Below are positions 1 through 40,260 of a DNA stretch of 40,260 bases, piece by piece. Source of the stretch: Pleurocapsa sp. CCALA 161 (lineage in GTDB: Bacteria > Cyanobacteriota > Cyanobacteriia > Cyanobacteriales > Xenococcaceae). Below the pieces are notes generated by a model. It searched no databases. It was given only the letters and a program-made list of their open reading frames with translations, and was not told the DNA's origin. Both the position numbers and the translations under genes were made by a program. Within the stretch, counting starts at the first letter, position 1. Each line of letters starts with the position of its first letter. Location: assembly GCF_003003995.1 (NCBI RefSeq), contig NZ_PVWF01000043.1, positions 1-40,260 on the forward strand, in the 5' to 3' direction.

Positions 1-558
1 CCTTTCTTTAAGGAACAAACCAAAAATTGGCTCGATACTTGGGTTGAAGGGCGAGGTAGCGTTAAGTATACTAGTGGTGGTTTTGCTCACCGCGCTCAAT
101 GGGCTTCCGTACCATTGAATATGTCTACTGCTTTTGCTGCGGAATGGTACAACGATAATGTAGAAGAGAATTCTAAATACAGTGATTTTGCCCATAAGCA
201 AGTAGATTATGTTTTAGGAGATAATCCTGCTAATTTTAGCTACGTGGTAGGATTTGGCGATAATTATGCTCAAAGAACTCACCATCGGGGTTCTGCGGAT
301 ACTGCGCCTATGGATGATAGCGATCGCCCCAACGATCATCTGCTCTATGGTGCTGTGGTTGGTGGTCCTGGTAAGGTGGATGATTTCTCTCACAATGACC
401 GTCGTAATGATTGGGTCACTAATGAAGTAGGTACTGGTTATAATGCTCCTTTTGCTAGTGCAGCGATTCAACAGTATGAGAACCTTGGTGGTGATCCACT
501 TTCTGAGTCTCAACTGGATCAGTTGATTGGGGTTGATGCTAACGGTACTGGTTTTTAG
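1..558 (+). CDS. Family 9 glycoside hydrolase (endoglucanase), C-terminal part
   Basis: The reading frame is open from base 1, so the gene begins outside the window; the first ATG at 115 is internal. The translation carries the hallmarks of the GH9 (alpha/alpha)6-barrel C-terminus: YTSGGFAHRAQW, then DYVLGDNPANFSYVVGFG, then the HHR motif with the conserved catalytic-cleft histidine, and finally a DRRNDWVTNEVG segment matching the family's D-x-x-x-x-x-x-x-E signature that holds the catalytic acid. In this family these enzymes hydrolyse beta-1,4-glucans by inversion. The protein ends about 20 residues after the last barrel helix, so no carbohydrate-binding module follows the catalytic domain. 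A strong terminator lies 53 bases downstream. Family assignment is secure; substrate (cellulose or another beta-glucan) and secretion cannot be judged without the N-terminus. Confidence 0.9.
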   Translation, partial: PFFKEQTKNWLDTWVEGRGSVKYTSGGFAHRAQWASVPLNMSTAFAAEWYNDNVEENSKYSDFAHKQVDYVLGDNPANFSYVVGFGDNYAQRTHHRGSADTAPMDDSDRPNDHLLYGAVVGGPGKVDDFSHNDRRNDWVTNEVGTGYNAPFASAAIQQYENLGGDPLSESQLDQLIGVDANGTGF

Positions 559-611
559 TTTTTAACTTACCGTGTTTACTTAATCGACAACATGGTAAGT
601 AAGTAATTATT

Positions 612-657
612 AAGCCCTAAAGGAGCAGCGATTGCTGCCCCTTTAGGGCTTTTTTTT
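612..657 (+). terminator. Rho-independent terminator of the GH9 gene
   Basis: AAGCCCTAAAGG pairs perfectly with CCTTTAGGGCTT, extended by an AGCAGC/GCTGC inner stem around a GATT loop, and is followed by a run of eight T. It lies between the GH9 stop and the convergent ftsH stop. The A-rich left flank is weaker than the right T-run, so the main direction is plus. Confidence 0.9.
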
Positions 658-698
658 GACTTTCGTACGGGCATTGTATTGCCTTGCCCCTATCTTGT

Positions 699-2651
699 TT
701 AACTCTTACTCAGAAGACTACGCATCTTATTTTCCTTATCTTCTTTCTGACTAGAGCCATATACGGGAGAGAACTTAGCTAGCAACTCTCGAAATTCAGT
801 GCCGTCAATAGTTTCTCTTTCTATAAGTAAATCTACGATGCGATCTATAGCTAATCGATTTTCACTAATAATATTTTTGGCTTTGTTGAGACAATCAAAA
901 GCGATGTTTCTAATGCGAATGTCTATTTGAGCGGCAACTTCTTCAGAATACTCGTTTCTAGAGCTGTAATCACCTCCTAAGAAGACAGGCTGATCTTGAC
1001 CTTCCAGTGCCAACGCTCCTAAATCAGACATACCAAACTTGGTCACCATTTGACGCGCAAAAGAAGTCACCATCTGAATGTCTTGGCTAGCTCCTTGGGT
1101 AACCTCATCAACGCCAAACACCTCTTCTTCTGCTGCTCTACCGCCCAAAGTGGCGGTAATTTTAGCTAAAATTTTGCTTTTGCTTTCCAATCCCATTTCT
1201 TCGTCAGGAGTAAACCAAGTTAGCCCCCCTGCACCACCACGAGGAATGAGGGTAACTTTCTCGACAGGATCGTGACCAGGAACCATTGTGGCGACAATTG
1301 CATGACCCACTTCATGATAGGCAATTAGTCTTTTAGATTTACTATCTACTAAGGGAACTCCCTCCATTCCAGCTACAATGCGGTCTACGGCATCATTTAC
1401 CTCTAGCATCGTTACTGCTTGTTTATGTCTCCTGGCGGTTAAAATAGCTGCTTCATTCAGAAGATTAGCTAGATCGGCACCGCTAAACCCAGGGGTACGT
1501 CGAGCGATCGCTTCGAGGGATACTTCAGGAGCAATCTTTTTACCACGAGCATGAACTTCAAGAATACCCAATCTACCCTGCAAATCAGGATAGTCAACAA
1601 TCACTTGGCGATCGAAACGACCAGGACGCAATAACGCCTTGTCCAGAACGTCTGGACGGTTAGTTGCTGCAATAACGATAATGCCACTGTTGCCTTCAAA
1701 GCCATCCATTTCCGTTAGTAGCTGGTTTAGGGTTTGCTCCCGCTCATCGTTGCCGCCACCAATACCTGTACCTCTCTGGCGACCAACCGCATCAATCTCA
1801 TCGATAAATACCAAACAAGGAGCATTTTCTTTAGCTTTCTTAAACAAATCGCGGACGCGGGATGCTCCTACCCCCACAAACATTTCGACAAATTCTGAGC
1901 CTGAAATACTGAAAAAAGGTACGCCAGCTTCTCCTGAAATTGCCTTGGCTAGTAATGTTTTACCCGTTCCTGGAGGACCAACCAACAATACCCCGCGAGG
2001 AATCTTTGCTCCCACTGCCGTAAATCTTTCAGGCTCTTTAAGAAAAGTGACAACTTCCTGTAATTCTTCTTTAGCTTCTTCGATTCCTGCCACATCATCA
2101 AATTGGATGCCTGTCTTAGCCTCCATTTGAAACTTGGCTTTAGAGCGACCAAAGTTTAGCGCCTGACCTGATGCATTGGCCGAGCGACGCAAAATCATAA
2201 TTAGTCCAGACAATAAAACCATGATGATCAGCAAATTAAGTAAGATCCCCACAGTGGTCGAGTGATCGAGGGAAGTTTTAGTACTAAAATCAATGTTTTT
2301 GGCTCTAATTTTGGGAATTAAATTTTGGTCTTGCTCAAATAAGAGTACTTCTTTGGGAGCGTCGTCTTGAGACTGACCTTTTAAAACTACGCTAGCTTTA
2401 TTAGTAGTTTCATCAATTTCTACCTTTGTTATCTGATTTGATTCTAGTTTTTCTAAAAACTCACTGTAGCTGAGGTCATTTTTAGAACGCTGTTGAGCCA
2501 AGACTGGAGTTGCCAAAAAACAGGTCTGTAAAATCATCCATCCCGCAGCTAGCCGACCAATCACAGCTTTAGTTTTTTTTGGTTGTCGATTGAGTCGACG
2601 GACAGAAGTTCTGTCTTGCTTCGTTTGCTGCTGAATTTGACAATTTTCCAT
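699..2651 (-). CDS. ftsH: ATP-dependent zinc metalloprotease FtsH
   Basis: FtsH is a hexameric, membrane-anchored AAA+ protease that extracts and degrades membrane and soluble proteins; in cyanobacteria family members include those that turn over photodamaged photosystem II D1. Visible along the 650 residues: a basic N-terminus, a first membrane segment at about 31-52 ending in a signal-peptide-like TPVLAQQ, a lumenal/periplasmic region, a second membrane segment at 133-155, Walker A GPPGTGKT at 225-232, Walker B VFIDEID at 281-287, the second region of homology ending in LRPGRFDR, and the zinc site HEVGH at 446-450. All catalytic residues are present and length is normal. The first ~30 residues are unusually long and basic for the family. 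Cyanobacteria have several FtsH paralogues; I cannot say which this is. It lies downstream of lpxA on the same strand but is separated from it by a terminator and about 335 bases. Confidence 0.96.
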
Positions 2652-2985
2652 AATTATGAATTATTTTATTGTTATATACTTACCAATGAGCGCAATACAA
2701 AAGACAAAATTTGAAGATTTTTTGATAATTTGAGCATAACTCCAGCCTAACTAAAAAAATTAGGTTTTACTATAATTTAACAGATTTGATTATCAACAAG
2801 CTATGCTGCCAAAATTATAGCCATTTGAGCTACGAAGTTAGGGTATGTCATCAATTGGACTAGTCTGCATTTCGAGTAAAACAATTTTTCGCTGTTGCTT
2901 TGTCTTGCTCGTCGTAAGTCACAAACTACTTTTTCTGCTAATCAGTTGAGATGGCGATCGCACTCATGCTCAATCAAGCCAATAT
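2652..2985 (-). other. ftsH upstream region, no gene
   Basis: This stretch of about 330 bases has no plausible coding frame. It is AT-rich near ftsH and presumably carries the ftsH promoter and leader on the minus strand, but I could not fix a -10/-35 pair. In many cyanobacteria lpxB follows lpxA; no trace of lpxB is visible here. Confidence 0.4.
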
Positions 2986-3014
2986 GAAAAACTAGCAAGG
3001 CTGGATTCTTGCTA
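2986..3014 (-). terminator. Rho-independent terminator after lpxA
   Basis: On the minus strand TAGCAAG and CTTGCTA form a 7-bp stem with an 8-base loop, followed by GTTTTT. It begins just past the lpxA stop codon, which would end the bamA-lpxC-fabZ-lpxA transcript before ftsH. Confidence 0.65.
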
Positions 3015-3016
3015 AT

Positions 3017-3808
3017 TTACTTACCTCCAATCAATCCTCGACGATTATCTGCCAGAGAAAATTCGATAAACTTCTGTAGATGCTGAACATGTCGGTTATC
3101 AGTTAACTGAGCGAGTTGAGCGATCGCTTCTTGAATAGGTAAATTTTGTAAGTAGAGTAAGCGAAAAGCTTGTTTCAACTGGCGTATCTCTTGCTGACTA
3201 AACCCTCGCCGTTTTAAACCAACTAGGTTAAGGGATCGCACTTTAGCTGGGTTGCCCTCCACCATCATATAGGGTGGGACATCTCGACTAATGCGACTCA
3301 TTCCTCCAACCATGGACATACTGCCGATATGGACAAATTGATGAATACCCAAAACACCGCTAATAATCGCCATTGACTCAATTTGAACATGACCCGCGAT
3401 CGCCACACTATTAGCAATTACAATCTCATTCCCAAGCGTGCAGTTATGACCAACATGACTATATGCCATCAAGAGGTTGTCGTTACCAATCACCGTCGCT
3501 TCCCCTTCCTCAGTGGCGCGATTGATCGTCACATATTCACGAATACGGTTGCGATCGCCAATAATAACCTCACTATTTGCCCCTTTATATTTGAGATCTT
3601 GGGGTTCTAAACCAATGGCTGCACCAGGAAAAATTTGGTTATCTCGACCAATTGTGGTCAATCCATCAATGATGGCATGACTACCAACTACTGTATTAGC
3701 GCCAATCTTAACCTGACTGCCGATGACCGCATAAGGTTTGATTTGCGCCGTGGGGTGTATTTGAGCGTTTTTATTGATAACAGCGGTTGGATGAATTAAG
3801 GCTGTCAA
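3017..3808 (-). CDS. lpxA: Acyl-ACP--UDP-N-acetylglucosamine O-acyltransferase LpxA
   Basis: LpxA transfers a 3-hydroxyacyl chain from acyl carrier protein to UDP-GlcNAc, the first step of lipid A synthesis, in the cytoplasm. The N-terminal two thirds is a left-handed beta-helix of hexapeptide repeats (IHPTAVI, IHPTAQI, AVIGSQV, and so on). The family signature IRxxVTINRAT appears as REYVTINRATEEG, with the downstream histidine-containing segment SHVGHNCTLGN that holds the catalytic base. The C-terminus is the usual helical domain. There is no ATG: two TTG codons are possible, at 3814 and 3808. I prefer 3808, because AGGAG then stands eight bases upstream and the protein begins MTALIHPTAVI like its relatives. 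The gene is the last of the lipid A block; fabZ lies 390 bases upstream, an unusually loose spacing. Confidence 0.95.
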   Translation of the reverse strand: MTALIHPTAVINKNAQIHPTAQIKPYAVIGSQVKIGANTVVGSHAIIDGLTTIGRDNQIFPGAAIGLEPQDLKYKGANSEVIIGDRNRIREYVTINRATEEGEATVIGNDNLLMAYSHVGHNCTLGNEIVIANSVAIAGHVQIESMAIISGVLGIHQFVHIGSMSMVGGMSRISRDVPPYMMVEGNPAKVRSLNLVGLKRRGFSQQEIRQLKQAFRLLYLQNLPIQEAIAQLAQLTDNRHVQHLQKFIEFSLADNRRGLIGGK

Positions 3809-3814
3809 AATCAA

Positions 3815-4204
3815 TTCTCCTAAAGGCTATGGTAATTTTCTCTGTGGGCATAATTATCAGTGGTGGCAAGACAGTAAGCCTCAATTGCTTAAAGACTCTA
3901 AAACGGATAATCTACTGAGCTTTTTAGTTAAGTAGAACACACCAGTTACATCGCGCTAAAGTATATATCGAAGTGTATCCCTTGAGGGAAACCTTCGGAT
4001 ATATCCCTTTAGGACTGCTTCAAGAACTAGTTATGCAACAACGTAGTCTATATCAATTGAAAACTGCTGTAAGTCACATTTCCTACTGGCTAATTTAAAG
4101 TTACGCACGATGATAACTTATCTATTCAAAATGAACAGATAAAATTGCAATATTCAAGTTGGTTATTATTAATAATAATTATTTTTTTTGCACTTCCATG
4201 AAGA
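3815..4204 (-). other. fabZ-lpxA intergenic region with small repeats
   Basis: About 390 bases without a credible gene. Around 3961-4020 there is a palindrome-rich patch in which TATCCCTTGAGGGA is followed by a second ATATCCCTTTAGGA, the same CCTTTAGG core that recurs in other gaps of this window. The rest is plain AT-rich DNA, with the AGGAG of lpxA at its left edge. Confidence 0.45.
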
Positions 4205-4684
4205 TTAAGTTTGCTGCTCAATTAAAGAAAATAACATTTCACCTTTGACTGCCAATTCTCCATCAACTTCGCCGATTCCCTGCATCTTGGCAATGCGGTT
4301 TTGCTTGAGCGATAACAGTTCTACGGTCATAATCAAGCGATCGCCAGGAGTTACAGGACGACGAAAACGTACCTTGTCAATTCCAGCAAAAGCAAAAAAC
4401 TTGCCGCTCATGCCAGGCAGCTGAACTAAAATAATCCCTCCTACTTGTGCCATTGCTTCTACCATCAAGACTCCAGGCATCAACGGAAAATCGGGAATAT
4501 GACCAGGAAAAAAGGGTTCATTAAAAGTGACATTTTTGATGCCGACTGCCTTCTCTCCAGGTACATAATCAATAATGCGATCGACTAGGGCAAAAGGATA
4601 GCGGTGAGGTAATAGCTGATGAATTTCTTGAATATTAAAAGTGGTTTTAAGCTGGGTGTCGGGAGTTTCGATGGCAGAATCCAT
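4205..4684 (-). CDS. fabZ: 3-hydroxyacyl-[acyl-carrier-protein] dehydratase FabZ
   Basis: FabZ removes water from 3-hydroxyacyl-ACP in fatty acid elongation and competes with LpxA for hydroxyacyl-ACP, which explains the linkage. The 159 residues form a single hotdog fold. [14 protein letters not shown] contains the catalytic histidine of the family. [23 protein letters not shown] carries the PGHFPxxPxMPGVLxxE-type signature with the catalytic glutamate. Length is normal for cyanobacterial FabZ. The first 33 codons lie in the leftmost copy of a 241-bp tandem repeat, so two truncated copies of the gene's start stand immediately upstream. The ATG at 4684 lacks a clear Shine-Dalgarno sequence. 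Confidence 0.96.
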
Positions 4685-4805
4685 TATTTTAATTACTGAT
4701 TACTGATTATTTGCGAAGCGCGAAAAAGCGTTGGCGGGAGAACCCCGCTTGAGCTTATTGAGCAAGAAGCTTATCCTTTAGGACTAATTACTGATTGTTC
4801 ATTGC

Positions 4806-4925
4806 TCATTGTTCATTGCTCACTGATAGGGCAAAAGGATGGCGGTGAGGTAATAGCTGATGGATTTCTTGAATGTTAAAAGTGGTTTTAAGCTTGGTGT
4901 CGGGAGTTTCGATGGCAGAATCCAT
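4806..4925 (-). pseudogene. fabZ 5' fragment, repeat copy 2 (39 codons)
   Basis: It starts with ATG and matches FabZ residues 1-33, with Q11K and Y29H, then crosses the repeat joint and reads SVSNEQ from the antisense-shifted lpxC tail before a TGA. It has the catalytic HRHPFAL histidine region but lacks the PGH signature and the rest of the fold, so it cannot be an enzyme. Its start context is identical to that of real fabZ, so it may be translated if transcribed. Confidence 0.85.
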
Positions 4926-5046
4926 TATTTTAATTACTGATTACTGATTATTTGCGAAGCGCGAAAAAGCGTTGGCGGGAGAACCCCGCTTGAGCTTATT
5001 GAGCAAGAAGCTTATCCTTTAGGACTAATTACTGATTGTTCATTGC

Positions 5047-5166
5047 TCATTGTTCATTGCTCACTGATAGGGCAAAAGGATGGCGGTGAGGTAATAGCTG
5101 ATGGATTTCTTGAATGTTAAAAGTGGTTTTAAGCTTGGTGTCGGGAGTTTCGATGGCAGAATCCAT
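5047..5166 (-). pseudogene. fabZ 5' fragment, repeat copy 3 (39 codons)
   Basis: Base-for-base identical to the fragment at 4806-4925. It is the first start codon met after the lpxC stop on the minus strand, so on a joint lpxC-fabZ transcript ribosomes would meet two decoy starts before the intact gene. Confidence 0.85.
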
Positions 5167-5294
5167 TATTTTAATTACTGATTACTGATTATTTGCGAAG
5201 CGCGAAAAAGCGTTGGCGGGAGAACCCCGCTTGAGCTTATTGAGCAAGAAGCTTATCCTTTAGGACTAATTACTGATTGTTCATTGCTCATTGT

Positions 5295-6125
5295 TCATTG
5301 CTCACTGATTTGAGCCAGCTTTTTGGCTAATTGAGTATGCAGCTTGTGACTGGCTTTGTAGGCCAAGATATGAGCGGTTGGTAATTGACCCAACAGACTA
5401 AGATCTCCTACTAAATCTAATAGTTTATGACGGGCTGGTTCATTAGTAAATCTGAGGGGAGGATTGAGCCAGCCGTGATGGCTACAAACTAGAGCATTTT
5501 CCAGGTTTCCGCCTTTAATTAATCCTGCTTGCTGTAACTGTTCTATCTGTTCTGCAAAACCAAAAGTACGTGCTGGGGCAATTTCTGTAGCAAATTCCTG
5601 TTCAGCAGGACTCCAACTGTGCCACTGATTGCCGATCGCCTGATAGGGGAAATCAATGCCGTAGGTAAAGCGTGTTTGAGTTGCTGGCAAAGCTACCACA
5701 AAGCAGTCACCATCACGAATCCAAATTGGCTCTTGGGGCGTTATCGGCGCTTGAACAAACTTATTTTGGTGCGCTTGTATTCCTGCTTGGGCGATCGCCT
5801 CACACCAGTTTTGTGCTGAACCATCTAGTAAGGGTAATTCTTCTGCATCAATTTCGATGCGCGCATCATCGATACCAGATGCCACTAGAGAAGCCAAAAG
5901 ATGTTCTACCGTTCTTACCTTGACATTTTTCACTACCAATTCCGTAGATAAAGTAGTTTGCCCCACCGCCTGAACTTGAGCAGGAATTATCGGGTTTTCT
6001 GACAAATCCACTCGTACAAAATAACGACCGTCTCCAGGCTTAGCGGGTAATACTTTTACGGTGGTATATATCCCAAAATGCAGCCCCACCCCCGACAACT
6101 CAAATGGTCTAACTATACTTGTCAT
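5295..6125 (-). CDS. lpxC: UDP-3-O-acyl-N-acetylglucosamine deacetylase LpxC
   Basis: LpxC is the zinc-dependent committed step of lipid A synthesis in the cytoplasm. The zinc ligands and catalytic residues are visible: His75 in [10 protein letters not shown], His233 and Asp237 in [10 protein letters not shown], and the general-acid His260 in KASHKLH. The glutamate of the ELPLLDGSA segment lies in the usual place. At 276 residues it is shorter than the enterobacterial enzyme (about 305) but typical for cyanobacteria. The C-terminus, ending AQISEQ, overlaps the last 14 bases of the tandem repeat and is not truncated by it. It begins with ATG; bamA ends 159 bases upstream. Confidence 0.96.
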
Positions 6126-6284
6126 CTGTTATTGAAGAAAGTAATTGGCACAAGCTTGCTGAGAAAATAGGTAGGATTGGATATTGGAAATTTTAAGATT
6201 ATCGAGAATAAATATAATGTCTCAATCCATACTTATTTTATATGCTGTTTTATCAAAAAGATAGTTTTAACTTATATATACAAC

Positions 6285-8396
6285 TTAAAATTTCTCCCCA
6301 ATCCCAAATTGAATTTGATTACCCCCTTCATCATTAATTGCATAATCCACTCGGATTGGCCCCAAAGGAGACTGTATCCGAACACCCAAACCATAGCCAA
6401 AACCGCTACCTGGCAAATCTCTCTCAACAGAAGGACTTCCTGGCACGCTATCGTCAGAACCAATAGTTGTACCATAGTCAAAAAAGAGTGCGCCACCAAC
6501 AATTTTAAAGATAGGGAAACGATATTCGGCTGTGGCCTGGAAAAAACTTTTACCACTGCCAACTTCTCCATCACCGTAACCCCTAATCGAATTACTACCA
6601 CCCAAAATAAAAGCTTCGTAGGGGGGTAAATCACCAACAATTGTACCTGCTTGGAAGTTAAAAGCCAGCGCCTCGGTGTCACCACCAAAGGGAACAATAT
6701 TGATCGGAAAGTATCGGCTGTAGTTAGCCCGAACACGATTAAAGAGAATTCCGTCAACAGGGATGGTTTGCTCTGTACCTAATCTTAAAACAGAACCTTT
6801 AGTTGGTTGTAAAGGATTATTACGGCGATCGCGCGTAGCGTTAAAACTGAGAGACAACAGATCGTCTGTTCCATCATCTCCCGCAGCTAGATTGAAACCC
6901 TCTTCCGACAATGGAGCTAGATCTCCATCACTATTCTTGACTTCGACCCTTTGATATCTAACCCCTGTGGATAATGTCCAATCTCTCCGCTTAAAGGGAT
7001 CTGAGGGTATAGGACGAGAAAAGTTAATGCCCCCTCCTGTACGTACCACCCGTGGAGAATCACCGCCATTATCGGTATTAATATCCTCATCTCCGTTAAA
7101 AACCAACGAGATTGACCGACGACGGAAAGCATTTACAGTATAGGAGGTACGGCTTTCGCTGCCTGCAATCCAAGGATCGGTAAAGTTGACATCAAATAGC
7201 AAACTATCATCCCCCACCTGCACTTCTGTGCCTAAAGTCTGATTATTGCCACCAAAGTTTTTTTGCTGATAACTAGCTGTACCAAACAGCCCACTATCAG
7301 AACTAAAACCTGCCCCCGCAGCAACTGAGCCGTTACTGCCTTCAACCACATCAATATTGACTACCACCTTACTAGGATCTTTTCCTGGACTAAAAGAAAA
7401 ACGAGCATCCTCAAAAATCCCTAAACCATAAATTCTCTGTAAGTCTTTTCCTGCCGTCTCACGATTAAAGACATCTCCTGGCTCTAGTTCTACTTCCCTA
7501 GTGACAATAAACTCACGAGTTTTACCCTTAATCGGCTCATCATTTTCATCAAAGTATCTAACCTTAATATCTTCAATGACGCCTTCCGCAACCACTAGGG
7601 TAACGTTTCCTTCTGGACTAACCTGGGGCGCACCGACAACTTGAGCTAGTTGATAACCATTCTGGCTATACCATTCATTGACTTTGATAATGCCCTGTTG
7701 AAGATCTCGAAGATTGAGAATCCGACCATAATTAGCGCCGAAAAACTGGTCGACTTTCTGAGCAGGTAAAACTCCGCTGCCTTCTTTTTGAGCAACTGTC
7801 TGAATATTGACATCTTTTAAAATAGGGTTTGGTTCTACATTGAAAGTAATTCTGACCCCCAGAGGAGTATCTCCTGGAGTTACTTCTACATTTTGAAAAA
7901 ACCCAGTCGCGTAAACAGCGTTAACATCTTCTTGTAGTTGAGTTCTAGTAGTTGTTCTGCCTGGTTCTGTGGCAATAGTGGCATAAACAATATCTTTTAA
8001 TTCTTCATTCGCGCCATCTACTACTACTTCTGCTACTAAAACACGAGGTTCGTTTGGAGATTGAGGCTGATCTGTGTTGCTTTCTCCTGCTGGAGGCTGA
8101 ACTTGGGTATTTCCGTTGGGGTTAAATTCTGGCAGCTTGATATCAGGAGCGGTTTGAGCATCATTAGCAGACGGCAATTTTGGCTGGGGATTTTGGGCGA
8201 GCTTGACTGGCTCGATGTTGCGCAAAAGAAAAGCTCCGTTGTGAACCACAACTTTGTTGTCAATTTTACTTGACTGATGATAGACAGGGCTTTCGGCTCT
8301 ACTAGGTGGAGTAAAACCACAAGTGAGAGTTGTAGCCAAGATTGTAAGTAAGGTAGGAGATAGACGCAATTTTTTCACTTCGATAAACACTTCCAC
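6285..8396 (-). CDS. bamA: Outer membrane protein assembly factor BamA / Omp85
   Basis: This is the beta-barrel insertase of the outer membrane, related to the chloroplast Toc75 channel. The 703 residues show a signal peptide (hydrophobic LSPTLLTILATTLTCGF, cleavage near SRAES), a proline- and glutamine-rich linker to about residue 115, then POTRA domains to about 375 and a 16-strand barrel. The loop-6 signature IRGYGDGEVG is present, and the chain ends IQFGIGEKF with the terminal phenylalanine expected for outer-membrane insertion. The start is GTG at 8396; a second GTG six codons later (VKKLRLSP) would give a more usual signal peptide and is a real alternative. It sits between purC and lpxC, a conserved cyanobacterial order. 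Confidence 0.95.
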   Translation of the reverse strand: MEVFIEVKKLRLSPTLLTILATTLTCGFTPPSRAESPVYHQSSKIDNKVVVHNGAFLLRNIEPVKLAQNPQPKLPSANDAQTAPDIKLPEFNPNGNTQVQPPAGESNTDQPQSPNEPRVLVAEVVVDGANEELKDIVYATIATEPGRTTTRTQLQEDVNAVYATGFFQNVEVTPGDTPLGVRITFNVEPNPILKDVNIQTVAQKEGSGVLPAQKVDQFFGANYGRILNLRDLQQGIIKVNEWYSQNGYQLAQVVGAPQVSPEGNVTLVVAEGVIEDIKVRYFDENDEPIKGKTREFIVTREVELEPGDVFNRETAGKDLQRIYGLGIFEDARFSFSPGKDPSKVVVNIDVVEGSNGSVAAGAGFSSDSGLFGTASYQQKNFGGNNQTLGTEVQVGDDSLLFDVNFTDPWIAGSESRTSYTVNAFRRRSISLVFNGDEDINTDNGGDSPRVVRTGGGINFSRPIPSDPFKRRDWTLSTGVRYQRVEVKNSDGDLAPLSEEGFNLAAGDDGTDDLLSLSFNATRDRRNNPLQPTKGSVLRLGTEQTIPVDGILFNRVRANYSRYFPINIVPFGGDTEALAFNFQAGTIVGDLPPYEAFILGGSNSIRGYGDGEVGSGKSFFQATAEYRFPIFKIVGGALFFDYGTTIGSDDSVPGSPSVERDLPGSGFGYGLGVRIQSPLGPIRVDYAINDEGGNQIQFGIGEKF

Positions 8397-8856
8397 ACAC
8401 CAGATAGAGAACTATGCGAGTAGACAATAGACAATTTTGAGACAATTTTGGTAATTATCTTGCTTTCGGTCGACCAATTTAACTCACGATCAGCTAATTT
8501 GAGCTAACTTAGCAAAATTATTGTTAACCAAAGTGGTAGAACTACCACTGAATAAGTTAAGTTTCGCTTTTCAGCTCTGAGTTGAGAAGATGATGACTGG
8601 AGTAACACTATACTTGCTTAGTAATTAATAAGCGATAGTTAGGTTCTCATCTGAGGCTGTTGACTTCGAAAGCATTTTAAGCGATCGCTAGCTAAGATCT
8701 TTTATTCTCAAAGCTCTTGGTCAACTACCAAAAAAGCATGACTATCTCCTGCAATCTAAGTTCCCTATTGTGTAAATTAATTAGGACTTACCTAGATTGA
8801 ACTATTAAAGTCAAATAGTTGATAAAGTATAGATTGAAGTTAATGATTGGGAAAGT
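8397..8856 (-). other. purC-bamA intergenic region
   Basis: About 460 bases with no gene I can support. Next to bamA there is an AGACAAT heptamer doublet (8416-8429); farther up are two HIP1-like cores and AT-rich DNA. It is long enough to hold a separate bamA promoter, but none could be fixed by eye. Confidence 0.35.
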
Positions 8857-9588
8857 TTATAACTTTAACTGAGTTAAAACGCGCTGTTGAACTTCTTGAT
8901 AGGCATTTTCTACTTGACCCAAATCCTTGCGGAAACGATCTTTATCCATGACCCTAGACTGAGGATCATTTTGCTTTTGATCCCAAAGACGGCAAGTATC
9001 AGGGCTGATTTCATCTGCTAACAGCAAATTTTGTTGGCGATCAATGCCAAATTCAAGTTTAAAATCCACCAAGGTAATCTTACATTTATCAAAAAAACTT
9101 TGGAGATTTTTGTTTATTTCTCGCGCCATTTTTTCGATTTCCGCTAATCTTTCTGGTGTAACTAAATCTAATAAAAATATGCGATCGCGAGTCAATAAAG
9201 GATCGCCTAATTCATCACTTTTGTAGTAATATTCCACCAAAGGCGTGGCTAATATTTTTCCCTCTGGTAATCCTGTTTGACGGCATAAGCTTCCTGCTGC
9301 AATGTTTCTTATTACTACTTCTATAGGTATAATTTCTACTGCTTTAACTCGCATTTGATTCGGCTCAGGACAATCAAGGTAGTGGGTAGGAATATCTTTT
9401 GACCCTAACCAAGCAAATAATGCTGCCGTGATTTGGCAATTGATCTCTCCTTTTCCTTTAATTTGCCCCCGCTTCTGGGCATTAAAAGCTGTTGCATCAT
9501 CTTTATAGACAGTAAGCAATATTTCTGGATCTGCGGTGGCATAAAGAATTTTTGCCTTGCCTTCATATAGTTTTGCTGCTTGTGACAT
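8857..9588 (-). CDS. purC: Phosphoribosylaminoimidazole-succinocarboxamide synthase (SAICAR synthetase)
   Basis: PurC joins aspartate to CAIR using ATP in purine synthesis. The 243 residues contain the N-terminal nucleotide loop KLYEGKAKILY, the signature VEIIPIEVVIRNIAAGSLCRQ, and LVDFKLEFG followed by LLADEISPDTCRLW, the two PROSITE-type SAICAR synthetase patterns. Length and domain order are normal. Start is ATG at 9588. It heads the purC-bamA-lpxC-fabZ-lpxA gene string; the link with bamA is positional and also seen in other cyanobacteria, not functional. Confidence 0.97.
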   Translation of the reverse strand: MSQAAKLYEGKAKILYATADPEILLTVYKDDATAFNAQKRGQIKGKGEINCQITAALFAWLGSKDIPTHYLDCPEPNQMRVKAVEIIPIEVVIRNIAAGSLCRQTGLPEGKILATPLVEYYYKSDELGDPLLTRDRIFLLDLVTPERLAEIEKMAREINKNLQSFFDKCKITLVDFKLEFGIDRQQNLLLADEISPDTCRLWDQKQNDPQSRVMDKDRFRKDLGQVENAYQEVQQRVLTQLKL

Positions 9589-9852
9589 ACTTCAGTGGTA
9601 GTAATGACTTTGATGATCGGTTAACCGTAATGATTAAGTTAAGAATAGGTTAATAAAATCTAAAAACCTTGTTAAGATAGAAAAAATAAAACCCTGTCTA
9701 TCGTAGCGTTTGCTAGTAGCATTTAAAAAACCTTCTGATTAAGAGCAGCTAAGATCAGCAATTGTCAAAAATTGTTAAGCTAAAATTGGACATAACATAA
9801 ATAAAGATAAATAAAGTGATTATTAATTGGTTTCAAAGTACACCCTCGAACT

Positions 9853-10098
9853 ATGACAATTAATCAAAGTAAAAACGATTTTATTCATCCGCGACATTCG
9901 TACCACGGTAGAGTCAAGCCAGAAAACTTGGTATTCAATTCCAACTTGCAGGAGTTTGCCCAAAAAATCAGCTATATTTGCAACTTAGAAACTGCGGGTA
10001 AACTGCCTCCCGACGAAGCTTATAAGCGGATTAAATCCTTGTGGAAAGAGCTGAAAAAAAGTAAGAAGGAGTTGGGTATTGGGCGAGATAGTCAATGA
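9853..10098 (+). CDS. Small conserved cyanobacterial protein, possibly DUF7219
   Basis: 81 residues, soluble, with a conserved-looking core: HPRHSYHGRVKPENLVFN, then NLQEFAQKISYICNLETAGKL, then a basic tail rich in lysine. The pattern (a YxGxxKPENLVFNxNLQEFAxxVxxIxxLE layout) matches my memory of a cyanobacteria-only family that I believe is DUF7219, but the name is from recall. Function is unknown. It is divergent from purC, with 264 bases between, and followed after 86 bases by a permease gene. The ATG at 9853 has no obvious Shine-Dalgarno site. Confidence 0.75.
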   Translation: MTINQSKNDFIHPRHSYHGRVKPENLVFNSNLQEFAQKISYICNLETAGKLPPDEAYKRIKSLWKELKKSKKELGIGRDSQ

Positions 10099-10184
10099 TG
10101 AGCCAACAACTGCGTTAAATTTTAGATTGTTCAAACCGCAATAGTGACTGCTATAACTAATAAGATTATTTATTATGGCTGACT

Positions 10185-11210
10185 ATGTCTCGCTCCAAAG
10201 CTCTACAATCTTATATTTTGGTTCGTCTGTTGCTTGCCCCCTTAATGTTATTGACGATCGCCACGATTGTATTTTTACTGCTCAGGGCAACTCCAGGAGA
10301 TCCAGCCGACGCGATTCTAGGCACTCGTGCGCCTGAAGCAGCTAAAGCAGCATTGCGATCGCAGTTAGGTTTAACTAATCCTCTTTGGCAACAATATCTA
10401 GACTATCTCAAAGATTTACTGAGCTTCAATTTAGGTAGCTCTCTTTCCAGTCGTGGCTTATCAGTTTGGTCAGTAATCCAAGAATATTTTCCTGCTACCG
10501 TTGAACTTTCTTTTTGCAGTATGGTAGTGGCGATCGTTGTGGGAGTTTTTACAGGAATAGTTTCCGCTTCCTCCTCGAATAAGTTTTTAGATGTCGGCGG
10601 TAGACTATTTGGGATTATCACCTATTCCCTACCTTTATTCTGGGTTGGCATGGTCTTACAATTAATTTTTGCCGTTAATCTCAATTGGTTTCCTTTGGGT
10701 ACACGCTTTCCCGTCAGCGCGACAACTCCGCCAAATATTACAGGGCTATATCTGATTGATAGTTTACTGGCGGGAGATCTGGGAATGCTGCTTAACACGA
10801 TACATTATTTAGCTTTGCCCAGTTTAACTTTAGGCTTGCTCCTGAGCGGGATTTTTGAGCGGATCGTGCGGGTAAACCTCAAACAAACTCTCCAGGCAGA
10901 CTATGTAGAAGCAGCAAGAGCTAGAGGCATTGCCGAAAAACATATTTTGCTCAATCATGCTCTAAAAAATGCCCTAATTCCTCTGATTACGGTATTAGGT
11001 TTGACATTTGCTGCTCTACTTGGCGGTGCAGTGCTAACGGAAGTAACTTTCTCTTGGCCAGGGTTAGGCAATAGACTATATGAAGCAATCTCTTTGCGCG
11101 ATTATCCTACTGTACAGGGAGTGATGGTATTTTTCGGTATCATTGTGGTATTAGCTAGTATTGCGATCGATATTATTAATGCCTATATCGATCCGAGAAT
11201 TAGATACTAA
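10185..11210 (+). CDS. ABC transporter permease, OppB/DppB type (peptide/nickel family)
   Basis: 341 residues with six predicted membrane segments; the first is at about 10-30 (VRLLLAPLMLLTIATIVFLLL), followed by the family's RATPGDPAD motif and a large periplasmic loop. The permease EAA loop is clear at EAARARGIAEKHILLNHALKNALIP, and the chain ends IIDIINAYIDPRIRY-like, typical of DppB. It is an inner-membrane half of an importer for di-/oligopeptides or a similar solute. No partner permease, ATPase or binding protein is adjacent, as is common in cyanobacteria where opp genes are dispersed. Substrate cannot be inferred. Confidence 0.93.
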   Translation: MSRSKALQSYILVRLLLAPLMLLTIATIVFLLLRATPGDPADAILGTRAPEAAKAALRSQLGLTNPLWQQYLDYLKDLLSFNLGSSLSSRGLSVWSVIQEYFPATVELSFCSMVVAIVVGVFTGIVSASSSNKFLDVGGRLFGIITYSLPLFWVGMVLQLIFAVNLNWFPLGTRFPVSATTPPNITGLYLIDSLLAGDLGMLLNTIHYLALPSLTLGLLLSGIFERIVRVNLKQTLQADYVEAARARGIAEKHILLNHALKNALIPLITVLGLTFAALLGGAVLTEVTFSWPGLGNRLYEAISLRDYPTVQGVMVFFGIIVVLASIAIDIINAYIDPRIRY

Positions 11211-11236
11211 ATACTAAACAATAAACAATAAAAAAT

Positions 11237-11497
11237 ATGGCTCGTTTAAACATTCATAGTCTGTCAATGCAAATCAGTCGTATGTTTGAGCAAGGACAGT
11301 CTTTCTTTTGTGAGATTAAAGTGCAGGATTGGTTGAGAGAACGAAATCAAAATCCCGATGATTATGAAATTTCTTTTGTGGAAAAACCAGCACCACCAGG
11401 ATCGGGATTGATTATTATGCGTGAAATCAAATTACGTCGTAAAGACGGCAAACCAGTTGAAGAGTGGATTCAAGAAGATATTAATAGCTACGCCTAA
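11237..11497 (+). CDS. Hypothetical protein, 86 residues
   Basis: A small acidic-basic soluble protein with no signal peptide or membrane segment. It has a charged core (CEIKVQDWLRERNQNPDDYEI) and a C-terminal REIKLRRKDGKPVEEWIQEDI. I do not recognise a family. It begins 27 bases after the permease gene on the same strand, so it may share its transcript; the gap is filled by an ACAATAA-type heptamer repeat instead of a Shine-Dalgarno site. Codon use looks like that of its neighbours, and its reading frame is the only long one here. Confidence 0.7.
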   Translation: MARLNIHSLSMQISRMFEQGQSFFCEIKVQDWLRERNQNPDDYEISFVEKPAPPGSGLIIMREIKLRRKDGKPVEEWIQEDINSYA

Positions 11498-11697
11498 CCA
11501 GCATCAACTCGATCAATTACATAACAAATTATTAGCCAGATACCTGCCGAGACAAAAATAGTTAACAACAGTTTGAGAATAAACAGCTTAATGTCTGATA
11601 AATCTTGACTATACTTATAAACTAGGGTGGAATCGATCGCTGCGGTGAAAAATCCTAAACCTTGCTTTAAATTTCTATTGGAAAATCTACTATTCAT
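11494..11697 (-). CDS. Possible small membrane protein, 67 residues
   Basis: The only visible feature is a C-terminal hydrophobic segment, LFILKLLLTIFVSAGIWLIICYVI, preceded by a polar N-terminal half. It overlaps the stop of the converging 86-residue gene by four bases. No ribosome-binding site is seen before the ATG and no family is recognised. It may be real, because membrane-like composition over a full frame is not expected by chance in this position, but confidence is low. Confidence 0.4.
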   Translation of the reverse strand: MNSRFSNRNLKQGLGFFTAAIDSTLVYKYSQDLSDIKLFILKLLLTIFVSAGIWLIICYVIDRVDAG

Positions 11698-11865
11698 AAT
11701 CAGTTATTAATAAACTTTAACATTTTAACTTCTTAGTCTTTCCAATTTTAAAGAGTAGTTAAAGATCTGCCCATTAGTAATCTTGCGGGCAAACTACGTT
11801 GTAGAAAACCATAATTTTAATGTGGCTTAAGAAAAAGGGTTAAATAGCTTAGTTATTATTAGTAA

Positions 11866-13725
11866 TTAATTTTCTGTAGCAAAACCCAAATATCCTCTGG
11901 GGGTAATCATCCAGCCAGCATGATTACGAGTAGTAGTATTGCCGATAATCACAGTAGTGAGCATATCTATTGGTTGCTCCAGCATTTTCTCGATTGTAGT
12001 TAATATTACCTGTTCATCATCCCGATATGCCCCATGAACGATCGCCACGGGAGTATCTGCTTGACGATATTGGGCAAAAATTTCTTGGGCAGTAACAATT
12101 TGTTGAGTACGAGTTTGCGATCGCGGATTATATAAAACTGTAATAAAATCACCACTAGCTGCTGCGGTGAGTCGTTTTTGAATCATCTCCCAGGGAGTTA
12201 ACAAATCGCTGAGGCTAATGGCACAAAAGTCGTGCATGAGAGGTGCGCCCACCCTAGAAGCTGCCGATTGCAAGGCAGAAATGCCAGGAAAGACTTGTAC
12301 CTGAGGAGATTTTCCATTCCAACCTGTAGCCTGTAATTCTTCTAAAACCAAACCTGCCATCCCATAAATGCCACAGTCTCCAGAAGAAACCACGGCGACG
12401 GTTAAACCCCACTGAGCTAGTTCAATTGCTCGTTTTGCTCGCTGTTGTTCTTGGGTAATGGGGGAAGATTCGACTATCTGTTCTGGACGTTTGAGAGAGG
12501 CAATGAGGTCGATATAGAGACGATAGCCAATGACAACATCTGCTTCTGTAATGGCAGTCTTAGCAGCAGGAGTAATTTGATTTAGGTTACCAGGGCCAAT
12601 CCCAACCAGGTATAGCTTTCCAGTTCTACCAATATATTCTTGATCGGTTTGAGCGATCGCTACGGTAACGGCTCCCGAGCGATCATCCGATTTGAAAATT
12701 TGTTTGGATACCAGCAAATTTTTGCCTGCTAAAATAGCGGCAGCTTCTGCCACACTGAAAGTTCCTACTTCTTGTTTTACTACCGCCGAAGGAGTAGGCA
12801 CATCTACTTGATTTAATTGTTCCGCTGTGAAAGTTTTAAAAATTAAATTGCGTCTTTGACATATTTCCACAATTCCCGTCTCGTCGGCTTTTAAATCAAT
12901 ACTGGCAATTCCCGCGATCGCTTCCGTCGCCAAGTGATAAGTCTGACAGGTTTCATCAATTGCTTGCTCAATTAACTTTCTCGAAGTATTTCGCTCACAA
13001 CCAAGCCCAATCCACAATACTTTGGGATGCCAGTGTACTACTGGCAAGTTATTTTGGGGGACAATTTTTCTTTTAGTCGGGCTGATCCAAATTCGTGCTT
13101 GAGGTTGAGCCTGTATTTGAGAGTCGGTAAAACCAAAATCAAAAGAATGTTGTGTTGGTAGATGTTCTCGCCACAACATGCAACCAGCTTCTTGAATTAC
13201 CTCGATTCTTTCTTGTTTGGCAATTGCTGCCATTACACCCGTCCAATCACCTTCTCCCTTACGCCAGCCATAGATATACCCAAAAGTATCAATTGCTGGT
13301 AAAGATAGATTATGAGCTGCTCCCGTAATGATTGGAGTTGCGCCAATGCTCGTGGCGATCGCCTGAGTCAAAATATCTGCTCTACCTTGATGTCCACTGC
13401 AAAGACTAATCACATAATTTCCTCTGGCATCTATTACCACTACCGCAGGATCTTGAGCCTTGTGTTGCAAAAGGGGCGCAATCAACCGCACCACTGCCCC
13501 AGCAGCTAGACAGAAAACAAAGGCCTGGTGTTGTTCCCAGATTGTAGCCAGATGCTCCCTCAGAGAATTATCATAATGTTGAGCATCTGTGGAAAATTCA
13601 ATTGAACTAGGCAACCACAGAGTAATATTTGGGTCTTGGGTCAAAGAGGCAATTGCTTGTGCTGTTTGTTGATTAGTTGCGATCGCAGCTATCGGGGCAA
13701 ACTGTTCAAAACAAGAGTTATTCAA
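11866..13725 (-). CDS. cobJ: CbiG-CobJ fusion: cobalamin biosynthesis protein / precorrin-3B C17-methyltransferase
   Basis: A two-domain cobalamin (vitamin B12) enzyme of 619 residues. The N-terminal half resembles CbiG: the segment around VVIDARGNYVISLCSGHQGRA is typical, followed by WIGLGCERNTS, which starts the CbiG C-terminal domain. The second half, from about residue 370, is a tetrapyrrole methylase beginning LYLVGIGPGNLNQITPAA and containing VSSGDCGIYGMAGLVLE, VFPGISALQSAASRVGAPLMHDF and VLYNPRSQTR, the CobJ/CbiH hallmarks. CbiG opens the delta-lactone ring and CobJ/CbiH contracts the ring and methylates C17, so the fusion couples consecutive steps. This fusion is known in cyanobacteria. 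The start appears to be TTG at 13725, since an upstream ATG in frame runs into a stop. Confidence 0.93.
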   Translation of the reverse strand: MNNSCFEQFAPIAAIATNQQTAQAIASLTQDPNITLWLPSSIEFSTDAQHYDNSLREHLATIWEQHQAFVFCLAAGAVVRLIAPLLQHKAQDPAVVVIDARGNYVISLCSGHQGRADILTQAIATSIGATPIITGAAHNLSLPAIDTFGYIYGWRKGEGDWTGVMAAIAKQERIEVIQEAGCMLWREHLPTQHSFDFGFTDSQIQAQPQARIWISPTKRKIVPQNNLPVVHWHPKVLWIGLGCERNTSRKLIEQAIDETCQTYHLATEAIAGIASIDLKADETGIVEICQRRNLIFKTFTAEQLNQVDVPTPSAVVKQEVGTFSVAEAAAILAGKNLLVSKQIFKSDDRSGAVTVAIAQTDQEYIGRTGKLYLVGIGPGNLNQITPAAKTAITEADVVIGYRLYIDLIASLKRPEQIVESSPITQEQQRAKRAIELAQWGLTVAVVSSGDCGIYGMAGLVLEELQATGWNGKSPQVQVFPGISALQSAASRVGAPLMHDFCAISLSDLLTPWEMIQKRLTAAASGDFITVLYNPRSQTRTQQIVTAQEIFAQYRQADTPVAIVHGAYRDDEQVILTTIEKMLEQPIDMLTTVIIGNTTTRNHAGWMITPRGYLGFATEN

Positions 13726-13862
13726 GATATTGTCATAATTAGAAGCAGATGGACATCAATAAATTTACCGCAAATCCTCTAACTTAATCAGAAATGTGTA
13801 ATTTTAGTATATTCATATGTTTCAATTATTAACTTTTAAACTGGCAAGATAATACGTTGCCA

Positions 13863-14807
13863 CTACTGCTTAACGCCTAAATCGGTATGAACTGTCTTAT
13901 ATTCCTCATAATTTACCCCCAGCAAACCAGCAAAAGTTCCCGCACCCCGATAGATAAATAGCAAAGCTTTGGCAACCTCTGTTTTACCCATAACGGAAGC
14001 GGGAATAAAATAGATAATACCAAGTAAAATCAAACCCAGCCCTTTAATCATCCTCGCCAACCTAATCTGAAAAGTAGGATAAAGCTCTTTTTCGACTAAG
14101 CTGTGAGTCCCCCAAGTGCGAAAACCGCGATTAAGAATCCATTTTAAATTAGTGCGCGAAGCAGGAATCCATTCATAAACGATCGCTTCATCTGCCCACA
14201 CAATTTTATACCCAGCTTCATCTAAACTTAAAAAGAAATGCGAATCTTCCCCACCAGTCATGGCAAAACGGTTGTCAAATACAGGTTCGTACTGACGAAT
14301 AATTTCCCCTTTGACCATGACGTTATTAGTAAATGCAACATGGCGTATTGCTCCAGTTTGGTAACGAGGAGTCTCAAAAAAACGTCCTTGTTTGATCCAG
14401 TTCGAAACATCGTCTTCTAAAAAGCGAGGAATGATTGGCCCTGTCACAACATCGGCTGCATATTTTTGTTGGGCTAGCAATAATTCTTCAAGCCAGCATG
14501 GTTCAGGAGTTTCATCATCATCAATAATTGCGACAAAATCTGCCGATCTACTCGCTAAACTAATAGATTTATTGCGGGCATAAGTAATACCTCTTTGTGG
14601 CTGGGTTGTAAATTTTAAAGACCAATTAAAATCTGCTTCTATAGACTGGCAAACTTGTTGAGCTACATTTTCCGTGTCATTGTCAACAACTATTACTTCT
14701 ATCTCAGGACGATCTAGCCTAGCAAAAGTCAAATTATTAATTGCCTTAAGTAATCTTTTCAAGCCTTCGGGTCGCTTAAAAGTGATAATACAGATAGAAA
14801 CAAGCAT
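13863..14807 (-). CDS. Family 2 glycosyltransferase
   Basis: GT-A fold: starts [17 protein letters not shown], has the nucleotide-binding VVDNDTEN, the metal-binding IDDDETPEP at about residue 95-103, and a GGEDSHFFL segment in the position of the ED acceptor/base motif. The C-terminal part (about 255-280) carries a hydrophobic stretch, [17 protein letters not shown], which may anchor it to the inner membrane. It probably adds a sugar to a polysaccharide or lipid-linked glycan. The neighbour across a divergent 277-base gap is a second glycosyltransferase, suggesting a small envelope-polysaccharide locus; donor and acceptor are unknown. Confidence 0.88.
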
Positions 14808-15084
14808 ATTGATTTAAAATTTTTAGATTTTAATTGTAGCAATTTTAACTACAGTTTTACTTCGCGTCAGGTTAATTAAATGTTTTAATAAATAGTTTGG
14901 TTGACTTTTGGGGGTAATTAAGAACTTGCATTAAGCTAAATCCGTCTAGTCAAATTTAGCATGATTTTTTAATAAACTCAGGAAAGTAAAAGCTTCATCG
15001 AAATCGACAAGAATAGAAAAACATAGATATCATCAAAAGCTAATATGGTATTACTTAGTAGCCATAGTCTAAATAATTATTCAG

Positions 15085-16326
15085 ATGAAATTTAGTTTTA
15101 TAGTTGACTTTATTTTTCTAGCAGCAGGAATTATTATCTTCATTCCCTGTTTAGTGTTTTTTTTAGAATGTCTGGGGGCATTTATTTTATCTTCTCCTCG
15201 TCTGAATCTAGAAAATATTAATCCTCAAGAATCCTTCAAGGATATAGCTGGCACGTCACGACCTATAACTACAATTTTGATTCCTGCTCACAACGAAGCC
15301 GAGCAAATTATTAATGTTATTGAAGTTTTACAAACTCAGATAACCGAACAAGATCGAGTAATTGTCATTGCTGATAACTGTCACGATCTTACCGCTGAAC
15401 TGGCTAGATCGACTGGAGTAGAAGTTTTAGAACGAGAGCATAAAACAGATCGGGGCAAAGGATATGCTTTAGATTATGCTATGCAGCAGATTCAAACTGA
15501 TCCACCAGAAGTTCTAGTTATTCTTGATGGCGACTGTATTGTCGAACCCGATACGATTAAAAATATTACAAGTAGCGCGATCGCTACAGGCAGACCAGTA
15601 CAGGCGACCTATTTAATGGAGCAGCCCGATCATCCTAGCCTGAAAGATAATATTTCCATGTTTTCGATCAAAGTTAAAAATCAAGTACGTCTGTTGGGTT
15701 TAAATCGTCTGGGCTGGCATAGCCTTCTAACAGGTTCGGGGATGGCGTTTCCTTGGTCACTAATTAATCAGGTTTCTTTAGCTGGTAGCAAAACTACCGA
15801 CGATATGCAGCTCACGGTTGACCTGGTTTTAGCTGGCTCTACCCCTGTTTTTTGTGAAAATGCTCGAGTTATGGGTCGTTTGATGAAAGATCGAGACGCT
15901 CAAAGTCAGCGATCGCGCTGGGAACACGGGCATTTAGAAATGATTGGGCAAGAAGTACCTCGGCTACTGAAGGCATTTCTCACAACCAAGAATTGGGCTG
16001 CTTTAGGATTAGCTTTAGATATTTTGATTCCTCCTTTATCCTTGCTAGTCATGACTTGGATAGCAAGTATGATAGTTGTTTGGTTGGTGATCATCTTTAC
16101 GGATGTTTCTGTTGTTCCCGCTGTTATTGTGACAATTGCTGGAGGCTTCTTGCTCACGGGTGTATTGTTAGCCTGGGTCAAGTTTGGACGTACTGATCTG
16201 CCTTTTAAAAATTTAATTGCTATTCCTTTTTATATTTTGGGCAAAATTCCTATCTATCTCAATTTTTTAGTCAAACCTCAAAGCAGATGGTTAAAAACAG
16301 AAAGAGATTTACCCAATAATCATTGA
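15085..16326 (+). CDS. Membrane-bound family 2 glycosyltransferase
   Basis: 413 residues. An N-terminal membrane segment (FIFLAAGIIIFIPCLVFFLECL) is followed by a GT-A domain: TILIPAHNEAEQI, the DxD-type ILDGDCIVEPD, TTDDMQLTVDL and the RSRWEHGH motif that corresponds to Q/RxxRW of processive synthases. Two or three further membrane spans occupy about 310-385. This layout resembles N-glycosyltransferases and cellulose/hyaluronan-type synthases that make or export polysaccharides through the inner membrane. It is divergent from the other glycosyltransferase. Its stop codon is followed at once by a broken regulatory gene. Confidence 0.88.
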   Translation: MKFSFIVDFIFLAAGIIIFIPCLVFFLECLGAFILSSPRLNLENINPQESFKDIAGTSRPITTILIPAHNEAEQIINVIEVLQTQITEQDRVIVIADNCHDLTAELARSTGVEVLEREHKTDRGKGYALDYAMQQIQTDPPEVLVILDGDCIVEPDTIKNITSSAIATGRPVQATYLMEQPDHPSLKDNISMFSIKVKNQVRLLGLNRLGWHSLLTGSGMAFPWSLINQVSLAGSKTTDDMQLTVDLVLAGSTPVFCENARVMGRLMKDRDAQSQRSRWEHGHLEMIGQEVPRLLKAFLTTKNWAALGLALDILIPPLSLLVMTWIASMIVVWLVIIFTDVSVVPAVIVTIAGGFLLTGVLLAWVKFGRTDLPFKNLIAIPFYILGKIPIYLNFLVKPQSRWLKTERDLPNNH

Positions 16327-16365
16327 ATATTGCTGTTAGGTTGCTTCGTTGTCTATTTTTAGTTC

Positions 16366-16541
16366 ATGCCGATAGCAAATGCGCTTCAACAGCGATCGCC
16401 AAAACTGACTGTAAGTTAGCCATTATGGAACGTAAAAACTTTCTCTTTGCCGTACAACAAACTCCCATGTTTGCTTTAGAAATAATGCGCAGCTATAGCG
16501 ATCGCATTCGTCGTTTAAGAGAATCTGTAACCAGCGAATAA
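16366..16541 (+). pseudogene. Relic of a cyclic-nucleotide-binding regulator (C-terminal fragment)
   Basis: The translation from about 16366 reads ADSKCASTAIAKTDCKLAIM, then ERKNFLFAVQQTPMFALEIM and RSYSDRIRRL before a TAA. This is the end of a Crp/Fnr-type cNMP-binding domain: the RSATAIAxTDCxLAxxxRxxFLxLVQQTPxFALxxMxxxxDRLRR pattern of cyanobacterial proteins. The beta-roll core with the GEMALI phosphate-binding cassette is missing. The frame can be extended upstream only into the stop of the glycosyltransferase (TTG at 16323), and that extension has no resemblance to the family. It therefore looks like a 5'-deleted pseudogene, the deletion joint lying near 16326-16385. Confidence 0.72.
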
Positions 16542-16819
16542 TGAAAGTGTTTTGAGTAGCAAAATAGTGCAAACAATCTCTTCGAAACCAGAAAAAAGCT
16601 ATAAGCTAATAACTACGACCGATTGATGACGAGAGAGGCTTTCTTGCCGAAAGCATCTCTAATAAATAATAAGATCGACAATCCATCTGTAGGTGGAGCA
16701 AAACTTATTACTTTAGGGGGTGCTGGCAAAGTTAAGGGAAAGTCTAGCCTAGTAATTAACACATTCCTCTAAACAACGATACGAGTTAATTATTAAACTA
16801 GGCGAGGAAATAAATAATT
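16542..16819 (+). other. Leader region before the 1049-residue gene
   Basis: No gene. A hairpin with 11-bp arms and one mismatch (GAGAGGCTTTC / GAAAGCATCTC, loop TTGCC) lies at 16633-16659. Farther down is a G-rich stretch around 16708-16750 (TTTAGGGGGTGCTGG and AGGGAAAGTCTAGCCTAG) in otherwise AT-rich DNA, and GGCGAGGA stands about 11 bases before the ATG at 16820 as a ribosome-binding site. The hairpin and G-rich blocks suggest a structured 5' leader, but I could match them to no known riboswitch class. Confidence 0.45.
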
Positions 16820-19800
16820 ATGTTTGCTAACGAACTTGCTCTGAACTTATACCAACTAGCGCAGTATTCAATAATTGAAAGAGATTTAATGCCAGAAGAA
16901 TCTTCCGTTCTTTTTTCTGGTCCCAAATTCCTGGTAGCATTACTGGCTGGGATATTAATGGCATTTGCCTTTCAATTGTTATTGACAAATTTCACAGTTG
17001 CTGTCGGAATTCCAATTCTAGCTAGTGGCGATGACGACGATGATGATGATGATGACCAACCAGATACTTTAGGCGGAAAAGTTCGTAAAACTGAAGCAAA
17101 AATTGGGCTTTGGGCATTAATTACTGGCAGTATTGCCTTGTTCGCTGCTTCCTATTTAGCAGTCAAATTGAGTTTGATTGAAAGTCCCCTACTAGGCGTA
17201 ATTATTGGAATAGTGATCTGGGCTGCCTATTTTTCGGTGATTATGTGGATAGGTTCATCGGCAGTAGGTTCTTTAATTGGTTCTTTAGTTAGTACTGCAA
17301 CCTCTGGCTTACAAGGGCTGATGGGGACAGCAACTGGTGCGATTGGGGCTAATATTGCCAGAAAAAGTGCGATCGCCACAGCCGAAGATATTACTGCTGC
17401 CGTGCGTGAAGAATTAACTTCTGGTTTAACTCCTGAAAAACTCAATCAGACTTTAGCGACTTCTTTAAGTTCTCTACAGTTACCTTCATTAAATCTTCCC
17501 GAAATTCGCTCTCAATTTGAACAGTTACTAGGTGATGTAGATTTAGAATCTCTCGGCGATATGCCTGATGGCATAGCTTCGCAACGCGATTTGCTCAACA
17601 ATATCAACCGTGAGACTTTGATAGATTTTCTAGGCAGTCGTACCAACTTATCTAAAACAGATCTCAACCGCGTTGGTGAGCAACTAGAAGGTGTTTGGCA
17701 ACAAGTTCTTAATCGCCAAAATCCCACTGAAAAAATTATCACTTTAATCAAGGAAACCAACCCAGAAGAGCTAAACACAGAAAAACTCAACGAACAAATC
17801 CAAGAATTAGTTGCAGTAGGAACTTCAGGCAACGGCAAAAGTAATGGCATAGTCAGACAAGCTGTTCAAACAGGCGTTGGCAGGGCTATACCAGCCGTCA
17901 TGGAGAGAGTTAACCTTTCTGATGTGGATATCGACAAAATCACTAGCCAATTACAACAGCTTAAAGGTAAAGCTCAACAAGTAGATGTCGAGCAGATCAC
18001 TCATAAGCTAAAAGAGTTGAGAGATAAAGCCACCGAAAAAGTCACAGAAATAGCTCCTGTCTCATCTTCTCAGACGATTCAAGCTGACATCGAAGATTAC
18101 ATCCTCAATTCCATGCCTTGGCAATTTAGCCGTCGCAATCTGATCGATGAATTCAAAGAAGTTATCTACGATCCTAATGCCAATGCTGGCAGCGTTAGCC
18201 AACAATTGTCAGAACTCAATAAAGAGTACTTTGTTTATTTACTGAAACGACGTGGTGATCTTAGTCCCCAGAGAATTGGCCAGATTGCTAAAGAGATGGA
18301 ACAGATACGCACAGAAGTCTTAGAAACTGTGCAAAATGCCGACAGCGAAGAAACATCTCAAGATCTGCGTGGCAGAATTGAAAATTACCTCCGTTCGACT
18401 GGGAAAGAAGAACTTAATCCTGACGCGATTGGACAGGATTTCTCTACTCTACTCGAAGATCCCAACGCAGGATTGGAAGAGCTACAAAAACGCTTCTCTC
18501 AATTTGATCGCGATACTCTGGTGCAACTACTCAACCAAAGAGACGACATTAATGAGGAAGAAGCTAATAATATCGTCGGTCAACTTGAGCATACCCGCGA
18601 TCGCGTTTTAAATCGAGCCAGAGAATTGCAAGAACAAGCTCAGGCAAAGGCTCAAGAAGTAAGACAAAGAGTAGAAGACTATCTGCGTAATACGCAAAAA
18701 GAAGAACTAAATCCCGATGCGATTGAACGGGAATTACAGACGCTGCTAGAAGATCCACAAGCAGGATTTAAAGCTTTACAGACGCGAGTATCACAGTTTG
18801 ATCGCGATACTCTAGTACAGCTATTATCACAACGAGAAGATTTGAGCGAAGAACAAATCAATCAAATTATCGATCGCGCTGAATCTGTACGAGATCGTAT
18901 TTTGCAAGCACCACAGCAGGTAGCTGAGCAAGCTAAACAACGTTCCCAAGCAACCATCGACTCGATTAGCGAATATCTGCGTAACACTAATCTAGAAGAG
19001 CTTAATCCTGAAGGAATTCAGCAAGATTTAACTAAATTGCTGGATAATCCCAAGGAAGGAGCTTTAGCCTTGCGCGATCGCTTGTCTCAAGTAGATCGGG
19101 AAACTTTGGTGAAATTGCTGTCTCAGCGGGAAGACTTGAGCGAAGAACAAGTTAATCAAACTATCGACCAAGTAGAAGAGGCAATTCAAAATATTGTTCG
19201 TGCGCCACAACGTTTGGCAAAACGAGCCACCAAAAAGGTCTTGGACTTTGAAGCTAATCTGGAAAACTATCTGCGCAATACTGATAAAGAAGAACTTAAT
19301 CCTGAAGGAATCAAGCGCGATCTGCAAATCTTACTACAAGATCCCCGTGCAGGAATGGGTACTTTGCTAGAACGAGTTTCTCAGTTTGATCGCGAAACTT
19401 TGGTTGCGGTACTCTCTCAACGAGAAGACATATCCGAAGAAGAAGCCAATCAAATTGTCGATCGCATTGTATCCGTGCGTGACTCAATCCAAGAGCAATT
19501 TCAGCAGATTCAACAGAAGATGCAGTCTGTACTTGACAGTATTTTCGGTAAAGTTCGAGACTATCTCAATTCCCTCGAACGTCCCGAACTTAACTATGAA
19601 GGGATTAAGCAAGATTTTGCCCAAGTATTTGACGATCCTAAAGTAGGATTTGAAGCCCTGCGCGATCGCTTAGGTGAATTTGATCGTGATACTCTAGTTG
19701 CCGTTTTAAGCTCCCGCGAAGACATTTCCGAAGAGCAAGCCAATCAGATTGTTAATCGCATTGAAGAAGCACGGGATAATGTACTGCATCAAGCCGAACG

Positions 19801-19969
19801 TATCCAGCAAGAAACCCAAAAACGCCTGAACGCTATTAAAGCAGAAGCGAAAAGACAAGCCAAAGATACCAGAAAAGCTGTTACCGATGCAGCCTGGTGG
19901 TTATTTGGTGCTTCTTTCACCTCTTTAGTTGCTAGCGCGATCGCTGGGTTTGTGGCTGTTAGTTATTAA
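16820..19969 (+). CDS. Large membrane protein with six 98-residue repeats
   Basis: 1049 residues. The N-terminus has a membrane segment at about 35-66, then nine aspartates in a row (71-79), then further hydrophobic spans at 95-117 and 124-158. A glycine/alanine-rich stretch follows to about 185. From 424 to about 1010 there are six units starting at 424, 520, 618, 716, 814 and 912; the last five starts are exactly 98 residues apart. Each unit reads roughly ENYLRNTxKEELNP, a DxxxLLxDPxAG stretch, then SQFDRDTLVxLLSQREDLSE and an EEQxNQIxDRxExxRD helix, ending in a glutamine-rich coiled-coil-like linker. A degenerate half unit is at 258-300. A single span at 1025-1047 ends the chain. Similar cyanobacterial proteins are often mislabelled as transporters, but no transporter fold is visible; a membrane-anchored scaffold or tether is a fair inference. 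A GAF gene follows 27 bases later. Confidence 0.9.
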   Translation: MFANELALNLYQLAQYSIIERDLMPEESSVLFSGPKFLVALLAGILMAFAFQLLLTNFTVAVGIPILASGDDDDDDDDDQPDTLGGKVRKTEAKIGLWALITGSIALFAASYLAVKLSLIESPLLGVIIGIVIWAAYFSVIMWIGSSAVGSLIGSLVSTATSGLQGLMGTATGAIGANIARKSAIATAEDITAAVREELTSGLTPEKLNQTLATSLSSLQLPSLNLPEIRSQFEQLLGDVDLESLGDMPDGIASQRDLLNNINRETLIDFLGSRTNLSKTDLNRVGEQLEGVWQQVLNRQNPTEKIITLIKETNPEELNTEKLNEQIQELVAVGTSGNGKSNGIVRQAVQTGVGRAIPAVMERVNLSDVDIDKITSQLQQLKGKAQQVDVEQITHKLKELRDKATEKVTEIAPVSSSQTIQADIEDYILNSMPWQFSRRNLIDEFKEVIYDPNANAGSVSQQLSELNKEYFVYLLKRRGDLSPQRIGQIAKEMEQIRTEVLETVQNADSEETSQDLRGRIENYLRSTGKEELNPDAIGQDFSTLLEDPNAGLEELQKRFSQFDRDTLVQLLNQRDDINEEEANNIVGQLEHTRDRVLNRARELQEQAQAKAQEVRQRVEDYLRNTQKEELNPDAIERELQTLLEDPQAGFKALQTRVSQFDRDTLVQLLSQREDLSEEQINQIIDRAESVRDRILQAPQQVAEQAKQRSQATIDSISEYLRNTNLEELNPEGIQQDLTKLLDNPKEGALALRDRLSQVDRETLVKLLSQREDLSEEQVNQTIDQVEEAIQNIVRAPQRLAKRATKKVLDFEANLENYLRNTDKEELNPEGIKRDLQILLQDPRAGMGTLLERVSQFDRETLVAVLSQREDISEEEANQIVDRIVSVRDSIQEQFQQIQQKMQSVLDSIFGKVRDYLNSLERPELNYEGIKQDFAQVFDDPKVGFEALRDRLGEFDRDTLVAVLSSREDISEEQANQIVNRIEEARDNVLHQAERIQQETQKRLNAIKAEAKRQAKDTRKAVTDAAWWLFGASFTSLVASAIAGFVAVSY
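18089..19846 (+). repeat. Coding repeats, six units of about 294 bp
   Basis: The unit starts are at 18089, 18377, 18671, 18965, 19259 and 19553. Spacing is 288 then 294 bases four times. Units 2-5 are the most alike; unit 1 is diverged and lacks the KEELNP motif, and unit 6 has RPELNYEG in its place. The linkers between units differ strongly in sequence while keeping length. Confidence 0.88.
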
Positions 19970-19996
19970 ATAAACTACCAATTGTCAGGGAAAAAA

Positions 19997-20509
19997 TTGT
20001 CTACTCCAGCAGATCCAGAAAATATTTTAGCCGAGTTAGTTAAAGCGATCGCCAATACTTTAGAGGTCGATCGCTGTTTTCTTTATGTTCGTGACCCTCA
20101 AACCCGTCTAGGTCGACCAGCTTTTTGTAATTGTCGTAATCCTCAAATTACTGATGTTAGCAGTAACCAATGGAAAGTGGAGACAGAATTAGAAGCTCAA
20201 GATCCTTTGTTTGCCGCAGCTTTGAATTGTCAAGCTACGGTATACGTAGAAGATGTAGAAACTGCTTCCCCCAAGGTGGTCAACCGTGAGTTTGAAGCCC
20301 GTGAATTTGGACATCGAGCTTTAATTCATGCTCATCTTTGTGCAGAAGGAAAGCTGTGGGGAATTTTGCAACCCTGTATGTTTGAGCGTCCTCGACATTG
20401 GACAACAACAAATCGAGAATTTATGGAGATGATGGTAATTCAAATGACCCCCTTAGTTCAACAATACGTACAAAAAAATCTCAAAAATATTAGTGGTGTA
20501 GGAAAATAA
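19997..20509 (+). CDS. GAF-domain protein
   Basis: About 170 residues forming one GAF domain: ILAELVKAIANTLEVDRCFLYVRD at the start, a central sheet, and the GKLWGILQPCMFERPRHWTTTNREFMEMMVIQMTPLVQQY-like C-terminal helix (quoted here in part from positions 20350-20470). GAF domains bind small ligands, chromophores or nucleotides, or mediate dimers. No output domain is attached. Several cysteines (in CFLYV, CNCRN, NCQA and PCMF) make metal or chromophore binding conceivable, but no phytochrome-type chromophore motif is seen. The start is not ATG. TTG at 19997 has GGGA at a suitable distance and gives MSTPADPEN; TTG at 19982 is possible and would add five residues. It lies in an operon between the repeat protein and the DUF3891 gene. 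Confidence 0.82.
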   Translation: MSTPADPENILAELVKAIANTLEVDRCFLYVRDPQTRLGRPAFCNCRNPQITDVSSNQWKVETELEAQDPLFAAALNCQATVYVEDVETASPKVVNREFEAREFGHRALIHAHLCAEGKLWGILQPCMFERPRHWTTTNREFMEMMVIQMTPLVQQYVQKNLKNISGVGK

Positions 20510-20511
20510 AC

Positions 20512-21234
20512 ATGATCGTAAACATGAAAGCGGACGGCTGGGAAATTATTTATCATCGCGCCCATGCTCTACTCGCAGCCCAAATCGCGGCACATTGGAA
20601 TCAAGCGGATTCACCTCTACGCATTACCGATACTATTGCTGCTATTTCTCATCATGACGATCTAGAAAAGGAATGGGAAGAAGATATGTTAAGCGAGGCT
20701 GGTGCGCCCAAAGATTTTACTTTAGAAGGACAAACATCGGTGGAGAAGCTAAATAAGCATATTGATGAAGCGTTATATCGCGGACGTTGGGTCGCTTTAT
20801 TAACTTCAATGCACACCTGTTTTTTAAATCAAGGTAGCGATTCCGAAGATATTGCTCAATTTGTCAAGGAACAAGAAAGGTTACAAAAACTGTGGCGCAA
20901 AGAATTAGGCGTAACCCAAAAAGAAGCCAATTCTGACTACCAGTTTATGAAATGGTGCGATCGCCTGTCTCTAATTTTATGTCAGCAGCAAATTCCCGAT
21001 AATAACCGTAAGCTAGAAATAAACGATGGTCCTGATGGTCAAAAATACTATATTGCTAAGTCTGATGAGAACTCATTAACAGTTACTCCTTGGTGTTTTA
21101 CTGAATATAAGGTCAAATTTTATGTAGAGACATCTCATCTATCTCAGGTTGAGTTTAAGGACAACACTGAAATAATAGAAGCATTAAAGAATGCACCGCG
21201 TAAATACCAAGAGTGGATCTTCGAGAAAAAGTAA
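20512..21234 (+). CDS. DUF3891 family protein
   Basis: 240 residues, soluble, all-alpha by appearance. The arrangement HRAHALLAAQIAAHW, AAISHHDDLEKEWE, LLTSMHTCFL and QFMKWCDRLSLILC, with conserved histidines and an HHDD motif, fits the DUF3891 family as I remember it and resembles an HD-type metal-binding helical bundle. The activity is unknown. The C-terminal third is a beta-rich region with WCFTEYKVKFYVE. The ATG stands two bases after the GAF gene's stop, so the two are surely co-transcribed and probably translationally coupled. A 10-bp inverted repeat follows the stop. Confidence 0.8.
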   Translation: MIVNMKADGWEIIYHRAHALLAAQIAAHWNQADSPLRITDTIAAISHHDDLEKEWEEDMLSEAGAPKDFTLEGQTSVEKLNKHIDEALYRGRWVALLTSMHTCFLNQGSDSEDIAQFVKEQERLQKLWRKELGVTQKEANSDYQFMKWCDRLSLILCQQQIPDNNRKLEINDGPDGQKYYIAKSDENSLTVTPWCFTEYKVKFYVETSHLSQVEFKDNTEIIEALKNAPRKYQEWIFEKK

Positions 21235-21245
21235 ATAGATAACCC

Positions 21246-21293
21246 GATCAGATCGCCTCACACAGATGCAACGCCTGGAGAATCGATCTGATC
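21246..21293. other. 10-bp perfect inverted repeat between convergent genes
   Basis: GATCAGATCG and CGATCTGATC are perfectly complementary across a 28-base spacer, in the 62-base gap between the converging DUF3891 gene and the CGGG-tail gene. A two-way terminator is the simplest reading, but neither side has a T-run, so it could be a protein-binding site instead. Confidence 0.5.
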
Positions 21294-21296
21294 ATC

Positions 21297-22724
21297 TTAA
21301 CCACCACCTCCACAACCGCCTCCGCAACCGCCTCCGCAACCACCTCCGCAACCACCTCCGCAACCACCAAAACTATCAGAACCACTACTGCTAGTTTTAC
21401 GGGATTTTGATTTTGATTTTGATTCAGGTTGAAGATCAACTGTAGTAGATAAACTGGAAATAATAAAAATAATGACCGAAAGTAAGATCATCAAGGCAAC
21501 AAAAACTAAGAAAAATGTTGAATTTTTAGCAGATGAATGATTAATTGGACTTAAGTTTAAAAAATTACCTAAAAAAGTAACTTTGATCAGTGAAGCTTCT
21601 CCTGGCAATAAAGACCGAAGAGAATTAAATTTAATTGTGCGATCACCTATTAAACTAGTATTAAAATCCCCTCCAATACTATAGTAATTTCTGACTTTGC
21701 CTACTAAAGATTCAGGTAGATTAACTACGATTTCTGCATTATTGATTGGTGCATCTCTTTTGGGAAAAATTGCTTTCCAGTTTAGTTGATCTGCTCCATA
21801 ATTATTGATAGTTGCGCCAATGGCACGATATTTTAAAATAAAAGTATGAGTATCTAGATCATTTAAATATTCTTGCCACTTAATCCAAAAGCGATCGCCT
21901 TCAGTAGCAGTTTCTATTGGTAAAAGATGGTCATTTTCAAATACTTGAACATCTTTAATTTCTTTAACCCGATCTAACTTGATAAATCGATAATGTTCAG
22001 GAGAATGTTGTTCATTAAAAACATATTTTTGTGTTTCTGTTACTAATAAATCGCCGTTATCTTGAAGATCGAGATTAACATTTAAAAAGTCCCAGTAAAA
22101 AGGATAATCGTTGGCAAATCCAGGTAATGCAACCCCAAAAAGTATCAATAGCCCCAAAAATATTGAAATAATTGCTGTGGCTTGTTTACTAAATACAAAA
22201 TCAATCTTCTTGGTAATACTTGCCAAAGATAGATGTGGTTTGGCAATAATCCAATTTTCTTCTGTATTAACTCGCTTAAAAATTAAATCTTTACCAAAAC
22301 GATTTTCTGGAGATGACCAAATATCTTCAGGTGGCTGATGATCAAAAATATTCGTATAACTAACTAAAGTTTGATGATATGAATCATGATATTTAATCTG
22401 TTCTAATTTGCCTCCTTGTGTAGGCTGATGATGTAAAGGTTGTCCCAAGACATTCGGACAAAATTCATCCCAATAGGAATGAGTATAGGTAAGATGTAAA
22501 TGCCAAACTTGGTCTACTTGTTCTGATGGTGTAACCATATGTCCTGCAACTACCGCCAAGAAAACAAATTTTCGATATTCTTGGATAACCCGATTAGTAT
22601 ACTCAATGTCCCAGCCATTTTCCTTGGCTAAACGTTGACTAAAAGCAAAATTAGTACCAGGTTGATCAAAAGAGAAGGCTTCAATTTTGGTTAAAAGTTG
22701 CTGTTCGACATTCACAACATTCAT
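21297..22724 (-). CDS. GRDP-like / DUF2207-like membrane protein with Cys-Gly tail
   Basis: 475 residues in three parts. Residues 1-130 resemble the plant glycine-rich-domain-protein domain (DUF1399): VDQVWHLHLTYTHSYW and CPNVLGQPLHH carry its WHxH and GxxLxH histidines. A membrane segment lies at 181-204. Residues 205-395 form a beta-rich extracytoplasmic region like DUF2207 (TETQKYVFNEQHSPEHYRFI, then NAEIVVNLPE). A second membrane span at 403-426 is followed by a lysine/serine-rich linker and a tail of five CGGG units (Cys 455, 459, 463, 467, 471). Proteins of the TIGR04222 type, as I recall, share such GRDP-like and GCGGGCGG-tail parts. Function is unknown. The start ATG at 22724 is clear and uvrA lies just upstream on the same strand. 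Confidence 0.82.
   Translation of the reverse strand: MNVVNVEQQLLTKIEAFSFDQPGTNFAFSQRLAKENGWDIEYTNRVIQEYRKFVFLAVVAGHMVTPSEQVDQVWHLHLTYTHSYWDEFCPNVLGQPLHHQPTQGGKLEQIKYHDSYHQTLVSYTNIFDHQPPEDIWSSPENRFGKDLIFKRVNTEENWIIAKPHLSLASITKKIDFVFSKQATAIISIFLGLLILFGVALPGFANDYPFYWDFLNVNLDLQDNGDLLVTETQKYVFNEQHSPEHYRFIKLDRVKEIKDVQVFENDHLLPIETATEGDRFWIKWQEYLNDLDTHTFILKYRAIGATINNYGADQLNWKAIFPKRDAPINNAEIVVNLPESLVGKVRNYYSIGGDFNTSLIGDRTIKFNSLRSLLPGEASLIKVTFLGNFLNLSPINHSSAKNSTFFLVFVALMILLSVIIFIISSLSTTVDLQPESKSKSKSRKTSSSGSDSFGGCGGGCGGGCGGGCGGGCGGGG
21303..21362 (-). repeat. Five 12-bp units coding for CGGG
   Basis: The unit on the plus strand is CCACCTCCGCAA or CCGCCTCCGCAA. Units 1-5 encode Cys-Gly-Gly-Gly. Third-position changes between units show that the array is not freshly expanded, yet a 12-bp register makes in-frame length change likely. 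Confidence 0.85.
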
Positions 22725-22769
22725 GTCATTTATTTGTACTTGTAAATATTATTTCATCATAATACAATC

Positions 22770-25694
22770 TTAATTCAGGTTAGCAGTAGCAGGATAACGT
22801 TGTAATACCTGTTTGAGATATTGTCCCGTATAAGATTTGGGGTTCTTTGCCACCTCCTCTGGTGTACCCGTAGCAATGATTTGACCTCCTTGGTCGCCCC
22901 CTTCAGGCCCTAGATCGATAATCCAGTCAGAACAGCGAATCACGTCCAAATTATGCTCAATGACAATCAAGGAATTACCTTTATCTACTAGACGTTGTAA
23001 AACGTTTAACAGATGATGAACATCATAGAATGACAAGCCTGTAGTTGGTTCATCAATTAAATAAAGGGTTTTTCCTGTGGCGCGACGCGATAATTCTGAG
23101 GCTAGCTTCACCCGCTGTGCCTCTCCTCCAGAAAGAGTTGGTGCTGGCTGTCCTAGCTTGATATAGCCCAAACCAACATCCACTAAAGTTTGTAGTTTAC
23201 TAGCAGCGCGGGGAATGTTTTGAAAATTCTCTAACGCTTCTTCCACCGTCATATCTAAAACATCGGCGATTGAATAGTTTTTATACTTGACCTGCAAAGT
23301 TTCACGGTTGTATCTTGCTCCTTTACAAACATCGCACTGAACATAAACATCAGGCAAGAAATTCATTTCAATGACGTTCACTCCCTGACCGCTACAGGCT
23401 TCACAACGCCCGCCCTTGACGTTAAAAGAAAATCTGCCCGCTTTATAGCCTCTAGCTTTAGCTTCAATAGTTTCGGTGAATACAGTGCGAATGGCATCAA
23501 ATACTCCTGTATAGGTGGCGGCATTAGAACGAGGAGTGCGACCAATGGGAGATTGATCGATAGTAATTACTTTATCAATTGCCTGTAAACCCTGAACCTC
23601 ACCAAGCTGTTTGGGAAAAGGAACTTTTTTGTTGAGATGATGCTTTAAAGCAGGATGTAATAGTTCATTAACTAGGGTAGACTTCCCTGAGCCTGATACT
23701 CCCGTGATACAGACAAAATTACCCAAAGGAATTTCAACATCAAGATGCTGTAGGTTATTTTGATAGCAGTCTTTGAGAGTAATGCCCACGGCTTTTCCCT
23801 TTCTTCTGGTGTCTGGAGTAGCAATTAGCTTTCTACCAGATAAATATGCCCCTGTCAGCGAAGCTTCAGACTTAATTAGATCGTCAAGATCTCCCTGAAC
23901 TACAATGTTGCCCCCATGGACTCCTGCTTTTGGCCCAATATCTACTAAACTATCCGCAGCTCGAATAGTATCTTCGTCATGTTCCACGACAATCAAGGTG
24001 TTACCCAAATCTCTTAGTCTTCTGAGCGTACCGAGTAGTTTTTCATTATCCCGCTGATGCAAACCGATACTTGGTTCATCCAATACATAAAGTACTCCCG
24101 TTAATCCTGCACCGATCTGGGTAGCCAGACGAATTCGCTGCGCTTCTCCACCTGAAAGGGTCATAGCAGCGCGGTCTAGGGTAAGGTAATCTAATCCTAC
24201 ATCCAACAAAAACTGTAGCCGTGAGCGAATTTCTTTAAGGGCTAATTCGCCAATTAATGCCTGACGATTGGTTAGCTGAAGATGGTTTACTCGCTCCAAA
24301 CATTCCCGAATGGGTACTCCTGCTAAATCATTAATGCGATACTGTCCCAAGCTGACGGATAAAGAAGCTGGCTTAAGACGCTGACCATTACAGGTGTCAC
24401 AAGGTTGATCGATTAAGTACTGCTCTAACTTGGTTTTGAGCGCATCAGAGTTAGTTTCTTGATAGTTGCGCTGTAGCATTTTTAATGCGCCCGAATAGTG
24501 GCGATGATAACCTTTGGGCTGTCCGCCACGGCTATCGGACTGGAAGTAAACTGCTTCTGATGCGCCATGAAGAATTACATCTTGCTGTTCTAAAGTTAGA
24601 TCAGACCACTTAGTTTGAATCTCAAAGCCAAAAGCCTGTCCCACACCATGTAACAAAGAAAGATAGTAAGAATTATCTTTATCCGACCAAGGCGCGATCG
24701 CACTATATACTGGTTGTTGGGGATCGGGAACTACTAATTCAGCCGAGAAAGTGCGATGACTTCCTAAGCCGTGACAGTCAGGACAAGCACCGTAGGGAGA
24801 ATTAAAAGAAAATAAACGGGGAGATAGTTCTTCAATCACAGCACCATGTTCGGGACAGGCAAAATTCTCGGAAAAAGTGATGCTGTCTGGCTTTTGCTGA
24901 GTATCAGCAGCGGGAATAATTTCAATTTCGGCGATGCCATCGGATAGTTTTAAACAAGTGCCTAAAGAATCTGCCAGACGCTCTTGAATGCCTGGTTTTT
25001 TAACTAAGCGATCTACTACCACATCAAGGTCATGTTTGTGGTTTTTATCTAAATCAATATTGTCATCTAGTTGGAATACTTTACCGTCAACTCGAACCCT
25101 GACAAAACCTTGAGTTGCCAAACTGGAAAGCAACTGTTTGTGAGTGCCTTTTTTACTACGTACCACAGGAGCAAGCACCATAAATTTAGTCTGATCGGGC
25201 AGTTCCATAATGCGATCGCACATTTCATCAATTGTCTGCGGTATGATTGAGCGATCGCACTTAGGACAGTGAGGTTCTCCTGCCCGACCAAATAGTAATC
25301 TTAGATAATCATAAATTTCCGTCACAGTACCCACTGTTGAACGCGGATTATGAGAAGTAGACTTTTGATCGATAGAAATAGCTGGACTCAAGCCTTCAAT
25401 CGCATCGACATCAGGCTTGTCTAACTGACCTAAAAACTGACGAGCGTATGCACTGAGAGATTCTACATACCTTCTTTGTCCTTCCGCAAAAATCGTATCA
25501 AACGCTAGAGAAGATTTGCCCGAACCAGAAACACCAGTAAAGACAATCAGTTTATTGCGAGGTAACTCTAGATCAATATTTTTTAAATTATGCTGTCTAG
25601 CACCTTTGATACGAATCATATTTTCTTCAATAGAAGCAGGTTTAACCTCGATATTATTACCGTTATCTTGAATACCATTGCTGGAAGAAGACAT
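22770..25694 (-). CDS. uvrA: Excinuclease ABC subunit A (UvrA)
   Basis: DNA-damage sensor of nucleotide excision repair; an ABC-type ATPase that loads UvrB. Two ATPase modules are seen: Walker A GVSGSGKS at about 54-61 and a second GVSGSGKSTLVNELL, each with an LSGGEAQR signature and a Walker B DEPS/DEPT. Zinc-binding modules are HCPKCDRS near residue 145, CDTCNGQR, and CEACSGQGVNVIEMNFLP with CDVCKGARYN. The 974-residue length is normal; the first 25 residues before MIRIKGARQHNLKNI are probably an extension or a mis-set start, since many homologues begin at that later methionine. Neighbour genes have no evident repair role. Confidence 0.97.
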   Translation of the reverse strand: MSSSSNGIQDNGNNIEVKPASIEENMIRIKGARQHNLKNIDLELPRNKLIVFTGVSGSGKSSLAFDTIFAEGQRRYVESLSAYARQFLGQLDKPDVDAIEGLSPAISIDQKSTSHNPRSTVGTVTEIYDYLRLLFGRAGEPHCPKCDRSIIPQTIDEMCDRIMELPDQTKFMVLAPVVRSKKGTHKQLLSSLATQGFVRVRVDGKVFQLDDNIDLDKNHKHDLDVVVDRLVKKPGIQERLADSLGTCLKLSDGIAEIEIIPAADTQQKPDSITFSENFACPEHGAVIEELSPRLFSFNSPYGACPDCHGLGSHRTFSAELVVPDPQQPVYSAIAPWSDKDNSYYLSLLHGVGQAFGFEIQTKWSDLTLEQQDVILHGASEAVYFQSDSRGGQPKGYHRHYSGALKMLQRNYQETNSDALKTKLEQYLIDQPCDTCNGQRLKPASLSVSLGQYRINDLAGVPIRECLERVNHLQLTNRQALIGELALKEIRSRLQFLLDVGLDYLTLDRAAMTLSGGEAQRIRLATQIGAGLTGVLYVLDEPSIGLHQRDNEKLLGTLRRLRDLGNTLIVVEHDEDTIRAADSLVDIGPKAGVHGGNIVVQGDLDDLIKSEASLTGAYLSGRKLIATPDTRRKGKAVGITLKDCYQNNLQHLDVEIPLGNFVCITGVSGSGKSTLVNELLHPALKHHLNKKVPFPKQLGEVQGLQAIDKVITIDQSPIGRTPRSNAATYTGVFDAIRTVFTETIEAKARGYKAGRFSFNVKGGRCEACSGQGVNVIEMNFLPDVYVQCDVCKGARYNRETLQVKYKNYSIADVLDMTVEEALENFQNIPRAASKLQTLVDVGLGYIKLGQPAPTLSGGEAQRVKLASELSRRATGKTLYLIDEPTTGLSFYDVHHLLNVLQRLVDKGNSLIVIEHNLDVIRCSDWIIDLGPEGGDQGGQIIATGTPEEVAKNPKSYTGQYLKQVLQRYPATANLN

Positions 25695-26086
25695 ACAAAC
25701 AGGGCTTAGTAGTGCTTAATAGTTCTTAATTATCTTAACGTTATTTTGTCTTGTTAAAATCAGCGTCTGTTAGGAAATTTATTTTGTACGACTACTTATT
25801 GTGGCGTTGAACTTGTGGTTGCTATTACCAACATTTTTAGGCGAGCTGGTTTCATATTAATAAATTCTAGGATTAACTACTAGAAATAAAAACTTTTTTT
25901 GACCTATTAACAGTAATTTATCCTAGCTTAAAATAAACAAACAAACTTTTCATCTAAAGTTTACCTAATAACTTTATAGGTAAGTAATTATAGTAAGTAA
26001 TCAATCTTCATTACGAGTCAAATAGTTATTTTTTAAATAATTTTACTGATCCAAACAAAAACTTTAATTAAATATTTTTTATTACT
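25695..26086. other. Divergent uvrA upstream region
   Basis: 392 bases, very AT-rich, between divergent uvrA and a hypothetical gene. I see no gene, no clear LexA-box-like palindrome and no repeat worth naming, only T- and A-runs such as AAAAACTTTTTTTG near 25890. Confidence 0.35.
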
Positions 26087-26515
26087 ATGATTGAACTTTT
26101 ATATTTAGCATCTCAAATTCAATGTGGTGCAGGTGGCAGCTTTTTAAATATTCAAGTTGATGTTTATCATCAAGAACAGTTAGTTAAAACAATGAAGGTT
26201 AATGAACGAGCCTTAATACCTGTTGGCTCTGTCAACGACTTAGATTTTCAGTATACAATCATTGATAATAACACTCGATGCAATTTACGCACTCCTACGG
26301 AAATGGCGTTAACACCTGATAGTCAACTACCCAACATAGCTGGAGTTTATGAACAGGATTCTGTCAAAACTTTACTTAGTGGTTTAAACAATTACGAAGA
26401 ATTATTTTTAGTTGAGTTGGGGACAACCGATCGCAACAGTCCTGCTTTTGATATGCAAGATGTTATCTTAAAAGTAGATAATAATCCCACTTCAGTCACC
26501 ATATATCCAGACTAA
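26087..26515 (+). CDS. Hypothetical protein, 142 residues
   Basis: A soluble, acidic protein rich in asparagine and threonine and predicted mostly beta: SFLNIQVDVYHQEQLVKTMK, LDFQYTIIDNNTRCNL, and a C-terminal DVILKVDNNPTSVTIYPD. There is no signal peptide or catalytic motif. It is not recognised. It ends seven bases before the stop of the converging DHH-CBS gene, so it is confined by real genes on both sides; the ATG at 26087 has no good ribosome-binding site. It is likely a real lineage-specific gene. Confidence 0.7.
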   Translation: MIELLYLASQIQCGAGGSFLNIQVDVYHQEQLVKTMKVNERALIPVGSVNDLDFQYTIIDNNTRCNLRTPTEMALTPDSQLPNIAGVYEQDSVKTLLSGLNNYEELFLVELGTTDRNSPAFDMQDVILKVDNNPTSVTIYPD

Positions 26516-26522
26516 TACTTGA

Positions 26523-29237
26523 TTAATATTTAGATTTTACATACTCGATCGCCATAGTGCGATCGCTAATTTGGTGATCCAGAGTTTTATTTAAAATATC
26601 ATCTAAAATCTGTTTATATAATGGCCCTGGTTTAAAACCCAGGGTTTTTAAATCGTTACCATTTAATAATGGTTTTACTTGAGATAAATTAGTTAAATAC
26701 AGCCAAATTCGACGACGATTCTTGAGCTTACTTTTGGCTGCAAATAAAATTAATTGTAAAAACTTATAAGGATATAATAGCTGATAAATTTGACTATTAA
26801 GCTGAGTTTTGGCTAGCCGACCTGCTAGTCGTGTTTCCCATATTTCTAGCTGTTCTAATCGCTGGAGACTATCTTTAGGTAATTGTAGATTTTCTGCCAC
26901 TATTATTCTAGACTTAGGAGATAGATGAGCAATCAAGGTTTCTAATCTAATTAACCAATGCTCGCTCGCTTTTGGTTCAAATAAAATCAACCACTTAGAA
27001 ACTAAGTGTAGTTCTCGATTTAAAGTGGGAGTTAAACTTAAATCTCGATCTAAACAGGTTAATGCATTGAGTTGGTCGAGCAGCTTAAGGGCTGGCTGCC
27101 AATAATTAGACTGGAGAATATACTTCAATTCCGCCCTCAGTCTAGTAGTTAAAGCGGGAGTTTGGCGATTTTCGTTGCGATCAGCTTCGCTAAGTCTTAA
27201 CTGATCGTATATTTGATTATCAATGGCATAGCGAATATATTCTTCTGTCTGGGGTTCAATCGTAAAACCAAGACGCACAGCAAATCTGACGGCGCGATAA
27301 ATTCTAGTGGGATCTTCAATAAAGCTATTGGCGTGAAGTACTCGAATCTGACGCGATCGCAAATCTAGTAAACCACCAAAAAAGTCTAATAAATCTCCTT
27401 TACGGGAATATTCACCTCGTTTAGGGGGAGTTAGGCGCACTGCTAAAGCATTAATCGTAAAATCTCGGCGGTATAAGTCCTGACGAATGGAACTAGCCTC
27501 AACCTGAGGGTTAGCTGCGGGATAGGGGTAAAATTCAGTACGAGCGGTAGCAATATCCATTAAAAGATTGCCCAAAACTGGATCTTGATGCCAAGTCAAA
27601 GCTGCGGTTTGAAACTCTCCATGAATTGTCACCTTGACTTGGGGATACATCTGCTCAATTACCGAGGCTAATTCCACTCCTGCTTGAGCATCCATGGAAC
27701 GATGATAACCATCCACCACTAGATCGATATCCTGCAACAATAAAGATTCCCAGTCGCTAGTGAGTAGAACATCGCGCACACCACCGCCAACTAGATAAAG
27801 ATTCCAGCCTCGTTCTTGGGCAGAGAAAGTAACTTGCTGGAGTAGTTGCCAAATAGAAGGTTCTAGGCGATTTTGCAGAGTAGACAAAAAATGAGAGGTG
27901 AGGCTTTTCTGCTCAGGATTCCTTGGGTTTTGAGGGGTCTGATCGTGAAGCTGACGTAACACATCAGTGCGAGTGACAATTCCAATTAACTCTCCCGCTT
28001 CAATTACCGGTAGTCTCCCTATATCATAAGTCACCATCACTGATTGTATTTCAGGCAAGGGGGTATCAGGTGCAATGGTTCTGAGGTTGCGACTCATGTA
28101 GCCTTTAACGGGAGAACGATCAAAGCCGTGATGAATCGCTAAATCTAGATCCCGACGGGAGATAATGCCCACTAGGCGATCGCTTTCATCTACTACCGAC
28201 AGCCCAGAATGACCATAGCGTAATAAAGTTCTTTGCGCTTCTTTAATCGTTGTGTCAGGGCGAATTGTCCTCACAGGAGAAGACATTAAATCTCTGGCGG
28301 TAGGGGGTTGAGGAATTTGATTAATTAGTTGAGTTAATAACTCCTTAAAAATCTGCTGAGGCTCATCTGTGGTCATAGACATAGAAGCAGCTTGAGCGTG
28401 ACCACCACCACCAAAAGGCGTAAATAGTTCATTGAGATTCGTTTCTGTCAAACGCGATCGCCCAATCACCACTAGCTTTTGACCCTTGCTCTTTTGATAT
28501 TGATGACCTAGCAAGATCGCGTCGCTTTCCGTTAGCTCAATTAGCCTGGCTGTTAGCGTAGACAAACCATGGACAAACTTATCTGTCTGCAACAAGACGG
28601 AGGCAACTGTATAACCCTGAACATCAGTACGCTGTAAATTATGGAGAGCATCTTTCAACAATTCCTGAAGCTGATGGTTTAACCCAGGCTCATTATATTC
28701 AGCAATCATGGCAATATTAGCTGACTGTTCCAGTAACCAGGCGATCGCTTTGGCATCACGAGGAGTTGTCTGTTCAAAAGTCAACGACCCTGTATCCACA
28801 TAAATCCCTAAAGCTATTGCTGTCGCTTCAAAAGGAGACAGGGTAATCTGTTGCTGCTGTAATAGCTCGACAATGTAGGTGGTAATTGCGCCTACCGCTT
28901 CGGCATGTAATTCTGTCACCGCAATATCTGAGGTGACATCTAAATGATGATCGAATACTTCAATCCGCTGCACAGTAGGCAAATTTAACCATGCTGCTGC
29001 TGTTCCCAGGCGATCGCTTTTTTGAGTATCAACGATATAGATAGTCGCGATCGTTTCTGGATAAATACTCCGCATCTCGGCAAAGTCAAACTCATCTCGA
29101 TATAGTGCCAAAAATTTCTTCACCGCAGGATGTGCGCCACCAGTTAGCACGATCTTGGCTCTTTTGAGCAGAGATAAACCAATTGCTGACCCCAAGGCAT
29201 CGAAATCGACGGTTTGATGGCAGAGAATTATATCCAT
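26523..29237 (-). CDS. DHH phosphoesterase-CBS-CBS-tRNA nucleotidyltransferase fusion
   Basis: 904 residues with three modules. Residues 1-310 are a DHH/DHHA1 phosphoesterase: QTVDFDALGSA, IVDTQKSDR, FDHHLDVT and FGGGGHAQAA. Residues 315-435 contain two CBS domains (ARDLMSSPVRTI; VKGYMSRNLRTI) that usually sense adenosine nucleotides. The rest is a class II poly(A) polymerase/tRNA nucleotidyltransferase: YLVGGGVRDVLL, the metal site DIDLVV, RRDFTINALAV and EDPTRIYRAVRFAVRLGF. All signature acidic residues are present. Such fusions are known in cyanobacteria and some other deep-branching bacteria and probably act in tRNA 3'-end (A- or CCA-) addition. Which bases it adds, and the substrate of the DHH part, cannot be read from sequence. 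ATG at 29237. Confidence 0.93.
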   Translation of the reverse strand: MDIILCHQTVDFDALGSAIGLSLLKRAKIVLTGGAHPAVKKFLALYRDEFDFAEMRSIYPETIATIYIVDTQKSDRLGTAAAWLNLPTVQRIEVFDHHLDVTSDIAVTELHAEAVGAITTYIVELLQQQQITLSPFEATAIALGIYVDTGSLTFEQTTPRDAKAIAWLLEQSANIAMIAEYNEPGLNHQLQELLKDALHNLQRTDVQGYTVASVLLQTDKFVHGLSTLTARLIELTESDAILLGHQYQKSKGQKLVVIGRSRLTETNLNELFTPFGGGGHAQAASMSMTTDEPQQIFKELLTQLINQIPQPPTARDLMSSPVRTIRPDTTIKEAQRTLLRYGHSGLSVVDESDRLVGIISRRDLDLAIHHGFDRSPVKGYMSRNLRTIAPDTPLPEIQSVMVTYDIGRLPVIEAGELIGIVTRTDVLRQLHDQTPQNPRNPEQKSLTSHFLSTLQNRLEPSIWQLLQQVTFSAQERGWNLYLVGGGVRDVLLTSDWESLLLQDIDLVVDGYHRSMDAQAGVELASVIEQMYPQVKVTIHGEFQTAALTWHQDPVLGNLLMDIATARTEFYPYPAANPQVEASSIRQDLYRRDFTINALAVRLTPPKRGEYSRKGDLLDFFGGLLDLRSRQIRVLHANSFIEDPTRIYRAVRFAVRLGFTIEPQTEEYIRYAIDNQIYDQLRLSEADRNENRQTPALTTRLRAELKYILQSNYWQPALKLLDQLNALTCLDRDLSLTPTLNRELHLVSKWLILFEPKASEHWLIRLETLIAHLSPKSRIIVAENLQLPKDSLQRLEQLEIWETRLAGRLAKTQLNSQIYQLLYPYKFLQLILFAAKSKLKNRRRIWLYLTNLSQVKPLLNGNDLKTLGFKPGPLYKQILDDILNKTLDHQISDRTMAIEYVKSKY

Positions 29238-29297
29238 TTGAGTTTTTCCTCATGGGCAAGGATAAGTAGCTTTCAGTTTAAACTTTATTGATGCCTT

Positions 29298-29335
29298 AAT
29301 AAAATAAGGGTAAATTGGCGATCGCCAATTTACCC
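29298..29335 (-). terminator. 28-bp perfect palindrome centred on HIP1, likely mscL terminator
   Basis: Bases 29308-29335 read the same on both strands: GGGTAAATTGGC, GATC, GCCAATTTACCC. The centre is GGCGATCGCC, containing HIP1. On the minus strand it is followed by TTATTTTATT, so it can serve as a terminator for mscL, which ends about 50 bases upstream on that strand. Confidence 0.65.
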
Positions 29336-29386
29336 CGAAGAACTAAGCCTTATTTCTATTGGCTAACAGCTAATAGCTTTACTTCT

Positions 29387-29821
29387 TTACCTTGTTTCCA
29401 TTACGTTAGTTAAACGCTCAATTGCCCCAGTAAGTCTTTCCTGAGCAACCAGAGTCGCATCAACTGTTTCTTCTTCTGCTATAGCCTCTTGACGAATTAG
29501 ACGTTTTTTAGCTTTCTCAAATGCTTGCACCAGTACATAAATACAAAACGCAATCACTAAAAAGTTGAGAACTGCCGCTAAAAATAAACCATATTGAACT
29601 CCTCCAGCAGATAGTTCAGCTAATCTTTTGACTCCAGCAGCCTTCATTGCGGGATTTAAGATTACAGGCGTAATAATATCGGCGACTAACGAATCAACAA
29701 TTTTGCTGAATGCAGCACCGATAATTACGGCAACTGCTAAATCAATCACATTACCACGCATAATAAAGTCGCGAAAGCCAGATAAAAATCCGCCTGCTGC
29801 TTCTGTTCCTCTTCTAACCAT
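29387..29821 (-). CDS. mscL: Large-conductance mechanosensitive channel MscL
   Basis: MscL is a pentameric inner-membrane emergency valve that opens on hypo-osmotic stress. The 144 residues include the N-terminal amphipathic helix FRDFIMRGNVIDLAVAVIIGAAFSKIV leading into membrane helix 1 with its glycine/alanine pore lining, a periplasmic loop (ELSAGGVQYG), membrane helix 2 (FLAAVLNFLVIAFCIYVLV), and a charged cytoplasmic C-terminal helix. Length and motif order are standard. The gene stands alone, with a candidate terminator behind it. Confidence 0.96.
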   Translation of the reverse strand: MVRRGTEAAGGFLSGFRDFIMRGNVIDLAVAVIIGAAFSKIVDSLVADIITPVILNPAMKAAGVKRLAELSAGGVQYGLFLAAVLNFLVIAFCIYVLVQAFEKAKKRLIRQEAIAEEETVDATLVAQERLTGAIERLTNVMETR

Positions 29822-29954
29822 GATTCTATAATCCTACTAAATTTAAAAGTTTTCTTATTTTTGTTTTTGTCGACTTAAAAATTATAAGTGTTTTGTATTG
29901 GAAGACAAATTTAAATTTCATAAAGAATTTACGTCAAATGTATCAAAGTAGTAA

Positions 29955-31133
29955 CTATTCTGATGAAGAATCTAAATTTTCTAACTGTTGCCAGCATAAA
30001 TATAACGCCCGAGGAACATGAAAACAGCCCTTCCATTTTCCACCTTTAAGATTTAGTAATAATTCTCCTCGACAGTTTAAATAGCCAAACCATTCACCAT
30101 ATTCAGAATCGGAAAAATGATTCCAAGTGTAGTTATGAACTTGCTCAAACCACTCTAAACATTCTGCTCTGCCAGTCAGATTAAAACCCATTAGTAATGC
30201 TACTAAAGTTTCCAAGTGTACCCACCACAATTTTTGATCCCACTCTAGTTGCTGGAGAGGATGTCCTTGTGCATCCATCAAATAATAAATACCCTGATAT
30301 TCTTGATCCCAACCAAACTCTAAAGTACTAATCACCACATCAACTGCCTGATTGATTAAATCCAAATCTTGGCGACGATGGGCAATATCCATCACAAACC
30401 ACATCGCTTCAATACCATGACCAGGATTAATTAATCTACCGTCAAAACAATCTAGATGTTCGCCTTCAGGGGTAACATTTTCATACATTAATCCTGTTTC
30501 AAGATCGCGAAAATCCTGCATCACTTCTTGCACTGTGCGCTCAAGAATTGCCTCGAACTCACTATCTCCAAGTAGCCAATCCATTTCTAAAGAAAGATTT
30601 GCTAAGATCATTGGTATGGCTAAACTTTTTAGCGATCGCGTTCCTGGATAAGCTTTATTATATTTACCCTTGGGATTATGCTGACGACGCAACACGTTAT
30701 TGTATGCTTGCAAAGCAATCTCTTGTGCCGACTCATCCCCCGAAGCTAAGGCATATTGACTAAAAGCCATCGCGGCAAAACAATCAGAAAATATATTATA
30801 AGGCTGCACCAAAGGCTTTCCTTGGCGGTCTAGCGCAAAATACCAGTTACCTTCTTCATCTCGACCATATTTTGCCAAAAACTCAGCACCATGACGGGCA
30901 ATATCGAGCCATTGGGATCTTTTTTCCAGACGATTGTAAAACATGGAATAAGTCCATACCTGGCGGTTTTGTAGCCAGATGAACTTATCGCTATCATAGA
31001 CATTTCCTGCTCGATCTAAACAGGTAAAATATCCTCCATATTGGCGATCGAGTGAATGCTTTGACCAAAAGGGCAAAACATTATCAAGTAGGGTGCTTTT
31101 ATATAGTTCAGCTAGTCTCTTAAATTGCTTCAT
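29955..31133 (-). CDS. N-acylglucosamine 2-epimerase (AGE family)
   Basis: Interconverts N-acetylglucosamine and N-acetylmannosamine, or a related sugar, in the cytoplasm. The chain is an (alpha/alpha)6 barrel of 392 residues, the usual length. His239 in [14 protein letters not shown] and His372 in [12 protein letters not shown] fall at exactly the positions I recall for the two catalytic histidines of the Anabaena enzyme, and WWVHLETL is also present. Homologues such as Synechocystis slr1975 need ATP as an allosteric activator. Cellobiose 2-epimerases share the fold, so the substrate is inferred. No sialic-acid or GlcNAc pathway gene is adjacent, though mraY lies 2 kb away. Confidence 0.9.
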
Positions 31134-31245
31134 CAGATTTTCAAGATAAACTTTTTCTTGTTTTTTTTGAACTTTGAACTTAGAGTCTCAAGCTAGAAAC
31201 TATAGCCATACAAAGTTAGATTAGGACAAGTTCAGTTAACTGTTC

Positions 31246-31391
31246 GTAGGTAGTAGGTAGTAGGTAGTACGGTCACGTTTTTTGTAGGTCGCGTTTTGGG
31301 TAAGAATCTTCTTACCCAAAAGCCGACCGTATGAAGCTTCACGTTGTACCCTTGTGGTATACAAAAAAGCTGACCTAGATAGTAGGTAGTA
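31246..31391. repeat. Heptamer array interrupted by a nested hairpin element (element A)
   Basis: GTAGGTA occurs 3.4 times at 31246-31269 and again at 31382-31391. Between them lies a 107-base palindromic element: outer arms GGTCACGTTTTTTGTA (31271-31286) and TACAAAAAAGCTGACC (31361-31376), and inside it a hairpin of TTTTGGGTAAGAA / TTCTTACCCAAAA with a two-base loop (31294-31321), extended by GGTCG/CGACC. The same heptamer on both sides suggests that the element entered or was copied inside a heptamer array. No gene is seen in the rest of the 582-base gap 31134-31715. Confidence 0.85.
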
Positions 31392-31715
31392 AATGTCTTA
31401 ACTTGAGTACGTATTGCTCTAGTTAATTTGCCAGAAAACAGATTAGAAATTTTTATTAAGTAACAACTTATCGGCAACATGTGCAAAAAGGTTGATGTTA
31501 ATCTATAAAAAGCGCCAAAAGCTATTGTTTAATCAAAGACAGGCTCGAATACGGGTTGTCATACCAAAGCTTTTTGTAGCCTTCGATTATCCATGATCAT
31601 GATATTGCATTTCTTGCTACTGAAGGTTATGTGATTGTTCAGCTACTATCGCGATGATTCCTAAGTTGGAAATTGATTTGAGGTTTATTTTAAGAAAAAT
31701 GCAGGAGTCTAAATC

Positions 31716-31997
31716 ATGACACCACTTAACAGCACTAGTGCCGATTTTGAGCAGGCTGCCTTAGCTAGATTCCGTTCATTAGCGGGATTTTTACCTCAAG
31801 ACTGCCGAATTTTTCGTGAATCTTGGGGTCGTTCTACAGTTGTGTGCTTAGATTTTGTCAATTGCCCTCACTTATTTAATATTGACAAAGAACAAGCACG
31901 TTCTTTGTCTCAGGCGATCGCCGAATTGAGTTTGGCAGATTCGATGATTTTTCGACTGGGTAATAAAATTGTGGGGTGGCAAAAAGTTACACCTTAG
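31716..31997 (+). CDS. Small conserved-looking protein, 93 residues
   Basis: A clear ribosome-binding site, AGGAG, stands about 10 bases before the ATG. The protein is soluble; its distinctive parts are FRSLAGFLPQDCRIFRESWGRSTVVCLDF, NCPHLFNID and ADSMIFRLGNKIVGWQKV (shown as separate stretches). It has three cysteines but no paired CxxC. I do not recognise the family. It runs convergent to the phosphoribulokinase-family gene, from which it is separated by 51 bases. Good start signal and neighbour-like codon use support a real gene. Confidence 0.72.
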   Translation: MTPLNSTSADFEQAALARFRSLAGFLPQDCRIFRESWGRSTVVCLDFVNCPHLFNIDKEQARSLSQAIAELSLADSMIFRLGNKIVGWQKVTP

Positions 31998-32048
31998 TTC
32001 TGAAGAGATTGAATTAAATTGCGAGATCGCTACTTTAAACTAATTAAG

Positions 32049-32978
32049 TCAGGATGCTGCTTTAAGCATATGATAGGTAATCAGCAACTGAGTCAAAGCC
32101 AAAGGATAGCTCTGTAAGGTTTCTCCTGTAGTTCCTACCAGTTTTCCTAGCTCTTGGTTTCCTTCCAAACTACAGAATTGACCCAGATAAGGCACGTCAC
32201 TACACATCATTTTTTCTAACTCTCTAACCTGTTCCATAGTGGCATGTCCATCTATTTCCAAAATATCCACAGGTTTACCCATATCGCGGCTCAAACCTAA
32301 GCGAATGGCCTCACCTAAATGATTTCCCTGAGCATTAAGAATTCTACTCAGTTCTGGGTGAGGAATAGTAGGACGTAAAATCAGATTGACATTCAGTAAT
32401 AAATCGTTACCCAAATTTTCTTCTGGAGGATAAAAAGAAACAACCATATCTGCCCATTCACGTTGAGGACGGATAAAAGCTTCTGAATCTGGCTCTCTTT
32501 GACGCAATTGCTCCATTACCTGTTCTTCGTTGTAACCTCTTTTACGAGTATCCCGTTTAATTTTCCAAGTGGCACGTAGAGATTCTGGGGGAGCAAGATA
32601 AGTTTTAACGTCATAGCTATCGCGCATTTGGCGAGTAGAATAGCCTAACAAGCCTTCGACAATAACATATTTACGCGGTTCAATATATTCTGGCGGATCG
32701 AACTCTCCTGTCGAGTGGTTATAAATTGGCTTAAGGATAGCTTGTCCTGCTCTTAATAGTGTTAGATGCTGCTCAATGATGTCTAAATAGTTGCAGTCGG
32801 GGTGGAGAGCGGAAATTCCCATTTTTGCCCGCTGGGCGCGGTCATAACGATGGTAATCATCAGTACAGATGATCGTCACCTTATCTTCTCCCAATACTTG
32901 AGCAATTCCCTTGGTTAAAGTCGTTTTCCCTGCTGCACTATCACCAACTATGCCAAGAATAATCGTTTTCTCACTCAT
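32049..32978 (-). CDS. Phosphoribulokinase-family protein, paralogue lacking regulatory cysteines
   Basis: 309 residues of P-loop kinase related to phosphoribulokinase: Walker A GDSAAGKTT at 13-20, VTIICTDDYHRYDRAQR, KPIYNHSTGEFDPPEYIEP and IVEGLLGYSTRQMRD follow the order of the Calvin-cycle enzyme. Compared with photosynthetic PRK, the P-loop cysteine (GDSGCGKS, Cys16 in spinach numbering) is alanine, although the ICxDDYH cysteine (Cys55) is kept as Cys38. The C-terminal pair of cysteines (CGRKLTC in the usual enzyme) is also absent. The chain is about 20-25 residues shorter. It is therefore probably a paralogue not controlled by thioredoxin/CP12, possibly acting on another sugar phosphate or uridine-like substrate. 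An excellent ribosome-binding site (AAGGAG) precedes ATG at 32978. A main prk is presumably elsewhere. Confidence 0.85.
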   Translation of the reverse strand: MSEKTIILGIVGDSAAGKTTLTKGIAQVLGEDKVTIICTDDYHRYDRAQRAKMGISALHPDCNYLDIIEQHLTLLRAGQAILKPIYNHSTGEFDPPEYIEPRKYVIVEGLLGYSTRQMRDSYDVKTYLAPPESLRATWKIKRDTRKRGYNEEQVMEQLRQREPDSEAFIRPQREWADMVVSFYPPEENLGNDLLLNVNLILRPTIPHPELSRILNAQGNHLGEAIRLGLSRDMGKPVDILEIDGHATMEQVRELEKMMCSDVPYLGQFCSLEGNQELGKLVGTTGETLQSYPLALTQLLITYHMLKAAS

Positions 32979-33055
32979 ACATTTCTCCTTCCAAGAAATA
33001 ATTGCTCAAACATCTCAAACATAGAATATATCGGATGAGTAACACTTGTAAAACG

Positions 33056-33102
33056 AAAAAAAAGACCCAGGCATTTAGCTTGAGATCTTTAAAGGGTGTC
33101 TT
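33056..33102 (-). terminator. Likely terminator of mraY
   Basis: On the minus strand AAGACACCC pairs, with a two-base bulge, to GGGTCTT over a 25-base loop and is followed at once by a run of T (the A-run at 33056-33063). It stands 20 bases after the mraY stop. Confidence 0.55.
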
Positions 33103-33122
33103 GAACTCGTTTGGCTTAGAGC

Positions 33123-34259
33123 TTAAAGCTTAGAGCTATTTGATAAATAAGCGATCGCGACGAGCAAAACATTAACTAAATAAAATACCCCTACCACTTG
33201 GGTTTCATTCCAGCCACTAAGTTCAAAATGATGATGAATTGGAGCCATTTTAAACAGGCGTTTACCCTTGCCATCTGCTCCCTTGGTGGCTTTAAAATAA
33301 GCAACCTGAGCAATGACAGAAAGAGATTCGACGAAGAACAGACCACTAATTAAAAACAAAGCCCAAAGATTATTGCTACTAAGCCCTACCGCAGCTAATG
33401 CGCCTCCTAAAGCTAGAGAACCCGTATCCCCCATGAACACCCTGGCGGGGTTACGATTATGTACCAAAAATCCTAAGCAGCTACCACTAAAACAGACACA
33501 AAAAATTGCCAGATCTGGGTAATCTAGTCCTAGAACTGCCCCTAGACCTAAAAAAGCGATCCCTCCTGTTCCCGCTGCTAAACCATCTACCCCATCCGTC
33601 AAATTAGTCGCGTTACTTTCTGCTGCTAAGACAAAGACTGCTAAAGGTAAAAATAGCCATCCTGTGGCAAGATTTAATCCTCCTGGGAGACTAATAGTGG
33701 CGATCGCCGCAGACTTGTACCAAAACAGCCACAGGGAAAAGAATGCCCCAAAAACTATTTGCAGAGTTAGTTTGAGGCGAGGAGAAATGCCTTGATTAGA
33801 TTTCCGCCGTAATACTTGCCAGTCATCAATCCACCCGATTAAGCCATAACCTAAAGTCACCAAACAAACGGCAATTAACTCTGGGGTAATCCCCACTGTC
33901 TGAGCGCTTTTGTCATCGCTAAAATTGACCCAGAGTAAACTCACAACCACTGCTACTGGAACAAAAAAAATTCCCCCCATCGTCGGAGTTCCTGCTTTTT
34001 TTAAGTGAGCCTGAGGACCATCTTCTTGGACGATTTGTCCTGTTTTTAACCGATTGAGCAGAGGAATGATGACTATTCCCAGCAAAGCGCTAACAACTGT
34101 ACAGACGAGCAGGGGGCAGAGTAAACTAAACTGTTCTAAAGAGAGAGAAGTGTATTCAGTGGCGATCGCACCGATAGTCAAAACGCAGGTCAGAGAAAGT
34201 AGCAGCGTCTTGCCAGAAGGAGCGATTAGTTTCTCGGCATCAAATGGTTTAACATTCAC
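33123..34259 (-). CDS. mraY: Phospho-N-acetylmuramoyl-pentapeptide-transferase MraY
   Basis: MraY makes lipid I from UDP-MurNAc-pentapeptide and undecaprenyl phosphate at the inner membrane, the first membrane step of peptidoglycan synthesis. The 378 residues have about ten membrane helices. The signatures are present: DGPQAHLKKAGTPTMGGIFF, the DD pair in GLIGWIDDWQVLRRK, the catalytic SNATNLTDGVDGLAAGT, FMGDTGSLALGG, and KMAPIHHHFELSGWNE. The N-terminus is somewhat longer than in E. coli. Start is GTG at 34259. No other division or cell-wall gene is adjacent, in keeping with the scattered mur genes of cyanobacteria. Confidence 0.96.
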   Translation of the reverse strand: MNVKPFDAEKLIAPSGKTLLLSLTCVLTIGAIATEYTSLSLEQFSLLCPLLVCTVVSALLGIVIIPLLNRLKTGQIVQEDGPQAHLKKAGTPTMGGIFFVPVAVVVSLLWVNFSDDKSAQTVGITPELIAVCLVTLGYGLIGWIDDWQVLRRKSNQGISPRLKLTLQIVFGAFFSLWLFWYKSAAIATISLPGGLNLATGWLFLPLAVFVLAAESNATNLTDGVDGLAAGTGGIAFLGLGAVLGLDYPDLAIFCVCFSGSCLGFLVHNRNPARVFMGDTGSLALGGALAAVGLSSNNLWALFLISGLFFVESLSVIAQVAYFKATKGADGKGKRLFKMAPIHHHFELSGWNETQVVGVFYLVNVLLVAIAYLSNSSKL

Positions 34260-34403
34260 AATTAAATTTTGCCAACTTACTAAGAAGATTAATTACTTGA
34301 GAACGATAACATAGCAAAAACTATTGGTTGCAGCAACAATATTTTCTTCTATCTGACTAGCAATTACGCTCCGCGCAGCCTTCGGATCGCCAAGATAATT
34401 TAT

Positions 34404-34616
34404 TTAATCATCTTCATCAAAATCATCATCCTCTCCATCCATCAACACGTCTAGATCTTCATCGGATTTAATTTTTTCAATTTCTACTGGTTCACGGGGA
34501 ATCAGACGGTTATTTGCTTTTAACCAATCCAAAAGAGAAGCCTCTTGTTTAAGAGGAATGACAATTGCTGGTTCATAACGAGGTTCTTGAACCAAAGCAG
34601 GATTTTTATGTTCCAT
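34404..34616 (-). CDS. DUF3134 family protein
   Basis: A 70-residue cyanobacterial protein beginning MEHKNPALVQEPRYEPAIVI. The core PLKQEASLLDWLKANNRLIPRE and the strongly acidic tail ending DGEDDDFDEDD are the pattern I recall for DUF3134. Function is unknown. A longer frame starts at 34682, but the added 22 residues (rich in serine, asparagine and tyrosine) do not look like family sequence, so the ATG at 34616 is preferred. No clear ribosome-binding site. It lies between mraY and a repeat element and is not obviously in an operon. Confidence 0.8.
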   Translation of the reverse strand: MEHKNPALVQEPRYEPAIVIPLKQEASLLDWLKANNRLIPREPVEIEKIKSDEDLDVLMDGEDDDFDEDD

Positions 34617-34700
34617 ATTAGAATAGTAAAGTTTGTGATTAGAGCTAGAAAATTTGGAAAACTGATGTTTATAGTTAATCAACAGCAGTAATTATTTTAC

Positions 34701-34783
34701 GGCGCGTTTCGGGCAAGAATACTCTTATAAGGTCAGCTTTTTTGGAGGAATATTCCTCTAAAAAACGTGACTGCCCAAAAATA
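34701..34783. repeat. Nested hairpin element (element B), related to 31271-31377
   Basis: AGGTCAGCTTTTTT and AAAAAACGTGACT form the arms of a hairpin (34731-34772) closed by the tip GGAGGAATATTCC. It is enclosed by GGGCA (34711-34715) and TGCCC (34772-34776), within GCGCGTTTCGGGCAAGAAT on the left and TGCCCAAAAATAGCC on the right. Both modules also occur in element A, but with the nesting order reversed. The remainder of the gap 34683-35041 holds no gene; a GAGG about ten bases before the lepB ATG is a fair ribosome-binding site. Confidence 0.8.
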
Positions 34784-35041
34784 GCCTTACTAACAATGGC
34801 GGTTAGCCCCTTTCTAGTTTAGCCTAAGAAACTAATTCAAACTTGTAACTTAGGGTTTTTGCTCATATTGGCGATCGCCATAGCTATATATTGCTTTATT
34901 TGAATAATTGTATTTAGCAAGCAAAACTGAATCAACTTCACCAACAGCTCATTCAGACTCGAATAATTTCGAGAGAATAGCTGTTTTATTTCTCTCAATT
35001 CTATTGATTACAGATCATTCCATCCTCGAGGCTGTGCGCTT

Positions 35042-35617
35042 ATGACAGAAAAAGAAGAAAATCCTCTAGTTGAACTTTTAAAAACTCTGGTATCTGCTGG
35101 AATTTTGGCTATAGGAATTCGTGCTTGTGTAGCGGAAGCTCGCTATATTCCTTCTGAATCGATGTTGCCAACTTTAGAAATCAACGATCGCTTAATCATC
35201 GAAAAAATTAGCTATCATTTTCGCAAACCTAAACGGGGGGATGTAGTAGTTTTTTCACCAACAGAAGCTCTTAAAAAAGAAAATTATCAGGAAGCTTTTA
35301 TCAAAAGGGTAATTGGTATTCCTGGAGACGTAGTGGAGGTCAAAAATAATGCAGTATACGTTAACGGTCAAAAACTGAATGAAAAGTATATTCTCAATCC
35401 ACCAGAATATGACTATCCTCCTACCAAAGTACCCCCTGGACAGTATTTGGTTTTAGGGGACAATCGCAACAACAGCTATGATTCCCATTATTGGGGATTT
35501 GTGCCCCTGAAAAATCTCATTGGTCGGGCAGCAATTCGTTTCTGGCCTCCTGATAGATTAGGAACTTTAAATGATCAACCTTTATATCCTGATACTGAAG
35601 CTAAACAAGTTGAGTAA
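35042..35617 (+). CDS. lepB: Signal peptidase I
   Basis: Membrane-anchored serine/lysine-dyad protease that removes Sec and Tat signal peptides. One N-terminal membrane segment (LVSAGILAIGIRACVA) precedes box B with the catalytic serine, YIPSESMLPTL (about residue 40), box C/D with the catalytic lysine, AFIKRVIGIPGDVVEV (about 84), and box E, LGDNRNNSYDSHYWGFVP. At 191 residues it is the short, single-span Gram-positive/cyanobacterial form. Starts at ATG 35042. Cyanobacteria often have two such peptidases, one for thylakoid targets; which this is cannot be told. Confidence 0.95.
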   Translation: MTEKEENPLVELLKTLVSAGILAIGIRACVAEARYIPSESMLPTLEINDRLIIEKISYHFRKPKRGDVVVFSPTEALKKENYQEAFIKRVIGIPGDVVEVKNNAVYVNGQKLNEKYILNPPEYDYPPTKVPPGQYLVLGDNRNNSYDSHYWGFVPLKNLIGRAAIRFWPPDRLGTLNDQPLYPDTEAKQVE

Positions 35618-35700
35618 TATAAAAACTTACATATTTGCTACAAGTATTATGACTGGGGGACTAATACTAAATTTGTTTCACATAGGTTACTTAAAAAATT

Positions 35701-35900
35701 GAGTAACAAGTAACAAGTAACGAATCCTTTAGGACATTTTCCTAAAGGATAAGCTTCGCAAATGTGACGCGACGTAAGGAGCTTATCCGAAAGTGTACCC
35801 TTTAGGGCTTTAGTATCAACTCCGCTTCGCTCCACGTCCCGCTCCGCATAAGCTGTATGTAGCTTCGAGACCGTAGGGAATCCTTTAGGGCAAATATTAG
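35701..35900. repeat. Mosaic of small palindromes and heptamers downstream of lepB
   Basis: A patch made of known-looking pieces. GTAACAA is repeated 2.6 times (35703-35721). A perfect hairpin ATCCTTTAGGA / TCCTAAAGGAT with loop CATTT lies at 35724-35750. An overlapping perfect stem GGATAAGCT / AGCTTATCC (35747-35755 with 35780-35788) competes with it. CTTTAGGG blocks follow near 35802 and 35883. GACCGTAGGGAATCCTTTAG at 35869 recurs with one change at 38411. The block AAGCTTATCCTTTAGGA is also present in the lpxC-fabZ spacer. The remaining part of the 485-base gap 35618-36102 has no gene. Confidence 0.8.
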
Positions 35901-36030
35901 TTATTCTGATTTCATCACCAAATTTTTACGCAGAAATTAAACATCACCTTTGCCAGACAGATTTAGTATCATAGACTGGGGGAGGGTTGAGCTTGATCAT
36001 TCTTTTTTGTATTTCAGGTGAAAATTGCCA

Positions 36031-36075
36031 AAGAAAAGCTCCTGCAATAGTTATGATTAATGGTGATCGCAGGAG
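36031..36075 (-). terminator. Probable terminator of prs
   Basis: On the minus strand CTCCTGC pairs with GCAGGAG over a 23-base loop and is followed by CTTTTCTTTGG. It begins 28 bases past the prs stop. The stem is short, so the call is moderate. Confidence 0.5.
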
Positions 36076-36102
36076 TATTAATTTATTTAGTTTTAATTTT
36101 AA

Positions 36103-37116
36103 TTAGCGAAACATACTACTAACGGAGCTAGCTTCATGAATTCGCCAGATTGCCTCTCCCAGCAGACTAGCCACCGAAAGAACCGTTAACTGTTCAAACT
36201 TTTTCGCTTCAGGAATAGGAATTGTATTAGTAACAATAACTTCTTTAAAAATACCTTCAGATAATCTTGCCACTGCAGGACCAGAAAAGACAGCATGAGT
36301 AGCACAGGCGTAGATTTCTCTAGCTCCTTGTTCTCGTAATAATTTACCCCCTGCAGATAAAGTTCCAGCAGTATCAATCATGTCATCGACTAAAATAGCT
36401 GTCTTACCTGCCACATCCCCAATCACATTCATTACCTCAGCTACATTATGAGCCTGGCGACGTTTATCAATAATTGCTAAAGGAGCATCGTTTAATTTCT
36501 TGGCAAAGGCTCTAGCTCTGGCTACTCCCCCCACATCAGGAGAAACTACCACTAAATCATCTAATTTCTTCGCTGCCAAATATTGCAGAATAGCTGGAGA
36601 GCCATAGACATGATCTGTGGGAATATCAAAATATCCTTGAATTTGCGCTGAGTGTAAATCCATAGCCAAAATTCTGCTAGCTCCTGCTTCGGTAAGCAAA
36701 TTAGCCACTAGTTTGGCAGTAATAGACTCGCGACCAGCAGTTTTACGGTCTGCTCTAGCATAGCCATAATAGGGAATCACGGGAGTAATCTGGCGGGCAG
36801 ATGCTCGACGACAAGCATCAATCATAATCATTAGCTCCATTAGATTATCGTTGCCAGGATTACAGCAAGGTTGAAGTAGATAAACATCCGCTCCACGAAT
36901 CGATTCCTGAATTTGAACGTAAAGCTCCCCATCGGCAAAACGCTTGCGGATCATCGGACCTAAATCCATGCCTATATAGCGGGCTACTTCTTTGGCAAGA
37001 GGAATATTAGCAGAACCAGAAAACAATCTAAGACGATTGGAGTCTGATAAGAAGGGAGTCTGCTCCATCGACTGAGGCATTAAGGTAGTACTATGGCTCA
37101 CGGCAAATATATTCAA
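36103..37116 (-). CDS. prs: Ribose-phosphate pyrophosphokinase
   Basis: Makes PRPP from ribose 5-phosphate and ATP for purines, pyrimidines, histidine, tryptophan and NAD. Signatures: FSGSANIPLAKEVARYIG at the start of the fold, RFADGELYVQI, the ATP loop YYGYARADRKTAGRES, the DLHSAQIQGYFDIP metal site, and the PRPP loop VDDMIDTAGTLSAGG. The longest frame starts with TTG at 37116; ATG codons at 37080 and 37068 are equally possible, as the first 30 residues are an extension of low similarity that varies among cyanobacteria. No purine gene is adjacent (purC is 27 kb away). The gene is followed by a hairpin. Confidence 0.95.
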   Translation of the reverse strand: MNIFAVSHSTTLMPQSMEQTPFLSDSNRLRLFSGSANIPLAKEVARYIGMDLGPMIRKRFADGELYVQIQESIRGADVYLLQPCCNPGNDNLMELMIMIDACRRASARQITPVIPYYGYARADRKTAGRESITAKLVANLLTEAGASRILAMDLHSAQIQGYFDIPTDHVYGSPAILQYLAAKKLDDLVVVSPDVGGVARARAFAKKLNDAPLAIIDKRRQAHNVAEVMNVIGDVAGKTAILVDDMIDTAGTLSAGGKLLREQGAREIYACATHAVFSGPAVARLSEGIFKEVIVTNTIPIPEAKKFEQLTVLSVASLLGEAIWRIHEASSVSSMFR

Positions 37117-37545
37117 ATTAGTTCAGGGCAGTCGTAAGAATTACTATGATTATGATTATTAGCGATAGTTTGGCAGTTGTAATACCAACTCACCCAATTA
37201 AGAGTTAAGTAACAATTTGTTTTAAAACAAGAGAGTTAAGCTTTACTAACATTAAAGATCAAAGTAAAATTTTGCAATTATTTTAGCTTTTTTTAAGCTT
37301 GTTAATTTATTTTTGTTTATTTCTATACTAAATCTTTATGGTTACATTGTACTTTTTTTTCCCATATTTCGCATTGGTAAGATAGCTTTTCCTAAAATAC
37401 CGCTGCGCATACGTATAGGAAATTCATACACAAAATGCACTGTAGAATTTACTTACACAAGCCAGAGTGATTTTCTAGGTTCAATAATATTGGTATTCTA
37501 AAAAAGCAAATCTAAAAAAGACTGTAGCTAATTAAAATTGCCATT
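37117..37545. other. Divergent prs-bioD upstream region
   Basis: 429 bases with no gene supported. DNA is AT-rich with T-runs near 37285 and 37350; a 62-codon frame at 37313-37501 has no ribosome-binding site and a random-looking product. Promoters for prs (minus) and bioD (plus) must lie here but were not fixed. Confidence 0.35.
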
Positions 37546-38259
37546 ATGACGACCTTATTAATCGCTGGTACAGATACAGATGTAGGGAAAACTTTTGTGA
37601 CGATCGCCTTAACAGTCTACTGGCAAAAATACCGTTTAAATCAAGATAATAATGGGCAAAATCTGTTGAGCATTTTTAAGTTAATGCAGACAGGAGTTGG
37701 GGATGTGGAACTATATCAACGTTTATTTGCTGATGTAGCAGGCATCGAAATAGTTCCTCCCTTGCGTTTTGAGGCAGCTCTAGCTCCCCCTATTGCTGCT
37801 GCCAAAGAAGGTAGGAAAATTAATTTAAAAGAAGTATGGGAAAAATTTAGTATAGCAGAGCAAAAGTCTCAGTTAGTGTTATTAGAGTCTTTGGGTGGTT
37901 TGGGTTCTCCTGTAACGGAAGAGTTAACGGTTGGGGATATTGCTGGAGATTGGCGCTTACCTACTGTTTTGGTTGTACCTGTGAAGCTAGGAGCGATCGC
38001 CCATTCTGTAGCTAACGTAGCCCTAGCCCGTAGTTTAAAAATTGATTTGCGAGGAATTATACTTAACTGTTCGCAACTAGAAGCAGTAGGCAGAACAGAA
38101 GACTTGACTCCCATCGGTTTAATTCAGTCTTTAACTAACGTGCCTGTGATAGGTACTTTACCTTATGCCAAAGACTGGGATAATAGCGATCGCATTGCCC
38201 AAAAGGTAGCAAACTGGGATCTAGAATTAATTTTGCCTAAGCAAGAAGTGTATCTCTAA
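37546..38259 (+). CDS. bioD: Dethiobiotin synthetase
   Basis: Closes the ureido ring of dethiobiotin from 7,8-diaminopelargonate, CO2 and ATP in biotin synthesis. The P-loop GTDTDVGKT lies at residues 8-16, the substrate segment KLMQTGVGD follows with the conserved lysine, and VLLESLGGLGSPVTEELTVGD matches the family's E-G-x-G-G-x-x-x-P region. PVKLGAIAHSVANVALA and GIILNC complete the fold. 237 residues is normal. Other bio genes are not adjacent. A hairpin 20 bases behind the stop probably ends the transcript. Confidence 0.94.
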   Translation: MTTLLIAGTDTDVGKTFVTIALTVYWQKYRLNQDNNGQNLLSIFKLMQTGVGDVELYQRLFADVAGIEIVPPLRFEAALAPPIAAAKEGRKINLKEVWEKFSIAEQKSQLVLLESLGGLGSPVTEELTVGDIAGDWRLPTVLVVPVKLGAIAHSVANVALARSLKIDLRGIILNCSQLEAVGRTEDLTPIGLIQSLTNVPVIGTLPYAKDWDNSDRIAQKVANWDLELILPKQEVYL

Positions 38260-38278
38260 AAACGTAAACATGAATGAG

Positions 38279-38322
38279 GGTCTGAGAGAGTTATACTATG
38301 CAACGTTTGTCTCTCTTAGACC
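38279..38322 (+). terminator. Hairpin after bioD, possible terminator
   Basis: GGTCTGAGAGAG pairs with CTCTCTTAGACC (one G-T pair) over a 20-base loop, followed by TGTCTTTA. The stem is strong but the T-run weak. Confidence 0.5.
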
Positions 38323-38350
38323 TGTCTTTAATGAAACTTATAGCCTACAG

Positions 38351-38596
38351 CCATTCGTGACAAGTTAAGAAACTACGCTGTTTGTCAAATAGTTTTAAGC
38401 TCTTAGCTTTGACCGAAGGGAATCCTTTAGGATAGCTATTAGCTATCAGCTTTTGAGATATCTTCTATGCACACCAATTCCTTAAATAGCGATCGCCTTT
38501 AAATTAATCTCGCTCTGCATATAGTGTTACTTAATTAATAAAGCACTATCTGTAGTACTTGACTTTTTTCTTTTTTGCTTAACTTGTCACCAATGG
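38351..38596. repeat. Possible 246-bp element with 19-bp inverted ends
   Basis: CCATTCGTGACAAGTTAAG (38351-38369) and the reverse complement of 38578-38596, CCATTGGTGACAAGTTAAG, agree at 18 of 19 bases and point inward. Outside the ends, CCTACAG and a TATAG stand near both sides. The interior has no coding frame; it holds a GACCGAAGGGAATCCTTTAG repeat, a HIP1 site and AT-rich DNA. This resembles a MITE-like non-autonomous element, but no target duplication was confirmed. Confidence 0.5.
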
Positions 38597-38625
38597 CCTA
38601 CAGCTTATAGCTTTCTGTTAAAAGC

Positions 38626-38928
38626 TTACCAGCTAGATTTAACTACTCCAGGAAGCAAACCTTCGTGCGCCCATTCTCTGAGAACATTACGAGATAAACC
38701 AAAATCGCGGTAGTAACCTCTAGGTCTACCAGTTAACATACAACGATTGCGTCTACGAGTAGCAGAGCTATCTCTGGGTAATCTTTGGATCTGACGACTA
38801 ATTTCTAGTTTTTGAGCAGCAGAAGTAGCTGTACGCAACTGTTCTTTTAATTCTGCTCTCTTGTCAGCATATTTCTCAATCAAGTGAGCGCGCTTTTTTT
38901 CCCGCTCTACCATTGCTTTCTTTGCCAT
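38626..38928 (-). CDS. rpsN: 30S ribosomal protein S14
   Basis: 100 residues, the long zinc-free (C-minus) form used in cyanobacteria and chloroplasts. The N-terminus [20 protein letters not shown] and the C-terminal [20 protein letters not shown], then [19 protein letters not shown], are diagnostic. S14 sits in the head of the 30S subunit near the decoding site. As in other cyanobacteria it is outside the large ribosomal protein cluster. ATG at 38928. An intact TCCTTTAGGA palindrome lies about 10 bases upstream in its leader (38940-38949). Confidence 0.98.
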
Positions 38929-39059
38929 AACGGAATGTATCCTTTAGGATAAAATTTATTGATTTATAAACACACAGTTTCAAATTATAACTCGAACTTA
39001 GACGTTAATCATGAGGTGTTAAATTTTTTTGAAGTACGTCCTGCTGCTGTTAACTTTTT

Positions 39060-39536
39060 TCAGGCTTTCCTAAACAGTTTGGCTACAACACCTCTCAGTA
39101 TATGTGGAAATAGCTTCGGCCCTGGCAAGAAGACAATTCCTAACTGCTGCATCAATCCGAGTGCATCGCCCTGTCCCCAATGCTCCACGATTTTTCCATC
39201 CTCGACTCGATCAATGTGCATGATCGGCAAGCTGATTTGCTTACCCGTTGGCGGAAGACCCTGGAATTCGCCAAGATGTCTTGCAGTGAACCTTCCGCAC
39301 GTCACTACTTTATCGTCTGCAACCACAACCTCATCGAAAACATGTTGACCCTGACTAAAGGCTAAATAAAACGCCATCCCAAACTGCTTGAACCCTTCTG
39401 CGTCCAACGGTTCTGGCATCCCCGCCATATGAGCAATAAAATTTGGAGCCAAAAGCTCTAAAGCTCGATCCATCTTGCGATCGTCGAATGCTTTGTAGAA
39501 CTGGAGAACCAGAGCTTTGTTTTGTTCAGTCAGCAT
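39060..39536 (-). CDS. SnoaL-like / ester cyclase family protein
   Basis: 158 residues of the NTF2-like alpha+beta barrel fold: begins NKALVLQFYKAFDDRKMDRAL, followed by a pocket-forming FTARHLGEFQGLPPTGKQISLP and HIDRVEDGKIVEHWGQGD, the typical SnoaL-like signature with the His-Trp close. Members range from polyketide cyclases to unknown stress proteins and the substrate cannot be inferred. The last 25 residues (LFPHILRGVVAKLFRKA) are an additional basic tail. No biosynthetic cluster is next to it. ATG at 39536. Confidence 0.85.
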   Translation of the reverse strand: MLTEQNKALVLQFYKAFDDRKMDRALELLAPNFIAHMAGMPEPLDAEGFKQFGMAFYLAFSQGQHVFDEVVVADDKVVTCGRFTARHLGEFQGLPPTGKQISLPIMHIDRVEDGKIVEHWGQGDALGLMQQLGIVFLPGPKLFPHILRGVVAKLFRKA

Positions 39537-39605
39537 ACAAGATTTCGTTAAAAACTAGATTGTATCGAAGTGAAAATTCAATACGGTCGGTATGCAACGG
39601 GCTTG

Positions 39606-39851
39606 TTAGACAGTCGGTATCTTGTCATATTCTTCCGGTTCCACATCGGGAACTTTTGCTAAGATTGCCTCATACTTTTCCCGATTACCTCTTCCAGCTC
39701 TATCCTTGAGGTAATTCTCTGTCATCAAAGCTGAAAGCTTTTCCGCGATCGCAGTAGATATAAACTGATCGATAGAAATTCCATCACGACCAGCGAGATC
39801 GGACAGACTTTTATGTAATGAGTCAGGAATTTGAACTTGAACAATACTCAT
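39606..39851 (-). CDS. RHH/HicB-like antitoxin
   Basis: 81 residues. VQVQIPDSLHKSLSDLAGRD then ISIDQFISTAIAEKLSAL form a ribbon-helix-helix DNA-binding unit as in HicB/CopG-type antitoxins; the C-terminal part (REKYEAILAKVPDVEPEEYD) is the acidic arm that usually wraps the toxin. Its ATG overlaps the TGA of the upstream PIN-domain gene as ATGA, so the two are translationally coupled, with the toxin gene first. It should repress its own operon. Confidence 0.82.
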   Translation of the reverse strand: MSIVQVQIPDSLHKSLSDLAGRDGISIDQFISTAIAEKLSALMTENYLKDRAGRGNREKYEAILAKVPDVEPEEYDKIPTV

Positions 39852-40246
39852 GGCAGCTTTCCTATCAAGCGTAAAAACTCTGAAGGCTTAAGTAGCTTTA
39901 GACCAAACTGCTCAACGCCTGCAAAGTCACGGGTGTTATATGTAATTATAATCTCACATCCTGCTTTGACTGCAAGCTCCAGTACCATTTCATCTTTTGG
40001 GTCGCGCAAAAATGGTCGCCAAAGGAAGAAAATTTCATGAAGCACTCCCACTGCACAGTAGAAATCGATTAGGTCATCTACTTCATCACGATTTAGGTAG
40101 ATATTTGGTAGCTCCCGTAGTAAAACCTCTGTATATTCCAGTACAAGAGGTACTGACAAGTGTATATCAAATTGTTCTGTACCACGTGAGTTCGACGAAA
40201 AAATTAGAAACAAAGAAAGGCTGAGATGTAAACTCAGAATAAGCAA
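39848..40246 (-). CDS. PIN-domain toxin, N-terminus abnormal, probably inactive
   Basis: The C-terminal 105 residues match COG1569-type PIN nucleases: FDIHLSVPLVLEYTEVLLRE, then DDLIDFYCAVG, FLRDPKDEMVLELAVKAGC with acidic residues of the active site, and ITYNTRDF. The N-terminus does not: PIN toxins begin with a VLDTNVL strand that carries the first catalytic aspartate and some 25 residues before the FDI strand. Here the frame reads LHLSLSLFLIF then SSNSRGTEQFDIHL, with the aspartate strand missing and only SSNSRG retained. No other frame restores DTNV before the window ends at 40260. A 5' deletion or rearrangement is likely; the start (TTG at 40246) is only the longest frame. Confidence 0.72.
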   Translation of the reverse strand: MLILSLHLSLSLFLIFSSNSRGTEQFDIHLSVPLVLEYTEVLLRELPNIYLNRDEVDDLIDFYCAVGVLHEIFFLWRPFLRDPKDEMVLELAVKAGCEIIITYNTRDFAGVEQFGLKLLKPSEFLRLIGKLP

Positions 40247-40260
40247 AAATACTGAGTATC

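Follow-up and report, generated by a model that had tools for sequence, protein, structure and literature searches.

A probably doubly anchored cyanobacterial membrane protein family with a conserved 98-residue repeat period, and its association with GAF and DUF3891 genes

We analysed a 40,260-nucleotide stretch of contig NZ_PVWF01000043.1 from Pleurocapsa sp. CCALA 161—the window—in which three genes follow one another on one strand (Table 1). The first encodes a long repeat protein, here called REP; the second, a stand-alone GAF protein; and the third, a protein of the DUF3891 family. An ORF check confirms that the genes are real and correctly placed, as an earlier sequence-only reading had them. 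The gaps of 27 and 2 bases given there also hold, the former if the GAF gene starts at TTG 19997, a start that agrees with that of the closest homologue (locus L077). The interpretation attached to these genes—a three-gene unit with a repeat length under selection—stands in part: selection for spacing and a functional link between the genes are supported, whereas a conserved three-gene unit is not.

Table 1. Features of the three-gene stretch, in window coordinates.
Feature	Position	Strand	Remarks
REP (ORF1)	16820-19969	+	ORF; 1049 aa, membrane-anchored repeat protein
REP N-terminal membrane part	16928-17290	+	hydropathy: residues 37-67, 97-115, 124-157; probably three spans, count uncertain
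Nine-Asp codon run	17030-17056	+	residues 71-79, loop after first hydrophobic segment
REP units 1 and 2	17426-18061	+	degenerate, variably spaced; iterated profile E 8e-21 and 4e-15
REP unit 3	18062-18349	+	96 residues to next unit
REP units 4-8	18350-19819	+	starts 18350, 18644, 18938, 19232, 19526; exact 98-residue period
REP C-terminal membrane span	19904-19960	+	residues 1029-1047; preceding segment net charge +5
Stand-alone GAF protein (ORF2)	19997-20509	+	170 aa from TTG 19997; longest ORF opens TTG 19982
DUF3891 protein (ORF3)	20512-21234	+	PF13030 match; HD-superfamily signature

An iterated repeat profile finds eight units in the window REP rather than the six previously counted, the two extra units being degenerate and lying on the N-terminal side; the spacing first described, 96 and then four times 98 residues, is upheld. 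At the DNA level, the gene carries 221-nt direct repeats spaced by exactly 294 nt. The same profile finds eight units in 62/62 proteins of our main set, which were picked for full-length matches, and the junctions between these units are nearly invariant: junction 3-4 measures 96 residues in 59/62 proteins, and 98 residues are found at junctions 4-5 (56/62), 5-6 (52/62), 6-7 (62/62), and 7-8 (61/62). Remeasurement from motif anchors gave 98 residues in 51/56, 52/62, 61/62, and 62/62 cases for junctions 4-5 to 7-8; for junction 3-4 it gave 96 in just 25 of the 34 cases that could be measured. This second method overlooked 145 anchor pairs. Eight odd-length homologues, fetched later for appearing short, long, or split, include five with seven units (unit 4 is missing), two with eight, and one with ten. 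Where unit 4 has been lost or units 3-4 doubled, most of the remaining later junctions still measure 98 residues—what varies is the presence of entire units, and seldom the period. The seven- and ten-unit homologues rule out a universally fixed unit number, and this variability weakens any reading that requires an exact total length. Unit identity is preserved between paralogue groups (174/176).

A hydrophobicity period of 100 degrees runs through the junctions (reached in 0 of 2000 shuffles), and its two halves are in phase within about 6 degrees, a pattern that would fit a continuous helix. Sixteen deviations from 98 residues were measured, and 12 of these are -4, -3, +7, or -11, all approximately preserving the helical phase across a junction. 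Proline occupies column 90 in 48% of the 239 units of 98 residues, where it may introduce a kink into the linker helix. On visual inspection of the hydrophobic pattern, each unit holds about four helical segments; profile comparison of its N- and C-terminal halves gave no internal duplication (probability 0.8%). The earlier suggestion of selection for spacing is well supported by the near-invariant 96- and 98-residue lengths, by unit identity, and by the periodicity; yet some lineages have lost or gained entire units.

Hydrophobic segments lie at the two ends of REP. Across the 62 proteins the N-terminus shows two to five hydrophobic peaks, and the stretch from there to the C-terminal end shows none; the closing membrane span described earlier recurs as one C-terminal hydrophobic span in 59 proteins, with two spans in 2 and none in 1. 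The 27 residues before this span carry a median net charge of +2 (range -2 to 7). The nine consecutive aspartates reported for the window protein are there, in a run that proves lineage-specific when the loop is compared over the 62 proteins: L004 and L077 have eight aspartates, and the loop elsewhere is a mixture of D/S/E/N/H.

REP matches were found in 72 of 148 genomes of the order and 57 of 386 genomes of the phylum (E up to 1e-10; some partial). No Pfam or NCBIfam model matches REP above its curated cut-off, and no PDB relative is convincing; none of the papers listed in literature searches describes the family, which has no name to search by. The SAP/HeH/LEM-like folds, earlier proposed for comparison with the repeat, gain no relative from sequence-profile searches: none of the three is among the best 25 Pfam families listed or the PDB matches listed. 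Other candidates were rejected: TerB, DUF6781, DUF2267, and DUF883 (Pfam matches under curated cut-offs where shown); a neighbour named by eye as DUF2267-like (profile-profile probability 1.3%); phage tape-measure family PHROG 167 (3.5e-7, judged a coiled-helix kind of match); and the PADLOC 2TM effector (6.5e-5 over three stretches). Several annexins, which are also repeat proteins, appear at E 0.2-8.4 with the 98-residue profile; these matches are not significant, and annexins are absent both from the matches listed for a shorter profile and from the Pfam matches listed. A viral or plasmid origin gained no support, with no REP match in plasmid and phage collections. PMC7660261 describes a BON gene and its neighbours (Npun_F3786-F3789) as raised in alkane-overproducing Nostoc; no connection from this lead to a REP homologue could be made.

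Spectrin-repeat rods are built of repeats of about 106 residues joined by continuous linker helices. By analogy, REP would share with them fixed-length helical repeats, linkers that read as one continuous helix, and a role as a membrane-associated scaffold. Unlike spectrin, REP is bacterial, has two membrane anchors of its own and a unit of some four helical segments, and finds no spectrin among the Pfam or PDB matches listed for its unit.

The second gene matches PF01590 (3.5e-12; 47.5 bits against a curated cut-off of 22.4), in keeping with the stand-alone GAF protein predicted earlier. Its PDB profile matches include RcaE and miRFP670nano, with 5dfx the best at 5.2e-7. The protein resembles cyanobacteriochrome and phytochrome GAFs; unlike them, it is stand-alone with no output domain and probably lacks the bilin cysteine, since valine faces the Cys of the FTDCHL stretch of 5dfx, which we take to be the bilin-binding residue, so that the canonical chromophore position is not Cys in this alignment.

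The third gene matches PF13030 (DUF3891) at 3.5e-73. The HHDD residues noted before are present and invariant in 20/20 aligned homologues, and the full signature, H18..H48-D49..H101..D150, is invariant both there and in six divergent members. The H..HD..H..D order is that of the HD superfamily of phosphohydrolases and oxygenases, and on this signature DUF3891 is probably a metal-dependent enzyme of the HD type, either a hydrolase or an oxygenase. The possible metal enzyme proposed earlier keeps this signature but gains no profile support: there is no HD family among the Pfam matches listed and no HD protein among the PDB matches listed, each with E up to 10. No paper in the library searched carries the name 'DUF3891', and the matches listed for 'PF13030' were all Plasmodium papers. 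A viral or plasmid origin gained no support here either, with one plasmid relative (Chryseobacterium) and none in viral contigs. An association of stand-alone DUF3891 genes with low-oxygen haem genes showed in no more than a few loci and was not retained.

The recurrent neighbours of REP are stress and photoprotection genes. At least one YflT, CAAD, BON, CsbD, high-light-inducible, or OCP-N gene lies in 28 of 61 REP loci, compared with 3/20 DUF3891 loci and 1/40 random regions; the profiles derive from genes neighbouring REP, a bias in favour of the REP loci, and related genomes contribute many of the loci. All six families are missing from the other 33 REP loci, the window-type loci L004 and L077 included; in the same genus, CsbD is present at three loci belonging to the other REP group (L104-L106), and L107 has none of the six. 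CAAD genes occur in 11/61 REP loci and 0/40 random regions. PMC4893482 describes CAAD as a thylakoid-targeting domain homologous to CURT1, for which PMC9950537 gives two membrane-spanning and two soluble helices as predicted. CURT1/CurT is, like REP, a membrane protein; however, a comparison of the REP unit and CAAD profiles gives no match (probability 0.2%).

A unit size kept in most relatives, together with many loci beside light- and stress-protection genes, suggests a membrane scaffold under stress. We tentatively favour, with somewhat less than even confidence, a reading in which REP is a helical scaffold with a membrane anchor at each end, acting in a stress response that the GAF-DUF3891 pair also serves. 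The N-terminal spans and the C-terminal span would anchor the two ends of a rod, in most cases of eight helical units that lie in the cytosol, the last five linked by continuous helices at fixed phase. REP would then serve an internal membrane, probably the thylakoid, as a structural scaffold or spacer in general stress and photoprotection; the GAF sensor and the probable HD-type enzyme would be a co-inherited soluble pair, placed directly downstream of REP in the window lineage. We count for the scaffold the eight units and near-invariant spacing of the main set, the unit identity between paralogue groups, the helical periodicity across junctions, the 98-residue junctions kept after unit loss or doubling, the confinement of hydrophobic spans to the two ends of REP, the stress-gene neighbours including CAAD, and the presence of REP in all DUF3891 genomes of the order (one weak hit dropped). 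Against it we count the column-90 proline, a positive flank before the C-terminal span that is weak in some members (to -2), the 33 loci without stress families, the bias in the stress counts, the lower motif-anchor result at junction 3-4, the frequency of OCP-N in genomes with and without REP, and the variable unit number.

The sequence-only reading had instead seen a signalling module, with the GAF protein sensing a small ligand and controlling the DUF3891 enzyme, and REP as membrane platform or output. The short gaps in the window argue for this, as does the adjacency of the GAF and DUF3891 genes in 8 of the 39 order genomes that hold both and in 5/5 DUF3891 genomes of the genus sample. Co-occurrence also exceeds the within-family expectation: REP is carried by 48/48 DUF3891 genomes of the order (41.4 expected; one weak hit, G008, dropped) and by 40/40 GAF genomes. 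However, REP occurs without either partner in 23/72 genomes and without DUF3891 in 24/72; in the genus, DUF3891 is missing from 6 of the 11 genomes that carry REP, and strict REP-GAF-DUF3891 adjacency is found in the window genome alone among the genomes examined. The three genes are not a fixed operon, and we regard the signalling module as rather doubtful.

We also think it unlikely that REP forms a membrane-surface coat, in which apolipoprotein-like amphipathic helices would bind lipid directly with no free-standing rod. REP does have amphipathic segments and a weak similarity to apolipoprotein PF01442 (2.6e-4), but the latter scores 21 bits where the curated cut-off is 90 and is a low-complexity helical type of match. 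The repeat domain is strongly acidic (149 D+E vs 97 K+R in residues 201-1000), whereas most lipid-binding helices are not, and a coat would have no need of near-exact length conservation.

That the genes are chance neighbours, their co-occurrence merely reflecting a shared lifestyle of large-genome cyanobacteria, seems distinctly improbable. The confinement of strict adjacency to one genome would fit, and OCP-N, a general photoprotection gene, is likewise commoner in REP genomes (69/72 vs 55/76 others), and a common lifestyle may therefore account for some of the co-occurrence. Against this, DUF3891 occurs in 0/76 REP-less order genomes (again with G008 dropped), and none of 20000 within-family permutations reached the observed value. 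REP and DUF3891 are at most 10 kb apart—a limit set after the coordinates were seen—in 7/48 genomes from three families, with 0.39 genomes expected, and likewise in a genome from outside the order (L135); in G135, a scar of the REP 3' end sits just upstream of the GAF gene. The restriction of DUF3891 and GAF to REP-bearing genomes in the order sample, the proximity, and the scar support a functional link between the three genes. We consider it very unlikely that REP acts as a molecular ruler. In that reading the N-terminal spans would sit in one membrane and the C-terminal span in a second, the two being neighbouring thylakoid sheets or a thylakoid and the plasma membrane; the phase-locked units would set the width of the cytosolic gap, seven- and ten-unit lineages would set other widths, and the GAF-DUF3891 pair would adjust the tether to light or stress.

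If the scaffold reading is true, a large undescribed family, present in roughly half of the order genomes sampled, would be a structural element of internal membranes. The 98-residue design, with its natural seven-, eight-, and ten-unit versions, would offer a direct handle on how membrane spacing or shape is set, through the addition or removal of a unit or a one-residue shift of phase, and DUF3891 would gain both a likely enzyme class and a context.

The first gene of the trio encodes a membrane-anchored protein of 1049 residues (REP) made of eight repeat units, numbered here from the N-terminus. DNA self-comparison reveals 221-nt copies spaced exactly 294 nt within the gene, and a repeat profile—started from five clear units and refined iteratively across 62 proteins (those of the window, of L004, and of loci L077-L136)—finds eight units in 62/62. 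The sequence-only reading counted six repeats; these are real and correspond to units 3-8, but the count is understated: two degenerate units of variable spacing, 1 and 2, precede them. With the iterated profile, junction 3-4 measures 96 residues in 59/62 proteins, and junctions 4-5, 5-6, 6-7, and 7-8 measure 98 in 56, 52, 62, and 61 of the 62, respectively. Measurement between motif anchors gives 98 in 51/56, 52/62, 61/62, and 62/62 at the same four junctions, and 96 in just 25/34 at junction 3-4; this method missed 145 anchor pairs, 139 of these at junctions 1-2 to 3-4. Eight units spaced 96, 98, 98, 98, 98 also occur in the window genome's own paralogue (L002, 45%) and in two members of the genus (L205, L206). 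L204 gives a nine-hit pattern with the same last spacings, probably with one unit split in two.

How the units join can be read from hydrophobicity. Averaged over 231 junctions of 98-residue period, a 100-degree period runs from column 67 to column 16 of the next unit; 0/2000 shuffles reach this periodicity, and the two halves of the junction are in phase to within ~6 degrees. Taken separately, the first half is weaker (93/2000 shuffles) and the second strong (2/2000). Such a pattern would be expected of a helix continuing through the junction. Among 16 deviations from 98, some of which related proteins may share, -4 (seven times), -3 (twice), +7 (twice), and -11 (once) roughly keep the helical phase, and four break it (+1 twice, -1, +6). 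Column 90 holds a proline in 48% of 239 units, which speaks for kinking at some of the junctions.

The hydrophobic spans of REP are confined to its two ends, with 2-5 N-terminal peaks across the 62 proteins and one C-terminal peak in 59/62 (two in 2, none in 1). By the positive-inside rule, the net charge ahead of the C-terminal span (+5 in the window; median +2, range -2 to 7 over 62 proteins) suggests a cytosolic location for the repeats. The nine-aspartate run is a local form of a loop rich in D and S.

REP matches no Pfam or NCBIfam family at its cut-off, and PDB sequence searches with it return no solved structure that is a convincing relative; the best PDB match of the unit profile (chain 8fjg, named H12; 8.6e-4) is made up of two short stretches of helix, each with E > 1 on its own. 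Matches to a PHROGs tape-measure family (3.5e-7) and a PADLOC 2TM effector (6.5e-5) were judged to be coiled-helix matches. Matches to REP at E <= 1e-10, some of them partial, are found in 72/148 order genomes and 57/386 phylum genomes, and none in plasmid and phage records.

The 62 proteins were picked for full-length matches; eight further homologues (L212-L219) were fetched because their matches appeared short, long, or split. Seven units, with the window's unit 4 absent, are found in L212, L213 (with one split hit), L215, L216, and L217; L218 and L219 have eight each, and L214 has ten, those resembling 3 and 4 occurring twice. The final three junctions are 98, 98, 98 in 7/8 of these homologues (106, 105, 98 in L217). 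The number of units thus varies among homologues: entire units have come and gone, with the period mostly retained. The seven- and ten-unit proteins are apparently natural length variants of a putative rod, with units 3-4 seemingly doubled in L214. A tree of the 62 proteins has two paralogue groups, of 40 and 22 proteins by manual assignment, with the deep-branching L130 and L132, neither placed there firmly by the tree, counted in the smaller. The best larger-group match has the same ordinal for 174/176 units of the smaller group, so the eight-unit array is older than the paralogue split and did not arise by recent expansion.

Other forms of REP were also seen. Short frames of 354-375 aa matching only its first third occur in G017:C34, G102:C1, G119:C7, and G045:C1, with an OCP-N gene ~3.5 kb away in the first three genomes; a third, full-length form, 26-30% identical, is found in the window's genus (G120:C7, G046:C1, G479:C370).

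Coordinates of the trio and the convergent downstream gene in the window
Feature	Position	Strand	Basis
REP	16820-19969	+	open reading frame
GAF	19982/19997-20509	+	open reading frame, two candidate starts
DUF3891	20512-21234	+	open reading frame
DUF2207 membrane protein	21297-22724	-	PF09972 2.1e-14

The GAF gene most likely starts at TTG 19997, since the corresponding residue is the first of its closest homologue (in L077, 81% identical); the intergenic gaps would then be 27 and 2 bases. By eye, a perfect 10-base inverted repeat (GATCAGATCG ... CGATCTGATC, ~21246-21293) lies where the DUF3891 and DUF2207 genes converge; it has no T-run, and the terminator scan did not report it. The DUF2207 protein has a WHLH...H stretch in its N-terminal part (by eye) and C-terminal GGCG-type repeats with five Cys.

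To call the trio an operon, or a fixed three-gene unit, is too strong: among the loci examined, the strict REP-GAF-DUF3891 order occurs only in the window. By coordinates, GAF and DUF3891 are adjacent in 8/39 order genomes having both, and in 5/5 DUF3891 genomes of a 13-genome genus sample. REP lies <=10 kb from DUF3891 in 7/48 genomes vs 0.39 expected (Poisson 1.8e-7), or in 3/17 families vs 0.14 expected (4e-4), an estimate that assumes a single DUF3891 copy per genome and a 10-kb limit set after the coordinates were seen; L135, outside the order, is an additional case. REP and GAF-DUF3891 are separated in G135 by an antiporter gene and a TrkA-like gene (both identified by eye). Just upstream of the G135 GAF gene lie the last ten REP codons and stop (within the 141 bases of L077 5401-5541, which match the window at 5.6e-24), and an intact REP is 3.5 kb off. 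This scar, which opens at a GCGATCGC octamer, is a candidate trace of insertion or recombination, and on its evidence REP probably preceded GAF before the window and G135 lineages separated.

Across the 148 order genomes, REP is present in 72, DUF3891 in 48 (49 with one weak match in G008, within an 895-aa frame), and a GAF orthologue in 40 (E < 1e-40, weaker matches left out). REP accompanies DUF3891 in 48/48 genomes and GAF in 40/40, and DUF3891 is present in 39/40 GAF genomes. Shuffling within 33 families (145 labelled genomes) gives expectations of 41.4 for REP-DUF3891 (48 observed; 0/20000 shuffles), 35.3 for REP-GAF (40; 2/20000), and 30.2 for DUF3891-GAF (39; 0/20000). Lifestyle may account for part of this co-occurrence, since OCP-N is commoner in REP genomes (69/72 vs 55/76 others, calculated by hand). 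Within the window's genus, DUF3891 is present in 4/4 genomes with full window-type REP (>=85%) and absent from all five with only the 44-46% type (three also have the 26-30% form). The exceptions are G484, with DUF3891 and only 40-51% REP pieces, and G478, with 91% and 56% fragments and no DUF3891; G477 and G482 have neither gene. Elsewhere in the order DUF3891 also accompanies REP of the other group (L097-L099), which makes the window-type pairing a local one. Co-occurrence and proximity both exceed expectation, and a functional link among REP, GAF, and DUF3891 is likely.

A GAF profile matches 12 PDB sequences at E <= 0.01, including RcaE and miRFP670nano (best 5dfx, 5.2e-7). Valine stands opposite the Cys of the 5dfx FTDCHL motif, which we take to be the bilin-binding residue, making the usual covalent bilin attachment unlikely. 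In DUF3891 (PF13030), H18, H48, D49, H101, and D150 are invariant in six members down to 23% identity, one of which has QHDIGW. This is the HD-superfamily order of metal ligands, and the protein is a candidate member; profile searches of Pfam and PDB matched no HD family. In L063 and L066 (also L070, L073), DUF3891 lies near HemN, haem oxygenase, and AcsF-like genes (named by eye), possibly a low-oxygen tetrapyrrole cluster; HemN occurs in 4/20 DUF3891 loci vs 1/40 random regions (drawn in pairs from 20 of the genomes), haem oxygenase in 3/20, and AcsF in 2/20. On a Chryseobacterium plasmid (L195, NZ_CP041688.1), DUF3891 is directly downstream of the cyanophycin synthetase gene cphA; one compared cyanobacterial locus only, the REP locus L115, has a cphA-like gene (28%).

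Recurrent neighbours of REP in the 62 loci are YflT, CAAD (CurT-type), a BON lipoprotein, CsbD, a high-light-inducible protein, and an OCP-N domain protein. At least one of these six stress families occurs in 28/61 REP loci (window excluded), 3/20 DUF3891 loci, and 1/40 random regions, a comparison biased towards REP loci by profiles derived from REP-neighbour clusters, with many loci related and regions of unequal size (20 kb for most REP and all random, 10-16 kb for DUF3891). YflT, CAAD, and BON accompany REP together in three families, in differing gene orders (L080-type, L100, L127). None of the six is found in 33/61 REP loci, among them the window-type L004 (a Myxosarcina metagenome-assembled genome, REP 85% identical to the window's) and L077; CsbD is present in L104-L106, from the window's genus and the other REP group. 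A passage of PMC4893482 describes CAAD as directing proteins to thylakoids and as homologous to CURT1. In L097, L098, and L115, REP is further accompanied by an MpsC-type gene (assigned to PF10057 in L097) and, by eye, DUF2267- and DUF2231-type genes, candidates for further stress neighbours. REP most likely serves under stress as a helical scaffold in the cytosol, with both of its ends anchored.
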